A model generated the notes under the pieces. It was not told the origin of the DNA. It saw only the letters and a program-made list of their open reading frames with translations, and made no database searches. A DNA stretch of 64,000 nt, taken from Polychytrium aggregatum. Its lineage: Eukaryota; Chytridiomycota; Chytridiomycetes; Polychytriales. The stretch covers positions 248,001 through 312,000 of the forward strand of contig NW_026516233.1 of the NCBI RefSeq assembly GCF_025602895.1, given 5' to 3'. A program made the translations under genes and the position numbers. This document shows, in pieces, positions 1 through 64,000 of the stretch. Positions within the stretch are counted from its first letter, which is position 1. Each line of letters starts with the position of its first letter.

Positions 1-6
1 ATTCAT
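1..6 (-). CDS. Non-LTR retrotransposon ORF2 start (copy 1, runs off the window)
   Basis: Only the ATG and the next bases are inside the window. The start codon overlaps the ORF1 stop as ATGA, the same arrangement as in the complete copy (22523-22526). By homology the missing part should encode endonuclease and reverse transcriptase. Confidence 0.5.
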
Positions 7-1385
7 TGATGGGATTGGGGTTCTGTGCGTCCGCCCATCGCGGGGCGGCCTGTTCTTCCTTGGGCGATCTCACGGGCCCTGGAGGTGATTTGCTCGGCAA
101 TGTCGGGGTCGTCGAGCTTGCGCTGGTAGACTGTGGCCGTGAGAAGATCCCTGGACTCGGCACATATCTTGGCTGCGCGTTCAATGTAATTCTTGATTTG
201 CATCTTCTTGGTGTTTCTTTCCTCTTCGGTGAAGTTCTTGACATCCACGCCTGGGATCTCTGTGAACTTCCAGCTTTTGATGAGCTTGAGGAACTGTTCT
301 TTGTAACTGGCGTCCCTGAGGATGAATTCGCTTGTGTGTCGGTCGACGAAGCTAATGTTCAGGATTTGGTTCGTCGGGAAGCCTGCCAGCTTGAACGCCT
401 GTCTGACAGCCTTGTAGCTTCCTCTCGGGATTCCCCTGACGTAGACCCATGTGGCACTGTCGATCTTGGTCTTCATGGGGCCTTCTTCGATTGCGGCCTT
501 GGCTCGGATCATTCTGAAGGGGGTGGCGACCTTGGGAACGATCCATTTGCCGTCGTCTGGGTTTCGGCCTCTGAGCACCGCTCCAATGGCACTGATTCTC
601 TTCTCAGTATCGTTTTCCAGGGTGACCTTCTCCAGGGCCTCGAGCCGGTTGGCGGTGACGGTCCTGGCGCTGGCGTGTGTAACCTTGCGGGCACCACGCG
701 CGGCGGCGGCAGCAAAGGTGTCCGGTGGGGGAGCGCGTTTCTCCTCAGACGCGTGATTGGTGTAGCACACGAGTGCCTCTACCGCCTCAGTGGCGATGGC
801 CTTGAGCTTGTTGACTCCTTCAGGGCTGGAGAGGTCAAGCTGCTGGATCAGCTGCTTCATTTCTTGTGCTCTCTTGGCGCTTGTCAGTGGCTGGCGCCGC
901 GTCTTGTGGCTACGGCCATCACAGACTCGGGCCCCGACCGTGTTGGCGTCGCCGAGGGACACCCGTTGGTTGAAGGCTTGAATGTTGTCCGCAGTGCGGG
1001 TCATTAGTCCCCAAAAGGCGAGGACGGGGAAGCGCTGGCCGCACTCCTTAATCTTGGCCGGGTTGTCAGGGCTCATCATGTTGTTCTTGCACACGATGTC
1101 GTGGTCGTCTTGGTCGAGGTGCCATGAGGCCTGCTTCCTGTCTGCACAGCGTGAGCAGCGGACCCTGTGGCCTCGGAGTGCAAAGACCAAGCGGAATCGA
1201 CGGTAAGTGATCTCGTCGAAGGTGAGTGACATGTAGTCGGCCTCACAGGCTTCGCCCCTTTCTTCCTTGGCTGCAATTTCGATGGCCCAGTTCTTCTCGG
1301 CCTCGACATCGGGAGGGTTGGGGTACATTTCGGAGTCTCCGTAGAGCTCCTCGATCGTTGTTTCGATCGGCTTCTGGCCACTGGG
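3..1385 (-). CDS. Non-LTR retrotransposon ORF1, 3' part (copy 1, interrupted)
   Basis: This is the C-terminal part of an ORF1 protein, about 460 codons. It aligns along its length with the intact ORF1 at 20910-22526: both carry PNPPDV, DITYRRFR-like, C..C-type (RCSRC) and ESRDLLTATVYQRK-like blocks. The reading frame runs in from 1385, where a Ty3/gypsy element begins. The 5' part of the same ORF lies at 6858-7034. Removing the element and one copy of the 5-bp duplication gives one continuous frame of 1560 nt (519 aa). The stop TGA (complement of 3-5) overlaps the ATG of ORF2 (complement of 4-6), which runs off the left edge. The role is inferred: an RNA-binding nucleocapsid-like protein of the element. 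Confidence 0.85.
   Translation of the reverse strand, partial: PSGQKPIETTIEELYGDSEMYPNPPDVEAEKNWAIEIAAKEERGEACEADYMSLTFDEITYRRFRLVFALRGHRVRCSRCADRKQASWHLDQDDHDIVCKNNMMSPDNPAKIKECGQRFPVLAFWGLMTRTADNIQAFNQRVSLGDANTVGARVCDGRSHKTRRQPLTSAKRAQEMKQLIQQLDLSSPEGVNKLKAIATEAVEALVCYTNHASEEKRAPPPDTFAAAAARGARKVTHASARTVTANRLEALEKVTLENDTEKRISAIGAVLRGRNPDDGKWIVPKVATPFRMIRAKAAIEEGPMKTKIDSATWVYVRGIPRGSYKAVRQAFKLAGFPTNQILNISFVDRHTSEFILRDASYKEQFLKLIKSWKFTEIPGVDVKNFTEEERNTKKMQIKNYIERAAKICAESRDLLTATVYQRKLDDPDIAEQITSRAREIAQGRTGRPAMGGRTEPQSHQ
1381..1385. repeat. Target-site duplication CTGGG, left copy
   Basis: CTGGG is repeated at 6853-6857. Five base pairs is the usual duplication size for Ty3/gypsy integrases. 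Excising the element plus one copy rejoins ORF1 in frame. Confidence 0.9.
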
Positions 1386-1694
1386 TGTAGGAGATGGTAT
1401 CTCCGACGCTGTGCTGCGCGTACTGCGCGTACTGCGCGGCGCAGTGGGTCGTGACCTGTGCTGCGCTTTGCGTTTTCACGCACCGCAGGCAGGCCACCGC
1501 AGGGTATACCTGCGGGTTGCCCCCGTTCCCCCCGTTTGTCTGGAGTTCGGTTTTATCGTGAATAAACGTAAGTGCTCCCCGAGCTCACCCGTCCGCTAGA
1601 GTAGCCTAGCACCGCCCTGTTCTGCCCCGTCCTGTCTTGTCTTGTACCCCCTCCCTCCCCGTCTTGCCCCAACGTCCCAGTAGTGGACGTTACA
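1386..1694 (+). repeat. 5' LTR of the chromovirus
   Basis: The repeat begins TGTAGG and ends TTACA (TG...CA ends). It carries an AATAAA polyadenylation-type signal at 1561-1566 and a pyrimidine-rich 3' part. It also contains a short tandem of GCGCGTACT near its start. I see no difference from the right LTR at 6544-6852. Confidence 0.93.
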
Positions 1695-1712
1695 TGGTAG
1701 CATCGGAAATCC
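1695..1712 (+). promoter_or_regulatory. Primer-binding site
   Basis: It begins immediately after the LTR with TGGTAGC. This is complementary to a tRNA 3' end of the form GCTACCA, as in the initiator-tRNA sites of yeast Ty elements. Which tRNA is used cannot be settled without this organism's initiator tRNA. Confidence 0.6.
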
Positions 1713-1816
1713 TCGTCTTGTTTTCGTCCTGTTTGTCCTCTTTCTAGATCCTCAAGCTGGATCCCGCCTCTCTTGCCGACCGACTCTCCTCTCTGTCCCT
1801 GGAGCCTGCCCCTGCC

Positions 1817-2638
1817 ATGAGCAACCCCCGCCCACTTCCGGAAGCCTTCCTCAAGACCTTCCGTGCCCCAGTGTTTACTGGGAAGAGCCGCTCCTCCTCG
1901 GTGGAGGACTGGCTGCAGCAACTCGAGGACTACCTCGATGCTGCCCAAGTCGCCCCCACCCACCACATCGTCGCCGCCAAGCTCTGCTTAAAGGACCAGG
2001 CGTACCGTTGGTACCGCCGCCAAGGGTTCGACGAGCAGAGCGAAGGTGTGTTTGACGACTTCAAGGACCGCCTCCGTCGCCGCTTCGGCAGCCCCAATGC
2101 TGAACTCATTGCCCGTGACAAGCTATACTCTCTCGTGCAGCGTGGTTCTGTGACCCGCTACATCGAGGAGTTTGAAGACCTCTCCTCCCAGATTGAGGAG
2201 CTGGGCTCTGCTGATGCGATGTACCTCTTCCAGAAGGGCCTCAAGCCCAAGATCAGAGAGTACATCGCCAGCAACCCTGATGCCCGCAAGTCCCTGGACG
2301 TGATGATGGACGTTGCCGAGAACCTCGACAACGTCCAGTACCATGGCCGCCAGTTCTACCCGCAGCTGGCAGGCGGCCATCGGTCTCATCACGTCCCAGC
2401 CCGTCCGCCTCGCCCGGCCCCGCCCGCAAGACCCATGCCTGAGCCCATGGACGTTGACGTCAACGCCATGGAGGCTCGTGGCCCTCCCCGCTCCCGGTTC
2501 CAGCAAGCTGCCACTGTCTCCCCCAAGGACAGACAGAAGCAGGAGGACCTCCGCCATGGTTCCTGCTTCTTCTGTCACCGACCGGGACACCAGGCCAAGG
2601 AGTGCCCCATGAAGTCGGGAAACGGCCGACCCTACTAG
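1817..2638 (+). CDS. gag: Gag polyprotein of the chromovirus
   Basis: A 273-aa structural protein. The N-terminal half resembles the retrotransposon gag domain ([14 protein letters not shown], then a [14 protein letters not shown]-like block and a RRRFGSPN-like block). A Pro-rich linker follows at about residues 190-220. Near the C-terminus is a CCHC zinc knuckle C-x2-C-x4-H-x4-C (residues 250-263), which binds RNA in this family. The stop TAG at 2636-2638 lies inside a hairpin and 13 nt after a slippery heptamer, so most ribosomes would end here and a minority would continue into pol. Confidence 0.92.
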
Positions 2639-2660
2639 GTGGCTCTGGAGCCCTAGTAGG
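2617..2660 (+). promoter_or_regulatory. Programmed -1 ribosomal frameshift signal
   Basis: The heptamer G GGA AAC (2617-2623) is in the gag frame as X XXY YYZ. After a 7-nt spacer comes a perfect 9-bp stem, CCTACTAGG (2631-2639) with CCTAGTAGG (2652-2660). A small inner GCT/AGC stem (2642-2644/2649-2651) extends it. The gag stop is in the 5' arm. The pol frame is -1 relative to gag and open through this region. Confidence 0.85.
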
Positions 2661-5600
2661 AGACCAACGCCGTGGATTGCTCAATGCAGTCCACGCGTCT
2701 CCAGAGGAAGTTCACCTCGCCCCCTCCCCCGAAGGAGAAACAAACCAAGTGTTGTGCGTCGTGCGAGAGGTGCATGGTGGCGCAAGCCGCCTGCCTCTCC
2801 ACGAACGTGAAGAGAAAACCAAAATTGAAAACCAAAACAAAAAAGAAAATCAAGAACCCTTGAGGGACAGGACCGCCTGTGCCCTCACCCCTGTCAAGTC
2901 GTGTGTGTCGGATGCTTCCGACATGTGTCCGCAAGCCGTGGACGTCGTGTGCAATGGCGTGCTGACGCCGCAGGCCCCCGCAATGGCCGAACCCTATCCA
3001 AAATGTCCGAGTGGCCGTGATGAAGCCAACCAAGACCAAGTGTCGCCCGTTCCCCCAAGTCAAGTCATGGTGCAGGAGGCTGTGCAGGAGGACCATGAAG
3101 AGTCCCTGCTGTACCTCCCTGCCACCGTCCAAGGTCACACCGTCCGAATGATGGTGGACTCTGGAGCAAGCTGCAACTTTGTCAGCAGACGCTTGCTCCA
3201 GGAGCTCAACATACATGCAACCAAGAAGAAGTCGCCGATGAGTGTGGCGCTTGCAGACGATCGTGTGCAGCAGTGCACACACCAAGTGGTCCTGCGAGTG
3301 GCCCTCCATCCCAAGTACCATCCTGTCCTGTTGTTCCAAGTGATCGACACCAAGTTCGATGCCATCCTCGGCATGAGCTGGCTTGCTCGTGCCGAGCCGA
3401 CTCCAGTCGTCGACTGGAAAGGCCGCACTGTCCGTGTTGGCCCTGACATTGTCCTGCAGGGCATGGCCTCACCCAACATGCCACCTCTCCTCTCAGCCAT
3501 GCAATTCAAGAGGCTGATCAAGAAGGACACGTCGTTCCTCTGTGTCGTGCGTGAGGTCGACGACACCGACCAAGCCGGTCCCGGTCCCCCGCCTGTGGTG
3601 ACCAAGCTGCTCGACGAGTACAAGGACGTATTCCCCGACCAGTTGCCACAATGCCTGCCACCCCAACGCACCGTCGATCATCGCATCGACATCGAACCAG
3701 GCTCGTCGCCTCCGTCAAGACCGACGTACCAACTGTCGCTGACGGAGATGGACGAACTCAAGCGCCAGTTGGATGACCTCCTCGCCCATGGGTTCATCCG
3801 CCCGAGCCAGTCACCGTATGGTGCACCAGTGCTCTTTGTCAAGAAGAAAGAAGGTGATCTCAGGATGTGCGTCGACTATCGCGCACTAAACAAACAGACC
3901 ATCAAGAACACCTACCCGTTGCCCAGGATCGACGAGTTGATGGATCGTCTGAGTGGAGCAAAGGTCTTTAGCAAGATAGACCTCCGCTCAGGCTACCATC
4001 AGATCCGCATCCACGAGGATGATGTCCACAAGACCGCCTTCAGGACTCGCTACGGACTGTACGAGTTCCTAGTGCTGCCGTTCGGATTGACGAACGCACC
4101 TGCCACGTTCATGCAGCTGATGAACGATGTGTTCCGCCAAGAGCTCGACAACTCTGTCATCGTGTACCTGGATGATATCCTTGTGTACAGCAAGGATGAA
4201 GCGACCCATGAAGGTCATGTCGCCCGCGTGCTGGCCAAGCTACGCGAGCACAAGTTGTATGCCAAACTGTCCAAGTGTGAGTTCTTCAAGAATCAAGTCC
4301 CGTTCCTGGGACACGTTGTCTCAGGAAGAGGAATCGAAGTCGACCCCGCCAAGGTCAAGTCTGTGGTCGAGTGGCCGCCGCTCGCATGCGTCTCTGACGT
4401 GCAGTCGTTTCTCGGTCTCGTCAACTACTACCGCCGATTCATCCCCGATCTGGCGCGCACTGCCGGTCCACTCACAGACCTACTCCGCAAAGAGTGCCCC
4501 TTCGTGTGGGACCACCCACAACGCCAAGCGTTCGAGACCCTCAAGCACGCCTTGACGAACGCTCCTGTCCTCGCTGTGTTCGACCCGAACACGGATGTCT
4601 CCGTGCACACCGACGCCTCCGACTTTGCGGTGGGAGCTGTTTTGATGCAGGAGGGAAGGCCCGTTGCCTTCGAGTCGCGCAAACTGTCCCAACACGAGAT
4701 CAACTATCCCGTGCACGAGAAGGAGCAGCTTGCGATCATCTACGCGCTGCAGAAGTTCCGAGTGTACCTCCACGGTACCGCCAAGCCCTTCAAGATTGTG
4801 ACGGACCACCAGTCACTGCGTTACCTCGACACCAAGAAGAACCTGAGCCGACGCCAAGCGCGATGGATGGAGTTCCTCGCCGAGTACAACTACGAGGTTG
4901 TATACCAGAAAGGCAAACTCAATGTGGTGCCTGACGCACTGTCCCGACGCCCCGACTACCAATTGGCGTCACTGTACGAGTCGACTGTCAGTGTCGACAA
5001 CACGATGCTGGATGTTGTCCGAGACAACATCGCCAACGACAAACAGTTCGGAGAACTGTTCCGAAAGGTGTCTAAGCTCCCCAAGGACGACGAATCATCC
5101 GAGTACACAGTGCGTGATGGCCTGCTCCTCCTGAAGAAGGACAGCCGTGTCTGTGTGCCGGACATTCCGTCGTTGAAGACCAAGTTGCTCCAAGAGGTCC
5201 ACGACTCGCCCCTCGCTGGACACTTTGGAGTCGAGAAGACATACGACCGACTGGCCAAAGTCGCATACTGGCCTGGAATGAAGCGCACCGTCGAGAAGTA
5301 CATCGAGTCCTGCCATACCTGCAAGATGGTCAAGTCACGCACGACCCGAGAGCAAGGATTGCTGCAACCCCTGCCTGTTCCCGACCGCCCCTGGACCAGC
5401 ATGTCCATGGATCTCATCACGCATCTACCGACGACCAAGTTGGACCACGATGCAATCGCTGTCTTTGTCGACAGGTTCAGCAAGATGGCACACTTTGTGC
5501 CGTGCCAGACGACATGCTCCGCGCCTGACCTTGCACTGCTGTTCTTCAAGCATGTGTTCAAGCACCACGGCCTCCCAAAGTCCATCGTCAGTGATCGAGA

Positions 5601-6534
5601 CCCCCGATTCACCTCCTTGTTTTGGACAAGTCTGTTCGACCATCTCGGCACCAAGCTGAACATGTCAACCTCGCACCACCAACAAACGGATGGACAGTCC
5701 GAGCGGACGATCCGCACCCTCGAGCAATACCTGAGGACATACGCCTCGACCAGCCAAGACGACTGGGACATACAGCTGAGTCATGCAGAGTTTGCATACA
5801 ACACCGCCAAGTCGAGCACAACTGGCTTGAGCCCCTTTGAGGCGCTCTACGGATTCCAGCCTGATGTTCCCACCTCCTTGACACTGACCGAGTCCACGGC
5901 TGGATTGCCTCCCAAACCAAGTGCCTTTGTCAAAGATCATCAAGTCCGACACAAGATGATCGCCGACGCGCTCACGGATGCGCAACAAGTGATGGCGAAG
6001 TACTACGACCGCCGACACCAGGATGTCTCCTTTGAAGTTGGAGACCTTGTCTACCTGGACGCCGACAACATCAAGGTCCCCGAAGCCCAGTCAAAGAAGT
6101 TGTTGCCCAAGTACCGAGGACCGTTCAAGATAGCGGCCCGACCCAGTCCCCTCAACTACCTGTTGGACTTGCCACCTGGAAGCAAGCTCCATCCTGTCTT
6201 CCATGTGTCCAAGCTGCGTCGCCACACGACCCGCAGTCCAGCACAGTTCCCCGACGCCGACGAAGGTGTCCCGGACGACGCACCACTGGAAGACGACCTC
6301 GGACAATACTATACTCAAGAATATGAAGTCGAAAGGATCGTGAGGCACAAGAAAGTGGCTGATGGGTCACTTCGGTTTTATGTCAAGTGGGTTGGTTACC
6401 CACACTCGGGCAACACATGGCAAACACTGGAGGACTTGTCCCATGCACCCGAGGAGCTGAGTAAATACGGTAAACACCTCGAGGAGCCCCAAATAAAGAG
6501 CACACGCAGGGCTCCTCGCAGGAAGCCTTCTTAA
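2618..6534 (+). CDS. pol: Pol polyprotein: protease, RT, RNase H, integrase, chromodomain
   Basis: The open frame counted from 2602 is 1310 codons, but expression is probably as a Gag-Pol fusion by -1 frameshift at 2617-2623, because no ATG suits the start. Residues are numbered from 2602. A retropepsin has DSGA near 186. Reverse transcriptase has YLDD at 522-525. RNase H has TDASDF near 671. Integrase has an HHCC zinc finger from about 867 and a D937-D998-E1034 triad with the D-x35-E spacing of the family. The C-terminal chromodomain from about 1241 (YEVERIV ... YVKWVGY ... TWQ) would bind methylated histone tails and direct integration. All catalytic residues I can check are present. Confidence 0.93.
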
Positions 6535-6543
6535 GTGTGGGAG
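6535..6543 (+). promoter_or_regulatory. Polypurine tract
   Basis: A purine-rich stretch (GTGTGGGAG) lies between the pol stop and the 3' LTR, in the place where plus-strand priming occurs in LTR elements. It is short and interrupted by T. Confidence 0.6.
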
Positions 6544-6852
6544 TGTAGGAGATGGTATCTCCGACGCTGTGCTGCGCGTACTGCGCGTACTGCGCGGCGC
6601 AGTGGGTCGTGACCTGTGCTGCGCTTTGCGTTTTCACGCACCGCAGGCAGGCCACCGCAGGGTATACCTGCGGGTTGCCCCCGTTCCCCCCGTTTGTCTG
6701 GAGTTCGGTTTTATCGTGAATAAACGTAAGTGCTCCCCGAGCTCACCCGTCCGCTAGAGTAGCCTAGCACCGCCCTGTTCTGCCCCGTCCTGTCTTGTCT
6801 TGTACCCCCTCCCTCCCCGTCTTGCCCCAACGTCCCAGTAGTGGACGTTACA
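6544..6852 (+). repeat. 3' LTR of the chromovirus
   Basis: This is a 309-bp direct copy of 1386-1694, followed at once by the second CTGGG duplication. Confidence 0.93.
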
Positions 6853-6857
6853 CTGGG
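6853..6857. repeat. Target-site duplication CTGGG, right copy
   Basis: Pairs with 1381-1385. Confidence 0.9.
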
Positions 6858-7034
6858 GACTATGGGCTGGGAGACTTCTTGGCCATCGCCTCTGCGTTTC
6901 TTGGGCGTGGGCTGATCCGTGAGATCGATTGTTTCGGCCTGAGCTTGGGCCTCAGGGGGTGCTCTGGAGGGTCCAGGGACACTGTCATGGACGTCTACGG
7001 CCATTTCGGGGGCAGGCGAGTCGTCGGGGGGCAT
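6858..7034 (-). CDS. Non-LTR retrotransposon ORF1, 5' part (copy 1)
   Basis: This is the N-terminal 59 codons of the interrupted ORF1, starting at the ATG complementary to 7032-7034. The MPPDDSP start and the PTPKKRR basic patch parallel the N-terminus (MPPTQTA ... PTKKHRR) of the intact copy at 20910. The frame enters the right LTR at 6852 and is restored after excision. The 97 nt between this ATG and the tRNA-Ala gene at 7132 is the element's 5' leader. It matches the first 17 nt of the other copy's leader at about 12 positions. Confidence 0.85.
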
Positions 7035-7131
7035 GGTTGATACCGGGTTAGTTTTGTTGGTAGGCAATGGGAGGGCAGTAATTCAAAAGGTGCGTCCGCG
7101 GAACACTCGATAACGAGATCGGGGCAAACCT

Positions 7132-7204
7132 GGGGAATTAGCTCAGATGGTAGAGCGCTCGCTTAGCATGCGAGAGGCACGGGGATCGATACCCCGATTC
7201 TCCA
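7132..7204 (+). tRNA. tRNA-Ala(AGC)
   Basis: A 73-nt cloverleaf. The acceptor stem GGGGAAT pairs with ATTCTCC, the D arm is TAGCTCAGATGG, and the anticodon arm CTCGC-TTAGCAT-GCGAG gives AGC. The T arm contains GATCGATACC and the discriminator base is A. Its 5' end directly abuts the 5' end of the minus-strand non-LTR retrotransposon. Confidence 0.95.
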
Positions 7205-7212
7205 CTTTCACT

Positions 7213-7285
7213 GCCCGGCTAGCTCAATCGGTAGAGCGTGAGACTCTTAATCTCAAGGTTGTGGGTTCGACCCCCACGTTGGGCG
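7213..7285 (+). tRNA. tRNA-Lys(CTT)
   Basis: Acceptor stem GCCCGGC pairs with GTTGGGC, and the anticodon loop CTCTTAA gives CTT. The T loop is TTCGACC and the discriminator is G. It lies 8 nt after tRNA-Ala on the same strand and may be co-transcribed. Confidence 0.95.
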
Positions 7286-9366
7286 CTAAATGTTCTTTTG
7301 CTGTTTATGCCTTCCGCTGTCTGGTTCATCGTGAAACGTACTCCCGTTGATGATGTAGATGTAATTCTCCCAACCTTTGGTCCATCTTCTTGACCGTCCT
7401 CACCTCTGTATTTTTTTTTACCTCATTTCCATATCAGATTCAAAGCCATCAGCCCCTTGTCGACCCTCGTCGCTCGGGGTCACCGGGTCGGTTGAGAAAA
7501 GAGAAAACGAGTACAAAGGCCGGCTTTCCTTGTTTTGCCCCTCTCTCTCATAGTCTCCCATCGTCTCTGGACCTTCCACCAGGCCTTGACCGTGTCGAAT
7601 GGCCTTAGTACTCTGCCGAGAGTCCTCTGCAGTATTTCGACATCCGGGTCTTGTCGGTCGAGCATTTGCGCGCCCTGTCGTTTATAGTCATCATCCATGA
7701 TGGTCCCATCAAGCAGCTAGTCCACTGTCCCGATGCTCTCACGACTACTCTCGTTCCACCCGGGATATCTGAGTTTGAGGATGCCAACGAGGCATCTGAT
7801 CCATCTTCTCTTGTCGATGTGCTTCTGTGTGCTGCCGTTGTCCACCAAAACAACCTCACCGCTGTCATCAACGATCGGCAAGGCAGCACATGGGCTGTGG
7901 TTTATATATGTTTCAACTCGCCTATGGGCGAGCACAGAACGAAGAGAGGAGCCATCTCGGAACCACTCTCCCCAACTCCAATCTGGGACTCGGTGGCGGG
8001 AGGTGTTCTTCCAGGGGCTCCAGTCGCTCCTGGACACAATCGTGTCTGTCACTGCTCTTTTCCCACTCTTGTTTCCACTCGCACTCGCATTAATCCTCTG
8101 TTTTGTTTTGTAAACGCGCCTTTATCCGTTGCTTAGGTATCGGATATACTATGTCAATTCCGGTCGCTCGAGCATTTTCGCTTATCGGAGCCCGGTCTAA
8201 TTATCCATATCCACTTGCGGTGTATCGGTTCATATTTGTTCAGTACCCCACAGCCCAAGTTTTCTTTACTCTCGATACTCTTCGCCTCCAGTATTGCAAC
8301 AATGGGATCTTTGGTGGCCAGAGGCGTGACTGAGGAATTTCCAAGCATCGATAGCGTTTGACCCTTGCGGAGTCGAATCCTGATGCGAGCTTGCACTTCA
8401 CCTCACTTCACCTCGCCTCACTCACAACCATAATGACACGTGCTTCATTCACCATCTGCGATGGTTGCACCGTTATTTGGGATATAGATATTCCTCACAT
8501 TTATTGTATCTAACTTAATTATTGGTGGTATGAAGCCCCATAATTCCAGTTAATTTGCATAAGGAGTCACTCCATAATATCGAGGTAACCTTGATATCGT
8601 ACATGTTTCCTTGAATCCATATTTCTCTCTCAATATCTTGTGACCTCAGCACGTGAACTAAATTTTCTTATTCGATTCAATCCAAAGCTTTACACCGGTA
8701 CCTCAGTAGAGGCTATGCTCGTCCCTAGGTTTTTGAATAACACGCCTTCCAACAAAAGCAGATTACAAGTCTCATGAGACCGATAATTCGGTTACTTCAT
8801 TCCCTCCCCCTTCCAAAAAATATTAGCACAAGAAAGGGCTCTGGTTGATATTGTGGACACTCAGGGACATTGCTGTCATGTTTTGTTCCCATCAAGCTGC
8901 TTCATTGAGACGGAGCACCCGAAAGTGATAATTATTGCACAGCTCTCACAGGTTTCCTGTTCGTTCGGTTTGGGCCATCATTTTCTCATGCTCCTCACTG
9001 GTTCAATCACATCGTCTTGTGGCGCATTGTTATCGTGTTGGCGCCAGCTGGTCAAGCTTGTTATGGTTCTCTGCTCAGCGAAAACCAGCGATTGTAATCA
9101 ATTCGCAGCAGGAGCTGGCCGAGACACGTTGCCTGTGGTGATGAATTTCTAACCCCCGAGAACGTTCGAAATAAAAATGCGACCTTTGAATCAAATTCCT
9201 TCAGGAGCATAGAGAAGTTGATCAATTATTAATCATCTCTGATCACTAACCCTGTCCGATATCAATATCCATTCAAAGTCGAAGTGCACAATACAGTTCG
9301 ATATTAACCGGATCGCGAGTGGCGTCTAGAATCATCGCACTCAAATCCGCTCATATTCTCATCGCT
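7286..9366. other. Mostly empty AT-rich region with one doubtful coding stretch
   Basis: About 2 kb with no convincing gene. One minus-strand stretch near 7860-8050 reads like part of a CBS-type domain (AALPIVDDSGEVVLVD), with another open stretch at 8154-8396. I could not join them into a credible exon chain. From 8400 to 9366 base composition is clearly AT-rich and no frame is coding-like. Confidence 0.3.
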
Positions 9367-12300
9367 CTAGGTTGACTGGGATGAGCTGGGTGCCGTGATA
9401 TGTCGAGAGCAAGTCCTTACCAGCGCAAGTTGTGCAACTGTTGCTGATTCTGCAAACGCGCTTCGAGATGCCTGGGGTTTGTCGCATGGATATGAAGACT
9501 TGATCTCTCGATCAAGCACCCCACAATACTTCTCACACATATCCAGTATCTCCACAATTGTGCCTCCGACAAGTCGAAGCATCACTGGTTCCAGAAAAGT
9601 TCCTCTTACGACGGCTGTTAGAAAGTCGGCATGGGCACGGTGTATCTCTTCAAAATTAATCTGAGAGAGGGCCGTTGGTGGGCGATCAAGTCGGAGCTCA
9701 TCATCTGCCCCATCGACTGCCGTATTGATTGCGAGGCTTCCAGATCTTCTATCAATATTTGAATAACTCGAATTGCATCGAGACAGCCGGGTAATCATTT
9801 CTTGAAAATTTGTATCAAGAATATCCATCTGTTCATATAAAAGGGTTGGTCAGCACGAGTGAATGAAGATGGAGTCTCATAGGACGATACTAGCGGATCG
9901 ATAGTGATGGTCTTCAAAATCGTGATCCAATATGGATTCGATGTCGTTTGATGATAAAATCGATCGTGGAATTTTCGAAGGTGCACTCACTTGAACATAG
10001 GACCAAATTGCGTCCACAAAGAAGAGCATGCTACGTCGGAGATGCCACCATTGGGGGTTGATGATCGTTGTGTTGGCAGGACTTGCTGTACGGGATATCC
10101 TCCGGTGAAAGTAGTTATCGAGAGACCAGACCTTTTGCAGCCGCATTTGTGTTCGACGCAATATCAGCAAAAATGACAGGATCGAGTTGTATCTTGATCA
10201 AAAGGGGAGAGTATGGGCTGGGGGATTAGATTGGCCGATATACCGTATATCTAGCAGGTACCCTGGTATTCCGGCGCGTTACTCACTTTTGAATATCATC
10301 GTTTGTGAATAGTATCGTCAAGGGCCATTGAATATGGTAATCTAATTGTAATGGGGTCCCAAGCAACTTGTCGCGAAAGGGAGACGGGAAACCCCCTCCG
10401 GATTCTTGGTTGTAATCATCATTCAGTCAATATCGAGGTCGTGATGGAACTGCGAGAATTCTCAGCGAACTGACCATCGTTCCTTAGAAGCCGAAATGTC
10501 AAATGAACGTGCGGACCATCGCTTTCTGTCACGTATTGTGCGACTATCCTCCTGAAGGAGTTGTTGATATCTTTGACGCGATACTGGATTAGGATCGCCG
10601 AAGGGATTGCGGACACGCGAGCTTCTGATTTGTGGCGTGCTTCATTCTTACCGTGGCTGGTTATTTTCGCTAGCCGTTGGCTCGCTTGTGTCCGCAGTGC
10701 CTCGCAAGATTCTATAAAATCCGTGAAAATCTCGCCCTTGCCGATCAAAAAATAGTTTTTGAACACCTATCACCCCCGTGGCGTGTGAGTATAGTGAACC
10801 AAGGATATTTCCAATATCTCAGTGCAACTGCATGTGGACCTACCAAGAGGTGATTAACCAGGTCCTGGTCCAATACCACAATCTCCCACAGCATCGAGGC
10901 AGCTCGATGGTGTATCCTTTCAATAACAGCGCTAAATTCGATGCCTCGGAATTCAGCGCAGCAAACCAGTGATTTTAGCTCGTGTTGTGTTTGACTGGCA
11001 TGTTCCTTCAAATATAGATCGGCTGGAACAGACAGCACAAATATTGATGTCAGCCCAATGGAACCTATCGTATCGACACAATCTAAGCCATGGACAGTAT
11101 AGATCTCATGGAATCGAAGCTCGTGTGATAGCCTCTACCTTTAGGGCTTGCCGCGTGGCGGATCGTAGCTACGGCCTTGCCAACAAACATAATTTTGTGA
11201 CACGATGCCTGAGTAAGCATTGTCGGTACCAATTCCTCGGCGATTCCATAATTTGCGAACCTTTCCAAGGCGACGTAAAGCGAGGACAATTATTATCTCG
11301 GTTAATGGGGTAGATTACGAGCGAAGAGGCCAAACCATGATCTGTTGATTTTCAGGCGGCCTCCATAACGAACCATGCTGATGTCGCATTTCCTGGAGCT
11401 GTTTGGGCCCTCGATTCGTTTTGGTACTTGGATTGACGCAATAACCAAGACATCCATGTCAGAGCACAGAATCTCGGGATACCTTCTGTCGATCGAATGT
11501 GTCGCGTGGCGTGTACGATCCTCATGCTATGCAGCAAAGCAATCTGCGTTGGGCTTCACAGGATCGAATATTGCTCAACAATGCTTACAATGAAAAACTC
11601 CCCAAAAGGATCGTGGAGCCTTCCGTGCGCCATCCACGATATTAAAAATCGATAAAAGACAGCCAGACAAGACCCCCGGAGACTGAGTAGTCGCATGGAG
11701 AAATATGTCAGTGTGCGGAGGCTCAAAGTTGTATCCAATGCCACATTCGCTCGTCTGTTGCAAGCACATACTCAATCATCAGACGCATGATCTCAGGGAT
11801 CCCGGTAATGGAGTTGCCATAGAGGAGATCGAGGAGACGGGCGCCATGATATGCACTTGGATTGGAGTCGAGTTCGCTAACGAGACCAAGGATATAGTCA
11901 AATAGGGTCTCAAACTGGGGATGAGTTAGCACGGGGTTGTCTTGAACAAACCGCCCCCCCCCTGCCAGTTCGCTATTCCTTCAGCTCCCATAATCAGTGC
12001 TTTATGTCCTATATCGTACCTGTTCAAAATCCTTCTGGATCCAGAGGAGACCATATTGCTGCCCCGACAGCTTCGACGAGAGGACCGTTCGCTCTGCCTG
12101 AGCGAGCGCCTCGCGGTATGGATCTAGAACATGCGCTTCGATGCTTCCGACCAACGCAGAGAGGAAGAGCTTGGCATTTTCCCTCGTACTCGTACGGAAA
12201 TCGCCTTGGTGTCGTTGCTCGGACAGGAATCGCGCGATCTGATTGAACTTGAATCCGAGCTGGGCAAGTCTGTTCAGTCCAGAAGCTTCTGATGGATGGA

Positions 12301-12409
12301 CAAATGGAAAGTCTGGCTCAATCCTCTGAGTTCTGGGGCCCTCGGCTGGGAAAGGGGAAAAGACGTTGCCGGAGTGCCCGGACATTGCAAGGAGAAGCTC
12401 ATGCAGCAT
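9367..12409 (-). CDS. Gamma-tubulin complex component 4 (GCP4/TUBGCP4-like), spliced
   Basis: A subunit of the gamma-tubulin ring complex, which nucleates microtubules at centrosomes, basal bodies or spindle poles. The start MLHELLLAMSGHSG is typical of GCP4 and is followed by a FPFVHPSE ... LNRL block in exon 1 (12409-12020). Exon 2 starts at 11914 after a CTAAC branch site. Further minus-strand exons carry RFLISWMAHGRLHDPFGEFF (about 11.65 kb) and the block ending in KIMFVGKAV (11.2 kb). Others carry IERIHHRAASMLWE (10.9 kb), NYFLIGKGEIFTDFIE (10.7 kb) and the GRIP2-type LRRSMLFFVDAIWSYVQ (10.05 kb). The last has FEEIHRAHADFL (9.6 kb). Stop is at 9367-9369. There are at least seven introns, and inner exon borders are approximate. 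The gene shares a 344-bp divergent promoter region with the attractin-like gene. Confidence 0.85.
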
Positions 12410-12753
12410 GGTGCAGAGCGTGATCGGCTCAGGGTTGCCTGGTGAGCGTTGGAGGGTGGCCAGATCGATCAAATCCATCCAGCCCGCTGGATCCGGCTGG
12501 TCCGACCTTTGCTGCCGAGGGAAGCAGGGCTGTTGGACGCCACTGATAACCCTAGCCCAGCCCTTGCCCTCATGCGTCAGCTCGGCTGTTGGTTGGGCGC
12601 CAATCAAGACGTGTCGTCACGTCCGCCGTTGTGACATCATCCCGAAGGGCACATCCCCCCAACCAACACCACTCGCAGAGAGCGCTTCTGCCGTGCAGCT
12701 CTTCTTCTTCACCATCCTTAGCCCAAAAAGCTCTCCTGTCCAGACCGTTTTCA
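12410..12753. promoter_or_regulatory. Divergent promoter region between GCP4 and the attractin-like gene
   Basis: 344 bp separate the two opposite start codons. No clear TATA box is visible. The region must hold both promoters if the start codons are right. Confidence 0.5.
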
Positions 12754-15700
12754 ATGAAGCTCTACTGCTGGATATGGGTCGCCTTTTACACATATTGCCT
12801 TGGAGCACAGGCGATGAACTACAACGGCTCGTCGGGCATGGCCAGATATCCCACCAGCGGTACCTGCGGAGGACCATATAACCTCGGGCAACTTCCCATC
12901 GGTACCCAAGTTGTGATATCGACCAATACGAAGCCATCCAACTATCCGCCCAATCTCTACTGTGAATGGGACATCGTGGTCTCCCCTGGCTCCTTAATTC
13001 GGGTAGCGTATGCCTTACTGGTGAATTAGCAAGCTCGAGAGACTCGATATGATCGCAACTGAGATCATCCCACTCATAAATTTTCCATCTGCAGCTTGAC
13101 TTTACCTATTTTGAAACAGAATGCGGGTGAGTTTGAATGAGACTCTGGAGACACGTCCATCATGTTATTGCATCCCCTTGTGACGGTGCTTGGATTATTC
13201 ATACATCACATTTCCAGATGGGACTATGTGACCATCGAAGACTCCAATGGCTTCTTTGCGAATCTCTGCGGCAATCGAGATCTCACTCAGGGCCTCCAGA
13301 CCACGTTCTCCAGCAGCGCCTCAAGCTTGAGTGTGATCTTCACTTCAGATTCCTCTATAAACGCCATGGGCTTTGAAGCTATAATAACGATTCTAGGTGA
13401 GTCGTTATATCAGTGGCCACATAGGCGCTGCCTTTTATATTTCTGCCACTTGTATTTTTGAGACTCCATCGATGTGTGGAGATTCAGTGCATTTTGATTT
13501 GAGTCTCGACATCATCGCTGGTTGCCCTTGAAGAGTCAACTGGCTCAGTTCAATATCAAAGACTTTGCAGCTACTGATATAATACCCATCCGAATATTCC
13601 TTGGAGCAAACTCAAATGATTAATCTAAGCGTTACGGGAGGCCGCTAACGCTATTCTCCATCGTTGCAGACCAAGCCAACACATGTCAGGCGGATACTGA
13701 CTGCGTCAGTGGCCATTGTGTGTCTGGAGGCTGTGTCTGCAGCACTTGTCGCGCTGGAGCTTTATGTGAATCAGGTTTGTTTGCGGATAGGTTCGGAGCA
13801 GTATCATATGTGAACAGCTAGTGCCAGGATTTTGCAGAAATTGATAATTCATTGATTTTTAATTGATTCTCATCGTTACAATCGGAATCAGCTACCGCCG
13901 GGTATCGCCCTTTTACCCCAAGAACCCAGCTCTCGGCTACATACGATACCAGCAGCGATGTACTGTACCAGAACATGGCAAACATTTGCGTCGTTACAGT
14001 TCGTCTGAGCGAACCGCCGTATGTTTCTAAAACGGCTCAATCTTTTATCCAGTCGATGTATATATTCGGAGGGCATTCAAATTCACCAACGGACGTGCTA
14101 TACAACGACTTGTTTGTTTACAACTTTGGTACGTCGAAGGTTCACTCTTTTCGTCTACATTGGAACCTCGTATTTGAACAAGACTTGAAAGGCGCTGACA
14201 CGTTTTATTATTCGACAGCTTCGCAAAATTGGACTACTTTGATGTCGGTCGGTGCCACGCGACCATCAGGAAGGTGAAGTCCCATGTTCATCAAATGAAT
14301 AATTTTACTTTATTGCAAGCCACGCCAATCGAAAGAACTGTTACTTTTATTATATTTGAGATGATGCTCATATTTGGAATATCGCGGCCATTCTTTCAAC
14401 TGATCCACCTGTGTTCCATACAACAGATACGGTCACAGCTCAGCGGTGTACAATGGGAACATTTTGATATTTGGTAGCGCAACGCAGCCCTTCGAGATTT
14501 GGGCATACAGCCTAGGTATGACCGTTGTCACCCAACTGCTGACAGCTCTGTGTGCGGGAAGTTTTGTTCAATCGGCGACAGATCACAGTCAGGATAACAG
14601 TCAGCTGATTTGTACAATAGCAACCCGTGTATGGTCACTTTTACCATACGGGAACAGTTTTTCCCGCCCAAGTATTCAACAGCCAATGACGGTGTTTGTT
14701 CCAAGTCAAGGAACCCAGGCTGCACGTATATATTCCTTCGGTGGAGTGACACCCTATGGCGCAATCGACAGAACAATGTGGTACTATGACCTCGGTAAGG
14801 AAGCCAAGCCCATTTGACCCTGTTTCACGGATCTGACATACCCGAATATTTCACAGGGAGCTTCCAATGGGTCGCTGGGCTTAGCAACGACTTTGGTGTA
14901 TTTTCCGGAGCCGCTCTATATCATGCGACAACCAATACGATCCGTGTGTACGGAGGCATCCGATCCGACTCTGGAGACGCCAATTTAGAGCTCATATATG
15001 ACCTCGACTCTGGCTATTGGCATCACTGGAATGCATCGCAAAATTTTCTGTCGTCCAAAATGGGGCTGACGGCCACATACGCAAGCCTCGACTATGCTGT
15101 GGTTTGGGGTGGACTTCAATTGGACATTTATGGTTTAAATGAGCAAGTCAACAAATGCCTCTTTGGGGCTGTGCAGATCCAGGACCTTGGTAAGATTATA
15201 ATATAAACAAAGGCATAATATCGTGCTGGCTGGTGATGAGCAATTCGTATCTCGGACGCTTGGCTTTTGTTGCAATTACTGACTTTCACATCCCCTTCGC
15301 CTGAATTTTTCTCGCAAAGTAACCGATACTTGGAGCAGCATATCGGTTCCGAGCATCTCTGCCTTGAGTCGCACAGGCCATGCAGCTGTCGTTCGCAATG
15401 ATACCCTTGTCGTAGTCGGCGGATGGTCAGGAATCGCCCTCAACGACATACAATTCATTCCACTAAACGTGAGCTCGGTCGATTCAAGCGTGCGGCAGGC
15501 CCTGAGAAGTATGTACCAGCAAGAAAATGACTTGAGACCATATGGATATCAGGAGCATGTTGATTCATATATGGCCTATCCTACACATACTATTCGACAC
15601 TGAACATGTTCCACAATCGATGCAACTGATAAGGTGTCGATTGGTGTACAACGGGATTCTATGGGTGCAGCGATTGCACTTCAAAAGCCTACTGTGCATG

Positions 15701-17461
15701 GACAGACACCGAGTGCGTTTTCTCCTACCAAAAGGCATCCGGGCTTTCGTTCAGCTCCGAGTTCATGCCGCTCCCAGAGGCTACAAACGCCATTTACAAT
15801 CCCAGCAGCTGCCCCACAAGTAAGTGCCTCGTTGCTTGCGCTTCGAGAGAATCATTGTAGCAACAAGGTATTGACCGTATCCCAACTCCGATTTTCCTTG
15901 TCAGCGTATCCCCTCCAGCTTGGAAGCAATCCAAACATCACGATTGGACCCGGCGCATCGCAAGTGTTTTACATTTATATCGATTTGCCCTCTGCTGGTG
16001 AGTTTCTTGTCCTGTTGTTGTCAGTGATATCGGAACAGAAACCTTACGGCAGCTATCTATGATAGCCCCACAACCGAATCATAGTATTCGTGATCTGACT
16101 CACCCTTCGTGAGCATGAACATTGAAAGCAATCGCTTGTGTAATGAAAATGCATTTATGGAGCGTGCTGGCATGCCGATTCAAAAAGAATTCTTATGGAT
16201 CTGTGTTCCGGAACCCGGATTTGCAGATCTCTACTTCACAGCAAACATTCTTTCACCCAGCGATGCGGTGCTCGCGATCGATTTCATCTCACTTCATAAT
16301 GCGGTGTTTGCACCGCTCCAAGGCACTTCCAACCAAATTTATATCTCAGATTCATCGATTTTCAAGTACAGCGGCCCATATATCTTTCGACTTACCAACC
16401 AAGACTCCACTAGCCCGATCCTCTTTGACTTTACGGTATCGCAGCAACCCGTATCCACCAACAACCCAAACATATTTTCATCGGGCGGCGCGGGTGCTTT
16501 AGACATTATTACATTTGTCGCCATCTTTCTTGGCAGTTTGCTCACATCGCTAGCAATCACATATTTCCTCAACCGCGCGCGTGATCGAGTTGCATACTAT
16601 CGCCAAGTTGCTGCAGGACGCTTTATTCCTCCTCCGCCACTGCCACCCACGTTATGGAAAGTCGAAATGGGACTCTCGGCAGAGATGTTGCACCAAATCG
16701 AAGAAGAGTACAGGACTGGAAGGGCTTCCCGAATTCACTACTCCGCAGCTTCGGGCGCATCACCCGCCATGGAAGCAACTGCACTCGCAGAAACGTCCAT
16801 GATCACGCTTGCCTCACTTCGACATGGAAATTGCGGCAGGTCGGACGGTGGCGAATACCCAAGTATGAGGAATGCATCCGATCAAGGGGTAACAACGGAA
16901 CCAAACGAGCCCTTGGGATTCTCTGGAAAGGGCCATAGCCATAGGGCAGAGTCAACCAAGACAAAGCCCGACCAACGCAGTCCCTCTAAACTCGAGTCCG
17001 GCAAGGGTGATGCCGATGGCAAATCGGGGGGTCACAGGTACGCAGGACTCGCTGCTAGTGGCATATCAAAAACCTGCGCGGAGGAGCCTCTCGAATGGGT
17101 AAGTTGTTCCCCCGCTCTTCCAAAGGCATGTGACGAATGTTATTGGACGAGGGCGCACAGGCAATGCTTCGGTACATTCGCTTACACTCTATATGTGCTA
17201 CAGCCACTTTCGGTCGAGCGTATTGAGGAATCGAGCCAGAACCACCTCTCCGTGGCTGCTGTGAACTACATGATTATCTTCCCAGGCAGTGCTGGCCATA
17301 TTGCTTCTGGCTCGTTGCCTCCGTATGCGATTGGAAGCAGATTTGAGCTCTGCAAAGAGAATGCCGAACCGAACCACGACCCAAAGAGCGCCGCATCAGC
17401 CGTGAAAAAGGGATGGCGGCGTTTATCCTTGGCCTTGAAAAAGGCCATGCCATTCAAGTAG
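12754..17461 (+). CDS. Attractin/MEGF8-like membrane protein (CUB, EGF, kelch, TM), spliced
   Basis: The product begins with a signal peptide (MKLYCWIWVAFYTYCLGAQA). A CUB domain is spread over three exons: 12754-~13003, a short one near 13097 reading LDFTYFETECG, and one from ~13219 reading WDYVTIEDSNG. Junction phases agree. Next come an EGF-like exon (~13670-13772, CQADTDC...CVCSTC) and kelch repeats (~14.0-15.6 kb; MYIFGGHS, RIYSFGG, TIRVYGG, DTLVVVGGW). A Cys-rich PSI-like stretch lies near 15.65 kb. A transmembrane helix (about 16495-16570, IITFVAIFLGSLLTSLAITYF) is followed by a basic juxtamembrane segment and a long cytoplasmic tail. This domain order is that of attractins, receptors known mainly from animals. 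The tail end is uncertain because a GTAAGT at 17099 could start another intron. Confidence 0.75.
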
Positions 17462-17744
17462 CATTTGAACAAGGATCTTACTTGCGATGTCACTCCGGTA
17501 CCAAGCGGATTCCGGAATAATCTGGTAATGACGGCGGTATAGTGCATCGAATACATCCACTTGAAGCGCTGTCGTGGACCATGATATTGTGGGATACCTT
17601 GGGCCTTCTCGAGTCGCTTTGCTTCCAGGCATCCTGAGCACACCGTTTGGTCATGGTAGCGGTGTCTGTATATTCAGGACCAGAAAACAACGGCAGCCCT
17701 GACTCAAAACAGGGTATCCCGTTCACAATGGGTACGCTGTATCT

Positions 17745-19979
<2,235 letters not shown>

Positions 19980-20641
19980 GGTATATCAGATGCGATGCGC
20001 TGGGGGACGGGGGTTGATCCAGGACGATGATGGTCAGGGCGCTTGCGGAGGCGAGGGGCGCTTTTATGGATGTCGGCACGTGATCTGCAGGGGCGAGGCA
20101 ACGAGACGATTGGCCAACGAAGGCTCATACGATCGCACGCCAAGCGTCCTGCCCGTGGCTCCATCGGCGGCCGCAGCGACCGACAAACAAGGTGCGAGTG
20201 TGCAGGCACCACCTCTGGCGACCGGCAACGTCTCGCGAGAGGCAGCCAGGCGGCATGCGGGTCTGCATCGGGTGGCCTGTCGAGGGCGGCTATCTCTGGC
20301 CAATCGTTTTTTGCAGCGGGAGTTTCGGGTTGGTCCGTGTGCGGTGGGATTGCGGGGGTGGCACGGCGTGCATCCAGCAGGGCGAGGCGGCGATCTGCTT
20401 GGAGTGCCGGCTGAGTGCTGGCTGGCTGGAGTGCTGCTTGGACGAGGCCGATTGCTCCAATCGCCCCAATGGCCGCGCGGGTGATGGCGACGGCAAACGG
20501 CAATAACAGACGGATAGAAGCTGGATCAGGGCGCCGCACAAAGCTTGCCAAAGACGCAGGACCAACAAATGAGCAACAGCAACAGCAACGGCAGCGTGCA
20601 GCTCGATAATGGAAGCGAGGCGAGCAACTCCAAAAAGAAAG
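19980..20641. other. Intergenic, no gene seen
   Basis: GC-rich sequence upstream of the thiolase start. Several long frames exist on both strands, but none has recognisable domains and they overlap each other, as expected by chance in GC-rich DNA. It presumably holds the thiolase promoter. Confidence 0.5.
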
Positions 20642-20713
20642 AGGTCCCACCGAGATTTGAACTCGGGTTGCAGGAGTCAGAATCCTGAGTGCTAACCGCT
20701 ACACTATGGAACC
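20642..20713 (-). tRNA. tRNA-Gln(CTG)
   Basis: The minus strand begins GGTTCCATAGTGTAGCGGTT. The anticodon arm AGGAT-TCTGA-CTCCT centres on CTG. The T loop is TTCAAAT, the acceptor 3' arm is TGGGACC and the discriminator T is typical of Gln tRNAs. It lies 22 nt from tRNA-Ala on the same strand. Confidence 0.93.
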
Positions 20714-20735
20714 AAACACGATTGCGCTGTGCGCC

Positions 20736-20807
20736 TGGAGACTGCGGGGATTGAACCCACGGCCTTCTGCATGCGAAGCAGACGCTCTACCACTGAGCTA
20801 AATCCCC
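20736..20807 (-). tRNA. tRNA-Ala(CGC), retrotransposon target
   Basis: The minus strand begins GGGGATTTAGCTCAGTGG. The anticodon arm TCTGC-TTCGCAT-GCAGA gives CGC, the T loop is TTCAATC and the discriminator is A. The first 16 nt of the gene (20792-20807) are duplicated at the far end of the adjacent retrotransposon (26268-26283), so the element was inserted exactly at this gene's 5' end. Confidence 0.95.
20792..20807. repeat. 16-bp target-site duplication, tRNA side
   Basis: ACTGAGCTAAATCCCC is found here as the 5' end of tRNA-Ala(CGC) and again at 26268-26283. Confidence 0.93.
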
Positions 20808-20909
20808 GAGCTTGACCTTGATCTCAACTTTTGGATCCACAGGCACAGGCTCTCCGTCGCTCTTTTATCAACAAACCGCTCAACACTCTCAACCAACGAC
20901 CCCCTCCAC

Positions 20910-22526
20910 ATGCCCCCGACCCAAACGGCCATCAACGAGATGGCCATAGACACCTCGGGCAGCCCTGCTGCCCAAGAACCAGGCCAACCGGACGAAAATC
21001 GCAGCCTAGGAAGCAACGGCCATCAGGTCAGTAGCGCCAATATCACCGAGGCCACCGAATCAGCACCCACCAAAAAGCACCGCAGGGATGGTGAGCCCAT
21101 CCAGCTGCACGTCGGTCGCAAGAAGACCGTCGAAGAAATTATCGAAGAGCTCTATGCAGATTCGGCAATCTTTCCCAACCCGCCCGACGTGGTTGAAGAA
21201 AAGAAGTGGGCCCTCTCGATCCTCGAGAAGGCCAAGAACAACACTCTCACCGACCAGGACTTCATCCCGGTCGATTTCAAAGACATCACCTACCGCCGCT
21301 TTAGGTTTGTCTTCGCTCTGAAGGCAGACCAAGTTCAATGCTCCCGTTGCAGAGGGAGCAAGCCCCCCGCCTGGCGTATCGACGACGCCCAGCACTCGGT
21401 CGTCTGCAAGAACATGCTGATGAGCCCGGACGCCGCCACCAAGGTGGAAGAATGCGGGAAGCATTTTTCCATCCTCGTATTCTGGGGCCTGATGACCCGC
21501 CATGACGAAGTCGGATGGAAGCTTTTCGAACAACGGGCCTCCCTCGCCGATGCCAGGGCTGTCGGGAAGCGCGTCTGCGCCACCGACATGCGCAAGAAGC
21601 AGAGTCCCCAACAGCAGCTTCAGCACATCCAGAGTGAGCTTCTCAAGAAAGCTCAGAAGATTAACGAAGAACTCGCCAAGCTGGACCTCAGCAAGCCCGA
21701 GGAAGCTGCTAGAATCAAGGCCCTGACCCAGAGCGCCACCGAGTGCATGCAGACGCTCGCCTCCGAGCTGGAGCATGCGTCCCGGGCCATCTCGGAACGC
21801 CCAGCTCCGACATCCTACGCAGCAGCCGCCCAGCGGGGTGCCAAGAAGCAGCCCGACAACAAGACAATCGACGCGCGCAAGCTGGCGGCCCTCGAAAAAG
21901 TCCACCAGGAGGCCGATGCCGGCAAGAAGAACGAGGCCATCGGCGCCATCCTCCGCGGCCGTGACCCCACCGACGGCAAGTGGCTGGTGCCCAAGACTGC
22001 CACGCCATTCAGGATGATCAGATCCTCGGTCCCTGTCGAGGAAGGACCCTTAAAGGATAGGATGGACAACGCCGCTTGGGTTTACGTAAAGGGTATCCCT
22101 CGGGGTAGCTACCGCACGATCAGACAAGCTTTCAAGGAGAAGGGCTTTGCCACCAACCAGATTCTCAATATCAGCTTTGTCAACAACAGCGTCTGTGAGT
22201 TTGTTCTCAGAGACAAGAGCTCGAGAGAAGAATTCTTGAAGCACATTACGGACATGAAATTCACTGAAGTCGCACACATGGACGTGTCGAAGATCACCGA
22301 GGCCGAGAAGGAGTCCAAGAAGCTCCAAATCAAGAGCTTCATTGAACGCGCTGCCAGGATATGTGCGGAATCCAATGACCTCCTCACGGCGACCTTGTAC
22401 CAACGGAAGATGAACGACCCAGCCGTCGCCGAGCAGATCACTGCTAAGGCGAAGGAACTGGCTCGCAACAAACCAGGCCGCCAAGAAAAAGGCGGACGCG
22501 AAGGAACCACTCCTCCCCGCAAATGA
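20910..22526 (+). CDS. Non-LTR retrotransposon ORF1 protein (copy 2)
   Basis: A 538-aa protein that aligns with the interrupted ORF1 of copy 1. The N-terminal ~60 residues are low-complexity and end in a basic patch (KKHRR). A conserved core follows with YRRFRFVFALK and CSRC...C-type cysteines that could form a zinc site (RCRGSKPPAW ... VVCKNMLMSP). A Lys/Glu-rich helical stretch spans about residues 230-300. The C-terminal third has YVKGIPRGSYRTIRQAFKEKG, which resembles an RRM-like nucleic-acid-binding fold. It probably coats the element RNA. The stop overlaps the next start as ATGA. Confidence 0.85.
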   Translation: MPPTQTAINEMAIDTSGSPAAQEPGQPDENRSLGSNGHQVSSANITEATESAPTKKHRRDGEPIQLHVGRKKTVEEIIEELYADSAIFPNPPDVVEEKKWALSILEKAKNNTLTDQDFIPVDFKDITYRRFRFVFALKADQVQCSRCRGSKPPAWRIDDAQHSVVCKNMLMSPDAATKVEECGKHFSILVFWGLMTRHDEVGWKLFEQRASLADARAVGKRVCATDMRKKQSPQQQLQHIQSELLKKAQKINEELAKLDLSKPEEAARIKALTQSATECMQTLASELEHASRAISERPAPTSYAAAAQRGAKKQPDNKTIDARKLAALEKVHQEADAGKKNEAIGAILRGRDPTDGKWLVPKTATPFRMIRSSVPVEEGPLKDRMDNAAWVYVKGIPRGSYRTIRQAFKEKGFATNQILNISFVNNSVCEFVLRDKSSREEFLKHITDMKFTEVAHMDVSKITEAEKESKKLQIKSFIERAARICAESNDLLTATLYQRKMNDPAVAEQITAKAKELARNKPGRQEKGGREGTTPPRK

Positions 22527-25500
22527 TGCAGCCCCAACCTACGCCCACTATTAGGTTCGCGACCCTGAATGTCTGCGGACTTGAAACCTCTATACACGAG
22601 GTTATCGAAATGGTAAAAGCAAAAGACCTCGACTTTATAACAGTCCAAGAAACGTGGCTCAAACCACAGCAATCCATCGGACCTTACAAGAACCTCATAG
22701 TTTTCGAAACCCGAGAGCCATATGTCTCTGTCGACGGCCTCGCAAGAGGCACCGGAGGAATCGCCCTCATTCGGAACCCGAAAACCACCAACCTCGAAGA
22801 CTTTAGCAACTTCCGCGTTGGACCTCATCACACGAGCATCTGGTTCAAGTTCCGAGGCATCGTCTTTGGATCTTTCTACCTCAAGCCTGCTCTGTCAGCC
22901 AATGCGGCAGCCCTGCAAAAGTTCCGAGAAGCCCTGTCGGCCATCAAGACCAACACCACAGAAATGAACAATCCTATCCCATCTGTGATCATGGGCGACT
23001 TCAACACCCGCATGGGCCAGACAAGCAGAGACACCCATGAAACCGCCAACCGTTTGCAACCACTGCGGACAGCTGTAGCGGGCGGCTTCCTGGAATTCGT
23101 GGATTCGACCAACCCCACGGGGCAACACTGGACCCACGTCGTCAACGGGAAGAAACCACAACACTCAGTACTGGACCTCTTCTTTGTCTCGACGGCACTG
23201 AGACACAACGCCAAGACGGTGACGGTCCACTCCAACGACACCTGTAACTCAGACCACCGCATGGTGTCGATGGAACTTGAATGGAACGCCGCCAGAGAGC
23301 CTGCCCGCCCACCAATCCTCGTGTGGCGAACCAACAAGCTCGAAGATCCCGAAACCCTCCAGCAATACACGGAAGCCTTTAGAGTCCACCACCCAGTAGT
23401 CGTAGAGCAGATCACACAGCTGGGAACCCGGCTACCACAAGAGGATGGACCCATGGCACGCGAAGACGCCGAAGCCCTCGTTGAATCTGGGTGGAATATC
23501 ATCAAGAACCACGTCACAGCGGTGGCACAAATCGTCATTGGGAAGCGAAAGAAGGATGGCCCGGCTCCCCGCAACGGCTTTTGGACACCGGAAATGGCTG
23601 ACATCAAGAAACGACGAAACACGGCTTATCGAATCGTGAACCAGTCGCCACAAGGCTCGAGAATCCAACTGCAGGCCATGGCCGACTACGAAAACATGAA
23701 CAACAAACTCAAGGACCTCATACGACGACAGAAACGCGCCTTCTACAACACCTGGGCCCAGTCTCTCTCCACCAAATCGGACTCTGAGCTCCTCAAGGAA
23801 ATCAGCAAGCGAGACAAGGTCAAAAGCGGCTTCTTCAACCGGTCGATTCTTCCGAACGACCAAGACAGCATGGACCAGTACCGGGCCCACTTTGGGAACA
23901 TCTCAAGTCGTCTCGGTGTTCAAGAAGCCAACGATACACCGCGTCCTCAGGAAATACTATTCAGTCGCCTCTTGGGCCGCGAAATCACAGCAGAAGAAGT
24001 AAAAACAGCCATCCGACGCATGGGGAAACACAAGGCCCCTGGGTCCGACGGGATCAGTGCCGAGCTCCTACACCCAGTAACCGACCAAGTCTCGGATTGG
24101 CTGCGTCAGCTCTTCAACTGGTGCATGTGGACCGGCATCGTCCCTCAAGAATGGAATGTCGCCATCAACCACCCCATCTGGAAGAAGAAGGGCGAAGAAG
24201 AGGACATCAAGAACTATCGCCCGATCTCTCTGCTACAAGTTGTCCGAAAGGTATTCGAAAGGATCTTACATAGCCGACTCCTCCAGGAGATGGGCCCCAT
24301 CGACATCTCCCAAGGAGGCTTCCGCAGCAACAGGGGAACCCTGGACCAGGTATTCGCACTCGATTCAATCGTCAAGTTCCTACAGAACGACGGCCACACC
24401 CCGTGGATCGCGTTCATGGACATCAAAGCCGCGTACGACTCAGTTGACCGGGATCGGCTCTGGCACAAACTCGAGCAACGAGACATCCCCCCGCATACCA
24501 TCCGCATCCTACGCGCGCTCTTCGACAACGTGACCACCGCTGTTCTCGTGAGCGGCACCAAATCCCGGCCGTACTGGCTGGAGATCGGGCTGCTGCAAGG
24601 GTCGGTTCTTTCACCCACCCTCTACAGCCTCTTCATGGATGACCTCGCACAGAACCTCCGAGCAGTCACATCACCCAGAATAGGGAACCTCATCATCAAC
24701 AATGTCATGTACGCGGACGACATGGCGTTGGTAGCAAAAAACCAAGAAGACCTCCAAAGACTTGTTGACATCTCCGAAGCACACGCAGACGAAAACAATT
24801 ACGCTTTCTCTCCGACCAAATGCGAAGTGCTTACCGCGGAAGCAAACCCGACCCCAATCACACTCAAGGGAACACCTCTTAGCTTCGTCACCAGCACCTA
24901 CAAGTACCTCGGGGTGCAGTTCGGCCCTGATGGCATCGACGCAGAGGCCCACGTCACTCAACTAAAGCACAAAGCCCAGTTCCGAACCAAAGAGTTCAAG
25001 GAACACGGCATCTTCAGCAAGTCAGTCTACCCTGGACTGATCGTCAAAATCTACAAGGCTTTCATCCGGCCCCGTCTGGAGTACGGCCTTGCCATCGTCA
25101 ACATGAAGGGCCCGATAATGAACACTCTACAGGGGTGCATGCTGGACACACTGCGATCGGCACTCAACATACGCCAGAACGCGTCTGGTCCGGCTGTCAT
25201 GACAGCCACAGGAATCTACACCATGGCGACCAGAAAACAGATACTGATGATCAAGTGCTTCGGACGGTGGTTCGACAGGAAAGACGACCCAGGATATCTT
25301 GGATCCCACGTGCTCAAGTACATCACCGAGTTGCCCCCAAGAAACCCAAACAAGAAGATACTCTCCAAGCTGACCGGAAGCGCCGCATGGAAGGAGCTCG
25401 AGAGACAGCACCGAGACTCCCCAGACAGAACAAGACTGGACCTGTTTGAATCTGGAACTGGCACCGGCACACCCATCAAGAAGGCGGTGATCGTTCACAG

Positions 25501-26023
25501 TTTTGAAAAAGAGCGGAAGCCCGAGAAAGTAATGTCGATCGCAGGCACCTACAAGTGGGAAGGCGACCCCATCCTGACAGCGCGGATGCCAGTAGCAACA
25601 GTTGCCCAAGCAAGGAGAATGCTCCTGTGGCGAGTCGGGTGTTTCCCACCTAAACCCGACAAGGAGTGCAAAAAGACCGGACCCAACGGCCCCAAGGTGT
25701 ATGTCAACAGAAAACATGCAGCAGAATGTGTCCGAGCCAAGGACCGACTCGAGAAATATGTTCACCCCACATCGATCCCCGAAGGCATCACCTACATCGA
25801 CCTTGCAATCGACGCACTCCCCAAGTTGGCTCGAGTGCCAACAAGACCACTCACCACCGATCCTGAAAAACAGAGAAGATGGCGTGCCAAGCGCAGCCGA
25901 GTACTGAACAACAGACCAGCGATCTGGCTGGATGTCGTGGCGGTGCTGGATGACATCGCAACCAAATGTCTGTCGTGGACAGCGGCCCCTCGGGCTGACC
26001 AATCGCAGCAAACAAGTACCTGA
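22523..26023 (+). CDS. Non-LTR retrotransposon ORF2: APE endonuclease and reverse transcriptase
   Basis: A 1166-aa replicase. Residues 1-250 form an APE-type endonuclease: TLNVCG near 13, VQETW near 38, MGDFNTR near 157, SDHRMVSME near 243. The reverse transcriptase has KAPGSDGISAELL near 505, AFMDIKAAYDSVDR, a LLQGSVLSP block, and the catalytic YADD at 730-733. The C-terminus has a possible zinc motif C-x8-C-x15-H-x3-C (1040-1069). I see no RNase H domain. The start ATG overlaps the ORF1 stop (22523-22526), suggesting termination-reinitiation. Endonuclease specificity for the tRNA-Ala 5' end is inferred from the insertion site. Confidence 0.92.
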   Translation: MMQPQPTPTIRFATLNVCGLETSIHEVIEMVKAKDLDFITVQETWLKPQQSIGPYKNLIVFETREPYVSVDGLARGTGGIALIRNPKTTNLEDFSNFRVGPHHTSIWFKFRGIVFGSFYLKPALSANAAALQKFREALSAIKTNTTEMNNPIPSVIMGDFNTRMGQTSRDTHETANRLQPLRTAVAGGFLEFVDSTNPTGQHWTHVVNGKKPQHSVLDLFFVSTALRHNAKTVTVHSNDTCNSDHRMVSMELEWNAAREPARPPILVWRTNKLEDPETLQQYTEAFRVHHPVVVEQITQLGTRLPQEDGPMAREDAEALVESGWNIIKNHVTAVAQIVIGKRKKDGPAPRNGFWTPEMADIKKRRNTAYRIVNQSPQGSRIQLQAMADYENMNNKLKDLIRRQKRAFYNTWAQSLSTKSDSELLKEISKRDKVKSGFFNRSILPNDQDSMDQYRAHFGNISSRLGVQEANDTPRPQEILFSRLLGREITAEEVKTAIRRMGKHKAPGSDGISAELLHPVTDQVSDWLRQLFNWCMWTGIVPQEWNVAINHPIWKKKGEEEDIKNYRPISLLQVVRKVFERILHSRLLQEMGPIDISQGGFRSNRGTLDQVFALDSIVKFLQNDGHTPWIAFMDIKAAYDSVDRDRLWHKLEQRDIPPHTIRILRALFDNVTTAVLVSGTKSRPYWLEIGLLQGSVLSPTLYSLFMDDLAQNLRAVTSPRIGNLIINNVMYADDMALVAKNQEDLQRLVDISEAHADENNYAFSPTKCEVLTAEANPTPITLKGTPLSFVTSTYKYLGVQFGPDGIDAEAHVTQLKHKAQFRTKEFKEHGIFSKSVYPGLIVKIYKAFIRPRLEYGLAIVNMKGPIMNTLQGCMLDTLRSALNIRQNASGPAVMTATGIYTMATRKQILMIKCFGRWFDRKDDPGYLGSHVLKYITELPPRNPNKKILSKLTGSAAWKELERQHRDSPDRTRLDLFESGTGTGTPIKKAVIVHSFEKERKPEKVMSIAGTYKWEGDPILTARMPVATVAQARRMLLWRVGCFPPKPDKECKKTGPNGPKVYVNRKHAAECVRAKDRLEKYVHPTSIPEGITYIDLAIDALPKLARVPTRPLTTDPEKQRRWRAKRSRVLNNRPAIWLDVVAVLDDIATKCLSWTAAPRADQSQQTST

Positions 26024-26267
26024 GAAAGAAACCCTCCCAGACGCATGAGCAGACACTTGGACAGGGAAGCCGGAGCTGGAGTCCCAAACTGTCACTGAAT
26101 GGATGAGTTCGGCAAAACTTGACATCGCCGTCCCTCCGCAAACAGGCCCCATGGGATAGAGAGCTGTACACCGACGACCCAAATGTCCCGGTTGGCAAAG
26201 CCAACACCCAGTGCCAGAGCCCAAAAGGGACGCTAAGGCAAAGTCTTTAATAAAGACCCACCTATTG

Positions 26268-26283
26268 ACTGAGCTAAATCCCC
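26268..26283. repeat. 16-bp target-site duplication, distal copy
   Basis: A repeat of the tRNA-Ala(CGC) 5' end (20792-20807). It marks the exact 3' end of the element. Confidence 0.93.
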
Positions 26284-27164
26284 TGACCTGGATGGCCGAG
26301 TTTCAATACATGAGTCTGGTGATGCAGCTGATGCCAGCATCACATCTCCCCAACAAGGATAAGAAGAACGGGAACGGGACATCCCGTTTTGAGCAGGGCT
26401 ATCGCTTGTTTCTGGGTTATGAATACCCACCCATCCATTGCTACGATGCAGTGCTGCAGTTCCAGCTGCCGTGTAGTGCGGAATCGTAGTGTCAATGTGG
26501 CGCCAACATGATCACTTCGTGCAGGGCGATTGTGGACAGAGGGCAACGACTTCGAAACGGCCTGCTGGATATGGACCATCCAGGCGATGCTGTCACAGCG
26601 CAAACAGGTACGTCTCGCTTTCGCACACCGTGTTGAAGAAAATGCGAGACACATCGTCTCATTCGGACAAGCCCAGCGTTGTCGGATCATATCTCACGCC
26701 CGGTCAAATGGGTCAAATCATTCCCCTGTGTGAGAGAGATGCATGGAGTGCGTGGGCACGACGGAACCAGCGAGCCGCTGCAGATGCAGTCGCTGCAGGT
26801 CAGAGTACGGTGACATAACTGGCACAACAGAGCGAAGAGCAAAGTCGCTGCAAGACCTCGGCGAGCGGATATCATGGAGTTCGGGTGCCAATCGTAGCCG
26901 TCTGATTCACACAACCCACACAACCCACTCAAGCCATCCGTATGTGACATGCCTCGTTTCAAAGTAAGATCGCTGCAGAGCGCAATCGGAGCATCTCCCG
27001 TCCACCACGCAAATGCATCCACGCCATCCATCACGATCCGTCAGCCGCCGGCCCCTGTGCGCCCAGCGCCTTGCTTGTTGGTCTGTGACACTCACCGGCG
27101 GCTTGTCTGAAAGGCGTTCTTGGAGCGATGCCCCTCGCCCCTCACCTCTTCCCCCCCCCCCGAC
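26284..27164. other. Intergenic region with a dispersed repeat
   Basis: It contains one copy of a 173-bp repeat (26372-26544) and is otherwise without recognisable genes. A C-rich run just before 27165 is probably part of the FSH1-like promoter. Confidence 0.5.
26372..26544 (+). repeat. Dispersed repeat, copy A
   Basis: Nearly identical, in inverted orientation, to 34068-34240. One edge carries CGGGAA hexamers (two here, about eleven in copy B). Outside the core, similarity fades within about 80 bp. No pol III A or B box is obvious. It may be part of a non-autonomous element. Confidence 0.8.
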
Positions 27165-28192
27165 ATGTCTAAATTCACGTTCTGGAAGCGCCCGGACGGC
27201 CAGCCCGAGTCTCCTTCGGAGCCCCTGGAGTATTACACCCGGGCCAGCGGCCGATCCAGCCTCAGCCGTCGAAGCCGCACCCCCGCGGCTCCACCGGGTT
27301 CCTTGCGACGCAAGCGCCGTTTCCTCTGTCTGCATGGCCGGGGCACCTCGGCTGATTTTATGGACTTCCAGCTCGGGAGCCTCAAGTCCATCAGCCGAGA
27401 TGACATGGAGTTTCACTTCATCAACGGACCCAATCAAACCGAGCCCTTCGACGATCCCTTCATCATCGAGAACTTTGCGTCCCATGGCTTCTACTCCTGG
27501 ACCGATCCAAGCGAGAATGCCCAAGTGGCCGTGTACGAGGTCATCAAAAAGGCGTCGCTCCTGGCTCCGCTCGACGGAATCATCGGGTAAGAGCAGCGTA
27601 ACGATTGCATCCCCCCCCCTGGTCCCGCTGATTGGGTGGAGAGATGACGCTATCGAACCGCTTGCTGACTCAAAGTGCATCCATCTATCATCGCCCGCTG
27701 TCTGCGCTCCCCGACCCCTGACACGGACCCAAAAACCCTCCGACGTCGGCTCTTGATATGGCCCTTGATGCAACTGCTGCAACAAAACCATCCTTGGCGG
27801 GGGGGGGCGGACGTATGGTCGGTGCTGTTCTTCCGTCTTTTACCTTCTCCAGATTCTCACAGGGAGCCGCTCTGGCCACGTACATGACGGCCCTCTCCGA
27901 GAAGGGCGATCTACCAAAACTCTGGAACATGGTTGTGTTGCTCTGTGGAGTCGATCCGCCACAAGAATGGTTTGCCAATGGCATCCTCCCGACCGGCAAA
28001 ATCCTCACACCCTCGGTGCATGTCCATGGCTTGGCGGACCCATACTTGTCAAGGTCAAAGCTTTTGGCCGACATGTACGAGCGCCCCGTCGTCTTGAGTC
28101 ACGACCAAGGCCACCAGGTCCCGTTCAAACTGCCTTTCAACCAGTCGATGAAGGAGGCCATTATCCAGGCCATCCCATCCGCTCGGCCCTAG
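27165..28192 (+). CDS. FSH1-family serine hydrolase, spliced
   Basis: An alpha/beta-hydrolase of the fungal FSH1/DUF341 family. Exon 1 is 27165-27586 and exon 2 is 27853-28192; the junction G|GTAAGA ... CTCCAG|A restores the codon Gly. Exon 1 carries the oxyanion-loop motif FLCLHGRGTSADF. The nucleophile elbow GFSQG spans the junction. The acid is probably in GLADPYL and the His in DQGHQVP. The product is about 253 aa, the family's usual size plus a Ser/Arg-rich N-terminal extension of about 45 residues. The substrate is unknown; family members are small esterases or thioesterases. Confidence 0.88.
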
Positions 28193-29067
28193 CCAGACCC
28201 GGCCATTATGTTTCTGTGATTCCTCTATCGATTGCTTTATTCCCTCCAAGGGAGGACGGTGCTTGCCATTTCCCTGCTTCATGAACCAACGAGAACAATA
28301 CCACACCGAAACGAACCGGATCATCCCGCGATTGAGTCAGGTGCGACACTTTTCTCTGGTCCCGAATACACACCCATCTATCGTCTATAATGACCAAGTG
28401 CGCTCGCGGTGCCTGGCAGCAGAACGACTCGCTCGACCCGACCCTCTTGACGTCAAGAAACCAGACTTTGTACAAAGCTGTCCAGAGGGTCGAGTGCATC
28501 CCTCACACTCCCACATTGAGATATCAGTGACAGCCGATCCTCGCCACAGGAGATTGACCATATGCGTTCAAGACTGTGTTCCTGAAACCAACCAAAGCCA
28601 CACGATTGCCAACCATGATTGGGCGCAACTGCGTGACTTGCCCACTGAGGTCCACAGATCGCTGCACTGAAGGCAATGGCTGGTGTGAAAGACGGAAAAA
28701 TGAGGCACCATTCCATTTCGTGCTAAACCGGACCCTGTCATGGATGGAAACGATGAACTGTTGATGGGCATGAATGTATTGCAACTACAGTCAATCCAAT
28801 AAAAAACGGGACACCCGTGATTTTGACGATTGACTGTAAGCGCTTGACTGTGTGGGCGCAACGGATTTGTGGGCAGGGTCGGATCAATCTTGGATGAAAA
28901 ATGCCCAGTCCATCGAGGACCCAGCGGTGCTCCGTGCTGATTGGAGCAAGTTCTGGACGATCGCTGCAGCTCCAGCCGGAAAGCACCTTTGTTTCCCAGC
29001 CGACGATATACACTATTGTCCCATGAGCCGAGATTGCTCCGAGCCCCAAGCCGAGATTTGCCGTAAC
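28193..29067. other. Intergenic, degenerate repeat
   Basis: No gene is recognised. The stretch 28432-28510 is similar (roughly 70%, by eye) to the reverse complement of 34450-34540, suggesting an old dispersed repeat. Confidence 0.4.
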
Positions 29068-31220
29068 TCAAACCGAGATGCATGTCCGAGCCTGACCGCA
29101 GCCCAGGCCGTTGCTGCTGTCGCAATCGTCGCTGCAGCGACAGGGCGAACCGAGCTGGCCAGTAGAACACTCGCCAGAAACGCACAGGAACTTGCAGTCG
29201 GCGTCGCTCTGACATAAGGCCCCGGCCAACCCTTGTTGAGCCGTACAGAGATACGTTGTTGGGTCGCAGATGCGTTGTCCGAGACAGTGATTGTTGGACA
29301 TGCAGGGCGATCCCACTGCGCCGGAGCGACAATAGCCATAGAGGCAGATGAAAGAGCAGTGTTCGCTGCCGCTGCAGGGCTGCAGTCTTGGTGGTGCGGG
29401 TGTTGTCAATGCCTGAGTTGTTGAAATAGTCGATTGAGCGGCAGCTGTAGCCAGGGTGGTGGAACCCTCTGGAGAGGTAATGCTGGCTGAAGCAGCAGCG
29501 GTGGTTGTTGACAAACAGATGGGCGCCGCCGACATCGTCGTCGTGACGGTAGGGCCGAGCGTTACGCCGACTGAAACACTAGCTGAAGCCGAGGGACCAG
29601 AAGCAGTCAGAGATAGGCTGAATACGTGCGATGATGTGAGCTGGATGGCTGCTGCTGTGGTCGTTGGGTAGTTTTGAGTCGTTGTTGTTGGGTAGTTTTG
29701 GGTGGTTGTTGTTGGGTAGTTCCGACTGACGATCGAATAGGCTTTCGTGCTCGACATACCCACAATACCTGGCAAGTTTTCTGTCGCCGTGACCATCACG
29801 GATGTGGTGGTAGCCAGATTGGTTGTGCTCAGGGCAGGCTCCGTTGTCAGAGCCAACGTCACACTTGACGCAGCTCCAGTTGTGGTCACAGCCAACACAC
29901 TCGCAGAGCCTACTGTTGAAGCAAGCTCCGTGGTCGTGAGAAAAGTACCGGTGGTCGTGAGAAAAGTACCGGTGGTCGTGAGAAAAGTACCGGTGGTCGT
30001 GAGAAAAGTACCGGTGGTCGTGAGAAAAGTACCGGTGGTCGTGACAGCCGCCTTTGTGCCTATCGTGGTTGCAACTGCAGTTGTAGTCGCCGTTGTCAAG
30101 TTTGGAGCCGTGGTAGTTGTTGTTGTGGGTTGAGTCGTGCTCGTTACAGGGGCCACGACAGTGGTAGCGGTGACTGATGTAGCAAGGAATGTCGTGGTGG
30201 CGGAAACGGCTGTTTGTACGATTGCTGGTGAGGTCCCAGTCGTGGTGAAGGCCCGGACAGACACTGGTGTTGTTATAGCATCAGTGACCGTGGCCGATGT
30301 GTCTGTCAGAGAAGTTCTTGCCAAGTTTTGCCGCGTGATGGAGTTTCTCGGCAAGTTGATGCACTGATAGAGATAGGTATCGCATACGTTGTCCTTCTGG
30401 CACTGCGCATCGGTATCACAGGCTGACCCCAGTCCACCGGAGCGACAAAATCCTCGAACACATGCAAACGAGCAGTTTCCGTTGGTTGTACATGGCTGAC
30501 CGTCTTGGTGCATTGGCGTGGCCAACGTTCGTGGGCCACTGTGTGTTCCGGATGGTGTGTGAGGGGGCAGTGCGGTTCTATTTGATCGCCGGACCATGCA
30601 GAGCTTCTGGCCAGATGATCCGACATCACAGACCGAATTGAGACCGATGCAGTCGTAGCTAAACTCGCATGGCTCGTTGAGTCTTCCCGTGACACATACT
30701 CCGCGAATACAATCAAGGGCGTTGGGCTGCTGCGATTTGCAGTCATTCAGGGAGCGACAGGGGACCGGATTACCCTGCTGTCCTTGTTGCTGACCACAGG
30801 TAGAGTTGGATAAACAGGTCAGATCGACTCTACAGTGATAGTTGTGAGCACATGGTTGCTCGGACTGTCCCGAAGTGCAGATCTGCATCGAACTGACACA
30901 CATGAATGTGCAGTCGCTATCGCTCTTGCAGGAGGCGGAAGATGTCTCGGGGTATTGCCGCGCTGTAGGTTTGGATCGGCACCAGTGGCAGCACAGCAAA
31001 GAGGGGTAGTTAGCACGATATGGCTTTGGAGATACGATAGCGGCACGGGCCACCAAACTCAAGAAACCAACATACCGCCCTCAAGACAGAGTCAACGGGT
31101 ATTCGCGGAATGATCACAGTGCCGGGTGTGGCGATACTCACGAAGGGCAACCGCCAGCTGCACGATGACCGCGCTGATGTACAATAACACGGCCAGAGCA
31201 GCAGAGTGAGCGACCATCAT
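29068..31220 (-). CDS. Secreted Cys-rich and Thr-rich (mucin-like) protein, spliced
   Basis: Exon 1 (31220-31142) encodes a signal peptide, MMVAHSAALAVLLYISAVIV. Exon 2 (30962-29068) follows a GCTAAC branch site and a CTACAG acceptor and continues in frame. Three N-terminal and three C-terminal Cys-rich modules share the form CxxDxDCxFxCV...CxxGxxGxPC, as in small EGF/dickkopf-like repeats. Between them lies a Thr-rich stalk of about 300 residues, likely heavily O-glycosylated. The stalk contains five copies of a 7-residue unit (TGTFLTT, 21-bp DNA repeat near 29937-30041) and three NYPTTTTQ units. It is probably a cell-surface or matrix adhesin. No membrane anchor is seen before the stop, though a further 3' exon cannot be excluded. 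Confidence 0.75.
29937..30041. repeat. 21-bp coding minisatellite
   Basis: Five essentially perfect copies of a 21-bp unit within the Thr-rich stalk. Copy number change would lengthen the stalk in 7-residue steps without breaking the frame. Confidence 0.92.
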
Positions 31221-31940
31221 TGCGTGACGATGTCAGGCCGAAGTAGGGTGAATTGTAGGGGGGGGGGCACCAGTACCAAGTCGCCATCGGTGGCACGCCT
31301 TGGGCCCAAGCCAGCGCTTCTATACTCGGCGAGCCAATCGAGAAAAGGCGGGAAGCCCACTGCGCGGTATACATATATATTGTTTTTTTGGCGGCGGAAG
31401 CCAACAGTGCGCCAAAGCCAGATGGCGGCCATTCCGATCGCAGCGGATCCAAATACAGGATGATCAACAGCAATTTGGCGCGCGCGGGCAAGTGCCCCAG
31501 GGGCTGGGCTCATGATGTCCCCCGCACGAACAAGAACCGCTGTGGGGGAGGCAGGACCGAGTCAGCTAGAGGAGACCGAGCCATTCTGACGGCATTGAGT
31601 GAGATTTTCCTATGTGAAAGGAGACAATGCCAATAGTACATAAGTGATCCGATTTCCGACGAAACATCAACAATAATATCGGTCCGAGACCCTCCCCCCC
31701 CCCTTGTGCCCAAAGGTGTTGACGAATGTGCATTCTCATGGGGCGCAGTAGCGGCTTCCGATGTTGATAGAGCGAAAGCGGCGTGTTCTGATGCCCAGAC
31801 GGTGACAGCTTCAAGTTGACTCTGCTGGACAGCGCGGTCTCAGCGGCGTCGAGCATACGCATCGACACCAAAGTCGACGCTCGGATCCAACACTAGCGCA
31901 ACGGTGCCAGGACAAGATATTACACCACGACTCCGATCAC
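31221..31940. other. Intergenic, no gene seen
   Basis: Upstream region of the Cys-rich protein gene and downstream region of the PPP1R36-like gene. It holds only homopolymer runs (G at 31258-31267, C at 31693-31703). Confidence 0.5.
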
Positions 31941-33778
31941 CTACTTCCTGCGAGGCGGTTGGTTCCGAATCAGTTTGCTATCCGTCTCCGGCTCGTCCCA
32001 ATGCTCCTCCGGCGCGGGCATATCCATGGCAAACCCGCGGGAATCGCCTCCTTCTCCGACGCCCAGAGAGGGGCCCTTTCCAAGAGGCGTCTTTCGCCGC
32101 GAGGTGAAGGCATCGCCAGATTGTAGATCATTCAGAGATCTCGAAAACGACGGCGCTCGTTGGGGTGCCGGCAACCCAAACGCACCGAGCGAGGCCAGAT
32201 CCCACTCGTCTTCGATGGGCATAAACAGATCTGAGCGAAAGAGCCGATTCAGCTCACGGTCGACTCTGGATGACAATGCAGTCAGAGGGTAGGCCTTGAT
32301 CACTAACGATTTGGTAAAGTCATAAATCGCCTGTACACAAATTTTGATCAGCGGGGTCATCGAGATACATGGGCTGGGGGCACACGTGCAATTGGCCGAT
32401 TAAACTGGCGGGGCGAGCAGACCTCAAAGTACATCCGCTCTTTGGCCGGCTCCTTGCTGTTGGCCGAGACAACAAGCAATAGGAAGCAGTATGCCGTTGC
32501 GAAGGCCCGAAGGGAAGACTCCTTGTGTGCGACGGCTTCGTCCAACGTCCACACATTGCTTCCAAAGAGAAGATTTCTTGTTGCGACAGCGCATGCACGA
32601 TAAGTATCAGGAGCGAAATCGTGTGTGATCCTAGCTGGCGAGCGGCTTCCGAAGGTGCGTTTGCGGCTTACTGGGTGTTGTCTCCAAGTTGTCTCGGGAC
32701 GTTCGATGGAAAGTCGACTCCGAGGCGATTGGTGGCCTTTTGCTTTTCGAGGTAGTTGACTCGTAAAAACCAGCTGCAGCAAACAAAGGCGTGTCGACGA
32801 GTGGTGTGAGCAAACCAGCCCTGTTGTGACAAAGGCGGGGACATACTTCCGCTGGATGGATCAACGAGCCTTCACATGAACCAAGCCACGAGGCGGTGGT
32901 GTGGATAGCGAAAGGGCTTATTTGGACGTTGTGCCTCTACGATGAACAGGATCAGCCGGAAATAAGCTCACTTGCAGTACTCGAGAGCAGTGTTGAAGAA
33001 CTCATCTAGCTGTGTCGAGCTCAGGATCTTGACAAAGCTTTTGGTCATCCGCATTTTGTTGGCGTACTTGTCGAGCATGATTTCTGTTGTATCGGTAAAG
33101 CACACAGGAAGCCTTTCCTCAGCAGCTGCGCTTGGATGTTTGGAGACTTATGTCAGCCTGTGACTTACTTTTCGCATCAGTGAAGTCTCGGTTCTGGGAG
33201 CCGTCTCTGTGCACAGGTGGGATGCAGAGTGAGCGACCAGAGAGAGAAGCGGAGTGTCCAAATGGCGACGGTATCGGCGATGCCAACGCTATGAAGCAGA
33301 TAACGGACTTGCCTATATGCGGATGCTCGTGCGGATGGCAGATCAATCCTATATGGCAAAGTCGTCCAAAGGAAAAGGCGGCAGAGAGTGAGAAACACCC
33401 TGCTCGGAGTGCCGAGCTCGACTCACGGGATGCAATCTGGCAGCCCCCGAACGACATTTCTCTCGGAACGGCTGCACGAGTTGCCGAACGCGGAGTAGAT
33501 ACAAACCCCGATGCGGGATTGACCTGAGGAAACAGTCCAGTTCCGTCGGCATCGCCGACTTGGTCTTTGGTGGGGTCGGCCATTGGTGCTGAACGCTTGA
33601 CTTTCGGTACCCTACCCGAGCGACCTGGGCCCGTGGATTTTTTCCATCCAAAGGCTGTTTTGACGGCGATGTGAGTGGGGCTATGATCTGGATTGGTGGT
33701 CAGAGAGGCTTGGTTCGGGCTGGTGGCGATTGTCTCGGGGAGCCTGGGCACCGCGGATTCGGTTGTTCGTTGAACCAT
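31941..33778 (-). CDS. PPP1R36-like protein (tentative), spliced
   Basis: At least four minus-strand exons. The first (33778 to ~33433) is low-complexity and ends at CCC|GTGAGT. The next, near 33090-32992, reads MLDKYANKMRMTKSFVKILSSTQLDEF and ends at a GTGAGC donor. One near 32630-32430 reads TRNLLFGSNVWTLDEAVAH and FATAYCFLLLVVSANS. The last (to 31941) reads AIYDFTKSLVIKAYPLTALS and ELNRLFRSDLF. The block ERMYFE-x-IYDF...LNRLFRS resembles protein phosphatase 1 regulatory subunit 36, a protein of ciliated organisms. That assignment is from memory of the family and is moderate at best. The C-terminal ~60 residues are polar and Pro-rich. Confidence 0.5.
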
Positions 33779-34067
33779 ATATCGAGTGGAAGCAGCACCC
33801 CAGGGTCAAAGACAAGGGGCAACGTCGAGTCAAGCAGTGCAGCAGACATCGGGGGTGGTAGTGGGCAGGATACTCTCCGGAGTCGACGGAGAGTGAAGAG
33901 CAGCCTTTCCAAATCGAAATGGAACACCCAGACACGTGTGTCGACGGATGTTCGATCGATGCTCCCACCACAAAGCGAACTGGGACGCCTACCCATGCAG
34001 TCGGCGATAGCCTGGGTCCGTGTTCGAAGTGATCACTTTGGCAACCTCCGAGTGGAGAGATCGGGCC

Positions 34068-34240
34068 GCCCTCTGTCCACAATCGCCCTGCACGCAGTGA
34101 TCATGTGGCGCCACATTGACACTGCGATTCCGCACTACACGGCAGCTGGAACTGCAGCACTGCATCGTAGCAATGGATGGGTGGGTATTCAGAACCCAGA
34201 AACAAGCGATAGCCCTGCTCAAAACGGGATGTCCCGTTCC
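34068..34240 (-). repeat. Dispersed repeat, copy B (inverted relative to copy A)
   Basis: Near-identical to 26372-26544 in reverse orientation, including the GATGCAGTGCTGCAGTTCCA segment. It merges at 34230 into a CCCGTT array. Confidence 0.8.
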
Positions 34241-34296
34241 CGTTCCCGTTCCCGTTCCCGTTCCCGTTCCCGTTCCCGTTCCCGTTCCCGTTCCCG
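34228..34296. repeat. Hexanucleotide (CCCGTT)n array
   Basis: About eleven tandem CCCGTT units at the edge of the dispersed repeat. The other copy has only two, so this is a local expansion or a variable tail. Confidence 0.92.
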
Positions 34297-34871
34297 TGTG
34301 AGTGCGTTTACAGCTTGCTCGAAGCAAAACGGGATATGGAATTGCACTCCTGTCTCCGCTGATCATCTAGTTGTTCGTTGCTTTGGGAACACACATGGTC
34401 GATTTCCGGTCGCGCCGATTGACTGGAATCGATGTCACAGTTGGGACTATGGTGCATGCGTTCGACCCTCTGCTCTGGACAGCTCTGTGCAAATATGGTT
34501 TCTTGTCGCCGAGATGGCTAGGTCGAACGAGTCGCTCGCCGTGTGTTCTGGGACATGGCCACCTCTGGTGATGGTGGGATTGCCCTAAATGCTTGGCGAA
34601 TCCGGGATTCATGTGTTGGAGAAGCACATCCCTTTCCCTGTTTCCAGGGGCCATTCCCAAAGGCATCTCCAAAGACAATCACAAAGGCAGTCACAATCTC
34701 GGTCTCCTTAGATACTCAGAACAGGGTGCCCCATTTCGTTTTCGACTCGCTGTATTATCAAGGAGATAGCCAAAGTAGCAACAACGGCGTGAAAAGCGCC
34801 GATCGGCCTCGGCATCGTCAAGGCCTTGGGCAATTAGCTCAGTTGCCCTCTATTTCACCATCTCGGTACCT

Positions 34872-36851
34872 TTACCCTTGGCGAGCAAATAGCGCCGCCC
34901 AGAATGCAACCAGCATCAGCATCCAGTTGAAGGGAGTAAGTTGCAGCTGGCCCGCCCCGCTGGTATGTCGGTTGGCGGTTCGTGGATCGACAAAGGACGA
35001 CGGTACAGGCGAAGGGCCGCTGCCGGGGCTGAGGTTGGAGGTGTTGGTGTTGGGGACCAGGAAGGGATTGGTTTCGCCAGGGACAGTGCCGTCGGCATTC
35101 ATAGGCACGCCAACGATGCCTCGTCCGGCCCGCTGGTCGGGAGTATCGGCTGGCCACTTTGGAACAGGTTGGTCCTTGTCGTCGTAACACTGTGAAATAA
35201 CAGGGCAGCCATGTCGAGCGATGTTGTCGTGGATACAGGCCGATCCGATCAGGACCGTAGACAGGGGAGGGATTAGCGACGCTGGGTATGGCAAGCACCT
35301 CGGAACCTATCTATGCCCGCCTCCAAGGCAGACCGAGACGGCCGCTCTGCCAAGGAAGTATTGCTCAAACGTAGCGTGACGACGTACCTGGACTTGGACA
35401 TATTCGAAGATGGCGTACCGACCGTAATTCGGGTCAGCACCGCTCCAGTCGGTTGCGCCGCCGGCCCACTCCCGTGTGCGATCGGAATCGCCGGCGTCCC
35501 AAAGGGAGAACTGGATGAGGGATGGTGTTGTAGGATACCAGTATTGAATGAGGCCACTCTGGACTTGCTTGGACTGTTTGCCGTCGCCGGCCTTTGTGAA
35601 AATCTTTTGGACGACGCCGTCGATAGAGTACCTGTGGCCAAGCAGACGAGGCTGGTGTTGGATGCATGTGCGATACCGATACACGAGGTTTCTTCAGTGT
35701 AACTACATCAACGTACGTGATCTGGTTGTGGGTCCAGTCCATTTCATAGATGTGCCAGTCGTCGAAGGCGCCCGAGGGCACAAAGGCCCCGTAGTGAGTG
35801 CCCTTTTCGGGGTCGAGCTTGGTCAGGTTCCAAGGAGACTGATCTTGGTACTGGTGGTAAAAGACGTTGCTCTGAGACTGGCCCTTGACCATTTCCCAGT
35901 CGATTTCGTCTCCAATATCGGACATTGTGATGAAGGACGTGACAAAGCCGATCTGACGCACGGCCTTGAGGCGGGCGGTGATCTTGCCGTACAGGATATA
36001 GCGAGTCGATGAAACACGGGTACTGGCTGTGAGATTGCAGAGACAGACGGGATGTCAGACGGGGTGTCAGCGGCGACTGCACGCAGGGATAAGGGCAGCG
36101 ACCCTGATGGCGTTAGGTTGGCAGGTGGAGTTGCAACCATGCATCAAGAGGAGGGGCACCAGAGAGGACGATCGGAGATGGAGGACATGGTTCGGTCGGC
36201 GAGTCAATCGTGATGATTCCGGATCTGCCAGCGTCTCGAGGAGGATATCCGCGGAGCTAGAGCGGCGACTTACATCCATACGGGTTGAGAGTGTCCGGCG
36301 GCTTGGCCGAGAGCATGAGCCCACCCGTTGCACCAAACTGGTTACGGATGAGCATCAGAGGTGGGATGGAAGTCAGCGACGATGCATGCAAATGAGAGGA
36401 TGCGCATGGAGATGTCACATCGGCAGCGACTTTGAAGATGCCACCAGCGACATCATCGGCGAGAACAGGCACCAAGTGGCCATGCAGCAGCGGCGGCAGC
36501 AACAACAACAGCGACACCAACGACAGCAACGACAGCAACGACAGCAGCGACACTCACTGTGACCAGGTCCTTGGCGTGATCGATGGTCCAGTCGTAGACG
36601 GTATAGTCGATCAGCGGAGGGGCTCCTCGGCGCTCGGGGTTGGTCGGTGCCGGGGCGGCGATGCGGGAAGGATCCTTGAAATCATACCGAGCCGAGATGC
36701 AGTTGCCGACCACGCTGGGTGGGTCGGTGGACGAGGTCGCAGCAAGGGCGAAGCCGGATCTCGGGGTCGCAGCTCCGAAGCGGCTCTGGCCCTGGGATGA
36801 ACCGGACTGGGGTGTGGTATTGGCAGAGGAAGTCACAGCGGGAGAGGTCAT
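34872..36851 (-). CDS. GH16 CRH-like cell-wall transglycosylase, spliced, probably GPI-anchored
   Basis: Glycoside hydrolase family 16 enzymes of the CRH type cross-link chitin to beta-glucan in fungal walls. Exon 1 ends ...DHAKDLVT|GTGAGT near 36562. A second exon (~36335-36277) reads FGATGGLMLSAKPPDTLNPYG. A third, from ~36035, has SSTRYILYGKITARLKAV, FVTSFITMSD and the catalytic motif DEIDWE with both acidic residues. Later exons carry FDDWHIYEMDWTHNQITYVD and GLIQYWYPTTPSLIQFSLWD. The last (to 34872) has a Cys/Pro-rich segment, a Ser/Thr/Pro linker and a hydrophobic tail (MLMLVAFWAALFA) suited to GPI attachment. The start is uncertain: the ATG at 36851 gives no clear signal peptide, while one at 37034 adds 61 residues with a hydrophobic stretch. 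Confidence 0.82.
36478..36555. repeat. CAG/CAACGA-rich low-complexity tract in an intron
   Basis: Irregular AGCAACGAC and CAGCAG units at the 5' end of the first intron of the GH16 gene. Confidence 0.7.
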
Positions 36852-37797
36852 GGCGGGGCCGGGGGGATGCAAGTTCGGAGACGTGGTAAGAGAGGGGAGC
36901 AAGAAGCGGCTGGACGAACGAGCGGATGAAGACGAGAGAACGAAGACGAGAGATTTAAGGGCAACGGACGGCAAAGCGGCAACAGAGATACAGCGGTGCG
37001 GCTCTGTATGTCTGTGCAACGTGCTGCTGGGCACAGGTGTGGTGTGGTATTACTGTGTGATGTGATTTGACTCTGTGCTTTATCGCTGGGCTGGACCGCG
37101 TACGATTTTGGGCTGGGTGAGTTGTGGAGCAAGAGCAAGGGCGTCGGTGGGGGCTGTGCTGTGGTGGTGGGAGCGAAGAGATACTCGCCCAATGCTCCCC
37201 TCCAACTCTTGCTGGCAGCCCTGATCACCTCCACTCCAGGCCAAGGTTGACGAGGTCGACAAGCTGCTGCGTCCGGAGGCTGTGCTATGCAAGGCTTTGA
37301 GTTGCACTTTGTTCGGAACAGAGCGAGGCAGTGTGTCCCCGAGTCATGGGCAATCCAGTGGCTCTGGTGTCGCTTGGGCGCCTTCAGTGATCGCCGGGTG
37401 TGTGATATAATCCGACTGCGCCGTGCTTATCGAAACGAGACTATGTGTCCCAGTGTCCATTCACCCTGACCACTCTGGCCCGACCTCCGGGATCTGCCGA
37501 GTTCAGTGGTTCAAGTTTCGGACAGCAAGGCGAGCGAGCCAGCCTCCATCTCCAGATTCAAGGGTCAAGGGGAACATACAAGTCGTATATTTGCAGATGC
37601 AGTCAATGCATCCCAACACACGAGCACAGCAGCATTCAGTAGCAAGTACACATTAGCGACAACGGCATAGAAGGTTGGTTCGAAGTGGGAGTCGGGGTGG
37701 CGAGAACTTGGTGGTCATGGCGTCGAAGCATCATTGTCCGTCAAAGGGCGCAGTCCTCGGGCAGCCACTGGACTGACGGCCAGATGGATGAGGTTTC
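36852..37797. other. Intergenic (or partly N-terminal GH16), no other gene seen
   Basis: If the GH16 gene starts at 37034, the first 180 bases are coding. The remainder has short open frames with no recognisable domain. Confidence 0.45.
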
Positions 37798-39079
37798 TCA
37801 GTTGCCGCCAGAGGTGGTGAAGCCATAGGTCTGGTCGGTCGAGCCAATGCCGCACTGGCCGTATGCGATCCAGAAGAAGCCGTCAGTGCCCCAGGTGGTG
37901 GTCCAGGAGTTCTTGCAGAGCCAGGCCTGGTTGCCCTCGTCCCAGCCGACGATCGAGACAGCGTGGCCGCCCTCCTGCTGGTCGGACTGCTGTGTGTAGA
38001 TCTGGTTGTTGGAGCAGCAGTTCATAAAGTCTTGGTCTGTTGGGAGCAAGGGAGAGTGTGGTGAGTCGGTGCCATGTCCACCCAGATGCACTGTTGCATG
38101 TGCAGGTACTTACAGACAGTGAAGGCAGTCACCACGGCGCCGTAGGTCATGATGTGCTGTTTGATCTCGTCGACGCTGCCGAACGAGGCCACCGAGAGCC
38201 CGCTGGTGCGCTGGCAGCTGCTGTCGTCGCACTGCTGATCCTGACCGTCGCCGGCGGTGTAAGGGAAGCAGTCGGCCGAAACGACGCCGTTCTGGGCAAT
38301 GTCGTTGGCCGCCTGGCCGGTCTGCCAGCCAGTGCTGCAGGAGGCGCCGTCACCCGAGCCAAGACAGAAGAAGAGATCGGCGGTCGAGACCTCGATGCTG
38401 TTGCCGGTCTGGCTGAGGAAGGTGCTCTCGACGGTGGCAGCCGAGGAGAAGGCAACGCAGCTGCCGCACTGGCCCTGGTCCTTGATGGACGAGACCCAGT
38501 TCTTGTTGCGGGAATCCCACGAGTCGGGGAGCATGGCGGCTCGGACGGCAGCGGTGTGGATATCAGAGGCGTTGCTGCCCTGGGTGGGGAAGACCACAGA
38601 CGCCGGTCAGTGCAACGGCAGAGCGATGCAGAGCGGGCCGGTATCGATGTGGAGTGTGCCAAGCATCGATCGACCATCCACCAGGCATCAGCTGAACACT
38701 CGCCAGGCATCGCAGCAGCAACAGCAGCCACTTGCGGCATTGCATCGGACAGACCACTTACAAAGACCGTGGTGGCAAGCGACTCGATGTTGTCATCGGT
38801 CATGGTGAAGCTGGCCATGTTCTTCTTGTTGGACTTTGTGTGGGTCTTGACCTTCTTGACGAGCTTCTTGAAGGCGGGGTCCTTGCGCTGGGTGGCATGG
38901 GCCTGGACCAGAGCCTTGGCATCCTTGGACATGCTGGCCGTGTTCTCGGCAGAGCCGATGACCTTGTCGAGCGACTTGCGGTACTTGTCCCACTTGCCGC
39001 CCCGAGGGACAGTGGCAGCCTCGATGGCTCCGGAGAGGGCGAGGAGGGTGGTGAGAGCAAAGCCGAGGTTGACGAGCAT
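37798..39079 (-). CDS. Papain-family (C1A) cysteine protease, spliced
   Basis: Secreted or vacuolar endopeptidase. Three exons fit exactly in phase: 39079-38762, 38579-38114 and 38036-37798. The N-terminus ([21 protein letters not shown]) is a signal peptide; an ATG eight codons upstream at 39103 is also possible. A basic prodomain of about 90 residues follows. The catalytic Cys is in [12 protein letters not shown], the His in [12 protein letters not shown] and the Asn in [10 protein letters not shown]. Several paired cysteines (CCSNN, CQRTSG) fit the family. The prodomain is short and lacks a clear ERFNIN pattern, so activation control may differ from cathepsin L types. Confidence 0.92.
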
Positions 39080-39103
39080 GGTGGAGACTGGGAGTGAGGC
39101 CAA

Positions 39104-41561
39104 AGATAGAGAGGCGAGAGGCTGGTCTTGCGATGGAGGCTGGTGTGCCGGTGGTGGTGATGGTCCAGGACAGGCGGGAGCGGTGTCCTTTTATCCCCCA
39201 GCGCACATCGGCGCATCGCCAGAGGGCCTGGGAAAGACCATGAGGCATGGGGGCGCGGATCGAGAAGGCCCGGTCGATGGCAGGATGCGGCTGGAGTGTG
39301 ATTCTCGAGCATGGTGGTTGTGGAATCATCGGGCAGGTCATGCAGCAGCAGGTGGCTCGTGAGAATCGGAAGGAAACAGCGAGCCGACGACCGCCGTGAC
39401 AATGCCCATGATCCTGCACTTGGATGGGATGCAAAGAAGACGGTGCCTCCGGGACCCAGATGGAGCCGCCACAATGTCCATTCCGCTGGGTGGCTGGGTC
39501 TGGTGATCTGCCTTTCGTTTTCCTTGCTGGTCGAGCCTCGCCGGCAGGATGGCCGGCTGCTGAAGCAATTGGGAGACAGCTGCAGAGGCAATTGAAATGC
39601 ATCAGCACTGGTATGCGCTGCCCGATACAGCAGCATCGGCCGTGTGAGATTCGCCTGGGTCGTCTGCATGAACATGCACTTCGTGGCCAACTGAGAAAGG
39701 GCTCGGGGACGGACCGCCTCGGCCCCAGTCTCCATCTGCTGCGGATGGCTGGTCAGCAGCATTGGCACTTTCCGGCGGAGCTGTGGGCTGACTGTGTCGA
39801 AGCAACCGTGGGGCTGGCATGCAGTTGATGGGAAAGACCAAGGACCATGGAAACGGGCCGCATGACGACGGGGCCACCGAGCGAGAAAGACACTGGCGCA
39901 TGACCTCGAGCCGATCCAGAGGAAAGCGGCAGGCGAGCCACCGAAAAAGCAAGGCGCATTCGGCTGACATGGCGGAAAGTCGCCAGGACAAGCGGCATCC
40001 GGGATCCTGTCGATTCGGCATCTGGCCCCATGGGAGTCTGTGTCCCGAGATCATGCATCGCAGCGGCTGGGCATGTTGATGCCGGTGTCGAGCCCCGTCG
40101 GCGCCCCGCACTGGTTCCCATCGTGGAACCAGCCCATCCTCGGATGCCATCGACCTCAGGTGATCAATCTGCCCGTCTGGCGGCTTGCCTGCGGCCTGCC
40201 GATGGATGCTGTCGTTTAGCGAGATGTGGTGCTCGGGCAAGACCTCCTTTGCCGACTCGCTTAGAAGGAAATGGGGCTGGTGCCCAGCTGCATATTGCGT
40301 GGGCCGCAGTGACAGCCGTGACTTGTGCAGAGGGCAGTCATGAGGCAGAGGGCAGTGGGTTGATGGTTGGTCTGTCTCATCTGCCGTCGCATCCGAGGTA
40401 TCGGAGCCATTGCATCGGCACCGTGAGTATCGACGAGTCACTTGCTGGCATCGCCCTCGCAAGATCGCTGGTCCGGATTGCACGATGGGCGAATTGTCGA
40501 CTCGGTGAGCAATGTGGATGGGCAGTGTGAATGGGCAGTGTGGATGGACAATGCCGAGATAGGCGATGGAATGCGCTGGCTTGGAAGTGCAGAGATGCAA
40601 CAATGGAGGAATCAGCGAGCGTGGCTCATGGCGAGAGACTTTGGTGATCATCAGTTGAGCCTCGATCGTGATGTGCCAGAGGACGACTCTGCTTTGGATT
40701 ATCTGATGTTCCCAAGACGGAGACTATCCAACAACCACAGCTATTGTTTCATAAGAATGGAGCCCAGCCAGTGACTCTAGCCGCGATGTGATGGTTCTGT
40801 CCTCAGCATTGAATGAATCGCCAGGTCTCTTAATCTACTCACGATCCTACAAAGTTTGAAGGACGCCACGTAGTGCGGATATGCGTGAGTCAAGCAGACG
40901 GCATGGCTCGACGGATGCATGTCTGATCTGGATGCATTGGAGTACTGACTCGCTTGGGGGAGAGAATGTCCACTCAGGTTTGGTTTCAGCTGATGATGGC
41001 AATGGCCATTGGCGACAGCGAGGATGATATTGGAGTGAGAAGATGTATTCACAGACAATCTGGTGGGAAGACACCACCATGAATTGGTGGACCAGCGAGC
41101 CACGGCTGATGAGACAAAGACCGTCGAGACAAACGACAGGGATCAGACTGACGTGAAGGAGTGAATGGAATACAACACGAGTAGATAGGATATGGCTGGG
41201 AATGTGACAACAATCAGACGATGCGAGTGGCAACGGGGACCAGGACAGGGTTGTTCAATCGATTGATGCCTGACAATCTCGGAACATCATGGAATGCCAT
41301 TCGCCGTGGCTGTGGATAGTGTCTGTGCAGTGGTGTCGGTGTGGAGAGCCTGGATGAAGTGCAGCGAGATGGATCAAGGCTGTGGCAGATGGGAGACACG
41401 AGCGTGAGCGAGTGGATGATGATCGATGAGAGTCGGAGGAACGAAGGATTAGGCAGAGAGAACAAGAGTAGGAATGTGAATACAGCAGTGGAGTGAGTGT
41501 GGCAATCAAAATGGATGGGAACATGGATGGAATGGAGTGAAAACAGAGAAGGGAAGCAAAA
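39104..41561. other. 2.4 kb with no recognisable gene
   Basis: Long frames exist (for example 39602-40651 minus, 349 codons), but they have no domain signature, are rich in Ser/Pro/Arg/His/Cys as in translated GC-rich non-coding DNA, and overlap other frames. Short GGGCAGTGTGRATG repeats occur at 40519-40548. Confidence 0.5.
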
Positions 41562-41635
41562 TGCTCCGCACAGGGATCGAACCTGTGACCTTGGCGTTAT
41601 TAGCACCACGCTCTAACCAACTGAGCTAGCGGAGC
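41562..41635 (-). tRNA. tRNA-Ile(AAT)
   Basis: The minus strand begins GCTCCGCTAGCTCAGTTGG. The anticodon loop CTAATAA gives AAT, the T loop is TTCGATC, the acceptor 3' arm GCGGAGC matches and the discriminator is A. It lies 8 nt from tRNA-Val on the same strand. Confidence 0.95.
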
Positions 41636-41643
41636 GAGAGAAT

Positions 41644-41715
41644 GGTTTCGTCCGGGATCGAACCGGAGACCTTGAGTGTGTTAGACTCACGTGATAACCA
41701 ACTACACCACGAAAC
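41644..41715 (-). tRNA. tRNA-Val(AAC)
   Basis: The minus strand begins GTTTCGTGGTGTAGTTGG. The anticodon loop CTAACAC gives AAC, the T loop is TTCGATC and the acceptor 3' arm is ACGAAAC. The discriminator appears to be C rather than the usual A. Confidence 0.93.
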
Positions 41716-41848
41716 CCCGTGACTTCCAATTACACCGGCTCACTCTATGAAACAGTGCACCCCATTTCGATCATCGAATGTTCCATCAACGGGCTCGACC
41801 ACAGAGTGATCCAGGATTCCATGCATCCCACGCTCCCACGCGCGTTGC

Positions 41849-42260
41849 GGGACTGACCGCACGGATGCCAGTGATATCAGTCGCTCAAGCCCGAAGAATG
41901 TTCCTCTGGCGGGTCGGAGGTTTCCCTCCCAAACCTGACGGAGCGTGCAGAAAGCCCGGACCCAATGGTCCCAAAATCCCGGTGAACAGGAAACATGCGT
42001 CGGAATGTGTCCGAGCCAAGAACCGTCTCGAGCAGTATGTACATCCTGCGAGGATCCCCGAAGGCATCACGTACATCGACCTTGCAATCGACGCACTCCC
42101 CAAACTGGCTCGAGTGCCTGCAAGACCAGCCACCATCGACCAGGAAAAACTGAGCAAATGGCGTGCCAAACGCGAACGAATCCTCAACAACAGACCAGCG
42201 ATCTGGCTGGATGTCGTGGCGGTGTTGGATGACAACGTAACCGAATGTCTGTCGTGGACA
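41849..42260 (+). mobile_element. Fragment of non-LTR retrotransposon ORF2 (C-terminal zinc region)
   Basis: About 137 codons closely match residues ~1020-1155 of the ORF2 at 22523-26023 (RNRKHASECVRAKNRLEQYV-like and NNRPAIWLDVVAVLDD blocks). It is truncated on both sides: no RT upstream and no 3' UTR downstream. The frame is still open. The first Cys of the zinc motif is Gly here. It lies about 130 bp upstream of the tRNA-Val 5' end, in the same relative orientation as the complete element to its tRNA. Confidence 0.88.
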
Positions 42261-42620
42261 ACTCGCAGCGTCGTCACCGAAACTCGACTCTTTGAGATCG
42301 TCAATGCCTATGGCTGGCCCGTCATGTTCGAGACCCGCGAGCGATTCAAGGCCCTGCTTTACCGACCGTCGCTGCCCAACGGCTCGTCGATGCTGACGCT
42401 CATGCATCTGATCCTGAGCATGTCCTTCCTGGTCGACAACACCAACACCCGGTCGATCTGTCCGGCCCTCGGTTCCCAGGCCGGGAGGATCGCCGGGCGA
42501 GGGCTGCTGTACCTGACCCACATCGGGTATCTGCCACCTCCTCCGAACCCTCCGTCGCCGCTGAGACCCGAGGAGCACCCGCGGCCAACATCTTCCGTCC
42601 CGACACCCACAACTAGCTCG
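42261..42620 (+). pseudogene. Last exon of a second NRPS-like reductase, orphaned behind a retrotransposon fragment
   Basis: It begins at ACTCGCAG, the same intron end that precedes the last exon of the reductase at 47674. It then encodes SVVTETRLFEIVNAYGWPV ... SFLVDNTNTRSI ... HIGYL, clearly homologous to SVITEKRVFEIADSVGWTV ... SFRVDNTNTRSI ... RVSYL. The rest of the reductase is absent upstream. The frame is continuous with the retrotransposon fragment (open 41778-42716), so either a chimeric protein or a pseudogene is possible. The 3' limit is approximate; the open frame ends at 42716. Confidence 0.75.
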
Positions 42621-42716
42621 GTGGTGGAGGTCACTGCATGTTTGGCAGTGCCATTCATGGTGCATCCCATGCACAGCCATGGTCCTTCACTTGCACGGTG
42701 CCTCACAACTCCCTGA

Positions 42717-43542
42717 CACACACTCCTGATCTATCGCTTCGGAGTCTGTGCACGACATCCAGAGCTTGCCAATGTGTCCCACTCTCACCCCGTCCACATA
42801 CCCCGATGTCGCCCCAGTCGCCCTGTCGGCAATTGACTGTCTGTCCTGGTCAATATCACAGCCATATTGGATTCTCCATGCGACTCCTCCGTCTGGTGTC
42901 AGTGCTGGTTGCGAGTACTTGTGGACGGAGACAGGGTTGCTGATGCAACAGATCGAGCCGCATTCATTCGATGCAAAGGGGGAGACATTCTCGAGCCACC
43001 ACGGCAGCCGCCCTGCTGTCTCGCATCCTGTTTCCTCGTTTGCTGCCCCGTTCGGCAGCACCACACAACTCGCCAATCGCAGCGAGAATCGAACTTGGCA
43101 GTCACAGACCCCTCGCCAGCACCAACAAGGACATTGCATCAACAGCAGAGGAAAGGGCAGGAGAAGGCGACCAAGCGACCGGATCGAGTGGTGAGATGCA
43201 GGTGGCACCGACGCCTTTCCGCATGGCCAGCAAGGCGAGCTGTGCAATATCCCCCACAACCAGCCACAACCAGCCACAACCAGCCACACCCAGGCCACAG
43301 AGGAAGGACAGAGGCCGCCAAATGCAGACCGACTGAGAAGCACAGCCGAGAGTGGGTGTGATGTAATGCTGCTTGCGGCTGTGTCGATGGTCTTGTGCTG
43401 AGAGCAACTGTCGGTGTGGTCCGGCAGGAGAAGGAGCCAGGAATATATGAACAGGCCAGCCGGCCTCCTTCGTCGCCCCTGTCTGCTCCATCGCCTCTGT
43501 CTTGCTGCTGTCGCTCCGTCGTGGGTGCCGACACACTCGAAG
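42717..43542. other. Intergenic, no gene seen
   Basis: Upstream region of the NRPS-like gene. It has a 10-bp direct repeat (AACCAGCCAC, four copies) at 43256-43294. Confidence 0.5.
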
Positions 43543-46500
43543 ATGGCCCTCCGGTCGCTGATGTGCTGTTTCTCGTCGCAGGACGAGGATGATCCTTCGT
43601 TTGGCGATATGCCCAAGACCAAGCCCAATCCTGTTCCACCCGCCGACCCCTTCGACCCTTGGGCGCACCCTGTCGAAGCCTTCATCCGGATGGCCCGCGA
43701 CGAGCCCGATGCCCTCTGCATCAACACCTACGAGAGCGGCGAGTCCGTGCGCTACTCATACCGCGATGTGTGGAAACATGCATACTCAATCGCCCAGGCT
43801 CTCAAGGCGCTTCCTGGCTGGAACGACGACGGCCACGATGCCGTCGGCACCTTCTGCGAAGGCGAGGCGCACTGGGTGTTCTTCTCGCTCGCCGTGTGGA
43901 TGCTGGGCAAGTGAGTATCGGCCCAGGTGCTGTGATTCGATCTGTCTGTTGCATGGTCCTGGCTGCGGATGTCGCTGCCACCAGTCCAGGGTCAGAAGGA
44001 TTGGCTGTGGAATGTGCTGTGAGTGAGTCTCCCTCCAGGGATGACAGGCAATAGCCGTGGCTGGCTCACCCACGTATCCATCGACAGGAAAACCCTCAAC
44101 TTTGGTCTCAAACTTCCCTCACCGGCCCGCAAGACCCTTTGTACGAGGTAGGATCGACATCGTGGCTCGTAATGGTTCTTTTCACTCAGTACCATGAAAT
44201 ACGGAGCTGATTGGTCAATGAAACTGCTCACAGACACTGCATCAAGTACATTCTCCATCAATGCACGAAGCCAGGGCGCACAGAGGGTGTCAAGCTACTT
44301 GACTCATCCTGCTTCTCGATCCTGGATGTCATTCCACCCCCTTCTCTTGAGCTCTGCGAACCTCTCGACGAGTTTATTGTCTACCTATGTACCTCAGGGA
44401 CAACTGGTGAGCTTCATATCGCTGGAGCTCCGTTGGTGTTCATTTTTTTGAATGTATCTTCGTTTTCTGATATTCTGAATCTGAGACTATAGGTATACCT
44501 AAAACGTAAGTAGAATCACAGAATTCACTCGACCAGATCATGTTAGTCATAGATGGAAAAATATTTTTCAACAAAAATTTTCTTGCAGGTTCAAATTTTC
44601 TCATTTCGGGGCGACAACGGTTCGAGCTTCCATAAAAGATAATTACTCAAGCGTTGGAGTGACCCAGGTATTAAAATTGAAATTCTCTTGAAATTTCGAA
44701 TTACTGATGGCTATGATTTGTAGCCCCCTTCATTCACAGCAATAATGGGATGCTCTCTCTCGGCGCTCAACTTGAGAGGATCACTGTGGTTTGGAAAACC
44801 TTCATATGACAATGTGGAAAAAGTTGAAGGCATCATCAAGATGATGAATGAAGGACTTCAGTTCATGTTTATGGTACTGCAAATATTACACGATGCACGG
44901 CAGCGAAATATCATGATCGCTGATATATATCTTTGTTCAGCCTCCGTCCTTCATGAAGTTGATTTTGGATGTTGCTACAAGCCTTAATCCGAATATCCAG
45001 TGGGATGGAGTAAAACGTATTCTCCTAGGATCGGAAATCATTCCTCCTAGCATTATAATCGATACGAGAGATCGATGTCCAAATGCTGAATTGCAATTCG
45101 TGTATGGATCAAGCGAGGTAATACCGAATTCAGGAGTAAACCCAAGGGGGCAAAACACGCTGACCTTGACTATCAATCATTTCTTCCTAGGCTGGGCTTG
45201 TTGGCGCAGCAGCGTACTTTCAACTTGCAGTAAACGAGCCGATCACATTTTCCAAATTGAGATACAAACAAACCAATCCTAGTGTTCGATGCCTTCTCAT
45301 CGATGATAGGGGCAACATTCTCGACCAACACCAGACCAAGGAAGGAATACTTGTGTATGCGGTCGATCCTAAGCATCCAGCCAAGGATCATCCAAATTTT
45401 ACAACATCTGATCCAACCGAGAAGCTTGCGACATTTGGCTTCCTCGTGGATGGCTCGCCCCGAGTCTGCACCATGGACTGGGTCGAGATGGTTGGTGAGA
45501 ACGAGTTCAGTGTTGTTGGAAGGTGAGTCTGGAGACTATTGTGTTCCTGATCCATGAGAACTGCCATCCACACTCTTGGTTCCGATCCTTTTGCTCGCTG
45601 GATACTTATCACTCTCATTCTCACACCTCACACCTCACACCTCACACCTCACACCTCACACCTCACACCTCACACCTCACACCTCACACCTCACACCTCA
45701 CACCTCACACCTCACACCTCACACCTCACACCTCACACCTCACACCTCACACCTCACACCTCACACCTCACACCTCACACCTCACACCTCACACCTCACA
45801 CTCCAGATTCGACCAGAAGATCAAAGTCAACGGTGTCTATGTCGACTTGAACTACCTCAGGGAGCTTGTCCACAAGCACCTGTCCCAGGTCATCGCCGAT
45901 TGCTACTTCATCCACACCTCCGAGAGAAAGATCATCTTGCTCTACGTCCTTCAGAAAGGATCCAATCCCGACTTGATCTCGGCCGATATCATTCGAGTCG
46001 TCGAGGACATGTTGTTGCTGCTGAACGTCTCCAAGTTCCCCATCCACAACTGCCTCAGGCTCCACGAGCTCCCCTTCAACGACTCGGGCAAGGTCGATCT
46101 CAAGAAGCTCAAGCGCATCGCCGAGAACATCGAGCAGTACGGCCAGGCAGTCGATTACCCACCCCTCATGGTCACCAGGACGTTCTTGACCAAGATTGCC
46201 TTCAAGATCTCCGAGTTCAGCAGCCAGATCCTGGACAGTCCTGGTCTGTACGGTCGCAACTTTTACATTGGCGGTGTCGGCTTTGACTCGCTGAGCATCG
46301 GCCGCCTGGCCATCGCCATCAAGGAGGAGTACGGTGTCGAGATCTCGCCAATGATCCTGCTGTCGAACAGCATGAGTCCCAAGAATGTCGCCCAGCTGGT
46401 CGTCGACATTCTCGACGACAAGCTGGTGATTCCGCCGACAATCGATCTGGCTGCCGAGGCTGCCAAACTCGACGATGCGAGTGTGACGGCCGAGGGTTTC

Positions 46501-48022
46501 CCTCCGTTTGTCTATCCCAAGGAGGTCCGCGGCATCGTCCTGACGGGTGCAACCAGCTTCCTCGGAGCATTCCTGATCTTTGAGCTGGCACACAAGTTCC
46601 CTCGGGCCAAGATCTACTGTCTGGCACGAACCGAGACCGAGAAACTGGCCTTCCTCCGCACCTACTCCAACGCCTCGAGGCTGGTGATTGCATCGCGGAA
46701 CAAGAACGATCCGTGGTATGACGTGCGAGACCGGTGGGTTGGTCTGCGCGGCGACGTTTCCAAGGAGCGATGGGCACTCTCGGACGAGCGATGGAAGGAG
46801 ATTTGCGAAGAGACCGACATGATTGTGCACAACGCCGCCGAGGTGCACTGGCTCTACAACTATAACACGCTCAAGGCAACAAACGTCCTCAGCACGGTGA
46901 CGGTGCTGCAGCTGGCCACGACGCACCATCTCAAGGTGGTGCACTACATCTCGACCATCGGGACGATTGCCATGGCCAAGGGCTCCGACAAGCCGCTCGA
47001 GGAGAAAATGTACTCCAACTGGAACCTGTCGGGCGGCTACTCGCAGACCAAGTGGGTCTCTGAGCAGCTGATCAACAAGGCACGATCGAGGGGAGTGCCT
47101 GCAACCATCATTCGGCCAGCGATGATTGCTGGCGACAGCGGATACGGAGGTGAGCCGTGGTGTGGTGGTGTGGTGGTGTGGTGATGTGGTGGTGTGGTGG
47201 AGAGATTCCCTCCTTCGTTCCCTCGACTTGGCCATGGGTTGATGATCTTGTTTGTCGAGTGGCACCCATCCATCGACCGACACTGTTTCTCACCCTGTTC
47301 ACTCCATCCTCCAGTGTGCAACACAGACGACTATATCTGGCGATACATCGAGGGATGCATCAAGCTCGGCGTTTGCCCGGCAAACGCCAGTCCCGTCACT
47401 TGGACCATGGATCCCGTCGACCATGTTGCCAAGGCGATTGCCGAGATTGTCAGCTCGGAGGAGGCGCTGTCCAAGTTTGTGTTCCACATCAGCGACTCGG
47501 AGCACAGGTGAGGAGTGCGTGGAGTGGAGTGTGAGTGGAGTATGTGAGTGGGTGTCAGTCGATGCTGTGCTTGGCATTGAGGGTCGCAGATTGACATGTT
47601 TGATGGCGGACATCGTGGGCCATCGCAATCACCCCTCACTCACTCACTCACTCACTCACTCACTCACTCGCAGTGTCATCACCGAGAAGCGTGTCTTTGA
47701 GATTGCCGATTCCGTTGGCTGGACCGTCCTGCAGGACACTCGCGAAAAGTTCAGGACCATCATCTGGCGCAACCCATCGCCCGATAACCACGCCCTGCTT
47801 GCGTTCATGCGGATGCTGATGGACCTGTCCTTCAGGGTCGACAACACCAACACTCGCTCGATCTACCCGACGCCGTGTCCCTCGCCCGAGCTGGTCGTCA
47901 GGAAGAGTCTCTTCCACTTGGATCGGGTGTCCTATCTCGACCAGCCCACGGCGGCGGAGACCGAGCTCAAGGACGAGGAGTATCCCGATGTCCGTCCCTT
48001 CACCCGCACCGGCCGCCACTGA
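43543..48022 (+). CDS. NRPS-like adenylation / carrier / thioester-reductase enzyme, spliced
   Basis: It resembles alpha-aminoadipate reductase (Lys2) and related single-module carboxylic-acid reductases. These activate an acid as the adenylate, load it on a phosphopantetheine arm and release it as an aldehyde with NADPH. The adenylation core YLCTSGTTG-IPKT is split by an intron, and IPK lies on a 13-nt micro-exon (GTATACCTAAAAC, near 44493-44505). Later A-domain exons have FVYGSSE. The carrier site is GVGFDSLSI near 46275. The reductase has TGATSFLGAFL (Rossmann, near 46543), NAAEVHW and the YSQTK active site (near 47039). The last exon starts after the acceptor at about 47673. The start is uncertain: ATGs at 43447, 43543 and 43609 are all in frame. 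Exons between 44.5 and 45.2 kb are notably AT-rich. The substrate is unknown. Confidence 0.82.
45622..45804. repeat. 9-bp (CACACCTCA)n satellite inside an intron
   Basis: About twenty perfect copies fill most of the intron between the adenylation and carrier exons. The acceptor CACTCCAG at 45800-45807 follows directly. The pyrimidine-rich array forms the extended polypyrimidine region of the intron. Confidence 0.92.
47637..47668. repeat. (CTCA)n array before the last splice acceptor
   Basis: Eight CTCA units run straight into the CTCGCAG acceptor of the last exon of the NRPS-like gene. Confidence 0.85.
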
Positions 48023-48900
48023 TGTGTCTGTGTGCTGGCTGGGCGGCCGCCATCGGTCGATAGTGGGACATTCGGCTGCCGTGGCCTCCGAGCCTCGAAT
48101 CAGGTTTCCCGTTTCTTGAACCCCGTTTCCGTTTCCGTTTCCGTTTCCCCTTTTCCGCTTTCCGTTTTACTCAACGTCCGTGAATGAAACACCTCCACCT
48201 CCCCGCTTTGTTTCGTGGGCGAGGGCCTGCTCGGTCGTCTCAGTCCAGCTGTTCTGCAAGTCGTCATCGCACAAACAACCAATACACTGGCCGAGGTTTC
48301 AGAGTTCCTCCCTCAGTCCCCTCCTTGTGTCTGCGCCGCATCGACCGGCCACTCTTGTTGTCGACCAGGTGCGATGCAACGATTTATTCTTGAGAGACAT
48401 TGCAACCAACGATCGAACCTGCATCTCATATATATCTCAGGTTCCATCGCCAGCATAGAGATGAACATAAATGCGAGGCTTTGCGTCACTGTTGCTGCCG
48501 CTGTTGTTACATCTGATTGCTGTTCGCGATTTCATCGCCGGAAATGTGTTCTTGGGTCCTACTGTTCTGGGGTCGTTGGTTACTCTCGCCAAGGCTAAGA
48601 GCTGTCACAGAGAGCAGGAGGACTATCGCCAGGCCAGCAAACTGTGACATGGTATCCGGGGGGGGGCATGATTTTCCACCAACTACCGGATTTCCGCGGC
48701 CCAGGCATTTCGCCGTTAATGCTGGTGACTAGTTGCCCATGCCCAATATTCGAGCCTTTGGTAGTTACATTGCTGCATGGCAGTTGCACAGAGTTTATTC
48801 ATCAATGCTCTCTTGACATAGCAATCAATTCGACTGACCGGGACAAATGGCCAGATCTACTAAACACTCGTAGCACCGTATTCGAACAACCTGGGTGCGC
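48023..48900. other. Intergenic with (CCGTTT)n
   Basis: No gene is recognised. A short CCGTTT array occupies 48124-48149. Confidence 0.5.
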
Positions 48901-51539
48901 TTAGAATCCACGTACTTCCTCCACAACGTCACGGGCGCGATCCGCTGCCATCAATCCGTAGCCTTGTAGGGTCATGGAAAACGTGCCGTTGCCAGCGGTG
49001 AGCCCACGCAGAGCTGTCGAATAGCCTACCATCTCGTTCAGCGGAATCTTGGCCTCGATTATGCGGTAGGCAAAGTCGTCTGTGTCACCCTGGGCATCCA
49101 TGCCGTCGAGCGTAATGATTTCACCGCGACGCACACCCGAAACATCCTTGGCCACTGCGCCGACCAGCTTCGCGGGCACGCATATCTTGACATTCATGAT
49201 GGGTTCTAGAAGCTTGGGAGCCAGGGTCTTGATGGCCAGCTGAGTGGCCTTCTGGGCAGCCGCTCGAATCGCTGGCAGCGTTGACAGCTCTGGAGTATAT
49301 AGCTGAACATGGGTGACTTCGACTCTGGCATTCGTGATTGGGAAACCGAGCAGCGGGCCGCGGCTGAGTGCTCCCTGGATGCCACCATAGAGAGCGGCCG
49401 AGATATCGTCGAGCCCGGGGAATCCAGCCTCGGTTCCGTGACCAGATACCCTGGAGGCATCAACACCGGCCAGAACAAGGTTGCCGTCGTCGTCGCCGAT
49501 CGGAAGCAGCCCGGGGTGCTCAACATTGTCGTCGGGGTTTTGTCGGGGGGTGATTCGCAAGCTGACCTGGGCCTTGGACTTTTTGCCAAAGACCTCGCGG
49601 TCATACAGGTAGGTCTCAGTGTGCTCGTCTTGGATCGTCTCGCGGTAGTTGATGCGCACCTGTCCCATCTCGCAGCTGACTTTGCGCTCCTTGAGTCGCT
49701 CGGCGAGGATTTCGAGGTGCAATTCGCCCATTCCCGAGATCAACGTCTGCCCAGTTCCCTCATCAACACTGACGTGGAGTGAAGGATCTTCGCGCTGCAG
49801 TATCTCCAATGCCTCGGTCAAGGCCTTCTCCTCCGAGACAGACGAGGCCTCGATCGAGCGCACAAAGACCGGCGGTGGGACCGGGATTGGATGCAGTTCC
49901 AAACCACGGTGGTCGTTGCTCTGACAGAGAGTGTCGCCGGTCTTGGTCACTTTGAGGCCCAGAATGGCGCACACGTTGCCGGCAGAGCACTCGGGGATTT
50001 CCTCGAAATCATCAGCGTAGATCTGCAGAAGCTTGCTGCCACGTTCCTTCTCGTTGCGGGTGACATTCTTGAGCACCGACCGAGCCGCAAGAGTTCCAGA
50101 GTAAACACGCACAAAGACCATGGTGCCTCGCTTGGGATCGTGTATGATCTTGAAGGCCAAGGCGCACAGGCTGGGGTCGGAGTGGTGCACAGGCACGGAC
50201 TCGCCGGTCTTGCGAATAATGCCCTCGGGGGCTGGGCGATCGACGGGAGATGGGAGGTAGTGGATGGCGCCGTCCATGACCGTCTGCACGCCAATGTTTC
50301 GGAAGGAGGCACCGCAGTAGACAGGGACGACTTTGCCGGCAAGCGTTAGTCGACGCAGGGCCGCATGTAGGGCCCCTGTCGAGATTTTGGACATGTCCCC
50401 GTCGGCTTCGAGGAAGAGGTCCATAAGCTCGTCATCCAACTCGGCCAGGGTTTCGACCATCTTTTGCCGGGCAGCAGTGGCCTCATCAAAGAGGCGCTCC
50501 TTTTGGCCAGGTCCAGTCTCGAGCTTTTCACGCCGGACGATGCGGCCGGTTGGGTCTCTGGACCAATCCAGGCGCTCCATCGAAACCAGGTCGATAACGC
50601 CTTCAAAGGCCGGACCGCCACTGCCGATGCCCGAGGCCGAGTGGCTCTCGTCCATGACGACGGGCCACTGTACCGGCAACGAAATGCCCCAGCCTCCGAG
50701 ACGCTTCTCCATGGACCGGACGGAGCGCACAAAATTAGCGCCTTCCCGATCCATTTTGTTGACAAAGGCGATGCGGGGAACTTGGTAACGATTGGCTTGC
50801 TTCCAGACGGTCTCGGTTTGGGCCTCCACGCCCGAGACGGCATCGAGGATCACGACGGCGCCGTCCAACACCCGAATCGATCGTTCGACCTCCATGGTGA
50901 AGTCGACGTGTCCGGGAGTGTCGATCAGGTTGATTAGATGATCCTTCCAGGCGAGCGGAATGCATGCCGACTGGATGGTGATGCCGCGCTCACGTTCTTG
51001 GGGGAGGTAGTCGGTGACGGTCGAGCCTTTATCGACGTCTGTGGAGTCAGCACGCAGACCGAGTTGGTAAACGAGGCAGGTACGAATTAATTAGGTTAGC
51101 AGCTCTGGGCTTCATCGGATAAGCCCGAGTACGATAGCGCCGCCCGGTCTGCGCCGATAAGCCGACCTCCAATTTTGCTGGTGTGTCCAGCATAAAAGAG
51201 CATGCGCTCGGTGCTTGTGGTCTTGCCAGCATCAATGTGGGCTATGATTCCAAGATTGCGGATGTTCTGGATAGGGAGATTGGGCTCTGGTATGGTGGAT
51301 CGCAATCGCCAGCCGCACGATCAGTTTTGCAGTCCATTTGTCGGGGACGCACATTCCTCGGCAGCCAGCCACCGATCTGCTGCTAACAGGAGACGGAGAT
51401 TCTTACGGGATGCATAGAGGCGGTCGCTGCGAGGAAATCGCAATGGAGGGAGAGCGACCTTGGCGCAGCTACTCAGATTCGGCGGGGCAGCCCTGCGGGC
51501 CGGCAGAGCCGCACGCAGCAGGAATTGAACGACCGGCAT
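48901..51539 (-). CDS. Mitochondrial elongation factor G 2 (ribosome-recycling GTPase), spliced
   Basis: A translational GTPase that helps split mitochondrial ribosomes after termination (GFM2/MEF2). Exon 1 (51539-51407) encodes a presequence rich in Arg/Ala/Leu ([20 protein letters not shown]). Exon 2 starts at 51286 and holds the G1 motif [10 protein letters not shown] third exon from near 51041 has [18 protein letters not shown], and the long open frame to 48901 has DTPGHVDF (G3), [12 protein letters not shown] (G4) and all downstream domains. Junction phases agree. [14 protein letters not shown] resembles EF-G2 more than EF-G1, but this needs a tree. The exon 2 donor reads GTCGGC, an unusual form. 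Two in-frame ATGs (51539, 51305) are possible, and the presequence supports 51539. Confidence 0.9.
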
Positions 51540-51987
51540 GGCTCAGCTTGAAAGCATGCGTGAGCAGATGTGCGATGCGGACGACGGGATGGATCTGGGC
51601 ACGGATCAGATGGGGGCGATCGGCCTGAGATCTGGAGGACGAGGATCTGGAGGACGAGGATCTGGACCAAGTGCCGAGAATCGACCAACGAAATGCGTCT
51701 GTGTGTGTGTGTGGCTGTCACAAATCCCGACAGGCAAGACAGAGCGAGGAGTGTGGATGAATGGTGTCGGTGAGGACGATCATCGCAGGTCGGTATCGGT
51801 GTTATCCATTTCCATCGGTGTCATCCATTGCTGTCTTCCATCGTTGTCTTTCATTGGGGTCTTTCATTGGGGTCTTTCATTGGGGTCTTTCATTGGAGTC
51901 TTTCATTGGGGTCGTTCGTGGCTTGCCCAGGCTTGTGTCGTACCAAAAGAGATCAAATAGTATTACAAAATACGCTCGTGCAACAGC
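51540..51987. other. Intergenic with short tandem repeats
   Basis: A 15-bp direct repeat (GATCTGGAGGACGAG) lies at 51631-51663. Imperfect CTTTCATTGGGGT units, about six, lie at 51847-51917. No gene is seen. Confidence 0.6.
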
Positions 51988-52069
51988 GACGCCGTGTCCG
52001 AGCGGTTATGGAGCTTGACTAGAAATCAAGTAGGCTTTGCCTGCGCAGGTTCGAGTCCTGCCGGCGTCG
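51988..52069 (+). tRNA. tRNA-Ser(AGA)
   Basis: An 82-nt class II tRNA. Acceptor GACGCCG pairs with CGGCGTC, the anticodon arm CTTGA-CTAGAAA-TCAAG gives AGA, a long variable arm (TAGGCTTTGCCTG region) follows, the T loop is TTCGAGT and the discriminator is G. Confidence 0.95.
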
Positions 52070-52111
52070 GTGGGCTGCGAGTGATTCTCAGTCACGGCAG
52101 CGTCTCTCTCT

Positions 52112-52183
52112 GGCTTCTTGGTACAGTGGTAGCATACTCGCTTAGGGTGCGAGTGGTCCCGGGTTCGATTCCCGGAGAAGCCC
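52112..52183 (+). tRNA. tRNA-Pro(AGG)
   Basis: Acceptor GGCTTCT pairs with AGAAGCC, the anticodon arm CTCGC-TTAGGGT-GCGAG gives AGG, the T loop is TTCGATT and the discriminator is C. Confidence 0.95.
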
Positions 52184-52497
52184 TTTTGGGATTTTGTTTT
52201 GCCCTGGGTGTCGTCGCCGCCTGTGCGAGAACGCAGACGAAGCCCATTCACATAATAGACACAGGTCGCCGACCATCCGTCGACCACATGGGATCGCTTG
52301 GCTGTGGCTTTCTCCTCGCACTTGCCTTTGACAAAAAGGCAAGACGGAAGTGCAAGCCGGAATGGAAAAGGCGCAAGGGCCCGTCACGTTCTTCGCCGTT
52401 GCCGTCACCCGCGATCGTTGTCTGGCCGCCCTCTGATCGCCATCGCCGCTGTTGTCTCAACCCCATCAAATCTCCCCTTGTCTGGTCTGCAGCCGCA

Positions 52498-54764
52498 ATG
52501 TCCAAGAATCCCATCGATCTCTTTGGTCCTGCCGATGGCCACGATGCTCCCTCCGAGCCGGCCTATCCGCCTTACGAGGACTGGATCATGACCATGTTCC
52601 CCCAGCTCTCGGCCCAGGACATTCCTCCCGAACTCTGGCCTGAGCTCTACCAGCATCTGCTCAACCAGACCTTCACCGTCGGCGAGGCCCTCGCCCTGAC
52701 CTTTGACGAAGACGCCGCTCGCGGAAGCCAGTATGGCCTCGTCACCACCAAGGACATCCCGGCCCTCGGTGCCATCTACCTGTTGGATCACATCTGGTCC
52801 TTCCCAAGCGCCGAGATCGCCTTCAGGCAGCTCACCGGCTCGGCACCCCTCCGTGAGCGAGTCGCCAGTCTCCTCGAGCTCGACCACGACTTTGTATCCG
52901 AGTCTCCCGCCGCCATCGTCGTTGATGAGATCCTCAAGTCTCTGTGGACCCTGACGGATACCTATACCGTCGGCAACGATCAAGTCACCTTTGTCCTCGA
53001 CGAGGTGGGCTCGAGGCTGCTTCCCGAGACCTCTGAGGAGCGCCAGGGTATGTGGTCTTGGTTTGGGTGGTGGCACTGTGGTATCGTCGGCCAGATTGCT
53101 TGCGGAAGCGAGGCGATCTTGTTGCGAGGCTGCACTTCAAGCAGCTATCTTCGCCCCGTATTATCTTGGGATCGTGATCGGGCCCGCCCCCAGTCGCTTC
53201 AGTGTCGCAGCCGTGCTTTGCCCATCGCCTGCCCTGGCCCGTTGCTCTCTACACTGTGCACGCCATGCTTAGTCCCCCTGCGCTGTCCCATCCAGACCAG
53301 GGTCCGGCGTTCCAGTGCGCCATCTTCTACGACGCCTTGGTCGACCAAGGATACACCCTGCTGTGGCCCCGAAGAGCTGTTGTCGAAGGCCAAGTCGCCA
53401 CCTGTGCCAACCTGAGCTTGTCCCGCCGCAAGAAGATTGCTCTCCAGAATGCTCTCTCATGTATGGACGCCTTCGACACCGATATCTCTGAGGACGATGA
53501 CGAGCCGGAGGCCACCGTCGTCGAGCTGAAAGATACTGCCACCAAGCAGATCCAGAAGCTCAGACAGGTCTTGATCGAGAACGACTACACAGTGCAAGGC
53601 GTCGCCCGGCTCCTCAGGATCAGTATCGCCGACACCGCAGTCGGATTCCCCGTCCAGAATTTGAGCGACCCCAAGTTCAGCCTCAAGGCGGCCGAGACTC
53701 TGCCGAACACTCCCTTAGCCAATCTCGTCCGGCTCTTCCTGCTCAACATCCCGCTTCCGCTCTCGCACATCGAGCTGCTTTTTGGACACGAGTTTGTCGA
53801 TCGGCTTGATGTCCTTGGGCTCTTCTTCAGTATCCCTGCAAGCCGAGCCAGTGCCAAGCTGCCTGAGACGCTGTACGCGGCGCTTGTCCAGCTCGCACCC
53901 GTTGCCCGCGATACCGTTGTTGCCACGGATCTCTTCCAGACTCTATCAGCGGCATGTGGCTTCGATCCAGTCATGTACATTGGCGTGGATACTCTGGGCT
54001 TGCTGAATCTGATCCCGAGATCGCCGCGAGTGCCGAAGCTCTTGGATCTATGCACCGGCTCCGGAGTCCAAGGCATTGTCGCTGCTCGCGAGTGTGCAGA
54101 TCACGTCTCGCTCGTCGATCTAAACCCACGTGCGGCGCTCTTTGCTCGGTTCAATGCGCATCTGAACGAGGTGGCCGATCGATGTTCCGTCCAGGTTGGT
54201 GATCTGTACGAAGATCTGGACGAGGACCTCAAGTATTCGTTCGACACCATTCTCGCCAACCCGCCGTACATCCCCAACGGAGGATCGTCCCGAGGACTCG
54301 AGACATACGGCGATGGTGGTGCTGCCGGCGAGGATTTGATCGAGCGGATCGTTGGCGAATCCAAGCGCTATTTGACCAGCTCTGGGCGATTGTTCATGGT
54401 CTCGAATCTGGCGAACCCGGAGGCATACGAGGCCAAGATTGTGCGCTGGTGGGATGCCGAAGAGCCCGCCGGCCTGGGCTGCGACAGCATCGTCCTCTAT
54501 GGCAAGCTGTGGAGCGCCATCGACTATGCAAGCCTGATCCTGAGCCGCGCAGCTTCAGAGGACGTCGTCGTTCAGTACGCCGAGGGTCTTGAACAGCACG
54601 GTGTGAAGGCCATGACCAATGGCTTTGTGGTACTCAAGCGAACCGGAGCCAGCACGGCCAACACAAAGACCCAGGTCATGGCGGATCAGATCTGGCAAGA
54701 GGTTTCGGGTGGCACGGAACAGGGTTTGGCAGTCGCGGCCCGTGTTGGCGAGTTTCTCCGCTGA
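52498..54764 (+). CDS. TTLL12-like N-terminal domain fused to a SAM methyltransferase, spliced
   Basis: Exon 1 is 52498-53047 and exon 2 is 53296-54764 (CAGG|GTATGT ... CATCCAG|AC keeps the frame), giving 672 aa. Residues ~15-230 (PELWPELYQHLLNQTF, QYGLVTTKDIP, YLLDHIWSF, FVLDEVGSRLL, GYTLLWPRR) resemble the SET-like N-terminal domain of tubulin-tyrosine-ligase-like 12. Instead of a TTL ligase domain, the C-terminal half is a class I SAM-dependent methyltransferase, with LDLCTGSGVQG near 432, VDLNPRAALFARFN, and NPPYIP at 505-510. The NPPY motif is usual for enzymes that methylate a planar nitrogen (glutamine, adenine). No transposon is nearby. The target is unknown. Confidence 0.75.
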
Positions 54765-55393
54765 ACGACTCTGGCCATGTGCAGACGCTATTAGAGCGTC
54801 GAATGGGCTCGGCTCGAGCTCTGATCCGAAACAAACACCACCGCCGTACATTGCAGCGATCCACACATCGAGACAGGACGCCACAGCTCACGGATGGCTT
54901 TTGAGCGCTGAACGATGTGGATCGGCGCTCACGCCCCCAATATAATCCGCCCGTCGCAGCGATCCAGTGTTTTGTTCTTTACCATGCGTCGTCCTCCCTC
55001 GTCTCTGGTGTCCTCCCTCGTCTCTGATGTCCTCCTGCCCTGGCTTGGAGCGCCCCTGGTCTTGATCTTGCAACCACCCAAAGCCAGGGCAGCAGGACAT
55101 CAGTCTCCAGCGACACGGCGCGCCGTCGCACAGACGCGTCGACGCACAGAATTCCGCCGAGCCCGATCAAGCGACCGCCACAGTTTGTGTGGGAGGGCCG
55201 GTGCTGCGCGGGATCGCTTCTTTTGCTCGCTTCTTCCCTTTGCATTGGCGTCGGCAGCGCCGTTCTCAGTCGAGCATCTGTCGAGCATCTGGCCTGCATC
55301 TGGCCTCGCGCTGTCTCGCCATCTTCGTCGTCTCGATCCCCGGGCGATCCCCATAATCAAGCACCACCACCACTCCATCCACGCTCTGCCGCC
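54765..55393. other. Intergenic with short repeats
   Basis: A direct repeat of TCCTCCCTCGTCTCTG occurs twice at 54990-55028, and ATCTG(T/G)CGAGC-like repeats near 55270. It probably includes the myosin promoter. Confidence 0.5.
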
Positions 55394-58300
55394 ATGGCTT
55401 TCCAGTGGTCCTCCAAAAACCAGGCCCAAAACGTAGGTTCCTCCAGGGCCATCCCATCCGCCACCCACCCCCCTGGTCCGAGTCCCCCTCCCACTCTTCG
55501 GATCCTGGAACGGCAGCGGTCGGCGGCCCCGCTCTGCAGCAACCTGAGATTCACATGCTGTCTGCGGTTTAAAACTCCAGGGCGTCGAAGACATGGTCCT
55601 GCTTTCAAAGGTGACCGACGACCAAATTACCGATAACCTCAAGAAGCGGTATGTGTCTCTGTTGTTCGCCGGCAGCTCTTTGCCGTCCTGGCTGGCTCCG
55701 GTTTGGTTCTGCTTGCAACTTGTTGTGCGATGGCGTTCGCTGCAGACAGACACAGACTCGTCAACCGACAGCATCTTCGGGGCACTCTACGTCGTCCGCT
55801 TACTTATCACGCCAAACGGCTGTCTCCTGCTCGTCATTCGCAGATTCATGACCGACCTGATGTACACCTATATCGGTTCGTCCCTCGTCGTCTGTGCAGC
55901 GTGTCCACCGTCCAGCGCTCATGCGCTCCCATTATCGCACCGTCTTTCGACTATAATCCGAGATACAGCATCCACAATTCCGGTCCTGGCCACAGTTCTT
56001 GCTCGCTAACTTCTTCGTTGCACCGATCCAGGCCCAACCCTTGTCGCAGGTTTGAGAGGTTTCCACATCGCACTGATGCTTGCTCAGACCTGCTGGCCCT
56101 CTTGATACTCACAGGGTCTACCGACTGCCTCATCGACGCCGCTAGTCAATCCATACAAGAAGCTCGGCTACTTCACTGAGAAAGAAATTGGTATGTCCTT
56201 GCTCCACATCCCTCCCTTTGCTCTATCCAAAGACTTCTTCGGCAAACAAGCGCTGTCGGGCAATCAGCCATTGCCGCTGTCAGAGACCATGGCTGATCCA
56301 TTCTTTCTACTGACTCCTGTGGACACTAGACATCTACCACGGTTCGGTGAGCAAGTGCAATCCTATCCAGCGTATCCAGCGTATCCAGCGCAGGCTCATC
56401 GACACAACTTGACGCTCGCTCTCGTCGCCTTTCTCGCCTTGCAGGCCGCCTACGAGAACCCACCCCACATCTATGCCTTGGCAGACAAAATGTAATGCCG
56501 ACAAAGACAATCGCCGTACTGGAACACCGGCGCTATGCTCATATCCACGATGCTTCCGTTTGGAGCCTCTCCATACGAGATAACACAGCCTCGACGCTCG
56601 TTTGACGCCATATCCCCCTCGCTCTCGATTACCAAATGCCAGGTTCCAGTCCATGGTGACCGACGAAGAAAACCAATGCGTTATCATCAGGTCTGCATCC
56701 GCACATCATGCTGCTCGTGGGAGACTTTGAGTTGGTGGTGCTCACATATTTTTTGTATCCCACGCCGGATCAAATGCACACTTATGCACCGTCCAGTGGC
56801 GAAAGTGGAGCAGGTCAGTTTGCGGCGCTGGGCATACGAACCGCACTCCCCCTCCTGGTTGCTGTGCATTGACTCTATACAATCCTGATATTTTGCCGTC
56901 TCTCTAGGCAAGACCGAATCGGCCAAGCTCATCATGTAAGGTTTTCGTAGTAGAATCGATGCTACTGGACCGAAAACAGATCTGTACTGGATTGTGGGGC
57001 CAAGACCAGATGTCGCCTTCTCGATGAAGCCGTATCCGCCCATGTTGCTCTTGAGTTGATTCAAGATCTGACCGAGCGATACATCGTGTACCCTTGATTC
57101 ATGTCCTCATTACCCAGGAACTACATCGCCGCCGTCTCTGGAAAAGGCGGCAGCATGAACACTTTGGTCGAGAACATCAAACAGATCATCCTCGAATCCA
57201 ACCCGTTGCTAGAATCGTTTGGAAATGCCAAGACTCTGCGCAACAACAACTCGAGTCGCTTTGTGAGTGTCATGCGTCGACACCTCGATCCATAGCTGGG
57301 AACGGCCGTGTGTTTGCCTCGTGTATCATCCATATTCTTTGCATATTTACAATTTTTCTGTTCTCCGATCCTTCATGCGCTTTCCTGTTTTTGTCCATAC
57401 TTGACCGTCCCTCCTTTGGGAATGTCCTGCGCCGCCATTACATTGATGCGCTCTTTTCCTCTGCAAACTCGATGGGATTCCATCTTGGCTGTGGTCGTGC
57501 TGACTCCTCTGGCTTCCAGGGCAAATACTTCGAGATCAACTTTAGTCGTGGAGGCGCTCCTGTCGGTGGAAAAATCTCAAATTTTCTCCTTGAGAAGGTG
57601 CGAAAGAGCCCTCGGATGCCATAAGTGGACCCGGTCGTCGCCACAGCTCGTCCTTGCCTTGTCGAGGCAGAACTTGTGTTGCCATTTACTCACATGGTCG
57701 ATTGCTGGCTATTGTCGATAGTCCAGGGTCGTCGGCCCCGGTGTCGGCGAAAGGAACTTTCACATCTTCTATCAGATCACCATGGCAACGACTGGACAGC
57801 TCAAGGAGAATCTCGGCATGACCGACCCCAACTACTTTCATTATCTCAATGCCTCACGAGAGTACAAGGCCGATGGTATCGATGACAAGCAAGAGTTTGA
57901 GGACATGAAGAGAGCCATGGAGGTCTGCAACATCAGCAAGCAGGATCAGAGCTCGATTTTTGAGATCTTGGCTGGGATCCTGCATCTTGGCAACGTTGAT
58001 TTTACCGAGGAAGGCAATAACGCCGCGATCGCTGACGCTCAGAGTATGCTATCTAGCACTGCACTTTGCATGCGTGGAGTATTGACGCCATCCGGAAGGC
58101 AAGGCTGCTATGATGCTGGGGAATCCGAATGCGGCTACTTATATCTGTTCACTTGGTGTGCGTTTCCAGCACTTGAGTTTCCAGCGTACCTGCTGGTGAG
58201 TATCGCGCCTGTCACAACGATGCTTAAATGCTCAAATGCACCCGTCCCCACGTTTGATTCGTCGCCACGGCCATATATCCGCACAAGCTGAGAACCCTTG

Positions 58301-61300
58301 CTCCGTGTTATGATGAACCACTGATTTCCGGTTTGGCTGCCACTATTTTGTTGCTTGTGTCCAGGGCGTCGACTCCAAGCTTCTTGAGGGCAAGCTACTG
58401 AGTCGTCTTATGACAACCGGCGGATTCGGCCGAAGAAGCTCGGAGTATAACGTTCCCTTGAATGCCCAACAAGCTCAAGGAACCCGCGATGCCTTGGCCA
58501 AGGTTAGAGTCCGAGACTCCCTTCAGCTGCAATGCACTGACGTGATGTCCGTCGCCCAAACGGACACCGTGCATGAGCGGCTCAAGTGAGCTATTACTAG
58601 ATTGCAGCCAAAGTCAACCGATCGTGGTCGCGCCGCGAAAATTGTGGCTCTGACTCTTTCATTGCATATAGGCTCTGTACAGCCGTCTTTTCGACTGGAT
58701 TATCGCGGTATGTCTGGTTGAAGCAGCTCTGTTGCCCCTCTGTTCTACCTCAGTATATCGTAGCCTCATACCTATGGCTTCTTATCCTTAGGCTGTCAAC
58801 TCTGCCCTCGCCACGGTCAGCGCCGGTGCCTCAAAACAGTCTCTTTGTCTCGGTGTTCTGGACATCTTTGGCTTTGAGGTAAATCGTCGTTTGCATCTGC
58901 CTTACGACTCTCCCTCGCGGTTCGCTGTAGACTTGGGGTGAACACCCAACTTTGCGTATCCCTGGGTTGAGATCATCACTCGAGGCCAGTGCGCAGACCC
59001 TGCGCATTGCACTAGGGTGTCGGCGTTCTGATCACGTCCTTGTCTTTCCCACAGATCTTTGAGGTACTTCAATCTGAACAAATCATGCATTCCCATTTGC
59101 TTGTCCGGGATGCCGTGCACGCTGCTGTGATCGCACCAGATACGCGAGGTGCACGCAATCCGCTTCGGTCTAAATCAGTATTCCGGCCTCGGTCGGTGTG
59201 TTAATCGGCGCCCGCTCCTGCACTCACTCGGCCGATTCTGTCTTGCAGAAAAACGGATTCGAGCAGTTCTGCATCAACTACGTCAACGAGCGTCTCCAGC
59301 AAATCTTCATTGAGCTGACCCTCAAGTCAGAGCAGGTGAGCGACTCGACGCCACACTGGCTGCTATTGTTGAATCTGAAGATGGCGCACCGGCGACAGCC
59401 TTTTGTGGCCATGCGCTGTGTCCCAACTTTTTGGCTTCTGCGGCGATCTGCACATCTCCAGATCACCAAGTGAGATGCTGAGCCTATGTTCTCTGGCCGT
59501 GTCTCGCGCCAACCCTTGCGTCGTGGCTTTGCAGGAAGAGTATATGCGTGAAGGAATCCAGTGGACCCCGATCGAATACTTCAACAACAAGGTCGTCGTT
59601 GATCTGATCGAGAGCAAGAGACCCCCCGGTGTCATGGCGAGTCAGTATCTGTATCCCGACACCGCCACCGAGTTTCGAGCGATACGCCCTTACATGCCGG
59701 TTCGAGCCTTACCGTTCGTCTGTGTCCCATCCAGTTCTGGACGACGTGTGCTTTACCATGCACGCTGTTGCCGAAGGTGCCGATCAGACCTTTGTCCAGA
59801 AACTCGACGGCGCGGTTTCCCAGAACAGAGTAAGCCAAGGTTCTGACGACTGGAAGCAATTGGATTGGATTGAATTCCGAGCCGTAGGGTCCAGAGTTCG
59901 AGGATGTCGCGCCGCTGTTGCTCCCGTCGCTCATCACGCCGTCGGTCTGTGCAGCACTATCAAGGCATGCAACAGCACTTTGTCATCAAGCACTATGCAG
60001 GCGATGTCACCTACGACTGCGCCGGCTTTACGGAGGCCAACAAAGACACGCTGTTCAAGGATCTGGTGCAGCTGATGAAGTCCACCAATAAGTAAGTTCT
60101 GCTGCGCGGCGGAGCAGTGCTAGGGAGGCGTATAGGCAAGTGTCCCTGTGCTCATCTTTGGTGTGCTGGTTCGGCTCTAGACCTTTTATTCGCAACCTCT
60201 TCCCGGAAGAGTATGAGGACAACGATCGCAAGCGTCCCACGACCGTATCGTTCAAGATCAGGGTAAGAATAGATCAAGTTGCTTCGTCCCCGTGTTGCTT
60301 CGCCTCTGAAGCGGCCAACATACACATGCACATGTACTTGCTCGGGTGAGATAAGCAGGGGCAGAATCTGGATCGCTTCTCGCTGCTGGCCGTGCATGAC
60401 ACATGTACACCTTTTCCCCAGAACCAATGCCAGGAGCTTGTAGAGACTCTGATGAAGTGTACGCCCTCCTATGTGCGTTGCATCAAACCTAACGAAACGA
60501 AACGAAGCCACGACTGGGACGCCCGGCGTGTCGAGCACCAAGTGCGCTATCTCAACCTCAAGGAGAATATCAAGGTCCGCCGTGCTGGCTTCTGCTACCG
60601 CAACACCTTCCAGAAATTCCTCAAGCGGTAACGAGACTCAGCTATCGTTGTCGCTTGCAGCGGGCTACGATCATCCGATTAGTCTTTTTGTGTGTGTGAT
60701 GTCTCCGACCACCTCGGGCGAGTATGACTGACTATTTTGTCTTCAACGACTCCATCTCAACCCGATTGACTCCAACCTGGGGATGCTGTTACTTGGTGGT
60801 TCCTGATGGACACGATCTCCATCGTCCTTTAATGCAGATTTGCCATCTTGACACCGGAGACCTTCCCCGCATGGAGCGGCAATCCCCACGATGGCATCAA
60901 GCTGATCATGAACAGCGTCAACATGGATGCCAAAGAGTGGCAGCTCGGTGCCGCCAAGGTCTTTATCAAGTCTCCCGAGTCCTTGTTCCTGCTTGAAGAA
61001 CAGCGCGACCGCAAATACCACTCCTATGCGATTGTTATCCAGCGCGCCTATCGCCGGTGGAAGTCGCGAAAGTATTTCTTGGAGATGCGCAAGAAGGCGG
61101 CCGAGGTCGTCTACGGCAAGAAGGAGCGAAAGCGCTTCTCGGTCAATCGCGAGTTCCTCGGTGACTACCTTGGCTACTTGAGCAACTCGATTCTTAAGGC
61201 CCTCGTTGGTAAGCATGATACACGGTCAGCCTCGACGGAGCCCTTGTGGTGCGAAGAAGTGAAGCCCTAGGGATACATGGCTACGTGACTGAACAGACAT

Positions 61301-63286
61301 CCAGGAATGATCTGCTGGCTCTGCTGGCTCTGCTGGCTCTGCTGGCTCTGCTGGCTCTGCTGGCTCTGCTGGCTCTGCTGGCTCTGCTGGCTCTGCTGAT
61401 TGCGGGGTCGACCTTGGAATGTGGTCCCTGATGAGACGGTATTTCTGCTTCTCTGCTTCTCGGCGCCGCACTCAGGCAAAAACGAGAAGGTTTTCTTTGC
61501 CGACTTTGTCCAAAAGTATGATCGCAAGTTCAAGCCAACCCAGCGCGAGTTTATCATCACCGAGAATTCGATTTTCATCATCGGTGTCGAGAAGCAGGCT
61601 TCTGGTCCCAACAAGGGAAAGATGCTCAAGGTCGTCAAGCGCAAGATCGAGTTCAATGAGATCGGCTCGGTGTCCTTGAGGTGTGTGCTCCGAATATCGA
61701 GATTCCAACTCGAGTGTTTGGTCGAACTGCCGCTGTCAACAGCCCTGTGACGGTGGCGGAGCTCGTGCTACCAACGCAAAATCGGCATCCGTGCACCCCT
61801 GCCGCTGCGGCTGCGATTGCCATGCCACAATATATCTCTGCTCGCTGCATCCGATCGTACCGCACTGACAGACCCTTCGCACGCAGCACCAAGAACGACG
61901 ACTTTTTCGTGGTCCACATCCCCAAGGAATATGACAATGTTCTCGAAAACCTCTTCAAGACAGAACTCATCACGGTGCTGAGGTGAGCTTGGCAGCTGAT
62001 TGGATCTCCTTCTCACCTCCACTGCCTCTGTCGGCTTGGGCGGGTCGGTCCTGTCGTGGAAAGACAGCGGCATTCATGTTTGTGACACCTTCCCTTTGCC
62101 AGTGAAAAGTATGAGCTTCATCTAAAACGCCCGCTCAAGATCGATTTTGTGGACAGGTAGGTCGTGCAGACTCAGCTGAGCCACCAGAGTGAGACATCCT
62201 CCGCATCTGCAGCGATTATGCCGACTGCCATCACTAACAGCGTGGCCTTGGACCAAATGCGCCATAGCATCAAGTACTCCGTCAAGAAAACTACCTGGCA
62301 GGCTGGAGGCTTCCAAGAGCTCAAGTTCATCGCCGACAGCACCGCAAAGCAGCCCTTGATCAAGCATAGTGGCAAGACCACCGAGATTCGAGTCGCCCCT
62401 GGCATGCCCAAGGACTCGCGCCCCAATGCATCTACGCTGATGCAGCGCGAGACCCGCCGTCCTCAGGCCCAGTCGAGCGCGCCGGCCAACCGTTTTGCCA
62501 ATGCGGCGCAGGCTGCCAGCAAATTCACGCCGCCTGCTGCCGCTGCCGCGACTTCTTCCCTCGCTCAGAGTGGCCGCGCGGCCTCAAACAATGCTGTCCG
62601 CGCAGGAGGATCGCCCCCCTCGAGCAACTCGGGATCGGCTGCAAACTTGGCAAACGCCGCGGCAGCCAAGCGCAAGCCCCCGCCCGTGCCTCCCGCCAAG
62701 AAACTGCCGACCTGCCGCGCCCTCTATGTAAGCACTGCGATGCAGCCTTGATTTATCGAGTCCAGCGAGCTTCCTCTCCCCCCTTCGCCTGCCTCGGTTT
62801 GGAGACTTACCCGTGCGGGCAATCTAATGCCGATATCAGGACTATGATGCCACCGAAGCGGACGAGCTTTCATTCAAGGCCGGAGACACCATCACAATCA
62901 TCAACTCAGGTATGTGCCTGCGGCACAGCGCGCTTTGAGCCTGAGGACTCGGTGTATGGGCTGAAAGGGTATGGCGAGGGCTGTTGGCTTGGGGCCTTTT
63001 GTTGGCCATGCCAGCAGCTTGCAGGCGGTGCTCTGATCTCTGAAAGGCATCGAACGTCGCTTATTCGGATGTTGTATCTGCAGACGATCCTGGGTGGTGG
63101 ACTGGCAACCTGAACGGCAAGCGTGGCCTGTTCCCTATGAATGTGAGTTGCCTTCTCGTTGTTATCGCACCGCGCACAATCACATCAGAGCTCGCCTGTG
63201 AATCCCGCCGACTCACCATCGCCCTCTTGGTCTTTCGAATGAATCGTGCTGGTGCACATGTTCAGTATGTGGAGAAGCTTGCTTGA
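55394..63286 (+). CDS. Class I myosin with SH3 domain, spliced over about 20 exons
   Basis: Actin-based motor that links membranes to actin in endocytosis. It starts [13 protein letters not shown] and continues [22 protein letters not shown]. An 18-nt micro-exon (GCCCAACCCTTGTCGCAG, near 56029) joins ...YIG to VNPYKK. The P-loop GESGAG|KTE is split at 56814/56908. Switch-type NSSRF, LDIFGFE, the relay-region [14 protein letters not shown] and the SH1-like [18 protein letters not shown] are all present. One IQ motif ([17 protein letters not shown]) follows, then a TH1 membrane-binding tail, an Ala/Pro-rich TH2 region and an SH3 domain ([20 protein letters not shown] ... GWWTGNL...GLFPMNYVEKLA). 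The stop at 63284-63286 comes directly after SH3, so the acidic Arp2/3-binding tail common in fungal myosin-I is absent. Several inner exon borders are approximate. Confidence 0.9.
61311..61397. repeat. 9-bp (CTGCTGGCT)n array in a myosin intron
   Basis: About nine copies between the IQ-proximal and TH1 exons. It is intronic, as both flanking exons splice around it. Confidence 0.9.
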
Positions 63287-63866
63287 AGGCTGTGAGTGCC
63301 CTCGGGATTCCCGTTTCCTCCCTCTCCAAATGTCTCAGTCGCGGATATCCGCCAGCTCAACATTGGACAGGATTTGAATGCCCCATCGTCTTCCCTCTCC
63401 GTCATCCTTGTCGTTGTATTAATGGCTTGATCACTCGCGCTCCCTGTCCAGCAACTTTGATCTGCGCTGGTTCAGCCCACTTGTTGTGCTCCTTTCCTTT
63501 CCCTTCCCTCCTGCCATGTTGATAGATGGCGCTCTCGAACGCGACCAAAATACAGAGATGGGCCTCATTTCCTTCCAGTGTCGTTGTCGTCGCCAAATCA
63601 ATGGAAGGATGAGTGGAAGGATGTGTTCGACTGCACTGCCGGCCAAGTTTGTCGCACGCTTTTGGGTCAGTGCCCGTCATTTCAGACCAAGTCAAGCCCA
63701 TCCCCGCTGACCCGCGTGTGGCTGTGGAATTGGAAATGGAGGCGGCGCTCGTGAAGAGTCAGAAGATCCATTGGGACAACCATCGAGCTTTTATTTGCAC
63801 GACGGCAGGAGATGCTGGCGGATGGGAGGTGAGCGGGTGGGACTGCAGGAAGCCGGCAAGCGCGAA
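63287..63866. other. Intergenic downstream of myosin
   Basis: No gene is recognised in these 580 bases. Confidence 0.4.
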
Positions 63867-64000
63867 TCAGTTGGAGGGCCTCTTGCCAAGATTGAGAATC
63901 TGGGCGGCGGTCTGAGGATCCTGGCCGATTCGGCCGGTGAGAAATTCGGCACTGCTCGAGGAGCGCATCTCCGGGGGCTTGCGGTCGTTGACTGTGATGA
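63867..64000 (-). CDS. Possible 3' exon of a minus-strand gene (partial)
   Basis: An open minus-strand frame of 44 codons runs in from the right edge and ends with TGA at 63867-63869 (...SAEFLTGRIGQDPQTAAQILN). Composition is protein-like, but the stretch is short and no family is recognised. Confidence 0.3.
   Translation of the reverse strand, partial: ITVNDRKPPEMRSSSSAEFLTGRIGQDPQTAAQILNLGKRPSN

Follow-up and report, generated by a model that had tools for sequence, protein, structure and literature searches.

How a retrotransposon can come to lie directly against the first nucleotide of a tRNA gene, and yet leave that gene whole, is the question raised by an element found in a 64-kb stretch of DNA from Polychytrium aggregatum (the window, i.e. 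all of the 64,000 nucleotides analysed). The locus comprises the following parts, the element belonging to what is here called family A:

20736..20807, reverse strand: tRNA-Ala(CGC) gene, whole, with nucleotide (nt) 1 at 20807 (ARAGORN; Rfam tRNA, 68.8 bits)
20792..20807, no strand assigned: first copy of a 16-bp duplication, running from tRNA nt 16 to nt 1 (exact match)
20808..26267, forward strand: non-LTR retrotransposon of family A, full length as judged from 14 other near-full-length copies
20910..22526, forward strand: ORF1, 538 aa
22523..26023, forward strand: ORF2, 1166 aa, its start overlapping the ORF1 stop (ATGA)
22559..23266, forward strand: APE-type endonuclease domain of ORF2 (PF03372 and PF14529)
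24182..24922, forward strand: reverse transcriptase domain of ORF2 (PF00078, E 8.4e-38)
26190..26267, forward strand: end of the 3′ UTR, with a predicted fold of three hairpins (z −2.22; alignment of 11 sequences)
26268..26283, no strand assigned: second copy of the 16-bp duplication (exact match)

The presence of an APE endonuclease and a reverse transcriptase in one open reading frame, as found by Pfam, identifies the element as a LINE, as do the target-site duplication and the 5′-truncated copies described below. The endonuclease lies at the N-terminus of ORF2, in which Pfam reported neither a further nuclease domain nor an RNase H, and ORF1 is without a Pfam match. No terminal repeats were seen at the family A ends except the 16-bp duplication, i.e. 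there are no LTRs. The hairpin core of the 3′ UTR is kept in diverged families in the same 11-sequence alignment, and RNA fold prediction gives no structure for the 90 nt that precede the hairpins (z +1.65).

The duplicated 16-mer, ACTGAGCTAAATCCCC, is the reverse complement of tRNA-Ala(CGC) nt 1–16, and the 64 kb of the window contain exactly two copies of it, 20792–20807 and 26268–26283. A preliminary description of this locus had claimed that the duplication is perfect and that the tRNA abuts the start of the element; both statements hold, the boundary falling at 20807/20808 with a gap of 0 bp.

The same arrangement is found in the other copies of the family. All 18 family A 5′ ends found (window included) adjoin nt 1 of an antisense tRNA gene, 17 of them starting with GAGCTTG and the one on contig C411 lacking the GA, and all 17 long 3′ ends continue into a copy of tRNA nt 1–16, from which one base is missing in the copy at the end of contig C37. 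An extra ACTG or ACTATTG is present at five of these 3′ junctions. Four shorter matches of at least 98% identity (C346, C49 and two on C367) likewise continue into the tRNA-Glu 16-mer; the 5′-truncated copies on C367, of about 90 bp, adjoin nt 1 of tRNA-Glu, and the short 3′ piece at C346/C49, although its 3′ end is followed by the tRNA-Glu duplication, has its 5′ side about 160–190 bp from the tRNA and not at nt 1. Grouped by flanks, the family A copies represent about 12 sites, five at tRNA-Gly(GCC), four at Glu(CTC), two at Ala(CGC) and one at His, with both junctions visible at 11 of them and the 5′ junction only at the His site. Copies with the same flanks were pooled as one site (C18/C37/C40/C114/C266; the two on C39 with that on C257; C62 with C375:18k), and may be alleles, duplications or assembly duplicates. 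Throughout, the tRNA sequence stays whole with the element antisense to it, and tandem copies testify to the reuse of sites. The preliminary description had named unrelated flanks at most copies as a finding that would refute it, and this does not hold for family A. The proposed target, tRNA-Ala, is correct for the two Ala(CGC) sites and too narrow for the family, near-identical copies of which also occur at tRNA-Gly, Glu and His.

Chance is excluded, as all of the roughly 12 distinct sites have the same position within genes that make up very little of the 64.7-Mb genome. Survivorship, in which insertion is unspecific and only the gene-sparing copies remain, might be invoked from the finding that relatives and the distant family E also lie away from tRNA genes, but it is highly improbable, as selection is unable to place near-identical and partly polymorphic copies on one exact nucleotide at every one of about 12 sites.

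Empty alleles provide a direct view of insertion. In the three empty/filled pairs examined (C363/C68, C165/C375 and C49/C346), the filled allele gains exactly 16 bp and loses nothing, and comparison of 100 and 60 bases of flank shows no difference; the duplication is therefore real, and the other refuting condition set in the preliminary description, its absence from an empty-site comparison, does not hold either. The empty alleles keep the tRNA, which rules out that the tRNA, although present at each 5′ end, is a carried head of the element or an assembly artefact; this idea, to which next to no weight was given, also conflicts with the four different tRNAs and the different flanks beyond them. 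Spreading of a few insertions by recombination, whether tRNA loci were duplicated as segments or exchanged sequence by gene conversion, would account for the tRNA-side flank common to three of the four Glu sites and to the two Ala(CGC) sites, and for the repetition of the same site on several contigs. It appears improbable, since the other flanks of these Glu and Ala(CGC) sites differ, the three clean pairs are at different tRNA genes, the ACTG/ACTATTG extras vary among sites and four tRNA types are hit. Recent activity of family A is argued by these presence/absence pairs, by 12 copies with a complete, stop-free ORF2 and by the 99.58–99.76% identity of the 14 other near-full-length copies to that of the window.

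What the four target tRNA types have in common is AGTGG at nt 14–18, in the box A/D-loop region, a motif missing from the Gln, Ile, Val(AAC), Met, Lys and Ser tRNAs of the same loci. This sharing argues that one of the two cuts falls within the tRNA and the second at nt 1. Family A 5′ ends were not found at the Asp, Pro(AGG), Ala(TGC) and Val(TAC) tRNAs, which also have AGTGG; hence AGTGG does not suffice for targeting, unless too few insertions were sampled. Taken together, the box A of certain tRNA genes is very likely the landing site of a recently active, target-specific APE-type LINE. A cut inside the tRNA sequence followed by its regeneration, as the preliminary description had proposed, is what the family A junctions, with tRNA nt 1 at one end and a copy of nt 1–16 at the other, indicate. 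Overall, the earlier interpretation is supported with corrections, and the case is stronger than first noted.

Nick order, strand and enzyme are beyond the reach of sequence alone, and the mechanism may be pictured as follows. The ORF2 endonuclease would nick the tRNA coding strand after T16 (..AGT^GG), and the resulting AGT-3′OH end would pair with ACU at the 3′ end of the element RNA and prime reverse transcription; the extra ACTG or ACTATTG at 3′ junctions is as primer slippage would give. The other strand would be cut at the nt-1 boundary, and repair would duplicate tRNA nt 1–16. As the cut piece is duplicated, the tRNA gene stays whole and remains available for a further insertion at that position. 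Recognition of the site would be chiefly a matter of ORF2 reading the DNA sequence, perhaps with help from Pol III factors.

A larger role of the transcription machinery, with TFIIIC/TFIIIB at the tRNA gene recruiting an element whose endonuclease has little preference of its own, is less probable, though not negligible. TFIIIC binds box A, and tethering is therefore conceivable. Indeed, dictyostelid TRE5-A is reported to need an intact B box, its ORF1 protein contacting TFIIIB in vitro (PMC5006619), and TRE5 orientation is antisense, like that of family A (PMC5911963). The position of family A is, however, exact to the nucleotide, as opposed to the windows of 2–6 or more than 10 bp described for TRE5 and NLTR elements (PMC5006619, PMC5911963), and each family uses a limited tRNA set, with no use made of the tRNA-Gln, Asp, Ile and Val genes nearby.

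Box A as the landing site is also favoured by a second, related family, C, represented at the left end of the window:

1..7131, reverse strand: family C element, with its 5′ end at 7131 and an ORF1 that extends beyond the left edge
7132..7205, forward strand: tRNA-Ala(AGC), target of family C (ARAGORN)

The family C ORF2 is 61% identical to that of family A, and the window copy, which meets its tRNA at 7131/7132, is split at about 1386–6850 by an LTR-type insertion. Family C adjoins 17 of 26 tRNA-Ala(AGC) genes, in which AGATGG takes the place of AGTGG, and exhibits a 14-nt duplication and tandem re-insertion. When compared with the family C 5′ end, two tRNA-Ala(AGC) flanks (C360 and C157) reach scores of 55 and 52, the top shuffles reaching 33 and 35, with no ORF1 among the matches listed nearby; they may be relics or captures. 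At C39/C257 the duplication is followed by GAGCTTGACCTTGATATCA, which at first sight resembles native flank but reaches a score of 62 when compared with the family A 5′ end (top of 200 shuffles, 36); at C409 and C279, tRNA-Gly flanks of similar sequence have ORF1-like matches 475 bp from the tRNA. The C39/C257 flank is therefore read as the start of a further related element, and for it capture of host flank as a 5′ UTR was rejected.

More distant relatives are not all at tRNA genes. Their 3′ flanks fall, by our own grouping, into ten groups: four have a tRNA-Glu duplication (perfect in two groups, with a single mismatch in a third and degenerate in the fourth), C46 is ambiguous, and five lack a tRNA-derived duplication (C364/C162, where the truncated 5′ end is inverted in unrelated DNA; C386/C87; C378/C366/C219/C238; C361/C375:474k; C228/C29/C20/C224:36k). 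The ORF2 of family E is 31% identical, and the three copies examined of seven listed (C2, C79 and C78) have poly(A) 3′ ends and three different flanks, with no tRNA detected by ARAGORN in the stretches fetched, which for C2 and C79 stop short of the element 5′ end.

On balance, it is plausible that endonucleases able to read tRNA box A directly have arisen in a lineage of chytrid LINEs, with family-specific tRNA sets (AGTGG tRNAs for A, tRNA-Ala(AGC) for C). With the second cut tied to nt 1, each insertion would rebuild its own target, the tRNA gene becoming a self-renewing landing pad on which head-to-tail arrays grow without tRNA loss. Families A and C, which are related but differ in their tRNA sets and in the length of the duplication (16 and 14 nt), would add to non-LTR targeting a mode in which the cut falls inside the tRNA internal promoter and the gene sequence is fully restored. 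Whether an APE-type endonuclease reads a Pol III promoter hence becomes directly testable, in a genome that supplies empty alleles, intact copies and, in family E, distant copies with poly(A) ends. A conserved, multicopy target that survives insertion is also attractive for safe targeted gene addition.

No report of the family A element or of any Polychytrium retrotransposon was found in the open-access PMC literature. In a reverse transcriptase tree of 84 rows, the element belongs to a nine-row clade with the metagenomic LINE proteins P0001–P0008 (100/100), its place inside the clade being weak (85/27). Among known systems, Ty3 and DGLT-A share with family A a precision of a few base pairs, upstream of tRNA genes (PMC5006619), but are LTR elements with an integrase that stay outside the tRNA sequence. 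Dada DNA transposons, like family A, occupy fixed sites inside tRNA genes (PMC3706591), through a DDE transposase and without reverse transcription. The R1 and Tx1 clades are described as non-LTR groups that are site-specific and have an APE-type endonuclease (PMC4640811), and their descriptions set them apart by other targets, such as 28S rDNA for R1 (PMC3706591). The notion that known tRNA-associated LINEs insert at a distance is true of TRE, but NLTR-A is placed only 2–6 bp upstream (PMC5006619), and NeSL-1_TV (tRNA-Pro), LIN15_SM (tRNA-Arg) and LIN25_SM (tRNA-Glu) are reported as tRNA-gene-specific, like family A (PMC4640811). These last belong to the restriction-like endonuclease lineage, with one tRNA type reported per family, whereas family A has an APE. 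A LINE of the APE type whose cut falls in box A, and which regenerates tRNA genes of several types, would be a new variant, its mode of site recognition being inferred. Similar in build are dictyostelid TRE5, NLTR-A and NLTR-B, non-LTR elements with an ORF1 and an APE-RT protein (and, in NLTR-A and NLTR-B, an RNase H), which are found upstream of the mature tRNA, at 40–54, 2–6 and 39–64 bp, respectively (PMC5006619, PMC5911963); all of these lie outside the mature tRNA, whereas in family A the gap is 0 bp and the duplication lies inside the tRNA itself.

The family A retrotransposon of the window, a two-ORF APE-type non-LTR element, lies antisense to a tRNA-Ala(CGC) gene, in the following arrangement:

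20641-20713, minus strand: tRNA-Gln(CTG)
20736-20807, minus strand: tRNA-Ala(CGC)
20808-26267, plus strand: family A element, 5,460 bp
20910-22526: family A ORF1, 538 aa
22523-26023: family A ORF2, 1166 aa
26268-26283: second copy of the 16-mer ACTGAGCTAAATCCCC, directly after the element 3' end

The 16-mer is the reverse complement of nucleotides (nt) 1-16 of the tRNA and occurs only twice in the window, which bears out the preliminary description, where the duplication bounding the element was traced to the start of tRNA-Ala(CGC). The two ORFs overlap by ATGA; Pfam searches recognized an APE-type endonuclease and a reverse transcriptase in ORF2, reported no RNase H there and matched no family in ORF1. 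The genome holds 14 further near-full-length copies (99.58-99.76% identical to that of the window), and a complete, stop-free ORF2 is found in 12 copies, the window's among them.

The flanks of family A were tabulated genome-wide from a 5' search (22 matches, i.e. 18 with the element 5' end and 4 of the tRNA alone) and a 3' search (43 matches, of which 17 long ones span the 3' end, beginning at query base 1, with ≥98% identity, and 4 shorter ones are also at ≥98%), all 18 five-prime, 17 long and 4 short three-prime ends being inspected. Antisense tRNA nt 1 directly adjoins the element in 18/18 five-prime junctions, the element starting with GAGCTTG in all but the copy on contig C411, which is without GA. 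Each long three-prime end continues into the first 16 nt of a tRNA (one base short on C37, at the contig end), as do all four short ends, there of tRNA-Glu. The exact tRNA 5' end therefore stands as the target, but the range is wider than the tRNA-Ala initially proposed: counted by flanks, the distinct sites number about 12, at tRNA-Gly(GCC) (5), tRNA-Glu(CTC) (4), tRNA-Ala(CGC) (2) and tRNA-His (1, found by its 5' junction alone). Sites are re-used, and occupancy is partial, with a 5' end at 10 of 39 tRNA-Gly and 4 of 32 tRNA-Glu matches, repeated sites included. At C367:102880-103640, two 5'-truncated 3' ends of about 90 bp form a tandem in which the first abuts tRNA-Glu nt 1 and the second the 16-nt duplication, so that tiny copies, too, join at nt 1. 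Short, apparently internally deleted derivatives between tRNA-Glu and a tRNA-Glu-like duplication (C13, C331, C356 and C367; loci L074 and L082-L087) look as if they were non-autonomous partners using a family A type 3' end.

Three sites were compared as empty/filled pairs (at tRNA-Gly, C363/C68 and C165/C375; at tRNA-Glu, C49/C346). Within each pair the flanks agree at every position compared, 100 bases at the tRNA end and 60 at the other, and in the filled member tRNA nt 1-16 are repeated, the repeat being preceded in C346 by four additional bases, ACTG. Thus, insertion creates the duplication and leaves the tRNA sequence intact, in agreement with the earlier proposal that the tRNA is regenerated despite a cut inside it.

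Among the tRNAs of the window and the fetched loci, all four target types of family A have AGTGG at nt 14-18, which fall in box A of the internal Pol III promoter. Other tRNAs differ there (AGCGG in Gln, AGTTG in Ile and Val-AAC, AGTCG in Met; Lys and Ser are also not AGTGG); Asp, Pro-AGG, Ala-TGC and Val-TAC have AGTGG, yet the 5' search found no family A 5' end at them.

At the other end of the element, CCTATTG immediately precedes the duplication in 12 of the 17 long ends, and the remaining five have extra bases (ACTG in four, ACTATTG in one), which would fit a primer ending in AGT that pairs with ACU near the end of the RNA and slips. Three hairpins are predicted in the last 78 nt (z -2.22) and in the corresponding stretch of the related family C (z -2.33), and no fold in the 90 nt upstream (z +1.65). 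The hairpin core is conserved in an alignment of 11 sequences from diverged families, as recognition by the reverse transcriptase would predict.

Family C (61% identical to family A in ORF2, 53% in ORF1) abuts tRNA-Ala(AGC):

1-7131, minus strand: family C copy, 5' end at 7131, directly at tRNA-Ala(AGC) starting at 7132
1385-6842: LTR-type insertion within ORF1 of this copy

The insertion has two identical 300-nt direct repeats (1385-1684 and 6543-6842) and is bordered by the short repeat CCCAGT; its two ORFs tested matched no Pfam family. Another family C copy lies head-to-tail with this one, left of the window on the same contig. A search with tRNA-Ala(AGC) plus the family C 5' end, which starts AGGTTTGCCCC, gave 31 matches, 26 including the tRNA, followed by the full 5' end in 17, a diverged version in 5 (89-91% over tRNA plus flank) and neither in 4. 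The other five are tandem junctions that keep, of the tRNA match, the last 14 nt alone; four of them, on inspection, read element 3' end, A-run, TGAGCTAATTCCCC or TGAGCTGATTCCCC, and next 5' end. One additional C stands between tRNA nt 1 and AGGTTTGC in at least 8 of the 17 copies, the 5' joint thus being exact to within one base. One cut would fall after nt 14 in family C versus nt 16 in family A, the other boundary being nt 1 in both, which suggests that the tRNA start, rather than a fixed distance, positions the second cut.

By their 3' flanks, diverged relatives fall into 10 distinct groups: a duplication from tRNA-Glu is present in four (exact in two, with a single mismatch in one and degenerate in one), no tRNA-derived duplication is present in five, and one group is ambiguous; the 5' end of the C364/C162 relative is inverted and truncated, within unrelated DNA. 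The more distant family E (31% identity) ends in poly(A), with no tRNA within the fetched stretches, in the three rows examined out of seven. Specificity is thus a property of certain lineages in this genome. Flanks of tRNA-Gly at L119 (C409) and L121 (C279) have ORF1-like matches (36-39% identical) from 475 bp off the tRNA, probably a further family. At C46:199170-199400, ACTAGACCATTGTGAT, apparently the beginning of another tRNA, stands after a 3' end, and tRNA-Val(TAC) starts about 60 bp beyond.

In a reverse transcriptase tree of 84 sequences, built without named L1, Tx1, R1, Tad or TRE references, ORF2 groups with database proteins P0001-P0008 (27-32% identical; support 100/100), away from the organism-named rows. 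The sole match of ORF1, among the best 7998 candidates by shared words, is the family C protein P0092 of the same genome. The annotated Polychytrium aggregatum 'male sterility protein' P0009, of which the first ~120 residues resemble the LINE ORF2 C-terminus, is probably a fused gene model.

In published work, insertions lie ahead of the mature tRNA by 40-54 bp for TRE5, 2-6 bp for NLTR-A and 39-64 bp for NLTR-B (PMC5006619; PMC5911963), with upstream windows of 2 to ~1000 bp and downstream ones of 7 to ~450 bp stated in a figure legend (PMC5911963). The RLE-type elements NeSL-1_TV, LIN15_SM and LIN25_SM are described as specific for tRNA-Pro, tRNA-Arg and tRNA-Glu genes, respectively (PMC4640811), and Dada DNA transposons as inserting inside tRNA genes (PMC3706591). 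In the light of these precedents, family A is a variation on a known type of element rather than categorically new.
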